A DNA stretch of 64,000 nucleotides from positions 2,314 to 66,313 of the forward strand of contig NZ_LMKM01000001.1 in the NCBI RefSeq assembly GCF_001421515.1, in the 5' to 3' direction. The stretch is from Pedobacter sp. Leaf216. GTDB lineage: Bacteria > Bacteroidota > Bacteroidia > Sphingobacteriales > Sphingobacteriaceae. Under the pieces are notes generated by a model. That model saw only the letters and a list, made by a program, of their open reading frames with translations, was not told the DNA's origin and ran no database searches. The position numbers and the translations under genes are program-made. This document shows, in pieces, positions 1-64,000 of this stretch. The stretch's first letter is position 1. Each line of letters starts with the position of its first letter.

Positions 1-118
1 TGCCATCCTTTTCTAATAAACCCTCTACCAAATCGCTGGCCACGGTTAAATCTTTTAAACCTTGTGTTTCCGCAACATCCGCTGCTCAGCTTTTTGCCCT
101 TCCTTTCGGTTGGGAGTG

Positions 119-149
119 CAAAGGTAAGGATCTTTTTCAAACTTCCAAA
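119..149 (-). promoter_or_regulatory. Leftward Bacteroidota promoter P3
   Basis: On the minus strand TTTG (146-149) is followed after 19 nt by TACCTTTG (119-126), an exact match to TAnnTTTG. The transcript would start near 112 and open with a CCC/GGG hairpin capped by a GAAA tetraloop (97-114). It is the third of three promoters with identical spacing. Confidence 0.75.
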
Positions 150-244
150 TAAAATAAATTTTATTTTTTTGATTCTCATTTTTCCTTTTCCCTTATTTCA
201 ATAGGCTGATCTTATTCAGCTTTCCGTCCTTCCGGAGCGGGCTG

Positions 245-274
245 CAAAGGTAGCAATCTTTTCCTCACCTGCAA
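245..274 (-). promoter_or_regulatory. Leftward Bacteroidota promoter P2
   Basis: TTG (272-274) is followed after 19 nt by TACCTTTG (245-252) on the minus strand. It is followed by a hairpin CCG-c-TCC / GGAA loop / GGA-CGG at 224-240, matching the arrangement at the other two promoters. Confidence 0.75.
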
Positions 275-354
275 CATTTATTTTAAAATAAATCCTGCCC
301 TATCATCACCCTCTGCCATCCTTTCATTCAAAACCCTTCCTCCGAAGCGGGATG

Positions 355-385
355 CAAAAGTAGGGAATTTCAGCTTATCCGCAAA
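355..385 (-). promoter_or_regulatory. Leftward Bacteroidota promoter P1
   Basis: TTTG (382-385) is followed after 19 nt by TACTTTTG (355-362) on the minus strand. A small CTTC-GGAG-GAAG hairpin follows at 336-347. It is the most upstream of the tandem set. Confidence 0.75.
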
Positions 386-659
386 GAAAATATCACTATA
401 AACGCACAGTTTAATGTAAGTGTATGGTTTTCAGAAAGAAAAATTTAATGGAGTGAGCAAACTTTTTGGAAGTTAACGTGTTTATAGGGGCTTTTTAATG
501 AGATTTGCACGGTTTCATCTGCGCTCGACTGTTTGAAAATCAGAAAGACCCTGCTAGCTAAACCCGGCAGCAGCGGCAGCGCCCGGCTTTTCGCCGAGAC
601 TGAAACGTATTGAGGGGAAAACTTTTAGTAACACTATGATGTTATTGTATACTTATCTG

Positions 660-690
660 TTGTAAGTGCTCAAACAATTTTCTAAGTTTG
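660..690 (+). promoter_or_regulatory. Promoter of the 695 lipoprotein gene
   Basis: TTG (660-662) and TAAGTTTG (683-690) are separated by 20 nt. The ATG begins at 695, only four nucleotides after the -7 box, so the transcript is probably leaderless or nearly so. Confidence 0.7.
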
Positions 691-694
691 ATTT

Positions 695-2068
695 ATGCGT
701 TCGATTATCTGTTTGATAGTACCCATCTTTTTACTTGCTTCATCTTGCCGTAAAGGAGAACGCATCACTACTGATGCAAATGCAAGGTTAAGTATAGCAA
801 ATACAGAATTATTATTCGACACTATTTTTACTGCTACAGGCTCTACAACAAAGCGGCTAAATATTATTAATAATAACAGCAATGCGGTTAAAGTTTCTGA
901 AATTAGATTGGCCGGCGGAGTTGCTTCTGCGTTTAGTTTGAACATTAATGGTGAAAGTACGCTTACCAAAAACGAAATACTTATAAATGGGCGCGATTCC
1001 ATAAACTTGTTTGTTAAGGTAACAATTAACCCGACTGCACAAAACCTTGCTTTTTTAGTTCAGGATTCCATTATATTCATTACGAACGGGAATAGGCAGG
1101 TGGTTCAGCTTTTGGCTTATGGCCAAAATGCCATATTCATTACAGAATCAACAATCAATTCCAATACAACCTGGGTAAAATCGCTGCCCTATATAGTTAA
1201 TGGCGCACTAACTGTAAAAAATGGGGCTTCGCTGAACATTCAACCGGGTGTTAAAGTTTATTTTCATAAAGATGCCAATTTAAATATTGAAGGTAACCTT
1301 AATGTAAATGGAACGGTTACAGAGCCAGTTGTATTTTGTAGCGATCGGTTGGAAAAAATGTACAATGATGAGCCCGGACAGTGGAAAGGTATTTTTATAA
1401 AAAGAACCGGAAATGGAATGATCAAAAATGCACTCATCAAAAATGCATCTGTGGGCATAACTTCCGATTCGTTATCATCGAATGCCAATCCTAAATTAAT
1501 TTTGAGCAACAGCATTATTAGAAACATGCAGGTGGCGGCCTATATTGGTTACCATTCAGAACTCCTTGCTTTTAATAACCTGATGTACAATTGCGGCAAT
1601 TATTTAATTTATGCCGTAGGTGGAGGAAACTATAACTTAAAACATAATACTTTTGCTGCTTATAATTTGGATTTTCCCAGGAAAACGGCAGCACTGAGCT
1701 TTTCGGACTATTTATCGCCAACGGCGTATAACAAACTGCAATTAGAGATCAGAAATAACATTATTTGGGGCAGCTTAAACAACGAGTTGGATCTTCAAAA
1801 CAAAAAAGCTACACCTGTACAGCTTAATCTGTCTAACAACTTAATCAGAACCACCAGCACTAGCTATACCAATAATGGAAATATTTTAAATACAGATCCA
1901 CTCTTTATCGATAGTGAATCTGGAAATTTTGAGTTATCAGCGAATAGCGTTGCGAGAAAAAAAGGTGCCGATTTAAGTACTGATCCATACTTTGCAAGTT
2001 TTTTAAGCAAGGACATTAAAAATTATAATAGATTTTCTCCCTCAACGTTAGGGAGTTACGAAAAATAA
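695..2068 (+). CDS. Putative right-handed beta-helix lipoprotein
   Basis: 457 residues. The N-terminus is a lipoprotein signal: a hydrophobic stretch ending in LLASSC, so Cys18 would be lipidated and the protein exported to the envelope. Residues of about 20-150 look like a beta-rich domain. From about 165 there are short repeats of the type N-G-x-L-x-V/I-x-x-G-x-x-L-x-I-x-P-G, then repeated I/L-x-N-S/N-x-I steps, as in right-handed parallel beta-helix proteins (NosD/pectate-lyase-like fold). No catalytic residues can be assigned, so the substrate is unknown. The ATG at 695 fits the promoter just upstream. A strong hairpin terminator follows at 2145-2180. It converges on glyA and stands alone on its strand. 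Confidence 0.8.
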   Translation: MRSIICLIVPIFLLASSCRKGERITTDANARLSIANTELLFDTIFTATGSTTKRLNIINNNSNAVKVSEIRLAGGVASAFSLNINGESTLTKNEILINGRDSINLFVKVTINPTAQNLAFLVQDSIIFITNGNRQVVQLLAYGQNAIFITESTINSNTTWVKSLPYIVNGALTVKNGASLNIQPGVKVYFHKDANLNIEGNLNVNGTVTEPVVFCSDRLEKMYNDEPGQWKGIFIKRTGNGMIKNALIKNASVGITSDSLSSNANPKLILSNSIIRNMQVAAYIGYHSELLAFNNLMYNCGNYLIYAVGGGNYNLKHNTFAAYNLDFPRKTAALSFSDYLSPTAYNKLQLEIRNNIIWGSLNNELDLQNKKATPVQLNLSNNLIRTTSTSYTNNGNILNTDPLFIDSESGNFELSANSVARKKGADLSTDPYFASFLSKDIKNYNRFSPSTLGSYEK

Positions 2069-2144
2069 TAAACTATTTCCCCTTTCATAAAAACAAAAGG
2101 GAAAGAATTCTCGTTTATATATTTGAGAGCGTTAATTTAGATGG

Positions 2145-2180
2145 TAAGGGTCGATATTTCTAAAGAATATCGGCCCTTTA
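2145..2180 (+). terminator. Rho-independent terminator after the 695 gene
   Basis: AAGGGtCGATATT pairs with GAATATCGgCCCTT around a short loop (2146-2178), followed by a T-rich stretch on the plus strand. It lies 77 nt after the stop of the beta-helix lipoprotein. Confidence 0.7.
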
Positions 2181-2246
2181 CTTTTGCCAGCATTTTTTGA
2201 AATTAGGTTAACAATGCTTTCACATCTTATAAAAAAATCATAAAAC

Positions 2247-2280
2247 AAAAAGCAGCTACAAATTAATGCAGCTGCTTTTT
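2247..2280 (-). terminator. Terminator of glyA
   Basis: AAAAAGCAGCT (2247-2257) pairs perfectly with AGCTGCTTTTT (2270-2280). The minus-strand transcript of glyA ends at 2312 and runs into this stem with a U-tract. It could work in both directions. Confidence 0.8.
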
Positions 2281-2311
2281 GGCTTATCCTAAGCTAGATT
2301 AGAAACTAATC

Positions 2312-3583
2312 TTATTTATAAAGCGGGAATGCGCTTACTAGTTTTATTACTTCAGCTTTCACTGCGTTCAGGTTAGCTGCATCTTCAGGATTGGTCAAAA
2401 CTCTGTCAATGAGCTCCACAATCTGCTCCATTTCGCTTTCTTTTAAACCACGGGTGGTAATTGCTGCAGTACCTACACGGATACCAGAGGTTACAAATGG
2501 CGATTTATCATCAAAGGGAACCATATTTTTATTTACAGTAATCTCTGCTTTCTCCAAAGCATTTTCAGCCACTTTACCAGTGATGTTTTTATTACGGAGA
2601 TCAATCAGCATCAAATGGTTATCTGTACCACCAGAAATAATGCCGTAACCTTTGGCTACAAATGCCTTAGCCATGGCTTGTGCATTGGCAGCAACCTGCT
2701 TAATGTAAGTGCCATACTCTTCACTTAAAGCTTCGCCAAAAGCAATTGCTTTAGCAGCAATAATATGCTCTAACGGGCCGCCTTGTGTACCAGGGAAAAC
2801 TGCCATATCGAGCAAGTTACTCATTAAACGGATTTCACCTTTAGGTGTTTTCAATCCCCATGGATTTTCAAAATCCTGTCCCATCATAATCATACCGCCA
2901 CGTGGGCCACGCAAAGTTTTGTGGGTTGTAGTAGTTACAATGTGACAGTGTGGAAGTGGGTTGGCCAACAGTCCTTTCGCGATCAATCCTGCCGGGTGAG
3001 AAATATCAGCCAAAACCAGAGCACCTATTTTATCGGCCACCGAACGGATAAAAGCATAATCCCACTCACGTGAATAAGCAGAAGCGCCACAAATAATTAA
3101 TTTAGGTTTTTCTGCTAAAGCTACTTCCTCCAGTTTTTTATAATCGATTAGTCCGGTTTCTTTTTCAACACCATAAAATAATGGCTGGTACAATTTTCCC
3201 GAAAAGTTAACCGGCGAACCATGTGTTAAGTGACCACCGTGTGAAAGATCGAAACCTAATATTTTATCGCCAGGCTGTAAAACAGCGAGCATTACAGCTG
3301 CATTGGCCTGTGCGCCAGAGTGTGGCTGAACATTTACCCACGCTGCACCGAACAATTGTTTTGCCCTATCGATAGCAATTTGCTCCACAACATCCACTAC
3401 CTGGCAACCGCCATAATAACGTTTTCCCGGTAAGCCCTCAGCATATTTGTTGGTCAATACCGATCCGGCAGCTTCCATTACCTGCTTGCTTACAAAGTTT
3501 TCTGATGCAATAAGCTCTAAACCATGCTCTTGGCGGTTTAACTCCTTATCAATAAGTTCAAAAATTTGGTTGTCGCGTGTCAT
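2312..3583 (-). CDS. glyA: Serine hydroxymethyltransferase
   Basis: GlyA is the cytosolic PLP enzyme that interconverts serine and glycine and supplies 5,10-methylene-tetrahydrofolate. About 423 residues from the chosen start, normal for the family. Visible hallmarks are the N-terminal [13 protein letters not shown]...LELIASENF segment, PGKRYYGGC, the Asp/His substrate region (DISHPAGL) and the PLP lysine in [13 protein letters not shown]. The open frame reaches 3628, but a TACTTTTG promoter box lies at 3611-3618 inside that extension. The start is therefore one of the two adjacent ATGs at 3586 or 3583; MTRDNQIFE at 3583 looks like other members. It follows scpA but has its own promoter. Confidence 0.97.
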
Positions 3584-3610
3584 CATTATATTAGGTTTGT
3601 ATTTTTTTGG

Positions 3611-3618
3611 CAAAAGTA
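3611..3618 (-). promoter_or_regulatory. -7 promoter element of glyA
   Basis: TACTTTTG on the minus strand matches TAnnTTTG exactly. It lies 24 nt upstream of the first ATG of glyA. No clear TTG is seen at the -33 position. It decides against the longer open frame as the glyA start. Confidence 0.55.
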
Positions 3619-3645
3619 AGAAATTCAAATCTAATTTTGGCCGTA

Positions 3646-4389
3646 TTAGCTTAATGCTTTCACATTAAAGTTGTTAAAGCCGCTCCCAATGGTTATCTCT
3701 ACGATTTGTTGCTGCAACATTTCTAAAATAGCCAGGAAATTGTATACAAAATGAACCTTATTTTCAGAATTCTTAAGCACAAGAGCAAAATCGATCTGTT
3801 TGTTAATATCGAGCAGGTTGGCAATAAAGTGCTTTTGTTGTTCAATGGTATAAGGGTATTGCACAACCGTATGCTTCACCTCCTCGCTCCGCAATTCATA
3901 TTTTTGCATCGTACGGTGATAAACGGTAAGCAGTTTATACAGATCCAGTGATAAAAGTTCATCCTGATGTGTAGACGAAGCCGCAGCCAAGGTAAGATCG
4001 TAGGCAATATTTCCCCTATGATCCTGCTTTAAACGCTCTTGCTCCAAAACCTTCATCTCTTCAGCAGCAGATTTAAATTGTTTATAAGCAATCAATCTCG
4101 CAATCAGGTCCTGTTCCGAATTAATTTCATTCCCCTCCTCATCGACCGAGATTCTGGGCAACAACATTTTAGATTTAATCCGCATCAGGGTGGCAGCTAC
4201 CAGGATAAATTCACTCGCTACCTCCACATTTAAAGCCAGGAGCTGATGGATATAGGCTAAAAAGTCGTTGGTTATTTTTGCAATTTCTACATCCTGGATA
4301 TTAAGTTCATCCCGCTCAATAAAGAACAACAACAAATCGAAGGGACCTTCGAATACCGGAAGTTTTATTTCAAAATTCTCTGCCTGCAT
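3646..4389 (-). CDS. scpA: Segregation and condensation protein A
   Basis: ScpA is the kleisin subunit of the SMC-ScpAB chromosome condensation complex. 247 residues from the ATG at 4389. The N-terminal ScpA signature is clear: [20 protein letters not shown] (res. 6-25), followed by the helix [12 protein letters not shown] and the [16 protein letters not shown] segment. The C-terminus has the winged-helix-like end that binds the SMC head. The frame extends to 4410, but a promoter with its -7 box at 4399-4406 favours 4389. scpB is not in the window. glyA lies 60 nt downstream with its own promoter box. Confidence 0.93.
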
Positions 4390-4398
4390 CTGGATAAA

Positions 4399-4430
4399 CA
4401 AACATAACAAAAATTTTCAGGTCCTAACAA
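4399..4430 (-). promoter_or_regulatory. Promoter of scpA
   Basis: TTG (4428-4430) and TATGTTTG (4399-4406) on the minus strand are separated by 21 nt. The box ends nine nucleotides before the ATG at 4389, so the leader is very short. Confidence 0.6.
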
Positions 4431-4600
4431 CCCAAACCCAATTATAAGGCCTTGTTTAAACAGCACCTGCAACTTTAAAAGCCTGTCGCTAAGCCCTCAC
4501 CGCCAACCGCTTAACCCTCAAGAATAAACCACGATTTTTCGTTTCGATATTAAAACAAATTTACCTTACTTTGTATCTTGTTTTTTACCACAAATTTCGA

Positions 4601-6529
4601 ATGCAAGTAAAAGCTGGCCCCCTATTATCTAAAATCAACTATCCCGCTGATTTAAAGCAATATAGTGAATCTGACTTAGAACAAATAAGCCAGGAATTAC
4701 GACAGTATATTATTGACGTTGTAAGTGTTAATGGTGGGCATTTTGCATCCAGCTTAGGCGTTGTAGAATTAACCGTAGCCTTACATTATGCACTCAACAC
4801 CCCCTACGATAAATTGGTTTGGGATGTGGGGCACCAGGCATACGGACATAAAATCTTAACCGGCCGCAGAGATTTATTTCATACCAACCGCGTATATAAA
4901 GGCATTAGCGGTTTCCCTAAAATTACCGAAAGTGAGTACGATACCTTTGGTGTTGGCCACTCCTCTACCTCAATTTCAGCAGCTTTAGGCATGGCGGTAG
5001 CTTCGCAGTTAAAAGGCGAAAGCGACAGGCAACATGTTGCCATTATTGGTGATGGTGCAATGACGGCAGGTTTGGCTTTTGAAGGGTTAAACCATGCCGG
5101 AATCGAAAACAGCAACGTGCTGGTGATTCTGAATGATAATTGCATGTCCATCGATCCGAATGTAGGTGCACTTAAAGAATATTTAACCAGCATTACCATC
5201 TCCAAATCGTACAACCGTTTCCGCGATGATATTTCCCATGTATTGGCCGGCCTTTCTAAACTCGGACCAAATGCCCATAAATACGTTAAAAAAATAGAGA
5301 AAAGCATCAAAGGGACCTTGCTGAAACAAAGCAATTTATTCGAAGCCTTGAACTTTAGGTATTTTGGCCCTGTTGATGGGCACGATGTAAAACGTTTGGC
5401 GCAAACCATAAAAGATTTATCTGCTATACCCGGCCCAAAACTTTTACATTGTATCACCGTAAAAGGAAAAGGTTTTGCGCTGGCAGAAAAAGATCAAACC
5501 GTTTGGCACTCACCAGGGCTGTTTGATAAGATCACAGGCGAAATCAAAAAAAGTATTCCCGATAAACCGCAACCACCAAAATACCAGGATGTTTTTGGGC
5601 ATACCATGGTAGAACTGGCAGAAGCAAATGCTAAAATTGTAGGAATTACACCAGCAATGCCATCAGGATCGTCATTAAACATCATGATGAAAGCAATGCC
5701 AAAACGTGCATTTGATGTCGGCATTGCAGAACAGCATGCAGTAACCTTTTCTGCGGGTTTGGCTACTCAGGGTTTAGTACCTTTCTGTAACATCTATTCC
5801 AGTTTTATGCAAAGGGCCTACGATCAGGTGATCCACGATGTGGCCATTCAAAAACTAAATGTCGTATTTTGTTTGGATAGGGCAGGGTTGGCTGGTGCCG
5901 ATGGAGCAACACACCATGGTGCCTATGATATTGCCTACATGCGTTGTATCCCGAACCTGGTAATCTCCTCTCCAATGAACGAGGAAGAATTGCGTAACCT
6001 GATGTTTACCGCTCAGCAAGAAAACATTGGGCCTTTTGTAATTCGTTACCCACGAGGTAATGGTGTGATGCCCGATTGGAAAAGACCTTTCAAAGCGTTG
6101 GAAATTGGCAAAGGCCGTAAAATATGTGATGGAGAAGATGTAGCATTGCTAACCATCGGTCATGTTGGTAATTTTGCTGTAGAAGCACGTGCAGAATTAA
6201 ATAGCGAAGGCTTTCATCCGGCACATTACGATCTGCGTTTTGTAAAACCCTTAGATGAAGCTTTATTGCACGAAGTATTTGCGAAATACAAAAATGTAAT
6301 CACCGTAGAAGATGGCTCGTTGCCAGGCGGAGTAGGTTCTGCAGTACTCGAGTTTATGGCCGATCATGGTTACAACGCCAACGTTATCCGCTTGGGTATT
6401 CCAGATCAGTTTATTGAGCATGGCGAACAGGCCGAGCTTTGGGCAGAATGTGGTTACGATAAAAATGCAATTGTAGAAGCAGTAAGAAAAGTGGCTGTAA
6501 AAAGAACAACAGATAGTATGGCGGGTTAA
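4601..6529 (+). CDS. dxs: 1-deoxy-D-xylulose-5-phosphate synthase
   Basis: DXS condenses pyruvate and glyceraldehyde-3-phosphate, the first step of the non-mevalonate isoprenoid pathway. About 642 residues from the ATG at 4601, typical length. The thiamine-diphosphate motif GDGAMTAGLAFEGLN (then VLILNDN) is near residue 150. The transketolase central domain carries VGIAEQHAV and DRAGLAGADGATHHG, and the C-terminal domain carries KNVITVEDGSLPGGVGSA. The frame begins with a TTG at 4571, but the in-frame ATG at 4601 gives the usual N-terminus. It needs the TPP cofactor made by the pathway encoded at the other end of the window. Divergent from scpA. Confidence 0.97.
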   Translation: MQVKAGPLLSKINYPADLKQYSESDLEQISQELRQYIIDVVSVNGGHFASSLGVVELTVALHYALNTPYDKLVWDVGHQAYGHKILTGRRDLFHTNRVYKGISGFPKITESEYDTFGVGHSSTSISAALGMAVASQLKGESDRQHVAIIGDGAMTAGLAFEGLNHAGIENSNVLVILNDNCMSIDPNVGALKEYLTSITISKSYNRFRDDISHVLAGLSKLGPNAHKYVKKIEKSIKGTLLKQSNLFEALNFRYFGPVDGHDVKRLAQTIKDLSAIPGPKLLHCITVKGKGFALAEKDQTVWHSPGLFDKITGEIKKSIPDKPQPPKYQDVFGHTMVELAEANAKIVGITPAMPSGSSLNIMMKAMPKRAFDVGIAEQHAVTFSAGLATQGLVPFCNIYSSFMQRAYDQVIHDVAIQKLNVVFCLDRAGLAGADGATHHGAYDIAYMRCIPNLVISSPMNEEELRNLMFTAQQENIGPFVIRYPRGNGVMPDWKRPFKALEIGKGRKICDGEDVALLTIGHVGNFAVEARAELNSEGFHPAHYDLRFVKPLDEALLHEVFAKYKNVITVEDGSLPGGVGSAVLEFMADHGYNANVIRLGIPDQFIEHGEQAELWAECGYDKNAIVEAVRKVAVKRTTDSMAG

Positions 6530-6960
6530 GGTGTGATCTTAATTCATTTTACATCATTCCTGCACAGGTAAACATCTAAATGTGATATGTGTTCTGAAAT
6601 AAGCGTTACTTAAATAATGCTTATAATGAGCCTATAGGGAAACATGAACTTCCTTTGCCTCAATTATCAGAATTCAGAAATAAATCCCCTCAAAGCACGT
6701 CATTTCGAGCAAAATGAACGCATTCGAGAAATCCATCCTATTTACATTCTGTAATACTTTAGTCGAGAATAATAAATACTTTATAAATCCGCTTATTTAT
6801 TTCCCAAGCACTGAATCATTTACCAAAATCCTAAACAGCGATACCATTTCCGCTTCTTTCCGTACCTCATTAGCAATAAACTTCCATGCACTAAACTCCT
6901 CCAACCAAAAAAGCCTCAGCTAAGAAATAACTGAGGCTCTTTTGATATAATAAGTCCTTC
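6530..6960. other. Intergenic region with interspersed-repeat fragment
   Basis: 431 nt between convergent dxs and the 6961 gene. A 69-codon frame at 6714-6923 starts inside a sequence (about 6697-6736, GTCATTTCGAGC...ATTCGAGAAATC) that resembles a short interspersed repeat of Sphingobacteriaceae, so I do not call it a gene. A terminator closes the region. Confidence 0.45.
6907..6944. terminator. Bidirectional terminator
   Basis: AGCCTCAG (6912-6919) pairs with CTGAGGCT (6931-6938) around an 11-nt loop, flanked by A-run and T-run. It can stop the 6961 gene on the minus strand and dxs read-through on the plus strand. Confidence 0.75.
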
Positions 6961-8589
6961 CTAAAAATCAGAATATAAATTCCTGAACGAACTGCGTAAA
7001 CCGAAAGTAATCAAACCCGTATTATTTTTTCCGAGGCTATTACTTTCACGCCTTAATATACCGCCAACTTCTAAACGCAGATTATACTTCGGATTAACCA
7101 CATAAGCAACTTTACCTTCAGCATAAAAAAGATCAGTACGGATACCTTGTGTTGTATAATTTCCAGTCGGTTTAACGGCATCCGTATAAGGTTCAAAAAT
7201 ATTCTTGCCATAGTTTTGCCCTGCTATATCCAATCCGTACTTGGCATACATCAGTTCACCACTAAAATCAAAACGTTTATAAGAATAGTTTAACAAGCCA
7301 ACGACTTCTCTAAAGTTAGCCCCCAGCGGATGCGCTAAAGGTTCGCCATATTGGGCATAATTGATAATGGGCTTCCGGGAAGAAAATGTATAAGGCTTTG
7401 CGGTATTGTATTCTAGTAAATAATTTAATCCGGCAACATGGAAAACATCAGCTCCGCGGAACCCTAACTGCCAGGCATATTTATTTCTTGCGCTCCCATC
7501 AGAAGAGAAAAATTCTTTTGCCTGAAACTCATCAAGTGAAAATTGTCCATAGGCAACCAGCTCTTTTGCAAACTTGTATTTACCCGTAAATCCCAGCAAC
7601 GCGTTATCTGGAGATCCACTCGAGGCCTCAATTGGCCTCAAAAAGATAATTGGATTGGCGTATCCCCAATCAAAGCCTCTCCTATTTCCAGCATCATCTG
7701 TTTGTGCCCATACAATCGAATCAAAAAATCCGATAGATAAACGGTTATTTACATTCCAGTCTAAATAATGGAATATCCCTCCCTTTTTTCTAAAACCAGC
7801 TTCATATGATAATTGAGGTGCACTTGGATCTTGCATAGCTGCCCACATCACCATATATTGCACATTACCCAAATTACCCGTCAGCTTTAAAAAAGGATAT
7901 GGAGAGGCATAATCAGATAATAACAAGGAACGATAACCATCACCTACGAAATTTTTATCATAACCTGCTGTGATATTCAAATACTTTATAGGCGTATAAG
8001 AAACTGTAGCAGTAACATAAGACCAATCTGCCGTTAATGGATTAATATCAGGATTATATCCTTGACCATATTTACCACCAACCCGGTTATAAGATTGGCC
8101 AGGTACAATACCATTTCGATCTATATAGTTGCGATAATAATCAGCAAAACGACCTTGATTTTCAAATCCACTGGTATAGAAAGAAAACTTCTTACCTATT
8201 GTACCCCCAACCTGGTATCCACGGGTATTTAAATACGTATTTTTCTTACCGGAAAAATCTCTTCCTATCTGAAAGTCCGGTAAAAAATCGGCATATACTG
8301 TATAATCCTCTTTCTGAATATCCAATAAATGTTCCTGAAACAATTTTCTTGATACCCACGATTTCCTCGTTGAGTCTACTCCAATACTTAATAAAGCTGA
8401 GCTTTTATCGCGAAGCAAGCTATCATCAATAAAGAATGGTTTTAACGAGCTATGAATCCTGGTATTCGGATTATATACTTCACCGCTTAATTTCTGATAG
8501 AATTGATAAGAATACGGTTGATAAACAGCTTGAGCTTTCAGCTCATGGATAGAAACAACTAAAAATAGTAGGAATAAGATTTTCTTCAT
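6961..8589 (-). CDS. Wzi/RemB-like outer-membrane beta-barrel protein
   Basis: 542 residues. A signal peptide is present (MKKILFLLFLVVSIHELKAQA). The rest is rich in alternating aromatic/polar strands and ends with a membrane-strand-like FGLRSSFRNLYSDF, typical of outer-membrane barrels. The pattern (GYDKNFVGDGYRSLLLSD, YVMWAAMQD, RFDWGYANPIIFLRPIE) fits the capsule-assembly Wzi family, which in Bacteroidota includes the gliding protein RemB. Wzi binds group-1 capsule polysaccharide at the cell surface. It lies at the distal end of the polysaccharide cluster, separated from the sugar transferase by a terminator, which supports a surface-attachment role. Wzi versus RemB function cannot be decided from sequence alone. 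Confidence 0.75.
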   Translation of the reverse strand: MKKILFLLFLVVSIHELKAQAVYQPYSYQFYQKLSGEVYNPNTRIHSSLKPFFIDDSLLRDKSSALLSIGVDSTRKSWVSRKLFQEHLLDIQKEDYTVYADFLPDFQIGRDFSGKKNTYLNTRGYQVGGTIGKKFSFYTSGFENQGRFADYYRNYIDRNGIVPGQSYNRVGGKYGQGYNPDINPLTADWSYVTATVSYTPIKYLNITAGYDKNFVGDGYRSLLLSDYASPYPFLKLTGNLGNVQYMVMWAAMQDPSAPQLSYEAGFRKKGGIFHYLDWNVNNRLSIGFFDSIVWAQTDDAGNRRGFDWGYANPIIFLRPIEASSGSPDNALLGFTGKYKFAKELVAYGQFSLDEFQAKEFFSSDGSARNKYAWQLGFRGADVFHVAGLNYLLEYNTAKPYTFSSRKPIINYAQYGEPLAHPLGANFREVVGLLNYSYKRFDFSGELMYAKYGLDIAGQNYGKNIFEPYTDAVKPTGNYTTQGIRTDLFYAEGKVAYVVNPKYNLRLEVGGILRRESNSLGKNNTGLITFGLRSSFRNLYSDF

Positions 8590-8664
8590 GTGGGAAATTT
8601 TAATTCGAAGGGCAAAGAACGCAAATTATTATGAATTAAACGACCTTGCTAAATTCCGAAAAAA

Positions 8665-8683
8665 GAAAAAGCCCTTTCGGGCC
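8665..8683 (-). terminator. Terminator after the initiating sugar transferase
   Basis: On the minus strand GGCCCGAAAGGGC is followed by TTTTTC. It lies just past the stop of the 8697 gene and separates it from the Wzi-like gene. Confidence 0.75.
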
Positions 8684-8696
8684 TGTGAGTATCTAT

Positions 8697-10088
8697 TTAA
8701 AAAGCATTTTCTTCACCTTTAACCATATTAATTACCGTCATAAAAATGATTTTTACATCCAGCATTGCGCTCCAGTTTTCCAGGTACCAGATATCATGCT
8801 CAACACGCTTAACCATCTTATAATCTTCCTTAGTTTCTCCACGGTAGCCATTTACCTGTGCCCAACCGGTAATACCCGGTTTCAAAAAATGGCGCACCAT
8901 AAATTGATCTACAATTCCTTTATATTGTTCGGTATGGCTTAACATATGTGGGCGCGGGCCAACAACACTCATATGCCCCATAAATACATTAAAAAATTGT
9001 GGCAGTTCGTCTAAACTTGATTTTCTCAAAAATTTTCCGATTGGCGTGATCCGGTCATCGTTTTTACTGGCCTGCCTTTTATCACTATCCGAATTCATGC
9101 GCATACTCCTGAATTTAAAACACCAGAAAGGCTCATCATCACGGCCACTTCTCAATTGTTTAAATAACACAGGTCCTTTACTTTGCATCTTAATAAGCAA
9201 GGCAATAATTGGATACAACCAGCTCAACACGAATAAAATCACTAAACCACTAAAAATCACATCAATTGCACGCTTTTTAAAACGGTTATGAATTTTCTCC
9301 AAGGGTTCAGAACGTAATGAAATTACGGGGAACTCGTTCCCTAAATAACTTACCGTGTATGGCGATAATAATGCACCACTAATATCTGGAATAAACTTCA
9401 AACGCACACATTGGCGTTCAGCTTCTTCAGTTAATAAAGTCATATCTGCCATTCGATCTGGAGCAATGGTCACATAAATATCTTTAATCCCTTTATCTAC
9501 AGCCATTTTAAACTGGCGGCCTACTATATCAGAAATTTGTCCATCACGATTAAGGTAATCTTCGGGTACATCATTAATAAAACCATGAAATTCGATGTAA
9601 CGCTGCTTCTCAAAATAACTGGCCAATTGTAAACCCGTAGCATTATTACCCATAATCGCAACTGATTTGACGCCTCGCAAATGGTTGAACAATAAAAACT
9701 GAAAAGATGTTCCAATAAAACGGTTCACTAAAAATAAAATGCCGAGCATCCCATAAAAAATTACCAGGAATGATCTAGAAAATTCATTTTGTTTAGAAAA
9801 AAACAAGTAGATAGAAAACAGTACACCATGTAATACAACACTTTTCCAGGTTCCCCTGTAAATCCTCTCTATTCTTCTCGATCCATACTCACTATACAAA
9901 CCAAAGCTGGTGGTACTCACAATCCAGATCAGGTTACATACTACAACGTAATGCCACTGCAATTCAGAACTAACTGCTTTGCCCATATAAGCCGTGAATT
10001 CGTATGCAAAAAAGTACACAATATTGACCATTAGTAGGTCAGTGATTGGTAATATATATTTTAGAATAAATAAGTAACGTGTTTGCAT
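8697..10088 (-). CDS. Undecaprenyl-phosphate sugar phosphotransferase (WcaJ/WbaP-like)
   Basis: This initiating enzyme transfers a sugar-1-phosphate, probably glucose-1-P, to undecaprenyl phosphate at the inner membrane, the first step of Wzy-dependent polysaccharide synthesis. 463 residues from the ATG at 10088; the frame extends 26 codons further but that part lacks membrane character. There are about four N-terminal TM helices (from MQTRYLFILKYILPITDLL), then a Rossmann-like CoA-binding-type domain (VAIMGNNATGLQLASYF) and a further TM. The C-terminal catalytic domain has KRAIDVIFSG, FKFRSMR, LRKSSLDELPQFFNV, VGPRPH and KPGITGWAQVNGYRG. It is near the end of the cluster, with terminators on both sides. 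Confidence 0.93.
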   Translation of the reverse strand: MQTRYLFILKYILPITDLLMVNIVYFFAYEFTAYMGKAVSSELQWHYVVVCNLIWIVSTTSFGLYSEYGSRRIERIYRGTWKSVVLHGVLFSIYLFFSKQNEFSRSFLVIFYGMLGILFLVNRFIGTSFQFLLFNHLRGVKSVAIMGNNATGLQLASYFEKQRYIEFHGFINDVPEDYLNRDGQISDIVGRQFKMAVDKGIKDIYVTIAPDRMADMTLLTEEAERQCVRLKFIPDISGALLSPYTVSYLGNEFPVISLRSEPLEKIHNRFKKRAIDVIFSGLVILFVLSWLYPIIALLIKMQSKGPVLFKQLRSGRDDEPFWCFKFRSMRMNSDSDKRQASKNDDRITPIGKFLRKSSLDELPQFFNVFMGHMSVVGPRPHMLSHTEQYKGIVDQFMVRHFLKPGITGWAQVNGYRGETKEDYKMVKRVEHDIWYLENWSAMLDVKIIFMTVINMVKGEENAF

Positions 10089-10307
10089 AGGCTTAATGGG
10101 AAAACGAAAACATTTATCTGTGCTTTTTGTTTTAAGTGAATTACAATGAACAAAAGTTATGCCCAAATTCTGAATTGAATGTTAAATAATCATTAGCAAA
10201 TCAGAAGGCGCTAATAATAAACCAATATAGGGCTAGAAAAGGCAGCTCGAAAAAGGAGTATCCTACTATCATTAAATAGTAGACTAATCGCACAATTTAG
10301 TAGACAC

Positions 10308-10344
10308 ACAAAAAAGTTTACCATCCAGGTAAACTTTTTTATAT
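10308..10344 (-). terminator. Terminator after manC
   Basis: AAAAAAGTTTACC pairs with GGTAAACTTTTTT across a short ATCCA loop (about 10310-10341). It follows the manC stop at 10349 on the minus strand, and suggests that the sugar-transferase gene is transcribed separately. Confidence 0.8.
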
Positions 10345-10348
10345 TTTG

Positions 10349-11446
10349 CTAAGCATATTTTATTCCATGCTCAATGACCATATCTTTAGCCACCTGTTTA
10401 ATTTCCTGCTCATCAGATTTTGGATAAATTAACAATACCTCACCATCATCAACAACAATAAAGTTATCCAATCCTTTTATAACTGCGGCTTTATCACTGG
10501 GCAAATGTATAATACAATTACTGGTATCTTTTAAGTTAACTTTAGCTAAGTTAACCATATTATTATCAACATCCTTTTCCCCAACTGTATGTAAGGAAGC
10601 CCACGTGCCTAAATCCGACCAGCCAATATCAGCAGGGATGGTATATACATTGTTTGCTTTTTCTAGGATTGCATAATCAATTGATATATTTGGACTAGTA
10701 GGATAGTTTGTATTAATGAATTCAGCTTCTTTGTGTGTGTTATAGCAAGATAGACCGCTTTCGAATAGTCTTGCAATTTCAGGAGAATATTTTTCAAATG
10801 CTTTTTTTAAGGATACTGCAGACCATATAAATATGCCCGCATTCCAAACATAATCCCCACTTTTTAAATATTCTTCTGCCTTCGCTAAAATAGGCTTTTC
10901 CCTAAAGGCACTCACTTTTTTTATTTCACCAGATTGATTTTGATGGTCAATACTTACATCCTGGTATTGGATATAACCGTAACCCGTATCTGGTCTGGTA
11001 GGAGTAATACCTAATGTCAATAACGCATCATTATCCGCACTAAAGGCTAAGGCCTGTTCAATTTTTTCCACGAAAATATCTTCCTTTAGTATTAAGTGGT
11101 CAGATGGTGCAACAACGATATTAGCATCCGGATTTAACTGTGCAATCTTATATGTAGCATACGCAATGCAGGGTGCCGTGTTGTTACGGCTCGGTTCTAA
11201 AAGAATATTATCATTTAAAACATTTGGTAATTGCTCAGAAACTAAATTCGCGTAACTTTCATTTGTTAGAATAAAGATTTGGTCATTAGCGCAAATATTT
11301 AAAAACCTTTCGTAAGTAAGCTGAAGTAATGATTTACCAATTCCAAGAATATCAATAAACTGCTTCGGGAAGTGATTTCTACTTTTTGGCCAAAACCGTG
11401 AACCCACACCTCCGGCCATAATCAATACATATGTATTTTTATTCAT
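10349..11446 (-). CDS. manC: Mannose-1-phosphate guanylyltransferase
   Basis: ManC makes GDP-mannose from mannose-1-phosphate and GTP, the precursor used by Gmd and Fcl in this cluster. 365 residues, the single-domain short form without the C-terminal isomerase domain. The nucleotidyltransferase signature is AGGVGSRFWPKS (11-22), the FPKQF motif is at 26-30, and VAPSDHL is the metal/nucleotide segment. Later motifs are DTGYGYI, FREKP, WNAGIF and DIGWSDLGTW. It lies 13 nt after the epimerase gene and is followed by a strong terminator, so it ends the transcription unit. Confidence 0.95.
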   Translation of the reverse strand: MNKNTYVLIMAGGVGSRFWPKSRNHFPKQFIDILGIGKSLLQLTYERFLNICANDQIFILTNESYANLVSEQLPNVLNDNILLEPSRNNTAPCIAYATYKIAQLNPDANIVVAPSDHLILKEDIFVEKIEQALAFSADNDALLTLGITPTRPDTGYGYIQYQDVSIDHQNQSGEIKKVSAFREKPILAKAEEYLKSGDYVWNAGIFIWSAVSLKKAFEKYSPEIARLFESGLSCYNTHKEAEFINTNYPTSPNISIDYAILEKANNVYTIPADIGWSDLGTWASLHTVGEKDVDNNMVNLAKVNLKDTSNCIIHLPSDKAAVIKGLDNFIVVDDGEVLLIYPKSDEQEIKQVAKDMVIEHGIKYA

Positions 11447-11459
11447 GTAAATTTAATCC

Positions 11460-12434
11460 TTAATAAAGTCCAGTTTTCTCACAATCCTTATACCAATCTT
11501 TAAGTGCCTCCTTTAATGTAAACTGCAATTTATATGGCGATAAACTAAGTTTTTCTCCAGAGATATTTGTAGATATCATTAATTTTTTCACCCGATCAGG
11601 ATGGATACCGCTAATCTTTTTACCCAATGTTCTTGCACCAAAATAAACTCCGCCTGCTGCTGATTTCAAAGCCCATGCAGGCACCAATATTTTGGGGGCC
11701 TTAGTATGGGTTGCATCAGCCATTGTAATACAAATTTCTTCAATAGTAGGTGCAGGGAAATAAGTTAAATTGTAGGTAACATGACCTGGCTTTTCCATTT
11801 GACCTGCTTCATATAATATCCGCACTACATCTTTTACATAAACGCTGGCCTTAATCGTATCTTTTCGTCCTGGGTAAAAGAAAAAGCCTTTTTTCAGTGA
11901 ATTGTACAATCGGGTAAAATTCCCCCCCTCTTGCTTGCCAAAAACTACACCAGGTCTAACAATTACCAATTTTCGATTTGCTGGATCTTCAGCTTGCCAT
12001 AACTTATGAATATACTCTGCCGTTAGTTTAGAAATACCATAAGGTGTATTAGGCATAGGCAAAGTCTCTTCATTTTTGAAATCTTCTGATGCGCCATATG
12101 GAGCAATAGAGCTGGTAAATACTATTGTTTGAATATTATTTTTACGGGCAAAATCGCAAACGTTCTGTGCACCAAAAATATTAGCTTCAAAATATTCATG
12201 GTCGGGGTGACCTGGTGTTGTATGCACTGCCGCAAGATTGTAAATAACACTATCTTTTGCATTGACAATACTTAAGTTGATTGATTGACGTACATCTAGG
12301 ATCTCGAAACCGTCGCTAACTTTTTTCCTTAAATCGAAACTAAAAACTTCATCACTTGAATGCAAAGTTTCTTTGATATAACTTTTCAAATGAGTACCGA
12401 TAAAACCGGAGCCTCCAAATATTAAATGATTCAT
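11460..12434 (-). CDS. NAD-dependent sugar epimerase/dehydratase
   Basis: 324 residues, extended short-chain dehydrogenase family. The Rossmann NAD motif GGSGFIG is at 7-13. The catalytic serine region is FTSSIAPYG and the YxxxK motif is in TPYGISKLTAEY (near residue 133). It would act on a nucleotide-sugar in the cytosol, but the exact reaction (epimerase, reductase or dehydratase) cannot be read from the sequence. Its stop overlaps nothing downstream, and its ATG overlaps the stop of the preceding glycosyltransferase by 4 nt, so the two are translationally coupled. Confidence 0.85.
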   Translation of the reverse strand: MNHLIFGGSGFIGTHLKSYIKETLHSSDEVFSFDLRKKVSDGFEILDVRQSINLSIVNAKDSVIYNLAAVHTTPGHPDHEYFEANIFGAQNVCDFARKNNIQTIVFTSSIAPYGASEDFKNEETLPMPNTPYGISKLTAEYIHKLWQAEDPANRKLVIVRPGVVFGKQEGGNFTRLYNSLKKGFFFYPGRKDTIKASVYVKDVVRILYEAGQMEKPGHVTYNLTYFPAPTIEEICITMADATHTKAPKILVPAWALKSAAGGVYFGARTLGKKISGIHPDRVKKLMISTNISGEKLSLSPYKLQFTLKEALKDWYKDCEKTGLY

Positions 12435-13366
12435 TTGCTATTTTCTAATTTATCCCAATACCTACGGTGCATAGAAAAAGCTTTCCTTTGCCTTGCCGAT
12501 AATTTTTTATGCATCATACCTAACTTATATCCTATAAACTTTGCTCCAATTGACATAATCATTTTAGGCAGAACTAATAGATTATGAGTAATAACATATT
12601 TCAATTCAGACTTTAGATATTTAAGTCCTTCCCCACCTGCAGATCCAAACTCCTCTAAAAGCCAAGGATTTGTTGAATGAAACACGCCAATGTCAAAATA
12701 CCTCTTAAATTCTTCGTTTATCGTATAATCATGGGAATGATAAACTTCCGCATCTGCCACATAAGCAATCTTCCAACCCTTAATTAACATTTGCCCGCCA
12801 ACAATTACGTCTTCAGCAAAAATTGTATTGGTAGGAAAGCCACCTACATCCTTTAAAGCTTCTCTGCTATAAGCAGCGTATGAATTAGAGCAAGATGCAG
12901 TTTTTATGCCCAATTCATATTTATCACTTAATTGCTTGACCTTTGATTCACTGGTATAATTAAATAATCTAGCGTGTGTTTCCAATACTTTGGCACCAAA
13001 ATGAGGCAATTGTCTCCCGTATGCAATGCCCACGCTTTGATCTTGAAACGCGGCAACTAGCTCACTAAAAGAATTATCATCTTTTAAAATGCAATCTTGA
13101 GTAAGGTAAATCAATATATCACAATCTTGAGCAGCATCAGCCAACAACTGCCTAGCATATCCATGATCAAAATCTGCCTTGTTTATATCAATAGTTTCAA
13201 AGCCCGAAGATTTTGCCTCCAATTTAGTATTATCAATAGACCCTGAATCAAGAATTATTTTCCGGTCAACCTTTGCCGTTTGGAGATTAATTGACTCTAA
13301 TACTTGACCCCATAATTCTCCTGCGTTTAGTGTAGGAATTAATAAAGCTATTTTATGCACTTTCAT
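12431..13366 (-). CDS. Family 2 glycosyltransferase, rhamnosyltransferase-like
   Basis: 311 residues. The GT-A fold is recognisable from ALLIPTLNAGELWGQVLESI (6-25), the nucleotide segment ILDSGSIDNTK and the acidic TQDCIL motif in place of DxD. The FAEDVIVGGQMLIKGWKIAYVADAEVYHSH segment near 190 is the acceptor/catalytic region. The RQLLADAAQDCDILIYLTQD arrangement is like rhamnosyltransferases, which fits the dTDP-rhamnose genes in the cluster. It overlaps the epimerase gene by 4 nt and is preceded by another GT2 gene. Confidence 0.85.
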   Translation of the reverse strand: MKVHKIALLIPTLNAGELWGQVLESINLQTAKVDRKIILDSGSIDNTKLEAKSSGFETIDINKADFDHGYARQLLADAAQDCDILIYLTQDCILKDDNSFSELVAAFQDQSVGIAYGRQLPHFGAKVLETHARLFNYTSESKVKQLSDKYELGIKTASCSNSYAAYSREALKDVGGFPTNTIFAEDVIVGGQMLIKGWKIAYVADAEVYHSHDYTINEEFKRYFDIGVFHSTNPWLLEEFGSAGGEGLKYLKSELKYVITHNLLVLPKMIMSIGAKFIGYKLGMMHKKLSARQRKAFSMHRRYWDKLENSK

Positions 13367-13370
13367 TAAA

Positions 13371-14225
13371 TTAAATTTTATATGCTGATGAGTGAGCTAT
13401 GGCAAATTTATAGGAATTAAACACCTGAAAAGTGTTAATAAATAATGCTGAAAATACCTTGGCAAAAATAAATTTTCTTTGCAGAAAACCAACTCCATTC
13501 GGGTATCTAGCTAAAACATTTATACCTACTCTTTTCTTTACCTCATCAAATGTCTCATTATGACTATGCTTAACATTAAACATATGGAAATAATATATTC
13601 TTCCGAACTTTCTCACAGTCTCATCAGCCCAGAAAGCATCTTCACTTGCTATAACAGGTTTAAATTTAACAGTCTCCCAATGTGATCTGGAAACAATAGA
13701 AGCTGCGTTAGAAAATCTATGATTATCTACTTTCATTTCTGGCTCAGTACTGTTGCTCGCTGGAAAGTTGTATTTCAAAAATACTTTATCATATATAGAA
13801 CATCCAACCTGTTCATTTGGTACTTGCCTAAAATATCCAGAAAGAGTTCCTATTTTATCGAGAAACCTTTGAACCTCTTCAACCAAGTACTGACTTTCTA
13901 ATTCAACATGGCCTGAAAAAAACAACACATGATCTCCCTTGGTTAGCTCCATCATTAGATTACACGTCTCTCCAAAAGAAAATTCTGAACTGGCTATGCT
14001 ATATAAATTACAATTTTCTTTTTCCAAGAACTCCAACGTACCATCTGTACTGCCACTATCTAAAAAAACGATATCCAAATACCGGTAGAATGTCTGTGCC
14101 TTTAATGAGTCAAAAAAAAGCTTAATCCACTTGAACTCATTTTTGACGCGGGTTGCAATCGAGAATTTAATTTCTGATGTATTATCCTGCGATCTGATTT
14201 TTCTAAGAGTTTGAAACTGTTGCAT
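13371..14225 (-). CDS. Family 2 glycosyltransferase
   Basis: 284 residues. Motifs: FSIATRVKNEFKWIKLFFDS, FLDSGSTDGT (nucleotide binding), then VLFFSGHVEL where most GT2 enzymes have DxD, and SEDAFWADETVRKFG as the ED motif. The short C-terminal part is Lys/Arg-rich with one hydrophobic patch, so it probably sits at the inner membrane face. The ATG shares one base with the stop of the Wzy-like gene (TAATG), indicating translational coupling. Donor and acceptor are unknown. Confidence 0.82.
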   Translation of the reverse strand: MQQFQTLRKIRSQDNTSEIKFSIATRVKNEFKWIKLFFDSLKAQTFYRYLDIVFLDSGSTDGTLEFLEKENCNLYSIASSEFSFGETCNLMMELTKGDHVLFFSGHVELESQYLVEEVQRFLDKIGTLSGYFRQVPNEQVGCSIYDKVFLKYNFPASNSTEPEMKVDNHRFSNAASIVSRSHWETVKFKPVIASEDAFWADETVRKFGRIYYFHMFNVKHSHNETFDEVKKRVGINVLARYPNGVGFLQRKFIFAKVFSALFINTFQVFNSYKFAIAHSSAYKI

Positions 14226-15385
14226 TATATTTTTTTATAATTCATAAAAAACAAAATAAACCAAACATATTGGAATGCTACAGGTAAATAGAAAAAGTGA
14301 TTGTAAAAAATTGAAAGTATTATACATTGAAACGTAATGGCACGGAAAAAAAACCTTTTGGAACCAGTAGCCCACCAAGTTAAATTACTTATCAACCCTA
14401 TCACAAAAGCAAATATACCTAATCCATATTTGCCCATATCCATATATGAAGACATAAATGCACTGCTGACATTAAAAGCGGGTGTAACAAGATTTCCAGA
14501 TACAGTATCTTGTTGGCCGAAAACAATATCTCTAATAAAACTAGGTAATAACAGTGATAGTGTATTGGGAAATAAGTAACTAAATTCGCGAACTTCAAAT
14601 TGAAAGTTGAAGATTAGGTTGTTAATTGGTGTAGTAAGATAAACGTAAACCCATAGAAAGCCTGAGGGCAACCAATTAGGCCAATTATCACTCGGTTGTG
14701 CTAACTCATAAAATGCATCTGCCCCACTTCTCATGTCTCCAACTATTCCAAATAGAAAAATAACTATAAATCCATAAATAGCAACGGTCCTGATTAAGGA
14801 GAGTTTATTTTTTGCCATAATGAAAAATATAAAAGTTATCTCCATTAACATAACGATTATAACTTGACGACTTATCACGATTACATACCAAAAAATTAAA
14901 AAAAGCATGTAATATAAATACTTTTTGTCTTTATATTTTTTGAATAAATAGAATGACAAAACACAAAGCATCATTCCCAATGCATTTAACAATCCATGAA
15001 CAGATTGTATACCAAAATCAAAGTATGTTTTGCCATTTTTTAAAAGTAGCCAGAGTACAGGTACTCCTCCTGAAACGATAATTTCAATAATGGTTAGAAA
15101 TACCCAGATTTTGATAAATAAAAAATATCGATTTTTTAGTTTTAAGCTTAGATCTACAACAGATACACCTATCTTTATTTTTTTCTTTGGAAGAAATCCA
15201 ACTAAATACCCTGCAGTAAAGCAGGCAAAGACCATTAAGAAAAATGTTATTGCATCATTTACTGATGATTCAAGCAAATTACTTAGCCTTAAAGACAGCA
15301 GGAAAATAACGAATATCCATGTACCTGCAAATAAAAGCACTGGCTGGAAATATTTCATTATGACATTATCGGTAAGTCTTGGCAT
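14225..15385 (-). CDS. Wzy-type oligosaccharide repeat-unit polymerase
   Basis: 386 residues and almost entirely hydrophobic, with about ten predicted TM helices and a larger periplasmic loop near 230-300 (SGADAFYELAQPSDNWPNW, then SLLLPSFIRDIVFGQQD). This profile, together with its position between glycosyltransferase genes and in the same unit as Wzx, marks the polymerase that joins lipid-linked repeat units in the periplasm. Sequence in such proteins is poorly conserved, so the assignment is by topology and context. It starts at the ATG at 15385; an alternative at 15358 (MKYFQPVLLF) is possible. Confidence 0.75.
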   Translation of the reverse strand: MPRLTDNVIMKYFQPVLLFAGTWIFVIFLLSLRLSNLLESSVNDAITFFLMVFACFTAGYLVGFLPKKKIKIGVSVVDLSLKLKNRYFLFIKIWVFLTIIEIIVSGGVPVLWLLLKNGKTYFDFGIQSVHGLLNALGMMLCVLSFYLFKKYKDKKYLYYMLFLIFWYVIVISRQVIIVMLMEITFIFFIMAKNKLSLIRTVAIYGFIVIFLFGIVGDMRSGADAFYELAQPSDNWPNWLPSGFLWVYVYLTTPINNLIFNFQFEVREFSYLFPNTLSLLLPSFIRDIVFGQQDTVSGNLVTPAFNVSSAFMSSYMDMGKYGLGIFAFVIGLISNLTWWATGSKRFFFRAITFQCIILSIFYNHFFYLPVAFQYVWFILFFMNYKKI

Positions 15386-15395
15386 ATATAATTAT

Positions 15396-16595
15396 TTAGT
15401 TCGAGTCTGAAATATGATTGCTAACAAAGCACAGTTGCATTTTAAAATCTTTTGATATATTTTCGTTCGACAATTGATTTTGTGCCTTTTTTAAGTTTTC
15501 TAACTGCTCAAAATATTCTTGTTTCTTTTCTCCTTTAATTATTAACCTTATTAGTTCAGCCATATCATCAATACTTTCACACAGATATCCAATATTACCT
15601 AACTTATCAAAATAGTACTCTAAATAGCTATTTTTTATTGCAATTATTGGTTTAAGGTATTTTACCGCATCAAAAAAAGTACCACTTGGGCAAAGTTCAT
15701 AGTATCCTCCTGTTTTAAAAAAATATATAAAATAGTTTGACTTAGCTAAAGATTCTTCATAAACTGAATTAGGAATAAAGCTTCCGTCTCTTTTTAAAAT
15801 ATCTACAAATTCATTTATAAATGGTTGAAGTTCGGTTGCTACACTTCCAATTTGAGTTAGCTTTAATTCATTATTGGAAATATGAGTTCTAAGTATTTGA
15901 GCCAAATCAAAAAGTGATTCTGAATTCTTAATTAATGTTGCCGTACCAATATTCGACAAAGTTAGAATTTCTCCATTAGTTTTATTAAAAAGGTTATTAC
16001 TAGAATATTCATAAGGGTGATCAATGACAATAAAAGAATTGTCAGAGATGGATGGGGTTGTGGCTATTAATTTATCCTTTATACTTTTACCATAAATTAA
16101 AGAGTTGTTAAACTTTAAATTTCTATTAACCATCATTTTTTTAATAAAATAGCGGAAAATTTTTGTAACAAGCTTCTTTTTATCCAAAAGTAGCACGCCC
16201 AAATCACCATGATGGCAAATGATAATTTTTTGTTTATATAGACCCGCTAAAAAATTCACAAACAATGCCGTAAATGGGAAACATGAAGTAAAGACAATGA
16301 GTTTCGCTCCATGTTTTTTTGCTTGTCTGAACATTTTACAGGATAATCTTGCCTGTCTGAAAAACTTTAGCGCTAAGTTAGTCTTCTTATCCTCTTTGGG
16401 TTTATACTTGTAACTATTTAAGACCAAATTTTGTTTGCTCAAATATGGCTTTTCAAGTAGCCTTTTAGAATGCAATTCATCTGCGTATAAATGTATTATA
16501 TCGCCCGAAAATGTGATTTGCAATATTTCCAAAATACCAGCATTTACTATCACATGTTTCTCCCCCTGCATCTGTGGCTCAACTACTATAATCAT
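15396..16595 (-). CDS. Probable GT-B glycosyltransferase
   Basis: 399 residues. The N-terminal half resembles a GT-B acceptor domain (AKLIVFTSCFPF, then IIICHHGDLGVL), and the C-terminal half a donor domain (LTLSNIGTATLIKNS, LKLTQIGS, YELCPSGTFFDAVKYLKPIIAIKNSYLEYYF). The last part contains the Glu/Pro-containing stretch expected for sugar-nucleotide contacts, although the classical EX7E is not obvious. It lies between Wzy and the GT-acetyltransferase fusion, within the AT-rich core. Substrate unknown; a non-GT role is not excluded. Confidence 0.6.
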   Translation of the reverse strand: MIIVVEPQMQGEKHVIVNAGILEILQITFSGDIIHLYADELHSKRLLEKPYLSKQNLVLNSYKYKPKEDKKTNLALKFFRQARLSCKMFRQAKKHGAKLIVFTSCFPFTALFVNFLAGLYKQKIIICHHGDLGVLLLDKKKLVTKIFRYFIKKMMVNRNLKFNNSLIYGKSIKDKLIATTPSISDNSFIVIDHPYEYSSNNLFNKTNGEILTLSNIGTATLIKNSESLFDLAQILRTHISNNELKLTQIGSVATELQPFINEFVDILKRDGSFIPNSVYEESLAKSNYFIYFFKTGGYYELCPSGTFFDAVKYLKPIIAIKNSYLEYYFDKLGNIGYLCESIDDMAELIRLIIKGEKKQEYFEQLENLKKAQNQLSNENISKDFKMQLCFVSNHISDSN

Positions 16596-16612
16596 CTTTT
16601 GAAGTAAATTAA

Positions 16613-17881
16613 TTAATCAAACCATGGTAACCATGTTGGGTTATAATCAAGATCTTTAGATCTATCCTTTATAAATTTAGCAGGTACGCCACCAACCATT
16701 GTATAAGGCAGAACATCTTTGGTAACCAGAGCACCAGCACAAACGATAGCTCCTTCTCCTATGACTACTCCAGGTAAAATTGTTGCCCGCGATCCTATCC
16801 ATACGAAATTACCAATAACAATATCCTTAGATCTAAAAGCAAAATTTCTAGAATTAATATCGTGATCACCTGTAATAATGTGTACATGAGGAGAGATAGA
16901 TGTAAAGTTGCCAATCTTTAATTTTCCTCGGCCGTCTAAAAAACATTCTCGATTAATAACACATCCATTACCTATCTCAATATTTTTGCCATAAATAAAA
17001 CAATTTAAATGAATGCTTGATTGCTTCCCTAACTTGATTTTTATCACTTTTCGATAATAAAAATGCCTTAACCAATAGAAAGGAATTTTATTAACCCAAT
17101 AGTTTGGGAAATAATCAAATATGAATGCTTTAAAAATAGTATAAAGGCCTAATAATGGTGAATTACTTAAAGAAATAAGTATAACCATTTTTATATATGT
17201 AGCAGTTACTAATGGTGTGATTTTCTTATGCACCCGCAATACATTCAGCCTTTTTTTTAAAAAAACACTACTTTTCTTAAAATTGTCATCAGTAACGGTT
17301 ATATTTCTATCATAAAATTTTATATTATTTTCATTTTTAGAGAAGCGAACTAGCAAGTCGTAATCAAACAAATAATTTTTATCAAATCCAATTGGAAAAT
17401 TCTTTTCTAATATAAAATTTCTCTTCACAATTATTTCACCGAATAAGGGAGGGATACCTTGTAAAGGGTTATTTGTATTATATGATGAAACTTTATCAAC
17501 AAGGGCCCCGTCTGGAAGCCTAATTTTTTGTCTGCCATAAAGTAAGTCTAATTCCGTAGTTACAAGATAGTCTACGAGATCTTTGACAGACTCTCTTTCA
17601 TAGAATTGTAGACTAGATGGCAGAACATATAAATATATCCCTGTAGACACCTCTATCGCCTGTTTTAAACTAAACCCAAAATCAGTTCCCTCATCGTCAA
17701 TATGAGTATACTTCACTTTGTCAATCCTGGAAAATGTTTTAGCTACAGAAGCTTTAGCCCCTAACACAATTAACTCGATTTTTTTCTCAGACATAAGTAT
17801 ACTTTCGACCAAATGGTCAAAAATTAACGAGGTCTTCTCTTCAAGTATTAAAACAATTGATAGAATTACTTTGCTTTCCAT
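16613..17881 (-). CDS. GT2-like domain fused to hexapeptide acyltransferase
   Basis: 422 residues. The first about 230 resemble a GT2 domain (VILSIVLILEEKTSLIFDHL, LIVLGAKAS, GTDFGFSLKQAIEVSTGIYLYVLPSS), but the position of DxD reads LPSS, so catalysis is doubtful. Residues of about 285-410 form a left-handed beta-helix with hexapeptide steps (IHLNCFIYGKNIEIGNGCVI) and the acetyltransferase end VWIGSRATILPGVVIGEGAIV...GGVPAKFI, with the catalytic His in IITGDHDI. The C-terminal domain would O-acetylate a sugar in the repeat unit. It sits 14-18 nt from each neighbour in the same transcription unit. Confidence 0.78.
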   Translation of the reverse strand: MESKVILSIVLILEEKTSLIFDHLVESILMSEKKIELIVLGAKASVAKTFSRIDKVKYTHIDDEGTDFGFSLKQAIEVSTGIYLYVLPSSLQFYERESVKDLVDYLVTTELDLLYGRQKIRLPDGALVDKVSSYNTNNPLQGIPPLFGEIIVKRNFILEKNFPIGFDKNYLFDYDLLVRFSKNENNIKFYDRNITVTDDNFKKSSVFLKKRLNVLRVHKKITPLVTATYIKMVILISLSNSPLLGLYTIFKAFIFDYFPNYWVNKIPFYWLRHFYYRKVIKIKLGKQSSIHLNCFIYGKNIEIGNGCVINRECFLDGRGKLKIGNFTSISPHVHIITGDHDINSRNFAFRSKDIVIGNFVWIGSRATILPGVVIGEGAIVCAGALVTKDVLPYTMVGGVPAKFIKDRSKDLDYNPTWLPWFD

Positions 17882-17894
17882 ATTAAATAATCAA

Positions 17895-18938
17895 CTATGG
17901 CTTTATTTTTCCATTAAGTCTCTTTTTAAGTTCGATTGAATTATCAACCACTCTTTCTGAAGTATTAAAGTAACCTTTTAAATAACTTTTTATATAGTAA
18001 TATTTAATCATTTGCTGTTGATAAAAAGCAAATATTAAAACTTTAAAATTATATTTTTCAGATCTAAATCGGAGCCAATTTAAAAAAGTTGATATATATG
18101 ATTTAAATCCTATTGCAAGCATTAAGTTGATAACAATAGCAATAATATTTACATCCTTTTCAAGGATATAAAATGTTATATTAAAAATTAAAAGAACAAT
18201 AAAAAGAACTTGAAAGGATAGAGATATTAAATGCTTAAATAACATTGATACATTTGATTTGGCCTCTCCTTCTCCCAAACCATATCTTCCAGCTTCTTTC
18301 AAAAAGCCTATAGGCAAAACGTGACGTCCCCAAAAAACATTAGCTTCATCAACCATTAAAATTTTGTACCCTGAAGCTTTCACCTCCAATCCAAATATAA
18401 AATCATCTCCCGCTAAAGTTAACCATTCGCAATATCCCCCTATTTTATCAAATACTTCTCGTCTGTAAGCTATTGATCTAGATGAAGGTATAAAATTGGC
18501 AGCTTTAACATTGATATTATAGCCATTATTATTAATATATGCAGCTTTAGCTGCGAGTGAATTTTGATCGGCCTCAATAACACTAAAGCTTCCACCTACA
18601 ACCATTACTTCAGGATTTAAAAGAGGATTAGTAATTGATTCAAGCCATTTATTAGTAAAGCGGCAGCCAAAATCCGTACTTGCAATAATATCATACTTTG
18701 CTGTTCTAATGGCAAGATTACGTCCCTCTGCTACATTACAGCGATGTTTCTGTAATACAATAATAGGAATGTTTGAGGTATCTCTCCATTCTAAAAGTTT
18801 TTCGTAAGTTCCATCAGAAGATCCAGCATCGGTAATGATAATTTCAGAAGGTTTTACAGTCTGACTTTCCAGGTCAGCTATAGTTTTTTCTAAACGACTA
18901 CTTTCATTAAATACTGTTGATACTAAGCTAATTTGCAT
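17895..18938 (-). CDS. Family 2 glycosyltransferase with C-terminal membrane anchor
   Basis: 347 residues. The GT-A motifs are strong: SLVSTVFNESSRLEKTIADL, IIITDAGSSDGTYEKL, ASTDFGCR as the DxD-type motif, and LAGDDFIFGLEVKASGYKI. The RYGLGEGEAK motif is an acceptor-site region like processive or polymeric-chain enzymes. Residues of about 235-290 hold two TM helices that anchor it to the inner membrane. The gene is extremely AT-rich (13 G+C in the 60 bases 17941-18000). It lies 7 nt after the Wzx gene. Confidence 0.85.
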   Translation of the reverse strand: MQISLVSTVFNESSRLEKTIADLESQTVKPSEIIITDAGSSDGTYEKLLEWRDTSNIPIIVLQKHRCNVAEGRNLAIRTAKYDIIASTDFGCRFTNKWLESITNPLLNPEVMVVGGSFSVIEADQNSLAAKAAYINNNGYNINVKAANFIPSSRSIAYRREVFDKIGGYCEWLTLAGDDFIFGLEVKASGYKILMVDEANVFWGRHVLPIGFLKEAGRYGLGEGEAKSNVSMLFKHLISLSFQVLFIVLLIFNITFYILEKDVNIIAIVINLMLAIGFKSYISTFLNWLRFRSEKYNFKVLIFAFYQQQMIKYYYIKSYLKGYFNTSERVVDNSIELKKRLNGKIKP

Positions 18939-18945
18939 AAATAAT

Positions 18946-20379
18946 TTACTTTTTAAACTTCAAAATATTAGATACTATTTCATCAACAAACTTATTTCTA
19001 AACAATAGTAACTGGAATAATATAAAACTAACTATATATACAAAAATTGATAAAGCCATCATTGATAGAGACGATAAGTAGTTCTTGAGGCCAAGAGTAA
19101 ATAAAAAACTTGGTAGTAAAGATAAAACAATTAGAGACAATAGTTTATAGTCAAAAGTTATAGCTATATTCTTTCTTGCCCATATATATATATATATACA
19201 AACGGTTAGTTCTGCTAACAAACAAGAAATTGCTGCCCCTGTAAAACTATAAATCGGAATTAATATAAAGTTAGCCGTAAGACTCACAATAAGTCCTAAA
19301 ATAGTGGCGTGTAGTATTTTTCTCTCTTGCCCAATAGGTAATAAATATTGTGTTCCAAAAACATTGCATAACCCGATGATTAGAGGAATTAAAGATAGAA
19401 TTCGTAATACATTGATAGCTGGCAAATATTTTTCACCGGAAATTATAGTTAAAATTTCTTTAGGAAAAACAACACAAAAAAAAGAAAAAGGTAAAGCAAT
19501 TAAGAATATTACATTAATTGACTTCGCCATTAGATCCCTAATCGCTTCATTGTTTTTATTGGCATGTAACACTGACATCCGTGGAATTAATACTGTTCCT
19601 ATACCAGCGATTAGCAGCCAAAACATCTTTACTAATTTCAAGGGTACGTTGTAAAAACTAACCGCTACTGGTGTTGTAAAAAAACCCAAAATAACTGTAT
19701 CTAAAACAGTATATACGCTTATAGAAACATTTATGCTAAATAGAACTAATAGTGGTTTAAGATGAATTGACAAATTTAATCTCTCAGGCCATCCCTTATA
19801 GAAATGTTTATAGAAATTGTAAAAATTAAGAAATGAATTTGCAAATACTAGCAATGAAAGAATTAAAAAATAAAGAATATAATCATCTTGCTGCTTAACC
19901 AATACCAATATTGCTATTACGCTAAGGCTTTTGATTATTAATGATCTTTTGGTTATGTAACTGAAATTTTCTATTCCTTGATAGTACCACTCGATCAAAA
20001 ATGAATTTGACAAGATTGATAAACATGCAATCTGTATTAAACTAATTTGAGAGCCCAATTTTGGGATAAAAAAATGTAGGGCAAAAAAAATACAGCAACA
20101 AGTAAGTGCCAAGAAAAATTGTAATATTACAAGCTCTACAACTAGATCAGAATTTCTTTTTACATCATGTTTATGTTTTGCAATTTCTCTAACACCATAG
20201 AATGGTATACCTAAAGAAGACAAAATGATGAAATATTGCGAAAATGCATCAATAAAAAATATACTGCCTAAACCATTACTTGAAAGAACCCTTGTTACAT
20301 ATGGAAACGTAATTAAAGGAAATAATATTGTTGATGAAGTAAGTATAAAATTACTTATTACGTTCTTTTTTAAACTCAT
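18946..20379 (-). CDS. Wzx-type polysaccharide flippase
   Basis: 477 residues with about 12-14 hydrophobic segments throughout. The N-terminal KKNVISNFILTSSTILFPLITFPYVTRVLSSNGLG is the signature of the polysaccharide-transport (PST/MOP) family, followed by FFIDAFSQYFIILSSLGIPFYGVREIAK. It would flip the undecaprenyl-linked repeat unit across the inner membrane for the Wzy-like polymerase encoded nearby. In the same direction and spacing as its neighbours. Substrate specificity cannot be read. Confidence 0.88.
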   Translation of the reverse strand: MSLKKNVISNFILTSSTILFPLITFPYVTRVLSSNGLGSIFFIDAFSQYFIILSSLGIPFYGVREIAKHKHDVKRNSDLVVELVILQFFLALTCCCIFFALHFFIPKLGSQISLIQIACLSILSNSFLIEWYYQGIENFSYITKRSLIIKSLSVIAILVLVKQQDDYILYFLILSLLVFANSFLNFYNFYKHFYKGWPERLNLSIHLKPLLVLFSINVSISVYTVLDTVILGFFTTPVAVSFYNVPLKLVKMFWLLIAGIGTVLIPRMSVLHANKNNEAIRDLMAKSINVIFLIALPFSFFCVVFPKEILTIISGEKYLPAINVLRILSLIPLIIGLCNVFGTQYLLPIGQERKILHATILGLIVSLTANFILIPIYSFTGAAISCLLAELTVCIYIYIWARKNIAITFDYKLLSLIVLSLLPSFLFTLGLKNYLSSLSMMALSIFVYIVSFILFQLLLFRNKFVDEIVSNILKFKK

Positions 20380-20387
20380 TTTATCAT

Positions 20388-21614
20388 TTAGGCCAAATTT
20401 ATTTTTTGTGCTAGGTCTAAACTGCTTTTAATGCAAACATCCATATTGTAATACTGCCACTCACCAAATCTACCTAGGGTATGAAGGCCAATATCTTGAA
20501 GATATTTTTTAACAGCAGTTGTCGCTGAATCGTAATTCTCATCAAAAACTACATAGGCATGTTCTGAAACATTATAATCAATAGGTCTTTTCAAAAAACT
20601 ATCTTTTTTACCGTTCTCTATCATCTCTTCCTTGGTCTTCTCTCCCACAACCTCCGACATTGAATAATTTTTCTTTGGCTTGAAGAAACTTCCAATATGA
20701 ATATATCTATGAAAAAAATTGTACGATTCAGGTATATAAGTCCAGGTTCTATCTGTTTCTTCAGTTTCCCAGAACATGGTAGTTACTTTATTATAGCGTA
20801 ATTTATCTGCTGCATCTAAAACTTCATCAGGAGTATCCTTTATTAAATGTGGCAATATGTTTAAAGGCAATGTACTTATCACTAAATCATACTCTTTTTC
20901 CCCGTTTACAAGCCATTTTTTTCCTTTCTTTTCTATTGTATTTACAGTAAAGTCAGTTAAAATTGTTAAGCCCTCTGCTAACTTATCTATAAAAGTATTT
21001 TGATTATTAGTATCTGGGTAGTAAAAACTTGCATGTGGCATTTTGTCACTCTCATTACTAATTAAACCCTTAAAAAATGATTCCTTATTCGGGATAGGCA
21101 ATTTTCCATCTACCCAAGCAGGGCTCATTTCACTCGGAGGCCTATTCCAAATTTTAGAATTATAAGGGATAAAGTAAGTTTCCGCTAATGTATTACCGAA
21201 TTTTTTTCTAAACCAGTCTTCCAAATTTTCATAAACATTATCGTCCTCTGCGCTCAAAAAATCTTTAGTAATATCAATTGCTAGCTCTGGCGCAAAGTCA
21301 TGAATCTGTTGTATTGCGTACTCTATGGGATAAGAAACCTCTTCTCCCCTTAATTTTATTACGGCATTACGTTGAACCTGATGCCAGCTGTCTTTTGGCA
21401 AAACTTCATTAAAAACAAAGTCCATTACATCAGGATATTTGGAGTTAAAGCAATGCCCACCTACAGGATGATATGCAACACCTTCGATAGTTTTTGTTCT
21501 CGCAATTCCACCATGTATTGAATGCCTTTCAAGTAATTCAACATCATGTTGCTTGGACAGCATTCGTCCTATACTCAGGCCGGAAATACCAGCTCCTAAT
21601 ATCCCAATTTTCAT
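20388..21614 (-). CDS. FAD-dependent oxidoreductase, UDP-galactopyranose-mutase-like
   Basis: 408 residues. The N-terminal FAD-binding motif GILGAGISGLSIG with ELLERHSIHGGIART is clear, and a substrate region (GVAYHPVGGHCFNSKYPDVMDFVF) follows. YFIPYNSKIWNRPPSEMSPAWVDGKLPIP is like UGM and the protoporphyrinogen-oxidase superfamily. The C-terminal LHTLGRFGEWQYYNMDVCI matches the end of UGM-like enzymes (GR.ewkYynMd). It probably rearranges or oxidises a nucleotide sugar, perhaps pyranose to furanose. It lies 4 nt from fcl and 8 nt from wzx in the same unit. Confidence 0.72.
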   Translation of the reverse strand: MKIGILGAGISGLSIGRMLSKQHDVELLERHSIHGGIARTKTIEGVAYHPVGGHCFNSKYPDVMDFVFNEVLPKDSWHQVQRNAVIKLRGEEVSYPIEYAIQQIHDFAPELAIDITKDFLSAEDDNVYENLEDWFRKKFGNTLAETYFIPYNSKIWNRPPSEMSPAWVDGKLPIPNKESFFKGLISNESDKMPHASFYYPDTNNQNTFIDKLAEGLTILTDFTVNTIEKKGKKWLVNGEKEYDLVISTLPLNILPHLIKDTPDEVLDAADKLRYNKVTTMFWETEETDRTWTYIPESYNFFHRYIHIGSFFKPKKNYSMSEVVGEKTKEEMIENGKKDSFLKRPIDYNVSEHAYVVFDENYDSATTAVKKYLQDIGLHTLGRFGEWQYYNMDVCIKSSLDLAQKINLA

Positions 21615-21618
21615 TTAA

Positions 21619-22566
21619 TTAATTCTTTTTGTTTTTAAAATCTTCATAAGCCAATCTTAGCCCTTTTTCTAAAGTGGTCGCATAAGTCCATCCAAGATTA
21701 GTTAATTTAGAAACATCCATTAGCTTCCTTGGTGTACCATCTGGTTTATTGGTATCAAAATTAATTTCACCATGAAAGCCAACGACATCCCTAATCATAA
21801 AAGCCAACTCCTTAATACTTAAATCTTCACCACAGCCTATATTTACTAGACCAGCATCATTATAATTCCTCATTAAATGAATACATGCATCTGCAAGATC
21901 ATCAGCATACAAAAACTCTCTTTTTGGAGAGCCACTACCCCATATGCTTACAGATGATAAATTGTTAATTTTAGCTTCATCAAACCTTCTGATCAAAGCA
22001 GGTAATACATGCGAGTTCTCAGGATGATAATTATCATTCAAACCATAAAGATTCGTGGGCATCACAGATATGTAGTTACAACCGAATTGCTGGCGATAGG
22101 CATCACACATCTTAATTCCTGCAATCTTAGCAATCGCATAAGGCTCATTGGTAGGCTCCAATTCACCTGTTAACAAATACTCTTCTTTGAGGGGTTGAGG
22201 AGCCATTTTTGGATAGATACATGATGAACCCAAAAACATCAATTTTTTCACATCAACACTTCTTGATGACTCGATAATGTTACTCTGAATCATGAGATTC
22301 TCATAAATAAAATCTCCTCTATAAGTATTATTAGCAACAATACCGCCTACTTTAGCAGCAGCTAAAAAAACATAGTCAGGCCGTTCATCCTCAAAAAAAA
22401 CCTTTACAGCGCGTTGATCTCTTAAATCAAGTTCTGCTGAAGTACGGAAAACAAGATTAGTAAAACCTTTTTTTTGTAATTTTCTAAGTATTGCCGAGCC
22501 AACCATTCCTCGATGCCCCGCTATATACACCTTTGCATTTTTATCGTGAAAATACAATTCAGACAT
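21619..22566 (-). CDS. fcl: GDP-L-fucose synthase
   Basis: Fcl (WcaG) epimerises and reduces GDP-4-keto-6-deoxy-mannose to GDP-L-fucose with NADPH. 315 residues, normal. NADP motif [11 protein letters not shown] (17-27), the serine motif [18 protein letters not shown], and YxxxK in [11 protein letters not shown]. The [18 protein letters not shown] substrate segment is diagnostic. Its ATG overlaps the gmd stop by one base. Together with gmd and manC it gives the complete GDP-mannose to GDP-fucose route inside the cluster. Confidence 0.95.
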
Positions 22567-23693
22567 TATTCGTATTGATTTTTAATGGTATAACCATGAG
22601 ATTTCAATAGTGATTCTTTCCTGAAATGATCCACGTCAGCCGCCACCATTTCTTTTACTAATGCAGCCAAATCATATTTAGGTTCCCATCCTAATTTAGT
22701 TTTTGATTTGGTAGGGTCTCCAATCAACAAATCAACCTCTGTAGGACGGAAATAAGTAGGGTCAACCCCTACAACCTCCGTTCCAATCTCAACTTGAAAT
22801 TCAGGATTTGAACATGCGGATACGATACCTTTTTCTTCAACGCCTTCTCCAGTAAAATTAATTGTTATCCCAACTTCAGCAAAGGCCAAACGCACAAATT
22901 CACGAACTCTCGTAGTCACGCCTGTAGCAATTACGAAGTCTTCTGCAATATCTTGCTGTAATATCCTCCACATGGCCTCAACGTAGTCCTTAGCATGCCC
23001 CCAGTCACGTTCCGCATCCAGATTGCCTAAAAATAATTTCTTCTGTAGACCTTGGGCTATTTTAGCAACCGCACGGGTGATTTTACGAGTCACAAAAGTC
23101 TCACCTCTTAAAGGGCTTTCATGATTAAACAATATACCATTACAAGCGAACATACCATACGCCTCGCGATAATTTTTAGTAATCCAAAAGCCATAGATCT
23201 TTGCTACCCCATATGGTGATCGTGGATAGAAAGGTGAATTTTCATCATAAAATCCCTTATCATTTTTGTTTTCTGGCATCCCACCATATAATTCAGATGT
23301 GGATGCCTGATAAACCTTAGTCTTTTTTTCCAAGCCTAAGATTCTAACTGCCTCCAATATCCGTAAAGTTCCGATTCCGTCCACATTAGCAACATATTCA
23401 GGTGAATCAAACGACACCTTTACATGACTCATTGCACCTAAATTATAAATTTCATCTGGTTGCACCTCTTGAACAAGTCTGATTAAATTAGTCGAATCGG
23501 TTAAATCTCCATAATGCAGTTTAAACCTAACATTATCATCATGTGGATCTTGATAAAGATGATCAATACGATCTGTATTAAACAAAGAACTTCTTCTTTT
23601 AATTCCGTGGACCATATAACCTTTATCTAGCAACAGTTCCGCTAGATATGCTCCATCTTGTCCTGTTATACCCGTAATTAGTGCAACTTTCAT
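22566..23693 (-). CDS. gmd: GDP-mannose 4,6-dehydratase
   Basis: Gmd converts GDP-D-mannose to GDP-4-keto-6-deoxy-D-mannose. 375 residues. NADP-binding [17 protein letters not shown] at 6-22, the STSELYG catalytic motif, YxxxK in [11 protein letters not shown], and [16 protein letters not shown] near the start are characteristic. It overlaps fcl by one base and lies 4 nt after wzc. Assignment is secure. Confidence 0.96.
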
Positions 23694-23697
23694 TTTT

Positions 23698-26058
23698 CTA
23701 CGAATTTTTAAATATATTTTTAAGCTTAGTTAATGAATTAGGCTTTTTATTTTCCCCGTAGGTACCATAGCCATAACCATAGCCATAAAGTTTGGTATCG
23801 ATATCATTCACAACTATACCTAAGTTTTTCATTTTACCACTTGTAAACAATTCTTCAACTATGTTTAGTTGATTCTTTTGTGTAACCTTTTGACGCACTA
23901 AGTAAAGTGTTACATCGGCGTATATAGATAGCAATTGTGCATCAGTTATAATTCCGATAGGAGGAGCATCCATTATAATATAATCAAATTGAGTTTTTAA
24001 TTCTTCGATCAGCCCAGGTGTATGTTCACTTAATAATGTTTCAGCAGGGTTTGGCGGTAGTGGACCTGAAGAGATAATAAACATATTTTTATTTATCGTT
24101 AATGGCTTAACAATGTCAGTAACTTTGATTTCAGGGCTAATTGTATAATTGCTAAAGCCAACCGAGTTATCAATGCCCAATTTTGCCGAAAGACCAGGTT
24201 TTCTCAGGTCAAACTCCATTAATAATACCTTTTTACCTGCCAGTGCAAGAATATTACCAAGATTTATTGCCGTAAATGATTTTCCCTCACCACTCATACT
24301 AGATGTAAGAAGAATAACCTTTTCGTTGTTATTCTTTAAATAGAATGAAAGATTAGTCCTTAGTGCCCTAAATTGTTCAGATATGGCCGATCTTCCTTGA
24401 TTTGCTACAATTAAATTATCATCACTTTCGTTATGATTTATTTCGCCAATTACTGGAACTTGCGTCAATCCACCGATTTCATCCTTAGTAGTAACAGTTG
24501 TATTGAATAATGCTTGACTAAAAATTATTATTATAGGAAGCAAAATGCCAATAATTAACCCAATGGTATAAACTATATTTTTTTTAGGGGCAATTGGAAA
24601 TAGTTCAGATTTTGGCGGGTCAATGGTTTTTGCAATTGAAATATTAGCTGTTTTTGAAATATTTGTTTCTTCCGCCTTCTGCATTAGAAAGATGTATAGC
24701 TCTTGCTTGATCTGTTGGTTTCTAGCTAACTTCAAATAATTTTTCTCAACTTCCGGAACTCCTGAAATTTTACCCTCTGCTTTTAACAACTGACTTTTAA
24801 GCCTGTTTCTAGTCAGTATGGCTGAACTTTTACTACTCTGAACATTTGAAAGTATATCACTTTTCAATCCCTTTATCTGAGTATCGATATTTTGAATGAA
24901 TGGACTTTCTTCAGTTACACTTAACAGTTGTTTTTCTCTTTCAATTAAAAGCGCATTATATTGGCTCATTAAATTAGAGAAAACCATATCGGTTGGTATT
25001 AGTGCTGACGGAAAAACCCGCTTCACATTATTTTCATCAGTCAGATATTTCTCCAGATCATTTAGCACGCTTACTTGAGTCTCCGCTTTTGCCAGATCCG
25101 TACTAAATTCGCCAGTATTCTGCACTAGAAGTTTACCCTGCTCACTCATGTCTGCCAATTGATTCCTTTGCTTAAAGCTTTCCACGTTATTTTCAACGTC
25201 ACCTAATTCTGCGGCAATAACATTAAGACGTTCCTTGATAAAACGATAAGTACTATCAGCTACAGCATTCTTATCACTTAGATTAGACTGTGTATATCTA
25301 TTAATGAGTGTATTCAAAATATCCTCTCCCTTCGCCGGCACAGGGTAAGATAAACCCAAGTCGATTATGCTGACTTGTTTATTACTTACTGTAACACTAA
25401 GCTGTTTCATGAGTGATGCAACTCGAGTATCAATAGAGTTAACTTTTATAAAGTATTCACTTTCATCCATTTTAAACCCGGAGTTTTCTATTAGTTGGAT
25501 TATCCCTACTCCTGGAACGTTAAATTTTTCGCCAAATGCAACTGTTTTTGCAAAGTCCCGGCTAGTAATTTTTAGTTTAGTTGTAGCAACTTTTATTACC
25601 TTAAAGTCAGTAGCATTAATTGTATCAACACTTTTAATGAAAACTAGGCTAATAGGAGATCTATAAAGTTCACGTACAAAAAACTCAGTTTTTTTTGAAT
25701 AAACAACATTTAATTGCATATCCCTAACAACCTGTTCCATTAAAAAACGAGTTTTTAAAATTTCGGCTTCATTATCAACAGAATTTTTTGATCCCATAAG
25801 CCCTCCTAAATCCATTAGAGAACTAGCTTGCTTACCTAGATTACCACCCTTTTCATCGTCATTAACGATAAGCTTAGCTCTAATTTGATAGGTTGGAGCG
25901 GTATATTTCCCATATATAAAAGCTATTAATAAACATACAAAAATACTTATAACAAACCAAGGCCACTTATTTAGTAATTTGTTTATTATATCTTTAATAT
26001 TGATGCTATCCTCTTCTTCTATATGGGAAACCATATTTCTTTCGGTTAGATTATTCAT
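23698..26058 (-). CDS. wzc: Wzc-like polysaccharide co-polymerase / tyrosine autokinase
   Basis: 786 residues. Wzz-type domain with TM1 near 35-55 ([18 protein letters not shown]), a long periplasmic coiled-coil region (about 260-450) and TM2 near 490-515 ([19 protein letters not shown]). The cytosolic BY-kinase domain has Walker [10 protein letters not shown], Walker A' [11 protein letters not shown] and Walker B IIMDAPP. The C-terminal tyrosine cluster [13 protein letters not shown] has five tyrosines for autophosphorylation. It would regulate chain length and export with Wza. The nearby PHP phosphatase is its likely partner. Start at the ATG at 26058; 26034 is an alternative. Confidence 0.94.
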
Positions 26059-26075
26059 TATAATTTATACGGGAT

Positions 26076-26885
26076 CTATTTAAAACTAGAAATGGCAAGC
26101 ACAATTACTGAAATAACAGAAGCAATCACGCCAATCGTTTGTACTTGGGCAGAGTTAGAGGCAGATACCTTGCGTTTGTTTGGCTCTACATATACAACAT
26201 CATTCTGCTTCAGGTAATAAAATGGACTATTAAATACCTTGCTACTATTTAAATCTAGTCTAACAAACTCTTTTTTACCATTATTATCTCTGACAATTAA
26301 AATATTATCTCTTCTACCATAAATCGTCAAATCACCAGCAAGACTAAGCGCATCCAATATACTTACTTTCTCATTAGGCAAAGTGTAAGCGGAGGGTGAA
26401 TTAACCTCACCAAGAACACTAACTTTAAAATTTGCAAATCTTAATTGGACATTCGGTTCTTTGTAAACAGCCGCAGCTTTTTCTCTTATCAATTCGCGTG
26501 CTTGATAAGTTGTCAAACCTGCTACCTTAACTTTTCCGATAAGAGAAAGCTCTACATCACCGTTCCTATCAACTAAAAAACCTGAAACTTGCTGAGCAGC
26601 AACTGCTGTGTTAGCACCTCCACCTAAAACAGTGTTGCTTGCCGCTTGGTTAACTATCGCCCCACTCTGTGGATTGAGCGTAAAAATATTTATACTTAGA
26701 ATGTCGTCAGACTGTATTACAGGCTCTGTGAAAATAGCTGCACTATCTAATTTAGCTTGTTTAATAGACTGAATATCCTGAAAATATGCTATTTTTTTAT
26801 TACTTACACAGGATGTGGTAAGAGCTACTACTGCAGAAAATATCAAGTATCTCAGCCCTTTAATTACATTATTCTTATTACTCAT
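26076..26885 (-). CDS. wza: Wza-like polysaccharide export lipoprotein
   Basis: 269 residues from the ATG at 26885. The signal ends in LTTSC, a lipobox, so the protein is outer-membrane anchored. A poly-export domain (DILSINIFTLNPQSG, ...VDRNGDVELSLIGKVKVAGLT) and SLBB domain (KVSVLGEVNSPSAYTLPNEKVSILDALSLAGDLT) follow, with a C-terminal hydrophobic helix. The frame reaches 26918, but the -7 box at 26932-26939 and the signal peptide both favour 26885. It forms the outer-membrane secretion channel with Wzc, 17 nt downstream. Confidence 0.93.
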   Translation of the reverse strand: MSNKNNVIKGLRYLIFSAVVALTTSCVSNKKIAYFQDIQSIKQAKLDSAAIFTEPVIQSDDILSINIFTLNPQSGAIVNQAASNTVLGGGANTAVAAQQVSGFLVDRNGDVELSLIGKVKVAGLTTYQARELIREKAAAVYKEPNVQLRFANFKVSVLGEVNSPSAYTLPNEKVSILDALSLAGDLTIYGRRDNILIVRDNNGKKEFVRLDLNSSKVFNSPFYYLKQNDVVYVEPNKRKVSASNSAQVQTIGVIASVISVIVLAISSFK

Positions 26886-26931
26886 AGGTATATATCCGTT
26901 CAAAATGCTAAAAATCATTTCAAACCGGTTG

Positions 26932-26939
26932 CAAACTTA
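26932..26939 (-). promoter_or_regulatory. -7 promoter element upstream of wza
   Basis: TAAGTTTG on the minus strand matches TAnnTTTG exactly and would start a transcript near 26925, about 40 nt ahead of wza. The -33 element is weak. It may drive wza, wzc and the following genes. Confidence 0.4.
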
Positions 26940-27043
26940 ATCATTTAATTGTAAAAGAAGAAAACCGTTGCGAGGATTATCTGTCACTCTCTTAGAGTTA
27001 ATAATATTTTAAGTTATTTAACAATTGTTTATTTTAGCCATTA

Positions 27044-27784
27044 CTAAGCTAACACAGAAGAAAATACTTGTTGATTTTTGAACTCATAATTGCCAATTAG
27101 GTCAAAAAGCTTCCCTGAATGAACTGCTTCAGTTAATGTATTCAGATGTTTATCATGGTGTAAATCAGTACCAACAAAATCATACATTTTTTCCTTGATT
27201 AATGTCTCAGCTAGCTGTTTCACTTCTTTACCATAGTATCCTAAAATAGATAAGATATTAAGCTGGAATAAACAATTTTTCTCTTTAAACCTTTTCAGTC
27301 TACTTTTATCCTTAAAATAAAACGTATAGCGTTCAGGATGAGCCAAAATAGGTTTGTAACCTTTGATCTCTAAATCAAAAATGGTTTGGCTAATTCCTGG
27401 GCTTTCGTTTAAATAGGACATCTCAATCAATAAATGCTTTTGATCGAGGCTACAAAGTTTACCATCCATTTTAAAATCCTGATCAATCATATATTCTGCA
27501 CCTGCACTAAGCTTAATTAATATATTCGCTTTATCCATTTCCATTTGGAGCAGTTTTTTTGCTTTAAATATCGTCTCCCTATTATTTGGATACAATTCTT
27601 GATAAATATGAGGAGTAGCGATCAGCTGATGAAACCCTAACTCTTGAAGTGATTTAACAAAACGTAATGAAGTCTCAACATTTTGTGATCCATCATCAAC
27701 ACCAGGCAAGATATGCGAATGAATATCAACACCAAGCCAAGAAATATCGGTAACCTTATTTTTTTTTGTAAAAAAGCTTAACAT
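27044..27784 (-). CDS. PHP-family tyrosine-protein phosphatase (CpsB/YwqE-like)
   Basis: 246 residues. The PHP metal motifs are visible: WLGVDIHSHILPGVDDGS (HxH, near 20), TPHIYQELYPNNRE, and the C-terminal VGTDLHHDKH. CpsB/YwqE proteins dephosphorylate the C-terminal tyrosines of BY-kinases, which here would be the Wzc-like protein. It lies upstream of wza with a 125-nt gap, so it may share regulation. Cytosolic. Little doubt about the family; the substrate is inferred from context. Confidence 0.9.
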   Translation of the reverse strand: MLSFFTKKNKVTDISWLGVDIHSHILPGVDDGSQNVETSLRFVKSLQELGFHQLIATPHIYQELYPNNRETIFKAKKLLQMEMDKANILIKLSAGAEYMIDQDFKMDGKLCSLDQKHLLIEMSYLNESPGISQTIFDLEIKGYKPILAHPERYTFYFKDKSRLKRFKEKNCLFQLNILSILGYYGKEVKQLAETLIKEKMYDFVGTDLHHDKHLNTLTEAVHSGKLFDLIGNYEFKNQQVFSSVLA

Positions 27785-28048
27785 ACAATTATAAAAAATG
27801 GTAAGGATTATATAAAATCATTAAAAATCCATGTAAATAGAACATCATTTAGAACAAAATCGGGATGATTATTATTAATCTGTAACCATTAAAAGCCAAA
27901 ATTATTATACAGAGTGAACCTTAACATTCAAATTTAGAATAAAGATAGTAATTACAAATTTACGAGTAGAGGAAATGAGACAAAAAGTAGATCTTTTAGT
28001 TGAGTTCTGCACTATTAACAGCAATCAACTTACTACTACTTATCCTAT

Positions 28049-29326
28049 TTACAACCTGGCATCCACTAAACTTCGTTGTAGGTAAGATTTTGTATCAAAA
28101 ATAACAGTCCCATTATCCTTAAATCCCGCATAATCCAGTTCTAAAAACTGTTTGTGCGCCACAGCTAAAATCACCACATCATAATCTTTAAATTCACTCC
28201 TTTCGATCAGATCGATATTATAATCCGCTTTCACCTCATTTGCATTGGCCCAGGGGTCATACACATCAACATTCATACTGAATGACTTGAGCTCTTTATA
28301 AATATCAATTACGCGGGTATTGCGCGTATCGGGGCAATTTTCCTTAAATGCAAAACCAAGGATGAGCGCGCTGGCACCGTTAATAACTTTATCTCTGGCA
28401 ACCAGCATTTTGATCACCTTATTAGCTACAAACATCCCCATATTATCGTTTACCCTTCGTCCAGATAAAATCACTTCAGGTTTATAACCCATAGCTTCCG
28501 ATTTATGCGCCAGGTAATAAGGATCTACACCAATGCAATGCCCCCCAACCAAACCAGGTTTGTAATTTAAAAAATTCCACTTGGTAGCAGCAGCAGCCAA
28601 CACATCAGTCGTATCAATCTCCATCCGGTCGAAAATTAAGGCCAGTTCGTTTACAAAAGAAATATTCACGTCCCTCTGTGCATTTTCTATCGCTTTAGAT
28701 GCTTCAGCAACTTTAATGCTTGGGGCCAAATGTGTGCCGGCGGTAATAATGGAAGCGTAAAGTTGATTAATTTCAACAGCAATTGCAGGAGTAGAGCCCG
28801 AGGTAACTTTTTTGATTTTAGTTAGCGTATTAATTTTATCTCCCGGATTAATCCTTTCTGGTGAATAACCACAGAAAAAGTCGATGTTATATTTCAAACC
28901 CGATATTTTCTCTAGAACAGGAACACAATCATCCTCAGTACAACCCGGATAAACAGTAGATTCATAAATGACAATATCACCAGGCTTAAGGACAATACCT
29001 AACATTTTACTGGCAGCAAGTAAAGGTTGCAAATCTGGCCGTTTAAGATGATCGATCGGAGTCGGTACCGTAACGATATAGATCGTGCATTTTGCCAGGT
29101 CGGCTATATTGGCACTCAATGTTAAACCTGGTGCAGATGCAGCAACTACATTTCTTAGATCTTCCAGGTCGGCTTCATTTGTTCGGTCTTGTAAATTATT
29201 TAACTCAGCCACCCGGTTTTCATTGGTATCAAAACCAATAACATCATATTTTTTAGCAAATTCGATAGCTAGGGGTAAGCCAACATAACCCAACCCAATA
29301 ATAGCAATCTGCTTTTGTGTAGTCAT
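28049..29326 (-). CDS. UDP-N-acetyl-hexosamine 6-dehydrogenase (TviB/WbpA-like)
   Basis: 425 residues from the ATG at 29326. NAD motif IAIIGLGYVGLPLA, then VPTPIDHLKRPDL, YESTVYPGCTEDDCVPVLE and the catalytic cysteine in LVGGHCIGVDPYYLAHKSE. FKENCPDTRNTRVIDIY is the C-terminal binding region. It oxidises a UDP-HexNAc at C6 to the uronic acid, such as UDP-GlcNAcA. The ORF could extend to 29392, but the TATCTTTG box at 29347-29354 favours 29326. No UDP-GlcNAc 2-epimerase is in the window, so a ManNAcA product would need one elsewhere. Confidence 0.9.
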   Translation of the reverse strand: MTTQKQIAIIGLGYVGLPLAIEFAKKYDVIGFDTNENRVAELNNLQDRTNEADLEDLRNVVAASAPGLTLSANIADLAKCTIYIVTVPTPIDHLKRPDLQPLLAASKMLGIVLKPGDIVIYESTVYPGCTEDDCVPVLEKISGLKYNIDFFCGYSPERINPGDKINTLTKIKKVTSGSTPAIAVEINQLYASIITAGTHLAPSIKVAEASKAIENAQRDVNISFVNELALIFDRMEIDTTDVLAAAATKWNFLNYKPGLVGGHCIGVDPYYLAHKSEAMGYKPEVILSGRRVNDNMGMFVANKVIKMLVARDKVINGASALILGFAFKENCPDTRNTRVIDIYKELKSFSMNVDVYDPWANANEVKADYNIDLIERSEFKDYDVVILAVAHKQFLELDYAGFKDNGTVIFDTKSYLQRSLVDARL

Positions 29327-29346
29327 TTTTTCTTTCGGTAATTGGC

Positions 29347-29354
29347 CAAAGATA
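29347..29354 (-). promoter_or_regulatory. -7 promoter element of the TviB-like gene
   Basis: TATCTTTG on the minus strand, 20 nt upstream of the ATG at 29326, with no good -33 element. It decides the start codon by excluding the upstream extension. Confidence 0.4.
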
Positions 29355-29615
29355 AGATAAATCAGTAAAAGCTTTAATTGTACCTGATTCAACTCTAGAA
29401 ATCGTAAGCCACAAAGCTCACAAACAAAAAAATAATATCAAACAGATAAGAGCAACGTAATGCTTAAAGGAACTGTCTCTTGTATGGCAAAGACTGCAGA
29501 TTTTGTAGGAGAAGTTAATTTATGATATTACTTATTCATAATTCTACTATAATTTTCGTCCTCCGAGGAGGCGGGAATCTCATGCAATACGATTAGCCTC
29601 GCGAACAACAAACGC

Positions 29616-29660
29616 AAAAAATCTCCAACCAATACCATCGTATCAACTGGAGATTTATTT
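29616..29660 (-). terminator. Terminator after rmlA
   Basis: AAATCTCCA (29619-29627) pairs with TGGAGATTT (29648-29656) and is followed on the minus strand by a U-rich tail. It sits 33 nt past the rmlA stop and separates the rml operon from the TviB-like gene. The rest of the 296-nt gap has a GC-rich CCTCC-GA-GGAGG palindrome (near 29562) that resembles a common short Pedobacter repeat. Confidence 0.7.
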
Positions 29661-29688
29661 TAATGCGTTGTTAAACTATATTAACCTT

Positions 29689-30549
29689 TTACTTAATCTG
29701 TTTTAGCAGGTAACTACCATAGCCACTTTTAACCAATGGCGTAGCAATAGCCTTAAGTTGTGCTGCATCAATAAAGCCCATGCGGTAGGCAATTTCTTCA
29801 ATACAACCTATTTTCAATCCTTGTCTTTCTTCAATAATCTGAACAAACTGACCCGCCTGCATTAAAGAAGTAAAAGTACCTGTATCCAACCAGGCAGTAC
29901 CCCGGCTCAACACACCAACCTTTAATTTATTTCGTTCTAAATACACACGGTTTACATCAGTAATCTCGTATTCTCCACGTGGAGAAGGTTTAATGTTTTT
30001 TGCAATTTCCACAACTTCATTATCATAAAAATACAATCCAGGCACCGCATAATCAGATTTTGGCTCAACTGGTTTTTCTTCAATTGAAATAGCATTTTTA
30101 TCCGCATCAAACTCAACCACACCGTAACGTTCAGGATCAGCTACCTGATAGGCAAATACTACACCACCATCCGGATCAGAACTGGCTTGTAACAATTTAG
30201 CCATTCCGTCACCATGAAAAATATTATCGCCCAATACCAGGGCCACTTTATCCTTGCCGATAAAATCTTCCCCAATAACAAAAGCTTGTGCTAAACCGTT
30301 TGGTTCTGCTTGTACAGCATAACTAAATTTACAGCCTAAACTTGCCCCGTCACCCAACAACTTCTCAAAATTAGGGAGATCATGTGGGGTAGAAATAATT
30401 AGGATTTCTTTAATCCCAGCCAACATTAAGGTAGATAGGGGGTAATAAATCATCGGTTTATCATAAACCGGCATCATCTGTTTACTACAGGCAAGCGTTA
30501 AAGGATGCAAACGTGTTCCGCTGCCGCCAGCTAAGATTATACCTTTCAT
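29689..30549 (-). CDS. rmlA: Glucose-1-phosphate thymidylyltransferase
   Basis: RmlA makes dTDP-glucose, the first step of dTDP-L-rhamnose synthesis. 286 residues. [32 protein letters not shown] (1-32) is the nucleotidyltransferase signature, with [21 protein letters not shown] and [19 protein letters not shown] following. The rml genes run B-C-D-A, with a 67-nt gap between rmlD and rmlA. Ends with a terminator. Confidence 0.97.
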
Positions 30550-30616
30550 ATTTGTTAATCAGTTTTTAAAATACAATTAACAGGTTTAAACAATTTAAAC
30601 AGTTAACCATTAATAA

Positions 30617-31477
30617 TTATTGAGCTTTAATTTTTGATATACATTCAACCAAGCTAGTTCTCCAGTAAGGAATTTCAAGGTTAAATGTACTTTTTATTTT
30701 AGATTTATCCATCACCGAAAATGCTGGTCGGATCGCTTTGGTTGGGTAGTCAGATCCAGGGATAGGGTTAACCTTAACCATAGTTTCGCTGATATCAAAA
30801 ATAGCCTTTGCAAAATCAAACCATGAGGTTACGCCTTCATTACTATAATGATATACACCATAAGCAGTTGATGAAGAATCGATAATAGCAAAAATAGCAT
30901 TTGCCAGGTCGATAGCATAAGTAGGGGTACCCACCTGATCAGCAATAATATTCAGCTCATCACGATCAGCACCAAGTTTTAACATCGTTTTAACAAAATT
31001 GTTGGCATATTCAGAATACAACCAACTCGTACGGATAATAAAATGATTGGGCAGTTTAGCAGCTACAGCCAGCTCACCATCCAATTTAGTTAACCCATAA
31101 ACGTTGATCGGTTTTGCTTCATCATCCTCCCTTAGCAACTTAAAGGTATTGCCTTCAAAAACGAAATCGGTTGATACATGAACCAAAGTTACTCCATTGG
31201 CCAAACAGGCCGAAGCCAGGTAAGCAGCACCCGTTTCATTAATGGCTTTAGCCAGCTCAGTTTCATCCTCTGCTTTATCAACAGCAGTATAAGCCGCACA
31301 ATTAATTACAAAACCAGGTTTTACTACCGCTAAAAGTTTATGCAAACCGCTTTCATCTAAAATATTGGCATCCTGCTCTGCAGGAAAAACAATTTCCGTA
31401 ATTCCTCTTCTTTCAGCAACTGTTTTTAAACATTGGCCCAACTGTCCGCCGGCACCAATTACTAATATTTTACTCAT
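30617..31477 (-). CDS. rmlD: dTDP-4-dehydrorhamnose reductase
   Basis: RmlD reduces dTDP-4-keto-rhamnose to dTDP-L-rhamnose. 286 residues. The NADP motif is VIGAGGQLGQCL, the catalytic region is VSTDFVFEGNTF and YxxxK is in NVYGLTKLDGE. Its start overlaps the end of rmlC by 4 nt, so it is coupled to it. Confidence 0.95.
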   Translation of the reverse strand: MSKILVIGAGGQLGQCLKTVAERRGITEIVFPAEQDANILDESGLHKLLAVVKPGFVINCAAYTAVDKAEDETELAKAINETGAAYLASACLANGVTLVHVSTDFVFEGNTFKLLREDDEAKPINVYGLTKLDGELAVAAKLPNHFIIRTSWLYSEYANNFVKTMLKLGADRDELNIIADQVGTPTYAIDLANAIFAIIDSSSTAYGVYHYSNEGVTSWFDFAKAIFDISETMVKVNPIPGSDYPTKAIRPAFSVMDKSKIKSTFNLEIPYWRTSLVECISKIKAQ

Positions 31478-32022
31478 ATATGCTGTAAAGCTGAAAAAGG
31501 TTTTAAAAGAAGATCTTTATCAGATATAGCCTGGTCTTCTTCAGGGATTAACCAATTGATATTTAAATCCGCATCATTATAAATCACCCCTGTTTCCGAA
31601 GCTTTATTAAAAAAATTATCGCATTTATATAAAAACTCTGCGGTTTCACTCAATACAGAAAAGCCGTGTACAAAGCCTCTAGGGATGTACAACTGCAATT
31701 TGTTTTCTGCGCTTAAACGCACAGCAACGTGTTTCCCATAAGTTGGAGAACTTGGGCGTACATCTACAGCAACATCCAATACCTCACCCTTGGTTACACG
31801 CACCAGTTTGGCCTGTGCAAATTCTCCGGTTTGAGCATGTAAGCCTCGGATAACCCCATAAGACGAATAAGATTGATTATCCTGAACAAACCGCCCGGAT
31901 AAACCTGTTTTTTCCTCAAAAGTATTTTGATTAAAACTCTCAAAAAAATAACCCCTTGGGTCCTCAAATACCCTTGGCTTAATAATCAGGCAGTCTTTTA
32001 ACCCTGTTTGTTCAATTTCCAT
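31474..32022 (-). CDS. rmlC: dTDP-4-dehydrorhamnose 3,5-epimerase
   Basis: RmlC epimerises dTDP-4-keto-6-deoxyglucose at C3 and C5. 182 residues, a single cupin. Motifs: FEDPRGYFFESFNQ, SSYGVIRGLHAQTGEFAQAKLVRVTKG with the catalytic His, and YIPRGFVHGFSVLSE. It overlaps rmlB by one base and rmlD by 4 nt. Confidence 0.96.
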   Translation of the reverse strand: MEIEQTGLKDCLIIKPRVFEDPRGYFFESFNQNTFEEKTGLSGRFVQDNQSYSSYGVIRGLHAQTGEFAQAKLVRVTKGEVLDVAVDVRPSSPTYGKHVAVRLSAENKLQLYIPRGFVHGFSVLSETAEFLYKCDNFFNKASETGVIYNDADLNINWLIPEEDQAISDKDLLLKPFSALQHI

Positions 32023-33074
32023 TATTTACTGCTGTACTGTTGCTCGTAATAAGATTGATAATTACCCGAAGTAACATTGTTTAACCAGTCTTCATTTTGT
32101 AAATACCAGTCTACAGTTTTGGCCAATCCTTCTTCAAACTGTAAGCTTGGCACCCAGTCAAGCTGATTTTGTAACTTGCTCGAATCAATGGCATAACGTA
32201 AATCATGCCCAGCACGGTCGGTTACATAAGTAATCAGCTTAGCCGATTCACCTGCCTCACGACCCAATTTCTCGTCCATAATGGTACAAAGCAAGTTGAT
32301 CAGATCGATATTTTTCCATTCATTATGGCCACCAATATTGTAAGTGTCGCCAGTTTTTGAATTGTGAAAAATCACATCAATTGCACGGGCATGGTCTTCA
32401 ACCCATAACCAATCGCGAACGTTTTCACCTTTACCATACACGGGTACTGGTTTTTTATTTTTGATATTGTTAATGGCCAGAGGAATCAGTTTCTCAGGGA
32501 AATGATGAGAACCATAATTGTTTGAACAGTTCGAAATCACACAATCCATACCATAAGTATCATGATAAGCCCGTACAAAATGGTCAGAACTTGCCTTCGA
32601 TGCAGAATACGGGCTATGCGGATCGTATGCGGTAGTTTCAGTAAACATACCTTCTTCGCCCAAAGCACCATAAACCTCATCGGTGCTTACATGGTAAAAA
32701 CGTTTTTTATCGTAATCACCTTTCCAATATTCGCGGGCCGCATTTAATAAATTAACGGTGCCGATAACATTGGTAATCACGAAAGCAGTGGGGTCAGAAA
32801 TAGAACGGTCTACGTGGCTTTCTGCGGCCAGGTGAATAACTGCATCAAAGTTTTCTGTTTTAAACAGATCGAACATCGCCGTAGCATCCGTAATATCTTC
32901 TTTTACAAATCTGTAATTTGGTTTATTTTCAATATCGGTTAAATTAGCAAGATTACCTGCATAAGTAAGTTTATCTAAGTTTACGATCTCGTAGCCAGGA
33001 TAGTTATTTACAAAACGGCGTACTACATGTGAGCCAATAAAGCCCGCACCACCAGTGATTAAGATTTTTTTCAC
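32022..33074 (-). CDS. rmlB: dTDP-glucose 4,6-dehydratase
   Basis: RmlB dehydrates dTDP-glucose to the 4-keto-6-deoxy sugar. 350 residues. NAD motif ITGGAGFIGSHVV (5-17), HLAAESHVDRSI, the catalytic VSTDEVYG and YxxxK in SPYSASKASSDH. First gene of the leftward polysaccharide cluster, with a good promoter at 33100-33130. On its other side begins the mobilisation remnant. Confidence 0.97.
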   Translation of the reverse strand: MKKILITGGAGFIGSHVVRRFVNNYPGYEIVNLDKLTYAGNLANLTDIENKPNYRFVKEDITDATAMFDLFKTENFDAVIHLAAESHVDRSISDPTAFVITNVIGTVNLLNAAREYWKGDYDKKRFYHVSTDEVYGALGEEGMFTETTAYDPHSPYSASKASSDHFVRAYHDTYGMDCVISNCSNNYGSHHFPEKLIPLAINNIKNKKPVPVYGKGENVRDWLWVEDHARAIDVIFHNSKTGDTYNIGGHNEWKNIDLINLLCTIMDEKLGREAGESAKLITYVTDRAGHDLRYAIDSSKLQNQLDWVPSLQFEEGLAKTVDWYLQNEDWLNNVTSGNYQSYYEQQYSSK

Positions 33075-33099
33075 AGTTATTATATGATTTTCAATTCAG

Positions 33100-33130
33100 C
33101 TAAAGTAAGCTAGATTTGCATGAAATACAA
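33100..33130 (-). promoter_or_regulatory. Promoter of rmlBCDA
   Basis: TTG (33128-33130) and TACTTTAG (33100-33107) on the minus strand are separated by 20 nt. The -7 box differs from TAnnTTTG by one base. It ends 25 nt before the rmlB ATG. Confidence 0.6.
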
Positions 33131-33268
33131 CTTATTTTGCATTTTGGTGCAACCTATTTTCCAAAATATGGAGAAATAGGGAGCATATTAAGATAGGAAT
33201 ATTAAATCTCCATTTTGTTTATAGGGTTTTAGTAGACGATGTCACATCCATAGTAGATATAAACTTAT

Positions 33269-34342
33269 CTATCTTCTTTTTCTGCCCTTTTCCCAATCAT
33301 TCTGATTTTTTTCAGAATAAATACTTTCCTTTTCTATCGATTCAGATATTTTGTTTTGGACTTCATCCGTTTTAAAAAAGATGACCTTATCTCCATCTAT
33401 ATATCCTTCTGGATTTTCCAAGCTTTTAGAGAGGATACTCAAATCAATAATTTCTTTGCCATCATGCACGAGCTTCATTTCATGATTGATCACTGTGAAC
33501 CCCACAATTTCTCTATTCTTACGGTGATAAATGATATCAATTTTCAGCTGCTCACTTAGTAAAATGCTTAGCTCCGACTTATAGGCTTGCCTTAGATAAG
33601 CATGCCAGAAGGACGGATGACGAGTGGGATTACCGGAAACGATTTTCAACAATGTTTTAAATACGCTGTTTAGTGCATGAACTGGAATGGGGCTGGGGTG
33701 ATATTGCTGGATTCGATTGTTAATAACATCAAGATTTACAGCATGCAGCGTTCTGGAATGTTTCACCATGTGCAGCGCAGAATCTCTCATATAGCCAGAA
33801 TAACCCATGTTTTTCAAAAGGATTTGAAATTGGTCTAAACTATTGAAACCATAAGCCAGCGCTTTTGTGGCATCCCGCTCAGCCTGGGCCAACGGGTCAT
33901 GACCGATCAATTCATGGAGCACTACCGATGACCTGAATTTTTCATACCGCGTCGGAACCGCTTTTCTATTCTTGCACACCCTGACTGAAACAATATGAAC
34001 ATGATTGTTTGGATTGTCGTTATGAAAGTAAATCAGGTATGGATTGTCTCCATAGCCCATCCTTTTTAACCATTGATGAGCGATATCAGTCAGTTCAGCT
34101 TTACTACGTGAGTTTCCTTTTGCCATAATACTTAGGTGAAGCTGTTTATTTTTAACCTTTGGATTGAGTGAACCAATCATTTGCAGATAGGCTTTAAAAT
34201 CTGCAGCTCTGGGTTTGGATACCGGGCTAAGCGCCTGAAAATTCCTGACAGCCATTAACTCTGCTTTACCGCAGGATAATTTATCGTTATTATACTTTAC
34301 GGCAGCAAACTTGCTATTGGAAGAAAGAAACTCAACAATCAT
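33269..34342 (-). CDS. Relaxase / mobilisation nuclease (MOB family)
   Basis: 357 residues. HLSIMAKGN, then PYLIYFHNDNPNNHVHIVSVRV with the HxH metal-binding motif, typical of HUH relaxases of mobilisable elements of Bacteroidota. An N-terminal Tyr in AAVKYNNDKL is the candidate nicking residue. The C-terminal half is basic and hydrophilic. It would nick DNA at an oriT and pilot the strand through a helper conjugation system. Length is normal to slightly short. It lies 23 nt after the accessory gene and is one of only two genes of a mobilisation remnant between rmlB and the DUF3109 gene. Confidence 0.85.
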   Translation of the reverse strand: MIVEFLSSNSKFAAVKYNNDKLSCGKAELMAVRNFQALSPVSKPRAADFKAYLQMIGSLNPKVKNKQLHLSIMAKGNSRSKAELTDIAHQWLKRMGYGDNPYLIYFHNDNPNNHVHIVSVRVCKNRKAVPTRYEKFRSSVVLHELIGHDPLAQAERDATKALAYGFNSLDQFQILLKNMGYSGYMRDSALHMVKHSRTLHAVNLDVINNRIQQYHPSPIPVHALNSVFKTLLKIVSGNPTRHPSFWHAYLRQAYKSELSILLSEQLKIDIIYHRKNREIVGFTVINHEMKLVHDGKEIIDLSILSKSLENPEGYIDGDKVIFFKTDEVQNKISESIEKESIYSEKNQNDWEKGRKRR

Positions 34343-34365
34343 TTATATGGATATGAATGACTACA

Positions 34366-34746
34366 TCAATTATTTCCAATGAGCGCAATAAGCTTCTTCA
34401 TGTACCTTGCTATATCCCGCTTAGATGAGGTCCATTTAGCGATCAGCTTAATCAACTCCTCAGCACCGGGCCGTTCAATCATTGTTTCACCATATCGTTG
34501 CAAAACACTTTGGAGCGCTAGAGAAGATGAATCCGATTCAACCGCAATTTTATCCATCCAGTCCACCAAAAAAGCTGAGTCTATTAAAAGATGTGCTCTT
34601 TTATCAAATAATATTCTCCTTAGATATTCAGACATCGTCAAACCAAGTTTAGTAATGTCTTTTTTTATCGCATGAAACTCTTCTTCGGTAACGCAGCAAA
34701 TCAATTTTTGATTACGCAACTCATTCTCTTTATATGATTTTTTCAT
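34366..34746 (-). CDS. MobC-like mobilisation accessory protein
   Basis: 126 residues from the ATG at 34746. The frame extends upstream to a TTG at 34797, but the downstream ATG gives the usual beginning MKKSYKENELRNQKLICCVTEEE. TEEEFHAIKKDITKLGLTMSEYLRRILF is the ribbon-helix-helix-like region found in MobC/relaxosome accessory proteins; the rest is helical. It would bind oriT DNA with the relaxase encoded directly downstream. Confidence in the fold is fair; the role is inferred from context. Confidence 0.75.
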   Translation of the reverse strand: MKKSYKENELRNQKLICCVTEEEFHAIKKDITKLGLTMSEYLRRILFDKRAHLLIDSAFLVDWMDKIAVESDSSSLALQSVLQRYGETMIERPGAEELIKLIAKWTSSKRDIARYMKKLIALIGNN

Positions 34747-34822
34747 CACAGAATCATTTTTTAAGATTAAAAAGGAAGGGCTATACCTTAACCCCAATAA
34801 AATTCGTGATGAATGCTGAAAT

Positions 34823-34854
34823 TTATTGACAATACCTATGGGAATACCTATTGA
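34823..34854. repeat. Direct repeat copy 1
   Basis: TTATTGACAATACC at 34823-34836, continuing as xAT-xxx-AATACCTAT-xG. The second copy begins at 35134. About 26-27 of 32 positions agree, and each copy contains two AATACC half-sites. Confidence 0.65.
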
Positions 34855-34956
34855 TTTTTAATCTAATCTGAAGTAGAGCAATATTTGAAGATTTCGCACA
34901 CAAGAGCTAGTCTGGCAATTTAAATCCATTAGTGCGTACTGAGCCATATTTAAGGC

Positions 34957-34988
34957 ATTCTAAATGATGTTAACCCACCATTTAGAAT
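34957..34988. repeat. Perfect 10-bp inverted repeat, candidate oriT hairpin
   Basis: ATTCTAAATG (34957-34966) and CATTTAGAAT (34979-34988) are perfect complements separated by 12 nt, upstream of the two mobilisation genes. Relaxases of this kind recognise an inverted repeat beside the nick site. It could also act as a weak terminator. Confidence 0.45.
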
Positions 34989-35133
34989 ATTTTTGAATGC
35001 ACATAACTATTGAATATTTTTTCTGATGGATTCGAGAAGGAATCTTTATCGTTTAAGATTTGAATCCTGAGACACAAATCCTATATCATCATTGAAAAAT
35101 AAAATGGCGCTGCCTCAATCCCCTTTTTCTTGG

Positions 35134-35165
35134 TTATTGACAATACCCATAACAATACCTATCGG
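35134..35165. repeat. Direct repeat copy 2
   Basis: Second copy of the repeat described at 34823, starting TTATTGACAATACC (35134-35147). It lies 311 nt from the first copy. Confidence 0.65.
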
Positions 35166-35530
35166 TTATTTCTCTCACGCTTGCGCTAATTTGTTAAGAT
35201 TTTATTAGCTTAGAAAAGACAACGTACACCAAATTGATCTGCTTCATTCATTTATAATTGAGGATTGCGTAGTTTATGGAATAATCGATCAAAGAGGAAT
35301 ATTTTAAAAGTGAGGCGGACTCATATACCCGGGACAGAAAATCCAAAGTACGGATGATTCAAAGAGACGGAGAAGAAGGTAATTTTGAAAAATGGTAAAG
35401 AATGAAAAAGATCTTGTAGCAACCAATAAGTATTACCAACTATAATAGCATTATCCGAAATTTTTCGATATCATTACAAATTGACATTCAACCATTTTAG
35501 AATTTTGATTAGCTTCAAACCACTTTTTGA

Positions 35531-36097
35531 CTACATCGCAGCAACCGAAGCTTCCAATTCCTTATACCACTCTTCTCCATACTTACGGATAAGTGGACCC
35601 TTTAAAAAGCTGTAAACAGGAACTTTCAGTTCCCGGCCGAAAGTGCAGGCATCATGGCAAATATGCCAGCGGTCGTAATTTAACACATCAAACTCCGGGT
35701 ATTTGGTAATCCGGATGGGATATAAATGGCACGAAATCGGTTTTTGCCAATCTACAATACCTTGCTCATACGCTTTTTCAATCGCACATTTGGTAATGCC
35801 ACCCTCAAAAAGCACATAAGCACATTCTTTATTTTTATCTACACAAGGCGTGGTAAGGTCGCCGTCTTGATCTACCACATAAACACCCTGTTCTTCAATC
35901 GCCTTAATGCCTTTTTCATTTAGCAGGTGCTTAATTTTAGGATAAATCTCTTCAAGAACAGCCTTTTCATCATTATCCAATGGCGCACCAGAATCACCCT
36001 CCACACAACATATTCCTTTACATTTGCTTAAATTACAAACGAAATTTTCTTTCAATACATCCTCGTGCACCAGCACCTGTTCAACTTCTATCATCAT
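35531..36097 (-). CDS. DUF3109 family cysteine-rich protein
   Basis: 188 residues. NFVCNLSKCKGICCVEGDSGAPL has four clustered cysteines, and later CVDKNKECAYVLFEGGITKCAIEKAY and PISCHLYPIR supply more, with a final DRWHICHDACTFG. This Cys pattern is the DUF3109/YkgJ-like type and suggests binding of zinc or an Fe-S cluster. Function is not known. It overlaps the DUF3108 gene by one base, so both are probably in one transcript. Confidence 0.8.
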   Translation of the reverse strand: MMIEVEQVLVHEDVLKENFVCNLSKCKGICCVEGDSGAPLDNDEKAVLEEIYPKIKHLLNEKGIKAIEEQGVYVVDQDGDLTTPCVDKNKECAYVLFEGGITKCAIEKAYEQGIVDWQKPISCHLYPIRITKYPEFDVLNYDRWHICHDACTFGRELKVPVYSFLKGPLIRKYGEEWYKELEASVAAM

Positions 36098-36870
36098 TAT
36101 TCTTTTGCTAAAGCATATTTCAGCCCACTGGCCGATTTTAATTCCATCGTTACTGCACCAACCAGTATCTCTACCTGTGCCTTTACAGGCACACGGTTTC
36201 CGTCATCTGTCACCCAAAGGTATAATCTACTGTCTTTTTTGAATATTCTACCCGGCTTAATTGAGGGACTAAACTTAAGGCAACGGATATTTCCCAATTT
36301 ACTCTTAATGGTTTCTTTCCCGACATACTCCACTTCCAATGCTGAAATCTCATCTCCTAAAAAGTAGTTCAGCTTAAACTTGTCACCTGTTTTGATTTTA
36401 CCGATATCAAGGCTCCGGGCAAAATAATAAGCAGAAACCAGGTCAAAAGTTTGCGTCGTTGGCGTGGTAAATGTTCCTCTGTTGGAAACCACTTTTTTAG
36501 CATCCTGGTTAAACCTGGCCTTATCCTGCCGTTTATAACTGGCTTCGCGAATATTCTCCTGATAAAAATACGGCAACAAATCTGTTTTATCAATATAGGA
36601 ATCATAATGGTCCCTTATTTTGTAAAACACATCGAAAGTGCCTGAGGTCTGTGCATCAACGGAAAGTTTATAGGTAGGCTTATTATCAAATTTTAAATCT
36701 GAGTTGGCTACCTTAATCGTAGCTTCCGCTGCAGTAATAAATCCGTACCTTAATTTATATTGAAGAACTTCTCCCTCCTGAAATACGGCTTCCTTTTTCA
36801 GTGGAAGTTCCTGCGCTGTTGCGAAAAGGCTAAACAAACCTATCGTAAGGGTGATTATTGCTTTCTTCAT
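36097..36870 (-). CDS. Secreted DUF3108 family protein
   Basis: 257 residues from the ATG at 36870. The signal peptide is MKKAIITLTIGLFSLFATAQ. The mature part (VFQEGEVLQYKLRYGFITAAEATIKV, FDLVSAYYFARSLD, LYLWVTDDGNRVPVKAQVEI) fits DUF3108, a periplasmic beta-rich family of unknown function. The frame extends to 36939, but the upstream part is not signal-like. One-base overlap with the DUF3109 gene. Confidence 0.8.
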   Translation of the reverse strand: MKKAIITLTIGLFSLFATAQELPLKKEAVFQEGEVLQYKLRYGFITAAEATIKVANSDLKFDNKPTYKLSVDAQTSGTFDVFYKIRDHYDSYIDKTDLLPYFYQENIREASYKRQDKARFNQDAKKVVSNRGTFTTPTTQTFDLVSAYYFARSLDIGKIKTGDKFKLNYFLGDEISALEVEYVGKETIKSKLGNIRCLKFSPSIKPGRIFKKDSRLYLWVTDDGNRVPVKAQVEILVGAVTMELKSASGLKYALAKE

Positions 36871-36967
36871 GCTTTTGTATTCATTTGTGTGTATCAATGA
36901 AAGAAACGTCTTAAACAACTGGTCAGATTCTTTCACCAATGAAGATATACAAAAAGCAAACCAAAAT

Positions 36968-37483
36968 TTAATCTTTTCGCTTATATACCGGAACAGTAGA
37001 GCAGGGCTCGCCGAACATAATGCTCTTTACAACCGGGGTTAGCAGATTGGTAACCTCCACATAAGCAGAAACCGGAACATCGATATCCCCGCATCCTTTT
37101 ACCACCACACGCTCATTTGCATAATCCTGTGGATTAATTTTACCAAGCGCTTTGGCAAATAATACAGCCTCCAGGGTATTTAAATCGCCAAATACCACTT
37201 CATTGACATAGGGTTGTAATCGGTTGGCCAGTAACATATAAGCCCAGGTAGGAACTATTGCATCTGCAGAGCAGGTAATGGCTACATTTTTTCCCTCGTA
37301 TTGTGTCCAGTCGTGATTTTTGATAAATTCCCTGAAATCTTTCTCTCTCAGCATTAAGCCATGAAAAAGATTATCTACGATATCGTATAATACCCGCTCG
37401 CCTTTATGATAAAAATCTTCAAGGTTTAAAGTGATCAAACCGCTATTGGCTACCTTATTAATAATGTTTTCCTGAATATCCAT
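36968..37483 (-). CDS. DUF2480 family protein
   Basis: 171 residues, no signal peptide or membrane segment, so cytosolic. The sequence (SGLITLNLEDFYHKGERVLYDI, then HDWTQYEGKNVAITCSADAIVPTWAYMLL, VVVKGCGDIDVPVSAY) fits the Bacteroidota family DUF2480 as I remember it. No catalytic residues can be named. A terminator of the upstream ppiD-like gene lies just before its start. Confidence 0.7.
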   Translation of the reverse strand: MDIQENIINKVANSGLITLNLEDFYHKGERVLYDIVDNLFHGLMLREKDFREFIKNHDWTQYEGKNVAITCSADAIVPTWAYMLLANRLQPYVNEVVFGDLNTLEAVLFAKALGKINPQDYANERVVVKGCGDIDVPVSAYVEVTNLLTPVVKSIMFGEPCSTVPVYKRKD

Positions 37484-37493
37484 GGCCTTAAAT

Positions 37494-37528
37494 AAAAAAA
37501 CCGTTCCGACTGATCATCGGAACGGTTA
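37494..37528 (-). terminator. Terminator after the ppiD-like gene
   Basis: AACCGTTCCG (37499-37508) pairs with CGGAACGGTT (37518-37527) around a 9-nt loop, with a run of T following on the minus strand. It lies between the PPIase gene and the DUF2480 gene. Confidence 0.85.
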
Positions 37529-37548
37529 CAAAATTACGGAATTTCTAA

Positions 37549-39633
37549 TTAATAGAATTTCACACGATTGTCTTTTATCTTCGCATTTTCCTGTAAAGCC
37601 TGGAAAGCAGATCCTAATGAACGCTGGCCTAAACTTAACAACATGCTTTCTTTTTGCTTGAACATATTTGCAATTGGTGCAGGGTTTGTAAATCCATCAA
37701 CAGAAAATACATAAACACCACGCTCACCTTGCACAGGGGCTGATACTTTACCTGGTTGAGAACCAAAAACACTTCCCACCAATGCATTTTCTTGTGCCAC
37801 ACCCGGAATTACAGGGTTAGCAAACACAACATTTTGAACTGGATTAACCGGACGCGCTACTTTTGATGCAATTTGATCTAAACTTGCTTTACCAGCATTA
37901 GCCAACTTTTCTTTTAATAATTTTGCTTTAACAGCATTGATTACCATTGGCTCAATTTCTTTTTTCACATCATCTAAAGCTAAAATGCCTTTTGGACTGA
38001 TTGATGTTAAACGGGCAACTACGTAAGCATTGCTCATGGTATAAATTTCTGGCAAAACATCACCTTTTTCAGCAGCATAAGCATCCTGAATCAATTTACG
38101 TGGGTTATCCAGTCCTGCAGCAAAGCCTTGAGTTGGAGCAACCTTATCAGCAACAGCAACTTTCAATCCTTTTTGTGCTGCAAACTTGCTAAAATCATTA
38201 CCTTTTACATCTGTTAAGAAACTGCTTGCTGCTTTATAAGCTGCTGCCTGGGTTTTGCTACTTGCTGCCAATGCTTTTTCTACATAAGCCAACTTAGCCA
38301 CCTTAGATGAACCGATCTGTTTTTCGATTTTAAGGATATGGTATCCGAACTGGGATTTTACCACTTTAATATCTCCGGCTTTACCATCAAATGCAGCATT
38401 TTCGAATTCAGGTACCATCGCACCACGTGCAAAAGTTGGCAATTCACCACCTTTATCTTTCGAACCATCTACACTATAGTTTTTAGCCAGTTCAGCAAAG
38501 TTGCCTCCTTTTAAAATTAATCCTTTTAATGAGTCAGCCAATTTAACTGCTTTATCTTCACCACCAACTTTAGCCGGATCGATTAAGATATGGCTTGCTT
38601 TTACCGAATCAGGAGAGATGCGGGTAGAAACAACTTTAATGATTTTATATGAGTTACCTGTTAATTTAGGACCATAAAAACTTCCGGCAGGTAAAGCAAA
38701 CACTGCTGAATCAACAGCTGGATCTAATTTACCTTTAGTAATATAGGTAAACGGAACCTTAACGTCTGAATTGATTGCAGCGAAAAGTGAATCGTTTTTA
38801 GCCACCTGGAAATCAGCAGCAATTTTATCAACCTGAGTTTTAATGGCTAATGAATCTGCTTTGTTCGGACTGATACTAAAAGTAACATATTCGAAAGCAC
38901 GGGTTTCCTGTGGATTGTTGAAACGCGCTTTATTCTGATCATAGTATTCGCTATAATCTGCATCCGTTACTTTAACCGACTTATCAGGTATAGATGCATA
39001 ATCTAAACTTACATATTTAAAATTAGCCAGTTTGTTGCGGTTGTTATATTCATCAGTAGCCTCTAATGAAGTTACATAAACCGAATTACGGATCAGGTTA
39101 GAGTATTTGGTTTGTAACGCCTGGTTTTTAATTTCTTCCTGCAACATATTGGATTGTTGTATGGCTTGAGCTTCTTTCGATTTAAGAAAGTTCATCAGCG
39201 TTACACGATCCAACTGCCCGGTTTGAGGGTTAGAGAAATATTGTTTAATCAGCGGGCTAGGGTTCTGGCCTTGTAATAAATCCACAAGTTCATCTTCCGA
39301 TACCGTTAAACCTAAACGGTCATATTCTTTGGTTAATAAAACTTTAGCCAATTCTGCATTCCAGGCCTGGTCTACAGCCATGGCAGTCATCTGTGCATTT
39401 GCACTACCGCCATATTGTTGTTTCATCTGGTTTACACCTTGATCAACTTTTGGTCCGAACTCATCAATATTGATATCGTTACCATCAATAGAACCTACTA
39501 CCTTTTGATTTGCCGACCAAAAAGGTTTACCCACGTTAATTGCATCACCTACTAAAAATGCAACAATTGCAAAACCTATAGCAAAGACCAGGATATAGCC
39601 CGCACGGTTACGCAAAAATGTCATTAATCCCAT
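37549..39633 (-). CDS. PpiD-like membrane-anchored peptidyl-prolyl isomerase
   Basis: 694 residues. One N-terminal TM (GYILVFAIGFAIVAFLVG), then a SurA_N-like helical chaperone region (about 40-230). A parvulin domain sits near 345-440 with VKASHILIDPA, FAELAKNYSVDGSKDKGGELPTFARGAMVPEFENAAF and KSQFGYHILKIEK. A second, degenerate parvulin-like part follows. It would fold or chaperone exported and outer-membrane proteins in the periplasm. It is downstream of lptC in a leftward series that also holds the barrel and coaX genes. A terminator ends it. Confidence 0.92.
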   Translation of the reverse strand: MGLMTFLRNRAGYILVFAIGFAIVAFLVGDAINVGKPFWSANQKVVGSIDGNDINIDEFGPKVDQGVNQMKQQYGGSANAQMTAMAVDQAWNAELAKVLLTKEYDRLGLTVSEDELVDLLQGQNPSPLIKQYFSNPQTGQLDRVTLMNFLKSKEAQAIQQSNMLQEEIKNQALQTKYSNLIRNSVYVTSLEATDEYNNRNKLANFKYVSLDYASIPDKSVKVTDADYSEYYDQNKARFNNPQETRAFEYVTFSISPNKADSLAIKTQVDKIAADFQVAKNDSLFAAINSDVKVPFTYITKGKLDPAVDSAVFALPAGSFYGPKLTGNSYKIIKVVSTRISPDSVKASHILIDPAKVGGEDKAVKLADSLKGLILKGGNFAELAKNYSVDGSKDKGGELPTFARGAMVPEFENAAFDGKAGDIKVVKSQFGYHILKIEKQIGSSKVAKLAYVEKALAASSKTQAAAYKAASSFLTDVKGNDFSKFAAQKGLKVAVADKVAPTQGFAAGLDNPRKLIQDAYAAEKGDVLPEIYTMSNAYVVARLTSISPKGILALDDVKKEIEPMVINAVKAKLLKEKLANAGKASLDQIASKVARPVNPVQNVVFANPVIPGVAQENALVGSVFGSQPGKVSAPVQGERGVYVFSVDGFTNPAPIANMFKQKESMLLSLGQRSLGSAFQALQENAKIKDNRVKFY

Positions 39634-39793
39634 ATTGTAATTATAAATTTATTTAGTTCTTTTTTAAGAGGGCGCAAGATACAAATTTGCCTTAAAAAAG
39701 AAAACACAAAATTTTATTTATCAAGTGTTTAATTTTTAAGTAAATAGAAGCCTCTTTTTCTTGATAGAATGACCGTATTAGTGAATAAATAGC

Positions 39794-40366
39794 TTAAGGG
39801 GCCACGCCTTCTTTCATGTTCAGTTCTCCGTTTCCACTATCCATCTCATAGGTGCTAAAATCCTGCGGGGCTTTAAAGTTAATTCCTTCTCCCACGCTAC
39901 CATCCGCACCTCTAACATATACCCTTTGATTTGAATAAAAGAACTTCTTCGATTCATCCCAGATCAGTTCCTGAGAAGAAAAAGTATCACCTTTACTGTT
40001 TTTCACCACTACATTTTTCCTGAATTCAGTTTTAAGTTCAGTATCCTTCCTAATGGCATAATCGCAAACCAGGTTACCATCAATGGTTCCGTTCGGGTTG
40101 TAAAAATCGATGTTTACGCCCTTAATCATTTCCTGATAAGAGCTGCCGTTAGATGGCGTAACCTTATCCAATATCGGAGCTGTACCTTTAGCCTTTAATC
40201 TGGCCGAATCGCTGTAAACAATATCTACACCAATGGTACGGTCTCTGGTTAAGGTTACCTTATTTGCAGAAACTGAATTTGCATTTTTTAGATCGTCGTC
40301 TCCACAAGATGCCAAAAACAATGGCAACACCAGAAACAGACCATATAAAAATGTTCTACAGTTCAT
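39794..40366 (-). CDS. lptC: LPS export protein LptC-like lipoprotein
   Basis: 190 residues. Lipoprotein signal ending FLASCGDDD. GVDIVYSDSARLKAKGTAPILDKV and IDFYNPNGTIDGNLVCDYAI are the LptC pattern of beta-strands; LptC passes LPS from the LptBFG complex to LptA in the periplasm. E. coli LptC has a TM anchor, and the lipoprotein form is usual in Bacteroidota. Its start overlaps the stop of the upstream barrel gene by one base. No lptA or lptB is in the window. Confidence 0.85.
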   Translation of the reverse strand: MNCRTFLYGLFLVLPLFLASCGDDDLKNANSVSANKVTLTRDRTIGVDIVYSDSARLKAKGTAPILDKVTPSNGSSYQEMIKGVNIDFYNPNGTIDGNLVCDYAIRKDTELKTEFRKNVVVKNSKGDTFSSQELIWDESKKFFYSNQRVYVRGADGSVGEGINFKAPQDFSTYEMDSGNGELNMKEGVAP

Positions 40367-41658
40367 TAGTCTACACGGTACTTACGAAACCAGGTATCGT
40401 TTAAAGTAAAGCCAAGGTGGAAATTGATGTACTGTTCTTTAACAAGATTGTTGTTCAGTGTTCCTCGTTGGCCAACCTCAGTTGTGAAGTTAATTTTATA
40501 AAATGCAGTACCACCGCTTGCAGTAGGCAGTGGGAAACCAAAACCTAAAGATGCGCCCATTTGCTTAATGTCTTGATTATTGATCTGAATATAGGTTTTA
40601 TCATAACTTACGCCCAAACGGTAATCAACACGTTTCATGTAACTGTTGTAAGAAAAAGCATCTGGCGTCCATTGGCCACCTAAAGATGCACCCCAGCTGT
40701 CTTGCAAGCCTTGGTTTACATTATTTATGCTTGTTTTAGACCATTTACTCATTCTAAAATCTGCACCGATTAACCATTTATCATTTTGTTGAATGGCAAT
40801 ACCAAAATTATGTGTTAAAGGTAAAGTAAGGTTAGATTTTCCATTATCCACTGTGTTTAGCGTATCTGCTGCGGTACTTTCATTACCATCCACATCTCTT
40901 GTATATAGCGTAGCGTAAGAGGTTAGCGTAGAATTTACTTTTCCTGAAGTACTTCCAGAGTATCCTAAAGTAACGATGGTTTTCTTGCCTACATTAAAAT
41001 CGTATTGGATACCATATGAATAATTTAAACCGCCAACACTATTTTTAGTCTGAAGTTTAGCATTGTAAGAACCGGCACTATTAAATTCAGTAGCACGGCT
41101 GGTTTGAAGGTTACCGAAAATATATTCCAGGTTACCACCAATTCTTAAATGGTCGCCAAAGCGGTAACCATAACCCAAATAAGCTTTTGATAAGCCACCT
41201 TCACCTTCATATAATTGATCCAATGTTGTGGTATCAACTTTAACCGTATTCCTATAATTATAACCCAAATCAGAGTAAGGCAAAATACCAAAACTCAATG
41301 CTGATCTTCTGGTAACCGGAGCAGCGAAAGCCAAATGGCTAAATGTAGAGTTAAAGCTCGATTCTTTTAAGTTATTGCGTGATAGGCTGGTTACACTTGC
41401 ACTCATACCAATATCGATCGTTGTTAACGAAATACCAGCATACGATGCAGGGTTTTGCATATTGATGTTATTGAAACCTGTTACTTTGCTCACGGCAGTA
41501 GAAATTCCACCCATTGCCCTAAACTGTGGCAACAAAGATCCTTTTATATTTCCAAGTCCATATCTTGAATATGGTGATGATGTGGTAACCTGTGCCTGAG
41601 CACCAAAACCACAAACTAGAACGAGTATGGCTGCAATATAATTTATTCTTTTGTACAT
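40366..41658 (-). CDS. Outer-membrane beta-barrel protein, FadL/PorV-like
   Basis: 430 residues from the ATG at 41658 (MYKRINYIAAILVLVCGFGAQAQ signal). The mature N-terminus is SSPYSRYGLGNI, then many beta strands (LSFGILPYSDLGYNYRN, LGYGYRFGDHLRIGGNLEYIFGNL, WLIGADFRMSKWSK) and an aromatic C-terminus (FHLGFTLNDTWFRKYRVD), as in a FadL-type transport barrel. The start at 41679 would overlap coaX; 41658 does not. The placement coaX - barrel - lptC - ppiD is typical of this group as I recall. Function unknown. Confidence 0.75.
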   Translation of the reverse strand: MYKRINYIAAILVLVCGFGAQAQVTTSSPYSRYGLGNIKGSLLPQFRAMGGISTAVSKVTGFNNINMQNPASYAGISLTTIDIGMSASVTSLSRNNLKESSFNSTFSHLAFAAPVTRRSALSFGILPYSDLGYNYRNTVKVDTTTLDQLYEGEGGLSKAYLGYGYRFGDHLRIGGNLEYIFGNLQTSRATEFNSAGSYNAKLQTKNSVGGLNYSYGIQYDFNVGKKTIVTLGYSGSTSGKVNSTLTSYATLYTRDVDGNESTAADTLNTVDNGKSNLTLPLTHNFGIAIQQNDKWLIGADFRMSKWSKTSINNVNQGLQDSWGASLGGQWTPDAFSYNSYMKRVDYRLGVSYDKTYIQINNQDIKQMGASLGFGFPLPTASGGTAFYKINFTTEVGQRGTLNNNLVKEQYINFHLGFTLNDTWFRKYRVD

Positions 41659-41659
41659 T

Positions 41660-42394
41660 TTAATCTGCAATAGCTTCATTTAATCCTTTTAATACCAGGT
41701 AGGGATCTTTTATAATTTGAGGGGCAAAGATGCTGTTTTGTAATTGCTTATACAAAAAATTAGCATCACCACCCGTTATAATTACCTTCAGGGCACTTTC
41801 TTTCTTATTATTTAAGGCAATAAAGCCTTCAATTTCATTTATTATACCTTGCAAAACACCATTCTTAATCGCCGATAAGGTATCAGTCCCTTCTACTATA
41901 TCCTCTTTTGCATCCCACTCCACCAATGGCAAACGGCCGGTAAACTCATGCACAGCCTTAAAACGCATATTTATACCAGGGCTTATGCTGCCGCCAAAAT
42001 ATTCTTTTGATCCGCTTAAAGCATCATAAGTAATACAAGTGCCGGCATCTACCACCAAACTTGCACTTGCAGGATACAATCCGTTTGCACCCAAAATTGC
42101 TGCCCATCTATCTAATCCTAAAGTAACGGGTGTTTTATACCTGTTTTGCACTCCGTTAGTCAACATGGTTGAAAAGCGGATATAATCGGTATGCTTTTTT
42201 AAAAATACTTCCAGCGGACCAACTTCCTGGTTAACACTGCTGATGATTGATTTGGCCGGTGCAAATTTTTCAATCAATTGAGCCAGATCCAGTATCCCAA
42301 GTTTATTGAAACGCTGATGATGAACAATTTCTTTCTTTGCAAAAACAGCAACCTTTGCCGAAGAATTTCCAATATCAATGCTTAGCCTGCGCAT
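41660..42394 (-). CDS. coaX: Type III pantothenate kinase
   Basis: CoaX phosphorylates pantothenate, the first step of CoA synthesis, and needs a monovalent cation. 244 residues. SIDIGNSSAKVAVF (5-18) is the phosphate motif, TPVTLGLDRWAAILGA a second and VVDAGTCITYDAL a third; GGSISPGINMRFKAV follows. These are diagnostic of type III. It begins a leftward series with the barrel and lptC. Confidence 0.95.
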   Translation of the reverse strand: MRRLSIDIGNSSAKVAVFAKKEIVHHQRFNKLGILDLAQLIEKFAPAKSIISSVNQEVGPLEVFLKKHTDYIRFSTMLTNGVQNRYKTPVTLGLDRWAAILGANGLYPASASLVVDAGTCITYDALSGSKEYFGGSISPGINMRFKAVHEFTGRLPLVEWDAKEDIVEGTDTLSAIKNGVLQGIINEIEGFIALNNKKESALKVIITGGDANFLYKQLQNSIFAPQIIKDPYLVLKGLNEAIAD

Positions 42395-42548
42395 TTGTAA
42401 TCTCCCTCCGCAAATAATATGTTGTTTAGAAATTCCAATGACTCCATTTTTATCAATCCGATTAAAACTAAAAAAGCTTTAATTCTAAAATCATGCACAA
42501 AGCTATTAATCTTTGTCAAGTTTCGTTCTAGTTATTTGTTAAAAAAGG

Positions 42549-43529
42549 TTAAACAAATAGAAAATACTGCACCGAAAGCACAAATAAAAGGAACAATGTT
42601 TCGTAAAACCAACGTTTTTTAGCATTACTGAAATAGTAGGCCAACAGTACCGATCCGGGTGGTACACACAGCAGGAAATGCCACGTTCTGAAATCAGGTT
42701 TGAGGTAAAAACTGACCGCCGATACAATAAACATGAAAAACAACAGCTGAAAACTTTTACGGGTGCTGATAAAACTCCTAAAGAAATTTTCGCGCAGCTG
42801 AAGTGATGCCAGTATGATAATTATCGCTACCGGGATAAGCACCAAATAATCGTTATAATTAATTTTAAAAACAGAAGGGAATTTATTGCCCAGCGGTTTC
42901 CAGATCTGATAAAATGAACTTAAATTATCGTTCCAGTAGTAAAATACCGCCAGAAAAAAGAATACGGTTATAAATCCGATCAACCCGGCCAACCACTCCC
43001 GCCAGTTAAAAGACCTAAACAGCAGCAAAGCCAAAAAGATCATCAGCAGCATGGCCATAAAAGGGAAGTAAATCAGTGTGCCAACCGCTATGATCATCCC
43101 GATATCGAAAACGGTGGTGATGGAGTTGGCACTTTTTCCCAGTTTTAAAAATTTATCAATAATCCAGATCAGCAAAAAATTACAGATCAATGCCGGAGAG
43201 AGGATCATAAAAGGCATAAATAAACTTGTTCCCGTAACAAACATCAGTCCCGGCAGGAAACTGGGTTTAGCAAGTAAATTGTGGTTGTTTACTATCCTGT
43301 TAAAAATTAAAGCCTGAATAAATACCAGCACCGCAGCAATAAAAATATTGGTGGACGGATTAAAGGCATTATCTAAATCTATATTGATCAAAAGCCTTGC
43401 AAATGGCTCCAAGAAATCGAAGTTTAATTGCGCAGGAATCTCATAAAAGATGGCCATACGCATAAAAAATGTGTAAACCAGCAGCAACAAGAGGTTAATT
43501 GGACTTAGCTTTCTAAACTGATTAATCAT
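42549..43529 (-). CDS. Polytopic membrane protein, DUF6427-like
   Basis: 326 residues, about 8-9 TM helices (for example INLLLLLVYTFFMRMAIF, LMFVTGTSLFMPFMIL, ALICNFLLIWIIDKFL, GLIGFITVFFFLAVFYYW). The opening segment INQFRKLSPINLLLLLVYTF fits the Bacteroidota family DUF6427. Function unknown. The 154-nt gap before coaX shows no clear terminator. Confidence 0.65.
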   Translation of the reverse strand: MINQFRKLSPINLLLLLVYTFFMRMAIFYEIPAQLNFDFLEPFARLLINIDLDNAFNPSTNIFIAAVLVFIQALIFNRIVNNHNLLAKPSFLPGLMFVTGTSLFMPFMILSPALICNFLLIWIIDKFLKLGKSANSITTVFDIGMIIAVGTLIYFPFMAMLLMIFLALLLFRSFNWREWLAGLIGFITVFFFLAVFYYWNDNLSSFYQIWKPLGNKFPSVFKINYNDYLVLIPVAIIIILASLQLRENFFRSFISTRKSFQLLFFMFIVSAVSFYLKPDFRTWHFLLCVPPGSVLLAYYFSNAKKRWFYETLFLLFVLSVQYFLFV

Positions 43530-43586
43530 GCCTTTTTAAAGAGTAGGCAAAGTAAAGAAAATAATTTAAGAGTAGCAGAAGAAAGA

Positions 43587-44576
43587 CTAAGGCCGGGCAT
43601 ACTTCTTTACCATATCATCAATAATCCGGGCAGTTTCATCCGGGAAATGAAATTCATGCTGCTGAGGATTTTCCACCCAGTTTTTGATAATAGGAAGCCA
43701 GTTTCTTGTACTGCCCCAGATCACAGGCAGACCAAACTGTTTTAAGGCGTAAGCATTACATTGCTGCTCAAACTGGAAACGCATTGGTGCAACAAGCAGC
43801 TTTTTCTTTAAATAAAGTGCCTCAGCAGGCCCTTCAAATCCGCCTCCCGTGAACAACCCTTCGCAGGTGGCCAGACTTATATTGAATTTTTCGTTGTTGA
43901 CAGGCTCTACAAAGACATTACCCTCCTGATAAGCTTCCTTGCTATGTTTTGAGAAAATTTCCCATTTAATGTCGGGGATTTGCATAAAAAGCTTCACGAG
44001 GCGTTTATCATCAATAGCGGGAAGATACACCGTGTAATGGCCTAGATTTTGGCTTTCCATATTGCGGATCTCCGCCCTGATTACCGGGGTATGAATAAAT
44101 GTATCGTAGCGGTCGAAGTGAAAGCCAATGTGGTATTTTGTAGGAGCATAACGGCTCAAAATAAGCTTTCCCCAATCCAAAGTTCTTGGCCGGGGTACTT
44201 TTTTTGATTTAAATGCTGCTTGATGGCTCAATGATACGCATTCTATACCTTGCAGCTTACAGGCCCAGGCACTTACTGGTTCAAAATCGTTTACAATTAG
44301 GTTGTAATCTTTAAGTTCAAGCTGCTTCATGTCTTTGCGGAAACGGAAAAGATTCATGTTCAGCCAGGTTTTGAAATGATCTACGCCGCCTTTTTTCCCA
44401 AATATAAAGCTGAAACCGTGCAATTGATATTTTACGGGCTGACTGAGTTTTACATCGGCCTGTGTTCCGCTTACTAAAATATCCAGTTCGCCATATTGCT
44501 GTAACAAAGGAATAATTTCCCTCGCCCTGCTGATATGGCCATTACCTGTTCCCTGTATTGCGTAAAGTATTTTCAT
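43587..44576 (-). CDS. GT-B glycosyltransferase-like protein
   Basis: 329 residues. MKILYAIQGTGNGHISRAREI is a glycosyltransferase-28-type N-terminus, VSLSHQAAFKSK lies in the middle and CEGLFTGGGFEGPAEALYLKKKLLVAP is the C-terminal donor-binding loop. It resembles the family of predicted glycosyltransferases found beside metallophosphoesterases; here one lies 20 nt away. Substrate unknown; perhaps a lipid sugar. Confidence 0.75.
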   Translation of the reverse strand: MKILYAIQGTGNGHISRAREIIPLLQQYGELDILVSGTQADVKLSQPVKYQLHGFSFIFGKKGGVDHFKTWLNMNLFRFRKDMKQLELKDYNLIVNDFEPVSAWACKLQGIECVSLSHQAAFKSKKVPRPRTLDWGKLILSRYAPTKYHIGFHFDRYDTFIHTPVIRAEIRNMESQNLGHYTVYLPAIDDKRLVKLFMQIPDIKWEIFSKHSKEAYQEGNVFVEPVNNEKFNISLATCEGLFTGGGFEGPAEALYLKKKLLVAPMRFQFEQQCNAYALKQFGLPVIWGSTRNWLPIIKNWVENPQQHEFHFPDETARIIDDMVKKYARP

Positions 44577-44596
44577 TTATGCCCGAATATCTAAAA

Positions 44597-45451
44597 TTAT
44601 TGGGCAATTTCATATTTTATATTCTGTAAAAGAATATTTATATCCAGTTTACTTTTTAGATCCTCGCCATCAGAAAGCAGCCCTTCATCAGTCTCATCCT
44701 TTGTAAAGTCCTGATGGTCATACTTAAATACAGTCCAGGTTTTGTTATTATATTCTAATGAAGTCAGACTTTCCACCCAATCGCCACTGTTCAGGTAAAC
44801 TACTTTTCCATCTTCAGTAGCGATTTCGCGTTGTTCCGCCTGATGGATATGCCCACAAACCACATATTGATAACCTTTTTCGATGGCCAATTCTGCCGCT
44901 GTCTGCTCAAAGCTGTTGATGAACTTGACCGCATCTTTAAACTTGGCTTTTATTTTTTTTGAAAAGCTCATTTTTTCCCGGCCAAACGCGGTAAGCACCC
45001 AATTTACAAAACTATTGATCAGGATTAGGGTATCGTAGCCAACCGCCCCGAGTTTGGCGAGCCATTTAGAATGTTGCATGGTTACATCAAAAACATCACC
45101 GTGGAAAAACCAGGCCCTTTTACCGTCTAACTCTAAAATTAATTTATTCTGAAGGTGGAAAGTTCCCATTTCCATGCCATCGAATTTACGAAGCATTTCA
45201 TCATGGTTTCCTGTTAAATAATGAACCTGAACGCCTTCTGAAACAAATTTCATCAATTTACGGATGACTTTCATGTGCGATTCGGGCCAGTAACTTTTGC
45301 TGAATTGCCAGATATCGATGATATCCCCATTTAAGATTAATATTTTAGGCTTAATGCTTTTCAAATATTTTAAAAGCTCTTTTGCATGGCAGCCATAAGT
45401 GCCCAAATGTACATCGGAAATTACGACTACATCTACGTTTCTTTTATCCAT
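44597..45451 (-). CDS. UDP-2,3-diacylglucosamine diphosphatase-like metallophosphoesterase
   Basis: 284 residues. Metal motifs: VVISDVHLGTYG (DxH), LNGDIIDIW (GDxxD), TGNHDEM (GNHD), FFHGDVFD and VVCGHIHQAEQRE (GHxH). The fold and context fit an LpxH-like enzyme hydrolysing UDP-2,3-diacylglucosamine in lipid A synthesis, but other calcineurin-like lipid phosphoesterases share the motifs. It probably forms an operon with the glycosyltransferase gene downstream. Confidence 0.8.
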   Translation of the reverse strand: MDKRNVDVVVISDVHLGTYGCHAKELLKYLKSIKPKILILNGDIIDIWQFSKSYWPESHMKVIRKLMKFVSEGVQVHYLTGNHDEMLRKFDGMEMGTFHLQNKLILELDGKRAWFFHGDVFDVTMQHSKWLAKLGAVGYDTLILINSFVNWVLTAFGREKMSFSKKIKAKFKDAVKFINSFEQTAAELAIEKGYQYVVCGHIHQAEQREIATEDGKVVYLNSGDWVESLTSLEYNNKTWTVFKYDHQDFTKDETDEGLLSDGEDLKSKLDINILLQNIKYEIAQ

Positions 45452-45522
45452 AAACGGGAAATTTTAGGGGGAAGAATTTTATTACCGCTCGTTGGGAGCA
45501 GTTTAGAGATAAAGTAAAGGTG

Positions 45523-45618
45523 TTACCACTCTTCTTCCTCATCAAGTTTTACCTCAAAGGGGCTAAAGAAATAAAGTACAACAATTAACAAACACACGGC
45601 AAAGAATGACTCTAACAT
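45523..45618 (-). CDS. 31-residue single-TM membrane protein
   Basis: Reads MLESFFAVCLLIVVLYFFS, then a short PFEVKLD segment and an EEEEW end. Residues 4-19 make one TM helix and the tail is strongly acidic. Below usual ORF size limits. A TACATTTG box at 45638-45645 ends 19 nt before the ATG, which supports expression. Family unknown; small membrane proteins of this form often modulate a larger complex. It lies between the LpxH-like gene and the nuclease gene, all leftward. Confidence 0.55.
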   Translation of the reverse strand: MLESFFAVCLLIVVLYFFSPFEVKLDEEEEW

Positions 45619-45637
45619 ATTACCTGATTTTACATTA

Positions 45638-45645
45638 CAAATGTA
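45638..45645 (-). promoter_or_regulatory. -7 promoter element of the 31-aa gene
   Basis: TACATTTG on the minus strand, an exact match to TAnnTTTG. An upstream TTTG lies about 17 nt away, a little short. It would start transcription near 45631. Confidence 0.45.
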
Positions 45646-45826
45646 AGACACTGGATATCAAACAAATGTTACGACATTGTTAAATTATTATTCTCAGGGT
45701 TAAAGTCTGTTAAAATGACTTATAATGGTTAAATGATGCCTGATTTTTTGTTATGCTATTTTTATAAATCGGACATTCTTCTCATCAAAGACTGTTGAGC
45801 TTGAATAAATAAGAAGATAAAGAGTT

Positions 45827-46357
45827 CTATTTTGAAAGGCTATGTTTCGATTCGCGCCATGCCCACGGTGCAATTGCATTTTGCTCTTGCCAGAGGCCGA
45901 TTTTGTTTTTCCTGGCTGTGATTTCCAGCTGCGCGTACAGTGAATCACTGGAATATTTTTTAAAATGCCAGGCCATTCCCTGTTTAATCATTTCCTGATT
46001 TACCACTTGCTTTTTACGATTAATGACAACAGCAATTAACCTTCTATAACGGTCGTATTTCTGGCTTTGTACGTTTACCATTTGCCCGAAACATAAATCG
46101 GACAATGCTTTTTTAGCCTGATTACCAAAAGGCTGCTTACCTCGTTTTTCCGGACAATCGATATGGGCCAAACGTATTTTTAAGGGTTGGTTCTGGTACA
46201 ATACTTCCATCGTATCGCCATCTAAAATGCGAATTACTTTGGCGGTAAAAACAAGGTTGCTGTATTTTCTCGGTTTGCTTCCGCCAGGTTGAATGAAGCA
46301 GCTTTGCAGTGTTAACAGCAAAAAGAGAACACTTAATTTCCCTTTTCCCAACCGCAT
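45827..46357 (-). CDS. Staphylococcal-nuclease-like lipoprotein
   Basis: 176 residues. Lipoprotein signal ending LTLQSC. The SNase domain has ILDGDTMEV, LAHIDCPEKRG, YDRYRRLIAVV and a C-terminal ARKNKIGLWQ, so the catalytic Asp/Glu/Arg set is present. A Ca-dependent nuclease exported to the envelope is expected. Its start overlaps the end of the 71-aa gene by 25 nt, so the two are likely translated from the same message. Confidence 0.85.
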   Translation of the reverse strand: MRLGKGKLSVLFLLLTLQSCFIQPGGSKPRKYSNLVFTAKVIRILDGDTMEVLYQNQPLKIRLAHIDCPEKRGKQPFGNQAKKALSDLCFGQMVNVQSQKYDRYRRLIAVVINRKKQVVNQEMIKQGMAWHFKKYSSDSLYAQLEITARKNKIGLWQEQNAIAPWAWRESKHSLSK

Positions 46358-46548
46358 AATGTTTTTCCGTCCTTTTTGGCTTTTTCTATATCCACCTTTA
46401 CAATTCTATAAGTGCAATTGCTTAAACCGCGACAATTAGAGGTATAATGATATTTTTTTGCACCCGGGCTATTGCATAGGTATACAGTTTTGGTTTCTTT
46501 GCAAGCAATGTTGGTAATGAAAAATAAGATTAGGGAGAGGGTTTTCAT
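46333..46548 (-). CDS. Small exported Cys/His-rich protein
   Basis: 71 residues. N-terminal signal-like MKTLSLILFFITNIACK (possible lipobox). The mature part is VYLCNSPGAKKYHYTSNCRGLSNCTYRIVKV...LCGWE: Cys, His, Cys, Cys, then Cys, arranged like a small metal- or DNA-binding knuckle. I do not know the family function. It overlaps the nuclease gene by 25 nt, suggesting a partner role. Confidence 0.65.
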   Translation of the reverse strand: MKTLSLILFFITNIACKETKTVYLCNSPGAKKYHYTSNCRGLSNCTYRIVKVDIEKAKKDGKTLCGWEKGN

Positions 46549-46632
46549 GTTTAGGGATGGGTAAAAAGTTCAACAATTGATGATCTATTTATATACTAAA
46601 TATGATTAAATGTAAAGATTAAGGCTTCTGGC

Positions 46633-47475
46633 TTACTTCATAAAATTACTAATTACTGCTTCAACGCTAGATGCTAGGTCTGTTGTTCGTAATTCAAATC
46701 TTTTCACTTTCATGGCTTTGAACCAGTCGGACCAGTATTGTTTTATCACATCCTCTTCATAAGGACTTTGGATAGATGGATTAATACCCAATACCATAAT
46801 TTCTAGTTCTTTTAAATTGTAAGGAAAAGAGATAAAGCCCAAGTTACTTTTCTTCATAACGGCTAGGTAATTCGCGGTATTTAGCTTTTTTTGAGCTAGA
46901 AATTCTGGAGTGATGAATGAACTTTTACCTTTTATGACTATTTTACTGTTTTTGTGGTACATGTAACCATCGGTTAGTATCACTAAAATATTCCTATGAT
47001 CTGGTTTTATACAATATTGCTGAACATTGTTTTTGAAGAATCTCCAGATGTCGGAGCCAATATAATTACCGTCTTTAATAGCATACTGATAAATTTTTAC
47101 AGGTTTGTCGTTATAAACTTTATCTAGATTTAAAAAATCATTTTTACTGGATTTAGGATTGAAATCAACCTTTAATTGTTGACTTAACAACTCAATATCT
47201 TGTATTTCAGGTATAGGATTAAAAAACACCTGCATTTGATCCTTTAAAAGAAGCATCTTCTTTCTTTTTATGTGTTTAACAAAAAGCTTTTCTACAGATT
47301 TGATATATTGAAGATCGCGTTGATAAAGACCAGGATTCTTTTTAGGGTCAATCCGATCTGATAAATCAAGTAAAAAACTGATATTCAGGTTTTGATTTTG
47401 CTGGGCTTTAGTCCCTTTCGAGCAGATACAAGTGATCAAAAAGATCATTAATAGGCTTAGTATTTTTTTTTTCAT
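46633..47475 (-). CDS. Secreted VWA-like domain protein
   Basis: 280 residues from the ATG at 47475. The signal is KKKILSLLMIFLITCICSKGTKAQ. NISFLLDLSDRIDPKKN resembles a VWA MIDAS start (DxSxx) and ILVILTDGYMY the later strand with TDG. No TM after the signal, so it is periplasmic or extracellular. The frame could begin at 47529 but that would overlap the upstream gene. It is last in a four-gene operon after the coiled-coil membrane protein, which suggests a shared complex. Exact function unknown. Confidence 0.6.
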   Translation of the reverse strand: MKKKILSLLMIFLITCICSKGTKAQQNQNLNISFLLDLSDRIDPKKNPGLYQRDLQYIKSVEKLFVKHIKRKKMLLLKDQMQVFFNPIPEIQDIELLSQQLKVDFNPKSSKNDFLNLDKVYNDKPVKIYQYAIKDGNYIGSDIWRFFKNNVQQYCIKPDHRNILVILTDGYMYHKNSKIVIKGKSSFITPEFLAQKKLNTANYLAVMKKSNLGFISFPYNLKELEIMVLGINPSIQSPYEEDVIKQYWSDWFKAMKVKRFELRTTDLASSVEAVISNFMK

Positions 47476-47482
47476 GCTGGTT

Positions 47483-48814
47483 TTATAAAGTTGACATATA
47501 AACGGAATTTTGGGAATCTTCACTTGCACCTACATTTTTAAGGTTTTCATCATAACAGGCCCTGCATTCATTTTGAAGATCAAATTTTTCACGTTGTGAA
47601 ATGCGAAGTTGTTCATTAACAAATGTGATCCATCCCTGCACATACTCCGAGGCATATAGTACATATTCTTTGGTAGGTATAATTACAGCATCAATGATCC
47701 TTTGTAGTGTAACAATGCGTCCTTGCGCTTCAACAGAAAGCTTCTTGATGCTGCTGAGTTCCTCTATCAGTTTTTCTTTTTGAATTTCGATATCCGCAAT
47801 ACGATCCTGGTGAATCTGAATATCTTTTTTTCTGCGTTGCTGTTCGTGTTTAATTTTATCTTTCTCACGGTGCTCTTTCATAATAAAATCGAATACCACA
47901 CCCCAAATGAGGTATACAACAAAACCTGCAAAGATGATTCCCCAGAACTCTATTTTAGTTATAGCAATAGAAACATTAAATTCCTCAGAATCAAAGTCTT
48001 TATTCAACTTATCTATCTTTTCTTCTATCTGATAAGCCAGGATGGCATCAAAAACAAAAGTGGTAATGAAAAGTAATCCGATCTTTAAATAATTCCATTT
48101 GCTTTTAGCCTCTCCAAACATGTGGATTAAATAACCCAAACCAAGAAATACAAAAGGAATAAAGGTTACAAATACACCTTCTAATAATCCATCACGCCAG
48201 GCTTTTTCAAAGGCTTTTGCATCTAAAATATTCATAACAACTGTGATACTATTCGCATCCAATATTTTAAAAAAAGCGGAGTATGAGGTGGAGATATAAA
48301 AGGTAAATAAATATAAACTTAAGGGCATGAGAATGATTAAACCAATATAAAATTTAGCTGAAGCTCCCTTCGATGCACTGATTTGGTATTTTTCTGGATC
48401 TCGGGCCAGTTCGTTAATTTCGAACTTTAACTCTTCGATATCATCTTTTACCTTTCTAATATTGCTTTCTACCTGAGTAATCTGCTGTTTTTTGCTTTCT
48501 TCGCTGATGGAAAGTGTCTTGATTTCAGTTTCCTTGCTTCTTTGCTCATTGATGTAAGGTTCTTTGGCTAGTTGTTGTTTTTCTACGAGTTCTTTTTCCT
48601 CATTTTGAAACTTCGCATAAATAGCATTCAAACATATCGAAAGTGCCAGTGGACTCCCACTGTTTCGAGATCCGTCTCTAAAGCCTTCTTCGTGGTAAGT
48701 TCTTTTTCTTACCTCCGCTGCTTGTTCGGTAACAGGTGTTTTGATCTCCACATCGTCATCTTGTGGCACATCGGCTGTTTTGAGGTTAAAAAATTCTTCT
48801 ATTTGAGCAATCAT
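47483..48814 (-). CDS. Membrane protein with coiled-coil arms
   Basis: 443 residues. Residues of about 70-140 and 325-375 are charged, heptad-like coiled coils (EKELVEKQQLAKEPYINEQ, HEQQRRKKDIQIHQDRIADI). Between them are four TM-like helices (KFYIGLIILMPLSLYLFTFY, VFVTFIPFVFLGLGYLIHMF, YLKIGLLFITTFVFDAILAY, WGIIFAGFVVYLIWGVVFDF). The C-terminal QNECRACYDENL has a Cys pair. No known family is recognised. The two coiled coils could pair in the cytosol and form a scaffold. It is third in the DUF6232-DUF6804-VWA operon. Confidence 0.65.
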   Translation of the reverse strand: MIAQIEEFFNLKTADVPQDDDVEIKTPVTEQAAEVRKRTYHEEGFRDGSRNSGSPLALSICLNAIYAKFQNEEKELVEKQQLAKEPYINEQRSKETEIKTLSISEESKKQQITQVESNIRKVKDDIEELKFEINELARDPEKYQISASKGASAKFYIGLIILMPLSLYLFTFYISTSYSAFFKILDANSITVVMNILDAKAFEKAWRDGLLEGVFVTFIPFVFLGLGYLIHMFGEAKSKWNYLKIGLLFITTFVFDAILAYQIEEKIDKLNKDFDSEEFNVSIAITKIEFWGIIFAGFVVYLIWGVVFDFIMKEHREKDKIKHEQQRRKKDIQIHQDRIADIEIQKEKLIEELSSIKKLSVEAQGRIVTLQRIIDAVIIPTKEYVLYASEYVQGWITFVNEQLRISQREKFDLQNECRACYDENLKNVGASEDSQNSVYMSTL

Positions 48815-48850
48815 AACATTTAGTTTTGAGTTTGAATCATTATTTTATAG

Positions 48851-49231
48851 TTATACTTCCCGCTTTACAGAAACGATGCGGTCTTTAGCGTATGTTTTTT
48901 GAGTAGGTGCTAACTCAATAGTTTTTTCTTCTATTTTTGTGGGTGCTTTTTTACTATAAAAAGCAAACAGTAAAAAAAGTAAACCTGTAATTACATCAAG
49001 TGGAATCCAAATGCTTTTCCGGTGCAGGTAAATGGGGAAAAAAGGATTAAAAAGAATAAGGACTAGAATAAAAACAATAGCTAACGAATAGTTCTTTTGA
49101 TTTATCCAGCTGTAAATGTGCAACACTGCTCCAAGTGAGACTATGGTTCTTAAAAAAGTGTAATATTCGATAGGCAACTTCAATATTGCTGCAAAACAAC
49201 ATAGAGCACAAACAATAAGAAAAACTTTCAT
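48851..49231 (-). CDS. Small membrane protein, DUF6804-like
   Basis: 126 residues with four hydrophobic helices (VFLIVCALCCFAAIL, FLRTIVSLGAVLHIY, LAIVFILVLILFNPFF, IPLDVITGLLFLLFAFY), ending in a basic tail. The ILFNPFFPIYL segment and short four-TM form fit DUF6804 as I recall it. Function unknown. It lies 36-39 nt from neighbours in the same operon. Confidence 0.55.
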   Translation of the reverse strand: MKVFLIVCALCCFAAILKLPIEYYTFLRTIVSLGAVLHIYSWINQKNYSLAIVFILVLILFNPFFPIYLHRKSIWIPLDVITGLLFLLFAFYSKKAPTKIEEKTIELAPTQKTYAKDRIVSVKREV

Positions 49232-49270
49232 AATCGAGAATTAGAATGTATTTATCGTAAACTGGATGCG

Positions 49271-49639
49271 CTAACCCCTGAATACAATGGCATCATTAAG
49301 TGCGTTTACAATTTTCTGAACATATAATCGATCTTTTGAAACAATACTGTTCACTTCTCCTGAATTGGTACTGATTCTAACAGTAAATTCATTTTTAATA
49401 AGAATACCAATACTTAGAATAATAAAGCCCATGATTCTTGCTTCACTGGAAAGTAACATTAGCGTGCCTATTACGATCATAATAGCAGGTAAAGTTTTAC
49501 TTTTTATGATTTCAAAAATATGAACAGAAGATATGTTCCTCATTGCATAAGTTTTTGAGTTGGTAACATACCTGGATTGGGTAACCGTAACATTTATATC
49601 TTGGTAAAATGTTACTTCGCTTTGTAATTGTGCTTCCAT
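49271..49639 (-). CDS. DUF6232-like protein
   Basis: 122 residues. SEVTFYQDINVTVTQSRYVTNSKTYAMRNISSVHI begins a small beta domain as in DUF6232, followed by two TM-like helices (LPAIMIVIGTLMLLS, IMGFIILSIGILI) and a beta end (VRISTNSGEVNSIVSKDR). First gene of the operon. Its promoter carries the dyad TTACGGGAAACCGTAA (49695-49710) and TACTTTTG -7 box. Confidence 0.6.
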   Translation of the reverse strand: MEAQLQSEVTFYQDINVTVTQSRYVTNSKTYAMRNISSVHIFEIIKSKTLPAIMIVIGTLMLLSSEARIMGFIILSIGILIKNEFTVRISTNSGEVNSIVSKDRLYVQKIVNALNDAIVFRG

Positions 49640-49665
49640 AAGTAGTTTATTAGTTGTTTATTATC

Positions 49666-49710
49666 CAAAAGTAGACAAGTAACAAGGCTATACATTACGG
49701 GAAACCGTAA
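49666..49710 (-). promoter_or_regulatory. Dyad-controlled promoter of the DUF6232 operon
   Basis: -7 box TACTTTTG at 49666-49673 (minus). After 21 nt comes the perfect dyad TTACGG-GAAA-CCGTAA at 49695-49710. No TTG is present at -33, which suits activator-dependent initiation with the activator centred near -44. Confidence 0.7.
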
Positions 49711-49799
49711 CACAAAAAATTATTTTCAACTCACTCAAAAAACGAAACACTCTCATTATCAAACAGATAAAAATCAATCAACTGTGCATATTTAATACA

Positions 49800-50138
49800 C
49801 TATTCATTTTTAGGCTTTATGTAATTCTCAGATTTTTCTTTTATCCACCAGTTATTATCAAGGCGTTTTATTGATTTAAAAGAACGGGTTATACCGGGTT
49901 TCATGGTTGCAGTATCGAGGTGCCTCGGCCACACATGTAAAATGGTGTCGGCACCGATACGTACCCACCAAAATGTTTTGCCGTAACGTTTTGTTGTATA
50001 AATTTCGCTTATCGTTCCTGTAATGGTGTTCATATTAAAACCAGGTTCCATTAACTGATAAGTTGTTATTTTTTGTTTCTGTGCACGGGCAATGCCAAAA
50101 GCGAATGTTAATAAAAGCAACGTACCTAAATGTTTCAT
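49800..50138 (-). CDS. Small secreted protein of unknown family
   Basis: 112 residues from the ATG at 50138. Signal peptide MKHLGTLLLLTFAFGIARAQ. The mature part (GTISEIYTTKRYGKTFWWVRIGADTILHVWPRHLDT) looks like one small beta domain. The frame can start at 50159, but the promoter box ends at 50143, so 50138 is preferred. One of the genes with the shared dyad promoter. Function unknown. Confidence 0.6.
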   Translation of the reverse strand: MKHLGTLLLLTFAFGIARAQKQKITTYQLMEPGFNMNTITGTISEIYTTKRYGKTFWWVRIGADTILHVWPRHLDTATMKPGITRSFKSIKRLDNNWWIKEKSENYIKPKNE

Positions 50139-50142
50139 TGCG

Positions 50143-50187
50143 CTAAGGTATTTAGGCAAAAAACGGATTCCTTACGGCAAACCCCAT
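50143..50187 (-). promoter_or_regulatory. Dyad-controlled promoter of the 50138 gene
   Basis: -7 box TACCTTAG at 50143-50150 (one mismatch), 21 nt, then TTACGGCAAACCCCAT at 50172-50187, a degenerate dyad with one good half. The box ends four nucleotides before the ATG, so a leaderless transcript is possible. Confidence 0.55.
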
Positions 50188-50328
50188 TCGGGTTATTTTA
50201 TTTAGGATAGATGATTTATTTATGAAAGATTGGATGTATAAGGAATGCTTAACATAAATCATTGCAGTAGCGTATTTTCGGTTATAATATCAAGCTATAC
50301 AAGATCAAAAAAAATGGTATTGAAAATG

Positions 50329-50374
50329 AGAGGTTGCCCTGTTTGCCACCAATACAAACGATGGGGCAACCTCT
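50329..50374 (-). terminator. Terminator after the HsdR_N-like gene
   Basis: AGAGGTTGCCC (50329-50339) pairs with GGGCAACCTCT (50364-50374). On the minus strand it is followed by an AT-rich, partly U-rich stretch. It is the only clear feature of the 260-nt gap before the 50138 gene besides that gene's promoter. Confidence 0.65.
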
Positions 50375-50398
50375 GCACTTTTGAGAATTAAACGTTAA

Positions 50399-51463
50399 TT
50401 AATAAAGATCTATGGTTTGATGCAGCTGAATCCGGTAATTGTAAAGCTCATCCAAATTGAATAATTGTTTTTTCTCTCCGGCGTCTTTCCCGTTGTGAAA
50501 AGTTTCTATGTATTTATTAGCGGTATTAAAGTGGAATCTACAAATCGGCTTGCGGTTATTGTCATCTAAAAGCACTCCGAAATAAGATTGGGTATCCCGT
50601 GCAGCAATTCGAATGGAAGGGATTTTCTCGCGTAAAATGGCCTTTACAATCTGGAAAGCTTCTAACTCTTCCTCTGTGGTTACAATTTTAGATGCATCGG
50701 GATCTTCAATAATGGAAATCACTTTATCATCTTCCTTTTTTTCTATTTTCTCATTGATATTCAGCGCTGATTTTAAACGGTCGCTAATGGATTCGTTGAT
50801 GGAAATGGCAAGGGCTTTTTTAGTATATTCTTTAAAAGCGATCATGCGGTTAGCGGTAAGGGGCTTATCAAAAAACCGGTTAACCAATAACTTCACTATT
50901 TCATCAGAAGGGCTATCAATCTCCTTTTCAAATTCCTTTCTAATGGCCTTAATGTATTTTAATCCTTCGGCAGAATCTAGGATGGTTTCTAAATTGTATT
51001 CATTTTTAGTAAAGCTTTCGAGAATTTTAATGGCATTGTCTTTCAAATCTTCGATATCGATGGTGAGAAAAGGTTTTTCATCCATGATATTTGGCTTTTC
51101 CAGATCGGCATAAAAGTTATAAACCGTACCATTGGTAAGTACACCAAAACGTGCTTTGGAAACATGGTAATAACGGTGAAGTTGAGAGTTATGTGCATCT
51201 GCACTTTCTTTCCAATGTTTGCATTCGAAAATAAGAATCGGTTCGTTGTTTTTACGGATCACATAATCTACCTTTTCACCTTTTTTGGTTCCGATATCAC
51301 AAATATGTTCAGGAATCACTTCGGTTGGATTAAAAATATCATAGCCAAGAATTTGAATAAAAGGCATCACAAATGCATTTTTTGTTGCTTCCTCGGTATT
51401 AATCTGGTCTTTTAAACCCACTACCCGCTGATGAAGTTGTTCTAACTTTAGTTTAAGATCCAT
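50399..51463 (-). CDS. Stand-alone type I restriction HsdR_N-like protein
   Basis: 354 residues from the ATG at 51463. TEEATKNAFVMPFIQILGYD, then GEKVDYVIRKNNEPILIFECKHW: the Asp and Glu-x-Lys of a PD-(D/E)XK nuclease-like domain as in HsdR N-termini (res. about 20-110). The rest has no helicase motor, and no HsdM or HsdS is nearby. The C-terminal region (IRIAARDTQSYFGVLLDDNNRKPICRFHFNTANKYIE) recurs in such solo proteins. It could be a nuclease or a DNA- or RNA-binding protein. Its promoter shares the dyad with three neighbours. Confidence 0.75.
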   Translation of the reverse strand: MDLKLKLEQLHQRVVGLKDQINTEEATKNAFVMPFIQILGYDIFNPTEVIPEHICDIGTKKGEKVDYVIRKNNEPILIFECKHWKESADAHNSQLHRYYHVSKARFGVLTNGTVYNFYADLEKPNIMDEKPFLTIDIEDLKDNAIKILESFTKNEYNLETILDSAEGLKYIKAIRKEFEKEIDSPSDEIVKLLVNRFFDKPLTANRMIAFKEYTKKALAISINESISDRLKSALNINEKIEKKEDDKVISIIEDPDASKIVTTEEELEAFQIVKAILREKIPSIRIAARDTQSYFGVLLDDNNRKPICRFHFNTANKYIETFHNGKDAGEKKQLFNLDELYNYRIQLHQTIDLY

Positions 51464-51489
51464 GTTGCCTGAGTTTTTTGGTTGTTGAA

Positions 51490-51534
51490 CAAATGTAGAA
51501 CGCGAGCTTGGTTTATTTTTACGGGAAACCGTAG
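51490..51534 (-). promoter_or_regulatory. Dyad-controlled promoter of the HsdR_N-like gene
   Basis: -7 box TACATTTG (51490-51497), 21 nt, then TTACGGGAAACCGTAG (51519-51534). Identical spacing to the DUF6232 operon promoter. The box decides the start at 51463 rather than 51544. Confidence 0.7.
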
Positions 51535-51705
51535 AGGGGTGCATTGGTATCTTTGATATTGCTTATAGAAAGTTTTGTCCGCATTATCATTTTAAATAAG
51601 CCGGAAGAAACCGTTAGCCAATAGTTGCACACAGATTAAAGCTGAACCAGCCTGATCATCAATTTTATATTTTAGACCATTAAGCAGTTAAGGGAATTAA
51701 GATTA

Positions 51706-52371
51706 TTAAATTACCTTATTTGCGATACAATAAGCGATGAGTTGCCCGTTATTGGAAATATTCAGCGCAGTTTTAATATAACTTATCCTTTTTTCGATAC
51801 TGCTTAAACCAGATGGTTCCATTTTTTTTTCCTTTAAAATGCCAGCCATTTCTTTTTGGGTTTTGCCATCTAAAATTAGTGAAACGATTGTTTTGTCGTA
51901 AGCGGTAAAATCGTGCAGGTATTCTTCTTTTTGCCTCAGATTGGGCGAATGGTATTTTTTATTTTTATAAACACTTTCTAAAGCCAGTTTAAGGTCTTTC
52001 GCATCGTGGCGTGCCTTAGGTACAAAAGCATCTATATCATATTCCTTAAAAAGTGTATTGGCTATCAAAGCTCTGTTTTCTATAGAAAATACCAGAATTT
52101 TTAAGTCGGGCTGAATTTCCTTTAATGCCTTTATCAGTTCTCTACCTCCTGATATTTTTTGTTTTGGATAATCTTCATCAAAAGAAAGATCGGTAATGAT
52201 CAATTCATAAGGATCGCCATCTCGAAGTGCTTTTTGTACGCGTGTAAATGCATCATCACAATAAAATACATAATCTTTATCAGCTATGGTAATCCCAAGA
52301 TCGGTAAGTGCACTACGAAGTGATTTACTCACGATTTCATGGTCTTCGGCGATGAGTACGTTTTTGAACAT
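51706..52371 (-). CDS. NarL/FixJ-family response regulator
   Basis: 221 residues. Receiver: acidic pair in IAEDHEIV (Glu9/Asp10), phosphoacceptor Asp61 in LIITDLSF, then VFSIEN and PKARHD with the conserved Lys. The LuxR-type helix-turn-helix covers about 155-215 (DKTIVSLILDGKTQKEMAGIL ... SSIEKRISYIKTALNI), with a small insertion (KEKKMEPSG) in it. It lies 14 nt after the kinase gene and is the best candidate to bind the neighbouring dyads. No terminator was recognised after it. Confidence 0.9.
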   Translation of the reverse strand: MFKNVLIAEDHEIVSKSLRSALTDLGITIADKDYVFYCDDAFTRVQKALRDGDPYELIITDLSFDEDYPKQKISGGRELIKALKEIQPDLKILVFSIENRALIANTLFKEYDIDAFVPKARHDAKDLKLALESVYKNKKYHSPNLRQKEEYLHDFTAYDKTIVSLILDGKTQKEMAGILKEKKMEPSGLSSIEKRISYIKTALNISNNGQLIAYCIANKVI

Positions 52372-52385
52372 ATTTATATTTTTAA

Positions 52386-54056
52386 TTAGATTGGAAATGA
52401 AAATTCAACACAAAGCCCTTCATCGGGCTTGGTGTCAAAAGTAATATGGCCCGAAATACTTTCTATACGGGTTTCCGTATTCCTCAAACCATTTTTAAAT
52501 GTTAAAACCTCCATTCCTTTTCCATTATCCACATATATTACCTTTACAAGGCCATTTTCACGCTTAAAATCTATTCCAACCATATCTGCACCGCTATGTT
52601 TTTTCATATTGGTCATCAGTTCCTGCAAAATGCAAAATACCTCTGTTTTGGTATCATCTTTAATTCCTTCCCAAAGTTTTTCAGCATTACCTCCCAAAAC
52701 GATGTTGATTTTCTCAGAGGCATAAGCATATAACATTTTTGATAACTCAACAGAAAAACTTTCTTCGTGGCTATTATCTTTATTATCGTAAGAAAGGTCT
52801 CTGGATATTTTATAAATCACATCCAACTTATCAGCGAGGTCGTTTTTATCTATTTCATTAGTATTCTCCACTTCCGACATTACCTGGTATACCCGATTGG
52901 CAACACGATCGTGAATTTTTTTAACATATTTAAGCTCCGTTCTTTTTACTTCGATTTCCTTCTCCTGTTGCAGGCTTTTTTTCCGTTTTAAGTAAAGGAA
53001 ATAGCCGAAGATTAAAAATATTATCAGAGTACCGATCCCAATATTTCTAACTAAAATATCCTTTTGTTTCTCTATATTCTCTCCTTGTGCTTTTAGAAAG
53101 TTGGCTTTGTTTTTTTCCGAATTATAACGAATAACTGCAAATTGATTCTTGGCAGCACTACGGACAGTTTGTATGCTATCGCTTAGATTTTGATAAGTCT
53201 GAAAATATTTTTTGGTGGCTGGTGGAGGACTAAGTTTGATCAGTTTTTGTAAACCTTCCAAACGATCATCAACCCGGTTTAACACTTGAGCAATCTGATA
53301 TCTCTTGTTTGCATAAAACAAAGCAGAATCAGGTTTAATATTGGTGTAATAATCAGCAAGATGGGCATAACTCGCATTAAGCTCTAATGAGAGATTGTTC
53401 CTTTTCCTAATATCTAATGCTCTTAATAATTCAGGGGCAGCATTGTAATTTGGGTTTTGAAGCCATTTGGTTAGGGCAAGGTTGGATAATACTTTGGCAA
53501 ATGTTTCACTGTCAATTGATTGATTTAAAATATCTTGATAGATGGTTATTGCCTTTAGATAAGCTTTTCTTTTCCTGTAAATATTTCCAATATTATTTTT
53601 AAGCACAGCTTCGGGAACAACACCCGTAGTATAATCTAAAGCTTCTGTATAAAATTCAATAGCTTGATCATAATCTTTTAAATTTTCTGAAGCAAATCCT
53701 AAGTTATTTAAGTTCGCTTTTATAAATATGTGCTCTTTTGGTATTCTTTTATTGAAAAATGGAGATGCATTTATCGATAATTCTTGTCCTCCAAAATAAT
53801 CACCATTATTAGTTGAGATCATAGCCATATTTAAAAGGCACTTCGCAACACCTAAATTATTTTTCTGTTGAAGAAAGAGGTCTTTAGCTTTATCCAAATA
53901 AAAAAAAGCACTATCAATTTTTTGTTCTACTAAGTATTGATATGCCTTATCGTATATAGGGTTATTTTCTTTTTTTTCGACTTTTATACCCGGGCTTTTC
54001 TTGGAGCAGGAGAACAAAAGCACGATGAAGATTATGGCAATATTGAGGCGCTTCAC
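52386..54056 (-). CDS. TPR-containing histidine kinase, lipoprotein type
   Basis: 556 residues with a GTG start. The N-terminus has a lipobox (VLLFSCSKK). About 40-260 contains TPR-like repeats (SAFFYLDKAKDLF, DYDQAIEFYTEALDY, AYLKAITIYQDIL). A TM is near 335-355 (IGIGTLIIFLIFGYFLYL), the dimerisation helix has KKIHDRVANRVYQVM with the likely phospho-His, then HATPase boxes ELMTNMKKHS, DNGKGM and GLRNTETRIESISGHI. Related to NarX-like kinases paired with LuxR-type regulators. The gene order kinase-regulator makes one unit. Confidence 0.9.
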   Translation of the reverse strand: MKRLNIAIIFIVLLFSCSKKSPGIKVEKKENNPIYDKAYQYLVEQKIDSAFFYLDKAKDLFLQQKNNLGVAKCLLNMAMISTNNGDYFGGQELSINASPFFNKRIPKEHIFIKANLNNLGFASENLKDYDQAIEFYTEALDYTTGVVPEAVLKNNIGNIYRKRKAYLKAITIYQDILNQSIDSETFAKVLSNLALTKWLQNPNYNAAPELLRALDIRKRNNLSLELNASYAHLADYYTNIKPDSALFYANKRYQIAQVLNRVDDRLEGLQKLIKLSPPPATKKYFQTYQNLSDSIQTVRSAAKNQFAVIRYNSEKNKANFLKAQGENIEKQKDILVRNIGIGTLIIFLIFGYFLYLKRKKSLQQEKEIEVKRTELKYVKKIHDRVANRVYQVMSEVENTNEIDKNDLADKLDVIYKISRDLSYDNKDNSHEESFSVELSKMLYAYASEKINIVLGGNAEKLWEGIKDDTKTEVFCILQELMTNMKKHSGADMVGIDFKRENGLVKVIYVDNGKGMEVLTFKNGLRNTETRIESISGHITFDTKPDEGLCVEFSFPI

Positions 54057-54167
54057 TTTTTTAGATTTTAATCTAAATTAAAGAAATTTAATTTGGATTG
54101 CACCTTATTTAAACGTTTTAAAATTGTTAAGCACTAGATGACTGAAATTTTTGAAATATTAAAATAA

Positions 54168-54201
54168 AAAATAAGGCGGCAATGTGCCGCCTTATTATCC
54201 T
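54168..54201 (-). terminator. Terminator after the 54206 gene
   Basis: AATAAGGCGGC pairs with GCCGCCTTATT around a 5-nt loop. On the minus strand it ends in TTTTTTATTTT. It sits a few nt beyond the stop of the 69-residue gene and argues that the gene is real. Confidence 0.85.
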
Positions 54202-54205
54202 ATTA

Positions 54206-54415
54206 CTATTTCGGTATTTTGATCTGGCCACCTTCACCACCTGTATCGTCGCCCGGAGGGGTGTCTCCTGGGTTATTTGGATCATCTGGATTCGTATCAC
54301 CAGGATCGGCATCAGCAGTATTTACAGTTGTTGTTCCGCCACAAGAAGCAGACTGATTTGTATTGTACGGAGTAGCTAATCCTAATAGGATTGCAATAAA
54401 TAATGGAATAAACAT
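54206..54415 (-). CDS. Small Asp/Gly/Pro-rich secreted protein
   Basis: 69 residues. MFIPLFIAILLGLATPYNTN is signal-like, followed by SASCGGTTT and then a low-complexity tail of repeated DPGD, NPDD, NPGD, PPGDD steps ending GQIKIPK. No known family. A strong terminator directly follows its stop. Low-complexity acidic tails of this kind may bind calcium, but that is a guess. It is between the kinase gene and the REP-like element. Confidence 0.45.
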   Translation of the reverse strand: MFIPLFIAILLGLATPYNTNQSASCGGTTTVNTADADPGDTNPDDPNNPGDTPPGDDTGGEGGQIKIPK

Positions 54416-54445
54416 TTCTTTAAAAATTTAAAAAGTGATGTACAC

Positions 54446-54580
54446 GTAGTTCCCCACGCCCCATGCATGGGGGTTGCTACAAACTGTAAATCAGAAGGCC
54501 TTCTGAAATTTTTGGGAAGTGTTGAGTGTCTGTCGCGGGAGCTTGTAGCTGCTTCCCAAACCGGCTAATAACTACCGCGA
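54446..54580. repeat. REP/BIME-like pair of inverted hairpin units
   Basis: Unit 1 (54446-54482): GTAGTT ... the palindrome CCCCATGCATGGGG (54459-54472) ... GCTACAA. Unit 2, minus strand (54575-54543): GTAGTT ... CTACAA. They face each other. In between lie the perfect palindrome TCAGAAGGCCTTCTGA (54491-54506) and a 9-bp stem TTTGGGAAG/CTTCCCAAA (54511-54519, 54552-54560). TCGCGG (54533-54538) can also pair with CCGCGA (54575-54580). The GTAG start next to a hairpin is the hallmark of REPs mobilised by RAYT transposases; no such transposase is in the window. A structured RNA is the alternative. Confidence 0.5.
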
Positions 54581-54720
54581 TTTCTACTCTTTTATTAATC
54601 AGTTTTTTAAATTAGCTTTGATAATGAATCGCTGCCTGTGCTGATCAACGATACAAATATGGGGTGAGTCAAAAGATTAATTATCAGTATATTCCGATGT
54701 TTCCTTTGTTTCCGCCTAGA

Positions 54721-54764
54721 TTCCGGAAAACCGTAAATATTCCACTTATTCCGTCTTATTTTTA
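54721..54764 (+). promoter_or_regulatory. Dyad-controlled promoter of the 54782 gene
   Basis: TTCCGGAAAACCGTAA (54721-54736), 20 nt, then TATTTTTA (54757-54764, one mismatch from TAnnTTTG), 17 nt before the ATG. Same arrangement as at the other three promoters but on the plus strand. Confidence 0.6.
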
Positions 54765-54781
54765 CGCTAAATTTTAAAGAA

Positions 54782-55822
54782 ATGTTTGAGGAGTATAAAA
54801 GATCGCTATTAGATTTCTACCGTATTAAAAAAGAGAATAATCTGCTTACGACTAATTTGGAAATCCCTGGTCGCGATAAATTAAAGAAAGAATGTGTTGA
54901 AGTGTTTCTGAGAAAAAACACACAGAAGGATAAGGATTTAGTCAAATCGATCTTCGATCCAACAAACAAGTATGAAGATCAGGTAAGAAGCATTGAAAAA
55001 TTCAAGGTAGATAAGTTAAGGCCTTTGGTAAATTTTTTAACCGAAGGAACAAGTATTAGAGAGGAAAAATTTGTCAAACTTCTTGGCTGGTTGTTGGATT
55101 TCACCGCTTACGATGAATGGAGGCAACTTAGCGATGAGGATAAAAAACGCATTTTTGAGAAACTATTAAATGGGGGTAAAACTCCTCCTGTAAGTATAGG
55201 TCCACCAACGACCACAACAGATCCCCCAAAACCACCAAGGGAAGAAACCACCTATCGTCCCCGCTTCTCAACATCTCAAATAATTATATCCTGTATTATT
55301 TTACTTTTTATCACCAGCACTTCTTTTATCGCCTGGGAGCGTATGGCCGCAAGCGTTAGAACGCCCAACGCGGATGAAAAACACATGTATTGGAATGGCG
55401 ATCATTACGAACCCGTTAAAAACGGGACACATGAACCTGGGGTTACAATTATCCCTTTAGACCTTAAACTTTTGCAACAACAAAGAAAGATTACTTTACC
55501 TGATACATTGACAAAATACTCGTTGGGTAAAGTTTGGTACAAAGGCCATGGGAATGATCATGAGTTTTTTACCGATAGTGGTGCATATCCTTCGGATACA
55601 AATAGAGTACTTAAGCCACTTTCAAACATGATCTTAACCAAATACACTTCTAATTACAAGTATATGCTCACCCGTTTAGTATGGCTTTTATGTGCGGCTT
55701 TTTTGATCAGTACTGGTGGTTATTTGGTGAGTAGGATGAAGCGGAAAATAATCCTTAAAAAGGATCCGCAAGTGGCTGAGGAAAATACCGATGACTTGAT
55801 TGGAGCGGAATTAGCCCAATAA
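54782..55822 (+). CDS. Two-TM membrane protein of unknown family
   Basis: 346 residues. N-terminal 125 residues are helical and charged, probably cytosolic (MFEEYKRSLLDFYRIKKENN, VDKLRPLVNFLTEGTSIREE). A Pro/Thr-rich linker (about 135-165) leads to TM1 (about 170-188, IIISCIILLFITSTSFIAW), a periplasmic loop (MYWNGDHYEPV ... LGKVWYKGHGND), TM2 (about 300-318, LTRLVWLLCAAFLISTGGYLV) and a short cytosolic tail. No enzyme motif. Not recognised, but the shared promoter dyad puts it with the kinase-regulated group. A hairpin terminator follows. Confidence 0.7.
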   Translation: MFEEYKRSLLDFYRIKKENNLLTTNLEIPGRDKLKKECVEVFLRKNTQKDKDLVKSIFDPTNKYEDQVRSIEKFKVDKLRPLVNFLTEGTSIREEKFVKLLGWLLDFTAYDEWRQLSDEDKKRIFEKLLNGGKTPPVSIGPPTTTTDPPKPPREETTYRPRFSTSQIIISCIILLFITSTSFIAWERMAASVRTPNADEKHMYWNGDHYEPVKNGTHEPGVTIIPLDLKLLQQQRKITLPDTLTKYSLGKVWYKGHGNDHEFFTDSGAYPSDTNRVLKPLSNMILTKYTSNYKYMLTRLVWLLCAAFLISTGGYLVSRMKRKIILKKDPQVAEENTDDLIGAELAQ

Positions 55823-55856
55823 TAAGCCTACTTTATTGTTGCATAATAATTTAGTA

Positions 55857-55900
55857 ATGGTTTAACTCAAATGTTCACACTTGGGTTAAACCATGTTTTA
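55857..55900 (+). terminator. Terminator after the 54782 gene
   Basis: ATGGTTTAACTCAA (55857-55870) pairs with TTGGGTTAAACCAT (55881-55894, one mismatch) and is followed by GTTTTATTTTATT on the plus strand. It also separates the convergent lipoprotein gene. Confidence 0.8.
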
Positions 55901-55902
55901 TT

Positions 55903-56454
55903 TTATTGGGCCCAGTTTACCTGGATATTGTGTTTTTGTGCATACACTTTGCCTTTTTCCATCAGTGCATTAAAATTTTGTTCAAATTGGGCACCATATT
56001 TCTGGTCGATGCTTTTAATCATTTCATCTTTCGCCGTTTCGCTGCCCTTACTGTCGCAGAGTTTAGCAAAGGCCATGTATTCGTTTTTATAAACAGGGAT
56101 CACTCTTTCATACAATTGCTGCGAAAGACTTTTAATTTCCTTTTCTTCATCTCCCGATGCTGAAAGTTTTTTCACTTTTTCCAGTGATTGTTCAAGGTAT
56201 AATATTTTGTTGTTGAGACTGGTAACGGCTTCGTTGCCTTTCTTTTTACTGGATGGAATATCAGGATATTCTTTGGTTTCGTCGTTAATATGACGAGCGA
56301 GATCGGCACTGGCAAAATCGTTGATCATGTTGGTGTTCAGGATGGCAATGTCGAAAAAACGTTCAGGGGTTTCGGAGCAAGCCGAGAAAAAAAGCGTGAA
56401 GAGGATTAAAATCGCGAATCCAGATTTTTGGGATAGTGCTTGTAATTTGTTCAT
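55903..56454 (-). CDS. Helical lipoprotein of unknown function
   Basis: 183 residues. Signal with lipobox FTLFFSACSE. The rest is charged and helical (NNKILYLEQSLEKVKKLSASGDEEKEIKSLSQQLYERVIPVY), so a periplasmic or surface helical bundle is expected. No family is identified with confidence. Stands alone on the minus strand between two plus-strand groups. Confidence 0.65.
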   Translation of the reverse strand: MNKLQALSQKSGFAILILFTLFFSACSETPERFFDIAILNTNMINDFASADLARHINDETKEYPDIPSSKKKGNEAVTSLNNKILYLEQSLEKVKKLSASGDEEKEIKSLSQQLYERVIPVYKNEYMAFAKLCDSKGSETAKDEMIKSIDQKYGAQFEQNFNALMEKGKVYAQKHNIQVNWAQ

Positions 56455-56710
56455 AATCTAAATGGGTTTCCTTATAAAATTTAAATTTCGGTAGGAGCAA
56501 AGATTGAGCCGAGTTTTTGAGTTGTAAGCATAGAAACTGTTCTAGTGTTTGATAATAAAAAAAAATTAACACAAATCAGTATAATTCTAAATGCGATAAT
56601 TATAATCATTTGGTCTTGATCTTCAACTACATAATATGTAAATTTAGTTCTCTTATACAGCCTTCTTTCAATTACGTTCTTATCATCTTGAATTAAACCC
56701 TAAAAAAGCC

Positions 56711-57073
56711 ATGAACCAATCAGAATTAATTGAAAAAAAAAGGCGTTTTATCAAACGCACTTATTTCGGAGTGTCAGACAATCCGCTTGATGATGTAAAT
56801 CCATTTGACGCCTGGGATGAATTTTTAGCGGCAAAGGTTAAAGACATGAATTGGGGAATAAATCCTGACGCTATAAAAAGATCAAAAATCAGGTTTGCCT
56901 ATAATTTTAATAAAATTTTAGATCATTACAGTGTTTTACTTGGCCTTGATGATATCCTGGTAGACCTAGATAATGATGCGCAAACCAACGAATCGATGAT
57001 CAATACCTGGGCGGATAAAGCCATTTTTCCGGGCGATAAAACTGAAACAGAAAACAAAGTGGAAGAGAAATGA
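56711..57073 (+). CDS. Small cytosolic protein in operon with a barrel-like protein
   Basis: 120 residues, charged and without signal or TM (MNQSELIEKKRRFIKRTYFG, then NPFDAWDEFLAAKVKDMNWGI). No known family. Its stop overlaps the next gene by 4 nt (ATGA), so the two are coupled. No clear promoter of the standard pattern was found upstream. Confidence 0.6.
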   Translation: MNQSELIEKKRRFIKRTYFGVSDNPLDDVNPFDAWDEFLAAKVKDMNWGINPDAIKRSKIRFAYNFNKILDHYSVLLGLDDILVDLDNDAQTNESMINTWADKAIFPGDKTETENKVEEK

Positions 57074-58095
57074 AAAAGGCCTTACTAATGATCGCCTGCC
57101 TTGGCTTTGGAAGTTTGGCAGTTGCACAGGTAAATAAAAATGCCGATACCACAGCAAAAAAAAGCATTGTGGAAAAATCAAGTTCGTTTAAAATTTTTGA
57201 TAAATATGGATTAAAGGTTGATCTGAAATTTATTGATCCTGAAAAAGGCTCGTTTGGGATTGATTATCAATTTCAACTAGATCGGAATCTGCTCGGACAT
57301 GATCCGGCTAAAATCAATAAATTAAATCTATCACTAGGCAGCAGGGGGTTTGTAACCGTAGCTGAAGATAAAAATAAAAACAGCAGCTTAATCTCCGAAA
57401 TTAAATTGGAAGGGCAACCCCTTTTTCACGTAAAAGGGAAAGAACTCGGCCCGCGGACGCCTATTGATCTCTCAGCGGAAGATGATCCCGAATTGCCTCC
57501 GGGCAAAGATCCACTTGTTGATGAAGCGAGAAATTTAGCAGCTCAGGTGGCTTCGCCTTTATGGCTTTCGTTTAATTTGCATGCCAAACACGAAACCACA
57601 CAGGATTTCAGAAACTCCGACTTTGCATTTGGTCCGCAGCTTTCTGTTTCTACTTCCTACCTCAGCGCATTTCTCGATTTTCCTTTTGGTTTACTTCGGG
57701 CAGCTAAAAACAACAATCCAAGGCAGTTGGATTTATCAGTAGGCTATGATTATGTAACCGGAGCAAACAAAACCAGCCTTGCGCCTTTACTTGATGATGC
57801 TAAATTTATGAACAGGTTGAACCTCAAAGCAGAATGGGAAACAGGAATATTTTCAGGAAACGAACGCATTGCCTTTTTATTTGACTCATATTATGACCTT
57901 GACCGTAATTTATTGCTGAAAAATGCAGGTAAAGACTGGAATTATTTTTATATGATCAGGATTGAAAAACTTTTAAAAATTAACTTAGGGCCGGGCACCA
58001 AAACCAAGGTGGCTGTGAAATATACAGCAGGTGAGCTTCCGCCAAATTTCGATAAAGGTTTTGTACTTGGCGGGGGTTTCTCAATTGATTTTTAG
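57070..58095 (+). CDS. Secreted barrel-like protein
   Basis: 341 residues. Signal peptide MKKALLMIACLGFGSLAVAQ. Mature sequence with beta-strand pattern (LKVDLKFIDPEKGSFGIDYQFQ, LDLSVGYDYVTGANK, KTKVAVKYTAGELPPNF) and C-terminal FVLGGGFSIDF, as for an outer-membrane barrel. A Pro-rich acidic segment (DDPELPPGKDPLVDE) occurs near 140. Function unknown. Coupled to the small gene upstream. Confidence 0.6.
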   Translation: MKKALLMIACLGFGSLAVAQVNKNADTTAKKSIVEKSSSFKIFDKYGLKVDLKFIDPEKGSFGIDYQFQLDRNLLGHDPAKINKLNLSLGSRGFVTVAEDKNKNSSLISEIKLEGQPLFHVKGKELGPRTPIDLSAEDDPELPPGKDPLVDEARNLAAQVASPLWLSFNLHAKHETTQDFRNSDFAFGPQLSVSTSYLSAFLDFPFGLLRAAKNNNPRQLDLSVGYDYVTGANKTSLAPLLDDAKFMNRLNLKAEWETGIFSGNERIAFLFDSYYDLDRNLLLKNAGKDWNYFYMIRIEKLLKINLGPGTKTKVAVKYTAGELPPNFDKGFVLGGGFSIDF

Positions 58096-58109
58096 TAAGC
58101 ATATTTCTG

Positions 58110-58141
58110 GCGATTGTATCTTAAATTAACGATACAGTCGC
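58110..58141. terminator. Hairpin between convergent genes
   Basis: GCGATTGTATC (58110-58120) pairs with GATACAGTCGC (58131-58141, one G-T). It lies between the convergent barrel-like gene and the thiamine operon and could stop both. U-tracts are weak. Confidence 0.5.
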
Positions 58142-58155
58142 TTTAAACTCAAAAA

Positions 58156-59193
58156 TCAGATTCCATTTTTAAGGCTGTAGACCTCACCTGTGTAATTTTT
58201 CTTCAATATTTGTGCAGCCATTTTACTCCTTTGTCCGGTTTGGCAATAGCAGACAATTGTTTTACTTTTTGGAATGGTTTCAATTGAGTTTTCAAGATCG
58301 TATAATGGAATGTTGATCCCGCCGATATTGTAATCTTCATGTTCGAAATCCTCGCGCACATCAATCAGTACAACTTCTTTTGAATTTGTTTCGAGCCAAT
58401 TGTTCAACGTTATTTTGTCGATTTCTTTTATCGAATCGCCCTTTTTTAAAACATTTATTCCACTGGTTTCTGCTTGCTTTTCTGATGCGATGTTAAATAC
58501 CATAACAGAATTATTCAGCGCATTAATAGTCATCAGCTTTCCAGATAGGGTTTCTCCGATACCGGTGATTAACTTTAATGCTTCGTTGGCCATGTATAAA
58601 CCAACAATACCAGGCAGCAGGCCAATTACACCACCCTCCACACAGTTGATATTTTCGGTTGGTGGAGCAGGATAAAGATTTCTATAATTAACACTACCAA
58701 AGTGGTTAAATACAGCAATTTGCCCTTCAAACTGTAATATCGACCCAAATATGAGTGTTTTATCCAAGCTTAGGCAGGTATCATTTACCAGGTAACGGGT
58801 GCTAAAATTATCAGAGCAATCAATCACCAACTCATAATCCCTGCAAATATTTATGGCACATTCATCGGTAAAACGTTCAGCATAAGCCTTAAGCTTAACA
58901 TGCGGATTAAGTAGTGTAAGTTTTTTAACCGCCACCTTTGCCTTTGGCTGGCCAATATCGGTATGGTTATATAAAATCTGTCGGTGCAGATTACTCAATT
59001 CCACCATATCATCATCCACAATGCCAATTTCGCCAAATCCAGCCGCAGCCAGGTATTGCAAAACCGGGCAGCCCAATCCGCCGGCACCAATTACCAGCAC
59101 GCTTGCCGCTTTAAGCTTTTCCTGCCCGGCCAAACCCAATTCTGGTAAGATCATTTGCCGGCTGTAACGGCTTAATTCTTCCTTTATCAGCAT
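58156..59193 (-). CDS. thiF: ThiF/MoeB-type adenylyltransferase with rhodanese domain
   Basis: 345 residues. The E1-like domain (1-240) has LVIGAGGLGCPVLQYLAAAGFG, IVDDDMVELSNLHRQILY and the adenylation region FTDECAIN / VIDCSDNFSTRYLVNDTCL. The C-terminal rhodanese (about 265-345) has VVLIDVREDFEHEDYNIGGI and the active Cys in IVCYCQTGQRSK. It would activate ThiS by adenylation and perhaps supply sulfur. No CxxC zinc pairs are seen, unlike E. coli ThiF. Last gene of the thiamine operon; it overlaps thiH by 7 nt. A role for MoaD is also possible. Confidence 0.88.
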   Translation of the reverse strand: MLIKEELSRYSRQMILPELGLAGQEKLKAASVLVIGAGGLGCPVLQYLAAAGFGEIGIVDDDMVELSNLHRQILYNHTDIGQPKAKVAVKKLTLLNPHVKLKAYAERFTDECAINICRDYELVIDCSDNFSTRYLVNDTCLSLDKTLIFGSILQFEGQIAVFNHFGSVNYRNLYPAPPTENINCVEGGVIGLLPGIVGLYMANEALKLITGIGETLSGKLMTINALNNSVMVFNIASEKQAETSGINVLKKGDSIKEIDKITLNNWLETNSKEVVLIDVREDFEHEDYNIGGINIPLYDLENSIETIPKSKTIVCYCQTGQRSKMAAQILKKNYTGEVYSLKNGI

Positions 59194-60314
59194 TTTTTAT
59201 TAATTAAACTCATATCCCAATCTTTCCAGATCGGTTCATAACCTTGCTTTCTGATCATGGCTGCAATTTCCTGCGCGGAGCGTTCATCAGATATTTCGAA
59301 CTGCTCTAATGATTGCGGCTCTACTTCATATCCTCCTGGATTGGTTTTAGAGCCTGCACTAATAGCGGTAATGCCCAGCTTAATTACCTGGTTTCTGAAA
59401 GCCATTGTTTCCCGGGTGGATATTGAGAGTTCTACTTCGCTATTGAATAAGCGGTAAGCGCAAATCAACTGTACCAATTCCTTATCGTTCATTACCACCT
59501 TAGGCTCTAAACCACCGCTAAAAGGCCGCAGCCGGGGGAATGAGATGCTAAATTTACTTTGCCAATACTGTTTTTCGAGATAGGATAGGTGTAGGGCCGT
59601 AAAAAAAGAATCAGTCCTCCAGTCTTCCAGTCCGATGAGTACACCCAGCCCCATTTTATGGATTCCAGCCTGCCCCAATCGATCAGGTGTTTCCAAACGG
59701 TATAAGAAATTGGATTTTTTTCCTTTGGGGTGGTGTTTGCGGTAATCGTCCTGGTGGTAAGTTTCCTGGTAAACCAGAACGGTATTCAGGCCGTGGTGAA
59801 TCAGCGTTTCGTAATCTTCTACATCAAGCGGTTGTACCTCCATAGAGATATGGGCAAAATGAGGACTGATCAGATCCAAAACTTTTTTAAAATAATCGGT
59901 ATGCACACTTTGGTTGGCTTCGCCTGTAACCAGCAAAACATGCTCGTAACCCATGCCCTTAATTACGGCTACTTCCTGCATAATTTCCATAGGGTTCAGG
60001 GTTCTTCGCCTCACTTTATTATCGTAGCTAAACCCACAATAAGTACAAATGTTATTGCACTCATTGGAAAGATAAAGCGGAATGTACATTTGGATTACCC
60101 TCCCAAAGCGATCCAAGGTTAGCCTTTGACTAATCTGTGCCATATCCTCTAAATAAGGCATTGCAGCAGGCGAGATCAAGGCTTTAAAATCATCCAGACT
60201 GCGTTGCGAATTGCTCAATGCCCTTTCTACATCGGCTGCAGTTTTATCATATATACTGGCCTTGGTATCGTCCCAATTATAGGATTCGAATATGTTGTTA
60301 AAGCTATTCATCAA
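59187..60314 (-). CDS. thiH: 2-iminoacetate synthase
   Basis: ThiH is the radical-SAM enzyme that cleaves tyrosine to dehydroglycine for thiazole synthesis. 375 residues. SAM-cluster motif [11 protein letters not shown] (CxxxCxxC, near 85), [16 protein letters not shown], and [16 protein letters not shown]. Its start overlaps thiG by 11 nt. Consistent with an aerobic-to-facultative or anaerobic ThiH route rather than ThiO. Confidence 0.95.
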
Positions 60315-61068
60315 GAAATGCGGTTAGTGGACTGCTTGCTGCTGCATATTGTTGCTGGCCTCCCAGTTTAGCTTCAAAGGCCATTCTACCTGCTTCTACA
60401 GCCAGTTTAAATGCGGTAGCCATAGCAGTTGGGTTTTTAGCGATGGCAATTGCGGTATTTACCAACACTGCATCGGCGCCAATCTCCATGGCTTTTGCGG
60501 CATCAGATGGTGCGCCTATACCAGCATCAATAATAACAGGTACCCTGCTCTGGCTAATAATAATCTCTAAAAAATCAATGGTTCTTAAACCTTTATTGCT
60601 ACCAATGGGCGATCCGAGCGGCATTACAGCAGCGGTACCTACATCTTCTAAACGCTTACACAAAACAGGGTCGGCATGAATGTATGGAAGTACCACGAAA
60701 CCCAGTTTAACCAGTTCTTCAGTCGCTTTCAGCGTTTCAATCGGGTCGGGCATCAGGTATTTCGGATCGGGATGAATTTCGAGCTTAATCCAGTTGGTTT
60801 CCAAGGCCTCGCGCGCGAGTTGAGCTGCAAAAACAGCTTCTTTCGCATTGCGCACACCAGAGGTATTGGGCAATAAATTGATATGCGGATGTTTAAGGTG
60901 ATGGAGGATATCATCATCTTTACCTTTTAAATCTACACGTTTAAGCGCAACGGTAACCAGTTCGGAAGCCGAAGCGATTAATGCACTTTCCATCACCCTT
61001 GCCGAACTGAATTTTCCGGTTCCGGTAAAAAGTCTGGAGCTAAATGTTTGATCTGCTATTGTTAACAT
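60304..61068 (-). CDS. thiG: Thiazole synthase
   Basis: ThiG joins DXP, dehydroglycine and ThiS-thiocarboxylate to form the thiazole phosphate. 254 residues, a TIM barrel. [12 protein letters not shown] near the start, the Lys of [26 protein letters not shown] and [30 protein letters not shown]. It uses DXP made by Dxs, encoded at the other end of the window. Confidence 0.96.
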
Positions 61069-61078
61069 ATCTGTAATT

Positions 61079-61720
61079 TTAATGCGAATGGATGTTAAAT
61101 TTGCTGTTGATTTCCTCTAGCACAACCGAGGTTTGAATCTGGTTGGTAAGTGCAGCCGATATAGCAATTCCGTAAATTCCGGTTTCTAGAATTGCCGGAA
61201 TATCTGCCGCTTCAATTCCTCCAATGGCCACAATTGGCGTTTTTATGTTAGCTTGACGAACTTTTTCCATCAATTTCCGGTAACCGGCCAAACCTACAAT
61301 CGGACTCAGATTTTCTTTAGTACGGGTAAAACGGAATGGACCCAAACCAATATAATCTGCCCCTTCGGCTACCCTTTGCTGTATATGCTCGAATGTGTTG
61401 GCCGTACCACCGATAACCTGTTCCGGATTGATAATCTTCCGCGCTTCCAGAATGGGCATATCCTGCAAACCAAGGTGCACACCATAACTACCCACCGCCT
61501 TGGCCAGGTGAGGATAATCATTTATAATAAGTTTGGCTCCATAACTTTCGCATAATGCCTGCGCGGCTTTGGCAAAAGGGAGAATCTCAGTTTCCGAACT
61601 GTTTTTAATGCGGAGCTGAATCCATTTGCCGCCAGCCTTAAGCACCTGCTCAATGGCATCTATATGGGTTCCAGTTTGAGGGGCTTGTGAGATATATTGT
61701 AATGGCTGAATCATGTTCAC
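61079..61720 (-). CDS. thiE: Thiamine-phosphate synthase
   Basis: ThiE couples HMP-PP and thiazole phosphate to thiamine phosphate. 213 residues. [67 protein letters not shown] and [28 protein letters not shown] are typical. It is the better of two ThiE-like neighbours. 5-11 nt separate it from its neighbours. Confidence 0.92.
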
Positions 61721-61724
61721 GTTT

Positions 61725-62327
61725 TTAAAGATTTTGAGTGTAGCTTTGACATTCGAGCTGTGCTTTTTTGAAAGTATTTAACGCCTCCGAAAGGTTATTC
61801 CAAATGGAACCAAGTAGGGCAACCCCATCAAAATTCATTTCCTTTACCACACCGATTTCCTTTATGCCAATGCCTCCAAGGGCAATGATTTTAGGTTGAC
61901 CGGTCTTCTTTTCCAATTGAAAACCTGATGGGATAACACTTTGATAACCCGGCTTGGAAATGCTGTTGAATACTGGTCCGAAAAAGCTGTATTTATATTG
62001 CTGGATGGCACCGATAGCTGATAACTGATGGATAGAGGTACTGAATATAAAGTTCTGAGGCAATTCCTGCTCACCTCTGTTTTTTCTGAAACTTTCGGTA
62101 TGGTGAATTCTGTTAATGTTGTAATCTTTGGCCAGTGTATGGTAATGGTGTAAGGCAATCTGCGGATGGTATTCGGGTAAAATCCCCTCAATAATATCCC
62201 GATAGGCAGCTTCATCAGCATTTTCTTTCCGCAAGTGAAAAACCGCTAAACCTGCTTCAAAAAGTTGGTTTATCAGAAGGCTTTCTTGCTTAAAAATTGT
62301 TGGTTTAGCAATTACAATCAGTTCCAT
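61725..62327 (-). CDS. ThiE/TenI-like paralogue
   Basis: 200 residues. VIAKPTIFKQESLLINQLFEAG, then LAVFHLRKENADEAAY and FGPVFNSISKPGYQS...KIIALGGIGIKEIGVVKEMNFDGVALLGSIWNN show the ThiE/TenI TIM-barrel fold. The usual IINDYxxLA segment is replaced (IALHHYHTLAKDYNINRIHHT), so it is more like TenI, a thiazole tautomerase, than a full synthase. It sits between thiC and thiE. Enzymatic role not certain. Confidence 0.75.
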   Translation of the reverse strand: MELIVIAKPTIFKQESLLINQLFEAGLAVFHLRKENADEAAYRDIIEGILPEYHPQIALHHYHTLAKDYNINRIHHTESFRKNRGEQELPQNFIFSTSIHQLSAIGAIQQYKYSFFGPVFNSISKPGYQSVIPSGFQLEKKTGQPKIIALGGIGIKEIGVVKEMNFDGVALLGSIWNNLSEALNTFKKAQLECQSYTQNL

Positions 62328-62333
62328 AATGGC

Positions 62334-64000
<1,667 letters not shown>

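What the first reader, a model, noticed from the sequence alone, without database searches (positions are those of the whole stretch)
49666..54764. Four promoters share a dyad TTACGG-nAAA-CCGTAA at fixed distance from the -7 box, around a kinase/regulator pair
Seen: TTACGGGAAACCGTAA (49695), TTACGGCAAACCCCAT (50172), TTACGGGAAACCGTAG (51519) and TTCCGGAAAACCGTAA (54721). The gap to a TAnnTTTG-like box is 21, 21, 21 and 20 nt. None has a clear -33 TTG. Each box is followed by a gene start: the DUF6232 operon, a small secreted protein, the HsdR_N-like gene and the 54782 membrane protein. Known: NarL-family regulators bind inverted repeats, and class II activators sit near -41. Inferred: the regulator at 51706-52371 binds these sites and turns on the group. 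I know of no described regulon of this form in Bacteroidota.
Basis: partly seen in the sequence, partly recalled or inferred. Interest (0 to 1): 0.85.

Follow-up and report, generated by a model that had tools for sequence, protein, structure and literature searches.

The report
Two-component switch that controls phage-defence genes
A sensor-regulator gene pair found across a large group of soil and water bacteria appears to switch on itself and a changing set of genes, among them the CRISPR scissors Cas9 and its guide-RNA partner, through one shared DNA signal, which would make it a switch for bacterial immunity that can be tested directly.

Summary
The dyad TACGG-N4-CCGTA followed 22 nt later by a TAnnTTTG box occurs exactly three times in the window (0.04 expected at up to 2 mismatches). 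At up to one mismatch, all 103 Pedobacter genomes with the regulator have at least 2 such promoters (mean 5.4); the 42 without it average 0.9. All 100 regulator loci fetched carry exact dyads; ten control patterns gave 0-4 hits each. The intragenic copy freezes codons (Thr ACG 98/98, Arg CGT 99/99) where neighbouring codons vary, and it is kept as far as Chryseobacterium. The regulator very probably autoactivates and binds these sites, using a 6-4-6 box like that of Bacillus ComA. Distant targets point to immunity. In the own genome the promoter precedes a DNA methylase and Mza anti-phage genes. In Pedobacter, 10 of 12 readable cas9 genes carry the dyad with a box on each side, one facing cas9, one facing tracrRNA; 0 of 28 cas9 genes from genomes without the regulator have it. 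Viral contigs carry the same promoter. Binding, signal and activation are untested at the bench.

The parts
52465..52480 (-). Site A: dyad inside the kinase coding sequence; intragenic promoter of the regulator gene
   Evidence: dyad at <=1 mismatch in 99 of 100 loci, in nearly all about 107 nt before the regulator start; frozen codons; TAnnTTTG 22 nt on in 97 of 99
52436..52443 (-). -7 box TACTTTTG of site A, also coding
51519..51534 (-). Site B: dyad before the HsdR_N-like gene
   Evidence: an exact downstream dyad exists in 88 of 100 loci
51490..51497 (-). -7 box TACATTTG of site B
49695..49710 (-). Site D: dyad before the DUF6232 operon
49666..49673 (-). -7 box TACTTTTG of site D
54721..54736 (+). 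Site C: asymmetric dyad before the divergent membrane-protein gene
   Evidence: 51 of 100 loci at <=1 mismatch, 45 with the same CCGGAA ending; TAnnTTT at 21-22 nt in 47 of 51
54757..54764 (+). -7-like box TATTTTTA of site C
50172..50187 (-). Weak or decayed site before the small secreted protein
   Evidence: 3 mismatches to the composite; orthologous gene has the composite in 19 relatives
51706..52371 (-). Response regulator (receiver plus divergent LuxR-type HTH), proposed binder of the sites
52386..54056 (-). Sensor histidine kinase: TPR repeats and HATPase; lipoprotein-like N terminus and one membrane span judged by eye
   Evidence: TPR_12 2.4e-10, HATPase_c 5.6e-4, below its cut-off
54782..55822 (+). 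Divergent membrane protein, usual third partner
   Evidence: homologue in 92 of 100 Pedobacter loci and 17 of 23 non-Pedobacter loci; no Pfam, NCBIfam or PADLOC match; model pLDDT 87.5; no fold match with E<=0.001
50399..51462 (-). HsdR_N nuclease-like gene, target of site B (ATG at 51462)
   Evidence: PF04313 9.4e-16
49271..49639 (-). DUF6232 protein, first gene after site D
   Evidence: PF19744 2e-16
48851..49231 (-). DUF6804 protein, probable site D operon
   Evidence: PF20619 1.4e-24; same strand, 39-nt gap
47483..48814 (-). Coiled-coil membrane protein (by eye), probable site D operon
46633..47529 (-). Protein of unknown family, probable site D operon
45827..46357 (-). SNase-type nuclease, probable end of the site D operon
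   Evidence: PF00565 5.7e-25
49800..50138 (-). Small protein, secreted by eye, after the weak site

Best explanation
The TPR-type sensor kinase (52386-54056) phosphorylates the response regulator (51706-52371). The regulator binds as a dimer to TTACGG-N4-CCGTAA, a 6-4-6 box of the same geometry as the Bacillus ComA box. Bound with its near edge 21 nt upstream of a TAnnTTTG -7 box (centre near -40), it replaces the missing -33 element and recruits RNA polymerase. It switches on its own gene from a promoter buried in the end of the kinase gene, the divergent membrane-protein gene, a strain-variable gene or operon next door, and distant operons. Known defence systems are among the distant operons: methylase/Mza genes in this genome, and cas9 together with tracrRNA in other Pedobacter. 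So the pair is most likely an inducible immunity switch. Shown by sequence: sites, spacing, co-occurrence with the regulator, codon freezing, target identities. Inferred: binding, phosphorylation, activation rather than repression, and the signal.
For: Composite promoter (<=1 mismatch) at >=2 copies in 103 of 103 regulator-bearing Pedobacter genomes (555 sites) against 37 sites in 42 genomes without it; reversed-pattern control 42 and 13. Exact dyads at 100 of 100 regulator loci fetched, 230 sites; ten control palindromes and spacings 0-4 each. Round 132 exact dyads other than site A, TAnnTTTG stands at gap 22 in 115, at 21 and 23 in 3 each, and 7 times in all at other gaps up to 60. Intragenic site A: ACG in 98/98 Thr and CGT in 99/99 Arg codons (12.8% and 16.3% elsewhere in these kinases), AAT 92/92, box codons ATT 94/94 and TTT 98/98, while adjacent Gly and Leu codons vary freely (the 99 rows include L106 and L154, no longer coding). 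Promoter retained in L154 and L106, where in-frame stops lie 16 and 12 codons before it. Site A with its box kept in 21 of 23 non-Pedobacter loci. ComA box TTGCGG-N4 inverted repeat (PMC4797271, passages). Vsr, methylase and MzaB-E genes at the fourth exact composite of the own genome. cas9: 13 of 13 cas9 genomes carry the regulator (P=0.009); 10 of 12 readable cas9 starts have the dyad, against 0 of 28 in genomes without it (P=8e-8); a 42-nt tracrRNA core, identical at 12 of 12 loci, begins 2-9 nt after the opposite box, and its first 15 nt are complementary to a CRISPR-type repeat beside the dyad in L291. Some viral contigs carry a receiver-less copy of the same HTH behind the same promoter (4 of 18 loci, all at -48).
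Against: No binding or expression data. G008 lacks the regulator yet keeps 1 exact and 4 one-mismatch composites; six genomes counted as lacking it have two or more. Most targets (DUF6232, DUF4236, DUF1508, small proteins, lipoproteins) have no proven defence role, and PADLOC finds nothing in the 7 local neighbours of the pair that I scanned. Sphingobacterium L211 and L218 keep the regulator but not site A. cas9 loci G130 and G155 have only two-mismatch dyads, and cas9 loci may share descent, so they are not fully independent. The own genome has no Cas9 match. G061 keeps dyad, tracrRNA and repeats without a Cas9 match.
Confidence: 0.77

Rival explanations
1. Same regulator and sites, but the regulon is a general envelope-stress or competition response; defence genes are only part of its cargo.
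For: Many targets are small, secreted-looking or membrane proteins of unknown function, DUF1508, DUF4236 and a 512-aa lipoprotein; kinase and C protein look envelope-facing.
Against: Cas9 with tracrRNA and an Mza/methylase operon are nucleic-acid immunity genes with little use in envelope repair; several further targets are nuclease-like (HsdR_N, PLD, HNH, SNase).
Confidence: 0.35
2. The regulator represses rather than activates: the dyad overlaps the -33 region and bound protein would block polymerase.
For: The dyad sits where -33 would be; direction of effect is untested.
Against: No conserved -33 element in the site A, B or D consensus (by eye), as expected of activator-dependent promoters; the fixed 22-nt spacing suits activator-polymerase contact.
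Confidence: 0.12
3. Another transcription factor binds the dyad, and the kinase-regulator pair is one of its targets.
For: Co-occurrence alone cannot name the binder.
Against: The motif tracks presence and absence of the regulator; in some viral contigs the same HTH without kinase or receiver sits behind the same promoter; the geometry matches that of ComA.
Confidence: 0.08
4. The intragenic site is protein-coding conservation in the kinase C-terminal ATPase motif, not a promoter.
For: It lies in a conserved segment (N-T-x-x-R-I ... I-T-F).
Against: Third codon positions are frozen at dyad and box but free beside them; amino acids inside the spacer change while the DNA pattern stays; kept where the frame is lost (L154, L106).
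Confidence: 0.02

Closest known systems
ComP-ComA quorum system of Bacillus subtilis
   Same: Kinase plus response regulator acting on a 6-4-6 inverted repeat, TTGCGG-N4-CCGCAA (PMC4797271, passages), one base per half-site from TTACGG-N4-CCGTAA; an activator.
   Different: Different phylum; HTH with an insertion and no Pfam GerE match; different targets; no direct-repeat second site seen in the consensus (by eye).
RcsB and other NarL/FixJ response regulators
   Same: Best solved-structure match over profile positions 4-185 (6eo2, E 2e-13); D10, D61, S96 and K119 invariant in 12 regulators.
   Different: C-terminal HTH diverges; only weak matches to RhlR and ComA DNA-binding domains (E 0.002 and 0.07).
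Rsm control of CRISPR-Cas in Serratia
   Same: One regulatory pathway controls several CRISPR-Cas systems (PMC8450108, title and start of abstract in listing).
   Different: That case is types I and III and post-transcriptional; here one dyad sits between cas9 and tracrRNA with a -7 box on each side.
Mza anti-phage system
   Same: MzaB, C, D and E matches in order after the own-genome site.
   Different: Linked here to Vsr, a C5 methylase and the regulator's promoter; origin of the system recalled, no paper read.

Membership tests
NarL/FixJ response regulators | Phosphorylatable receiver domain | tested here: met
   PF00072 in 12 of 12 at E<=1 (window copy 26.8 bits, below the 30.2 cut-off); D10, D61, S96, K119 invariant
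NarL/FixJ response regulators | GerE/LuxR-type HTH | tested here: inconclusive
   no Pfam GerE match in 12 of 12; weak profile matches to RhlR and ComA DNA-binding domains with a 6-residue insertion
NarL/FixJ response regulators | Cognate kinase gene nearby | tested here: met
   kinase found in 98 of 100 loci; in L106 it lies downstream in the opposite orientation
ComA regulon | TTGCGG-N4-CCGCAA box | tested here: not met
   same 6-4-6 geometry, but TTACGG half-sites
ComA regulon | Second direct-repeat site between box and promoter | tested here: not met
   no conserved repeat in the site A, B or D consensus, judged by eye
Bacteroidota housekeeping promoter (consensus recalled) | TAnnTTTG -7 box | tested here: met
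   at gap 22 in 97/99 A, 80/88 B, 34/36 D; background 6e-4 per position
Bacteroidota housekeeping promoter (consensus recalled) | -33 TTG element | tested here: not met
   no conserved TTG in the consensus between dyad and box, judged by eye
Type II CRISPR-Cas targets | cas9 | tested here: met
   TIGR01865 over cut-off in 13 of 145 Pedobacter
Type II CRISPR-Cas targets | tracrRNA pairing with the array repeat | tested here: met
   42-nt core identical at 12 of 12 loci; in L291 two repeats 76 nt apart hold the complement of its first 15 nt; no array was found in the cas9 loci themselves, so shown for one locus only
Mza system | MzaB-E genes | tested here: met
   PADLOC E 6e-42, 3e-98, 7e-12, 2e-55
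Regulon of this regulator | Direct binding to the sites | not testable with these tools
   needs gel shift or footprint

The most novel reading that the evidence does not exclude
A Bacteroidota phage alarm: an envelope-facing TPR kinase, with its divergent membrane partner, senses infection or envelope damage, and its ComA-like regulator, amplified from a promoter inside the kinase gene, turns on whatever defence systems the strain carries, including cas9 and tracrRNA from one two-sided promoter. New cargo joins the response by acquiring the dyad, and phages exploit it by carrying the same promoter and, in some, a receiver-less copy of the regulator's DNA-binding domain.
Probability: 0.35. Interest if true: 0.95.

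Novelty: new variant of a known kind. Interest (0 to 1): 0.84.

Why it matters
How bacteria decide when to express CRISPR and other costly defences is largely open, and my searches (open-access papers only) found no Cas9 system with a named two-component switch. Here a 16-bp box predicts the regulon from sequence alone, in genera with cultured strains, and puts cas9 and tracrRNA under one dyad. It also gives a clean case of a promoter fixed inside a coding sequence by frozen codons, and a motif that lists new candidate defence genes (DUF6232, DUF4236, HsdR_N-like, PLD and others).

Tried and rejected
Chance: rejected by ten control patterns, shuffles and the genomes without the regulator. Coding constraint for site A: rejected by codon freezing and lost-frame cases. 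Paralogous regulator in the own genome: L056 is only 28% identical, with a single two-mismatch dyad in its 3.4 kb. PADLOC on 7 local neighbours found nothing; a PLD target matched DrmC weakly. Fold search of the C protein in the PDB gave no match with E<=0.001. CRISPR arrays were sought in the cas9 loci and not found in the fetched stretches. BLAST of one cas9/tracrRNA region against plasmids: no match. Of 10 phage target proteins scanned in PHROGs 5 matched, 4 of them only families of unknown function; of 10 scanned in Pfam one matched clearly, DUF4760. GH25-like genes first looked like targets but in L291 and L297 they lie behind the tracrRNA, so I dropped them. Literature: searches gave no description of this motif or regulon in their listings; only open-access PMC papers are held. 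I saw passages of PMC4797271, and of PMC8450108 only title and abstract start.

What was left out of counts: I fetched 100 of 112 regulator hits in Pedobacter; the 12 omitted are mostly the most divergent, short-contig or partial ones, and four of them seen otherwise (L045, L054, L274, L285) do have site A or its like. The cas9 control covers 28 of 30 fetched loci of the class sample; two had no recognisable N terminus (L355, L364). In Pedobacter, 12 of 13 cas9 genomes were readable (not G033). Genomes counted as lacking the regulator include G124, which has C-terminal regulator fragments; leaving it there works against my reading. The 23 non-Pedobacter loci are those I took from the 80 kept of 301 relatives.
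Full report
WHAT IS THERE. The window is part of a Pedobacter genome (named relatives at 95% regulator identity are Pedobacter psychrodurus and Pedobacter sp. Bi126). The four reported dyads are present. Two are strong on all counts (49695, 51519), 54721 is a one-mismatch variant shared with relatives, and 50172 is weak. A fifth, ATACGGGTTTCCGTAT at 52465-52480, lies inside the kinase gene and was missed. The pattern TACGG-N4-CCGTA-N22-TAnnTTTG occurs exactly three times in the window, against 0.04 expected at up to two mismatches, and four times exactly in the 5.68-Mb genome.

THE MOTIF BELONGS TO THE REGULATOR. The regulator (51706-52371) has one clear copy in the own genome and a match in 103 of 145 Pedobacter genomes (112 hits). 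I fetched 100 of these loci, up to 20 kb each. All 100 carry exact dyads, 230 in 1.92 Mb, while ten control palindromes or altered spacers gave 0 to 4 each. Genome-wide, with up to one mismatch, the composite promoter is found 555 times in the 103 genomes with the regulator (every one has at least two) and 37 times in the 42 without it; the reversed pattern gives 42 and 13. Two results run the other way: G008 has no regulator but five composites (one exact), and six genomes counted as lacking it have two or more; one of those, G124, has C-terminal fragments of the regulator.

ARCHITECTURE. Relative to the regulator start the sites fall into classes. Site A, about 107 nt upstream inside the kinase gene, is present in 99 of 100 loci. 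Site B is the first exact dyad downstream (88 loci). Site D collects further exact ones (36 sites). Site C lies about 2.3 kb upstream, before the divergent membrane-protein gene (51 loci at up to one mismatch; 45 end in CCGGAA). TAnnTTTG follows the 14-bp core at exactly 22 nt in 97 of 99 A, 80 of 88 B and 34 of 36 D sites; site C has the looser TAnnTTT at 21-22 nt in 47 of 51, with a full TAnnTTTG in only 4. Over 132 exact dyads other than A, gap 22 holds 115 boxes, gaps 21 and 23 three each, and all other gaps up to 60 seven together. I see no conserved -33 TTG between dyad and box. Placing the box at -7 puts the dyad centre near -40, as for a class II activator (inferred; promoter consensus recalled).

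A PROMOTER INSIDE THE KINASE GENE. Site A and its box are coding, yet their codons are frozen: threonine is ACG in 98 of 98, arginine CGT in 99 of 99, asparagine AAT in 92 of 92, and in the box isoleucine ATT in 94 of 94 and phenylalanine TTT in 98 of 98. Equally conserved glycine and leucine codons a few positions away use all synonyms (the 99 rows include L106 and L154, where the frame is broken). ACG and CGT make up 12.8% and 16.3% of Thr and Arg codons in the rest of these kinases. The two residues inside the spacer change (Glu or Gly or Val, then Asn, Thr, Ser or Ile) while the DNA pattern is kept. In L154 and L106 in-frame stops lie 16 and 12 codons upstream and no long kinase frame precedes the site, yet dyad and box remain; in L083 only part remains. 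Site A with its box is found in 21 of 23 non-Pedobacter loci (Sphingobacterium, Parapedobacter, Mucilaginibacter, Filimonas, Chryseobacterium, Arcticibacter; 20 exact, one with a mismatch); L211 and L218 (Sphingobacterium) lack it. Some more distant class members keep variants such as ATGTGG-N4-CCGTAT with the same spacing.

THE PROTEINS. The regulator has a receiver with D10, D61, S96 and K119 invariant in 12 sequences, is closest to RcsB among solved structures, and carries a divergent HTH with a short insertion and no Pfam GerE match. The kinase has TPR repeats and a HATPase domain; a lipoprotein-like start and one membrane span are judged by eye. A homologue of the divergent C gene is found in 92 of 100 Pedobacter loci and 17 of 23 non-Pedobacter loci (one search gave 159 of 182, a set with duplicates and two loci without the regulator). 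Its model has an N-terminal helical domain, two long helices that look membrane-spanning and a small strand-rich domain between them (pLDDT 87.5), and no PDB fold match with E<=0.001.

THE TARGETS. Next to the regulator the first genes vary from strain to strain: HsdR_N-like (28 loci), DUF1508 (18), a 77-aa protein weakly resembling DUF4177 (15), a small Cys-rich protein (11), DUF6232 (9), DUF4236 (7), PLD-like (5) and others. I also read 40 other stretches chosen for distant sites; 39 hold a composite at up to one mismatch. The fourth exact composite of the own genome lies between vsr and a C5 methylase followed by genes matching MzaB, MzaC, MzaD and MzaE, a known anti-phage set. Others precede an HNH-like protein, PLD, HsdR_N, an HATPase_c_3 protein, DUF4236, a 512-aa lipoprotein (five genomes) and Cas9; a fair part precede genes I could not name.

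CAS9 AND TRACRRNA. Thirteen of 145 Pedobacter genomes have Cas9, and all thirteen have the regulator (P = 0.009). Of the twelve with a readable Cas9 start, ten have the dyad (nine exact, one with a mismatch), about 60-140 nt before the start codon (one search counts from the fifth codon: 73-154); the other two (G130, G155) have two-mismatch versions at the same place. Each of the ten has a box at 21-22 nt on both sides, TAnnTTTG or TAnnTTTA toward cas9 and TAnnTTTG toward the other side, where after 2-9 nt an identical 42-nt core (GAAAGCAAATCACAATAAGG...) runs into a GC-rich stretch and T run, which I read as the tracrRNA. No array was in these loci, but in L291 (G061) the same dyad, box and core lie beside two repeats, 76 nt apart, that contain the complement of the core's first 15 nt; G061 itself has no Cas9 match. 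Parapedobacter luteus has the composite (one mismatch) before cas9 and the tracrRNA core on the other side of a dyad in the same locus. Of 30 Cas9 loci from class members without the regulator, 28 were readable and none has the dyad within 700 nt; Fisher P = 8e-8, with the caution that cas9 loci may share descent.

VIRAL CONTIGS. In IMG/VR the exact composite occurs in 109 stretches, against 5 when the spacing is changed to 30; 107 of 115 hits lie in contigs with GC below 0.46; hosts were not established. Some encode a 60-75-aa protein that is the regulator's HTH without receiver. In 4 of 18 such loci the exact dyad and box lie at -48 of that gene; in 13 no composite was seen within the flanks, and one has a one-mismatch composite elsewhere. 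Where present, this links the HTH to the dyad independently of the kinase.

READING. The regulator very probably binds these sites and, from their position, activates. That the regulon is an immunity regulon rests on Cas9/tracrRNA and Mza and is weaker for the many targets of unknown function. The geometry equals that of the ComA box (TTGCGG-N4 inverted repeat, PMC4797271, passages), but the half-site base and the HTH differ, so it works like ComA without being filed as ComA. I found no description of this motif or regulon (listings of open-access papers only).

Noticed in passing
54700-54760 and site C of 51 relatives: Site C is flanked by GGAAT-like repeats at about 11-bp steps in the relatives' consensus, perhaps the site of a second regulator.
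   Followed up: no
L512, L529, L487, L506, L459; L535-L552: Viral contigs encode stand-alone copies of the regulator's HTH; in 4 of 18 loci an exact dyad promoter sits at -48 of that gene.
   Followed up: partly
L422, L429, L438, L439, L483, L499, L526: Seven viral loci share one identical composite promoter before differing small genes, like a cargo slot.
   Followed up: no
L330 about 2750 (G000:C3:242249): The only other exact TTACGGGAAACCGTAA of the own genome lies about 57 nt before a serine-recombinase-like gene (named by eye); a TATATTTG box stands 23 nt on, facing the other way.
   Followed up: partly
L291 (G061) about 2200-2480: Dyad, box, tracrRNA core and CRISPR-type repeats without a Cas9 match in that genome, perhaps a remnant CRISPR locus.
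   Followed up: partly
L229: In Mucilaginibacter phenanthrenivorans both site A and the downstream site read CCGGA instead of CCGTA, a matched change that suggests altered specificity.
   Followed up: no
L077: The kinase of one G060 copy is split over two frames before its C-terminal domain, while dyad and box are intact.
   Followed up: no
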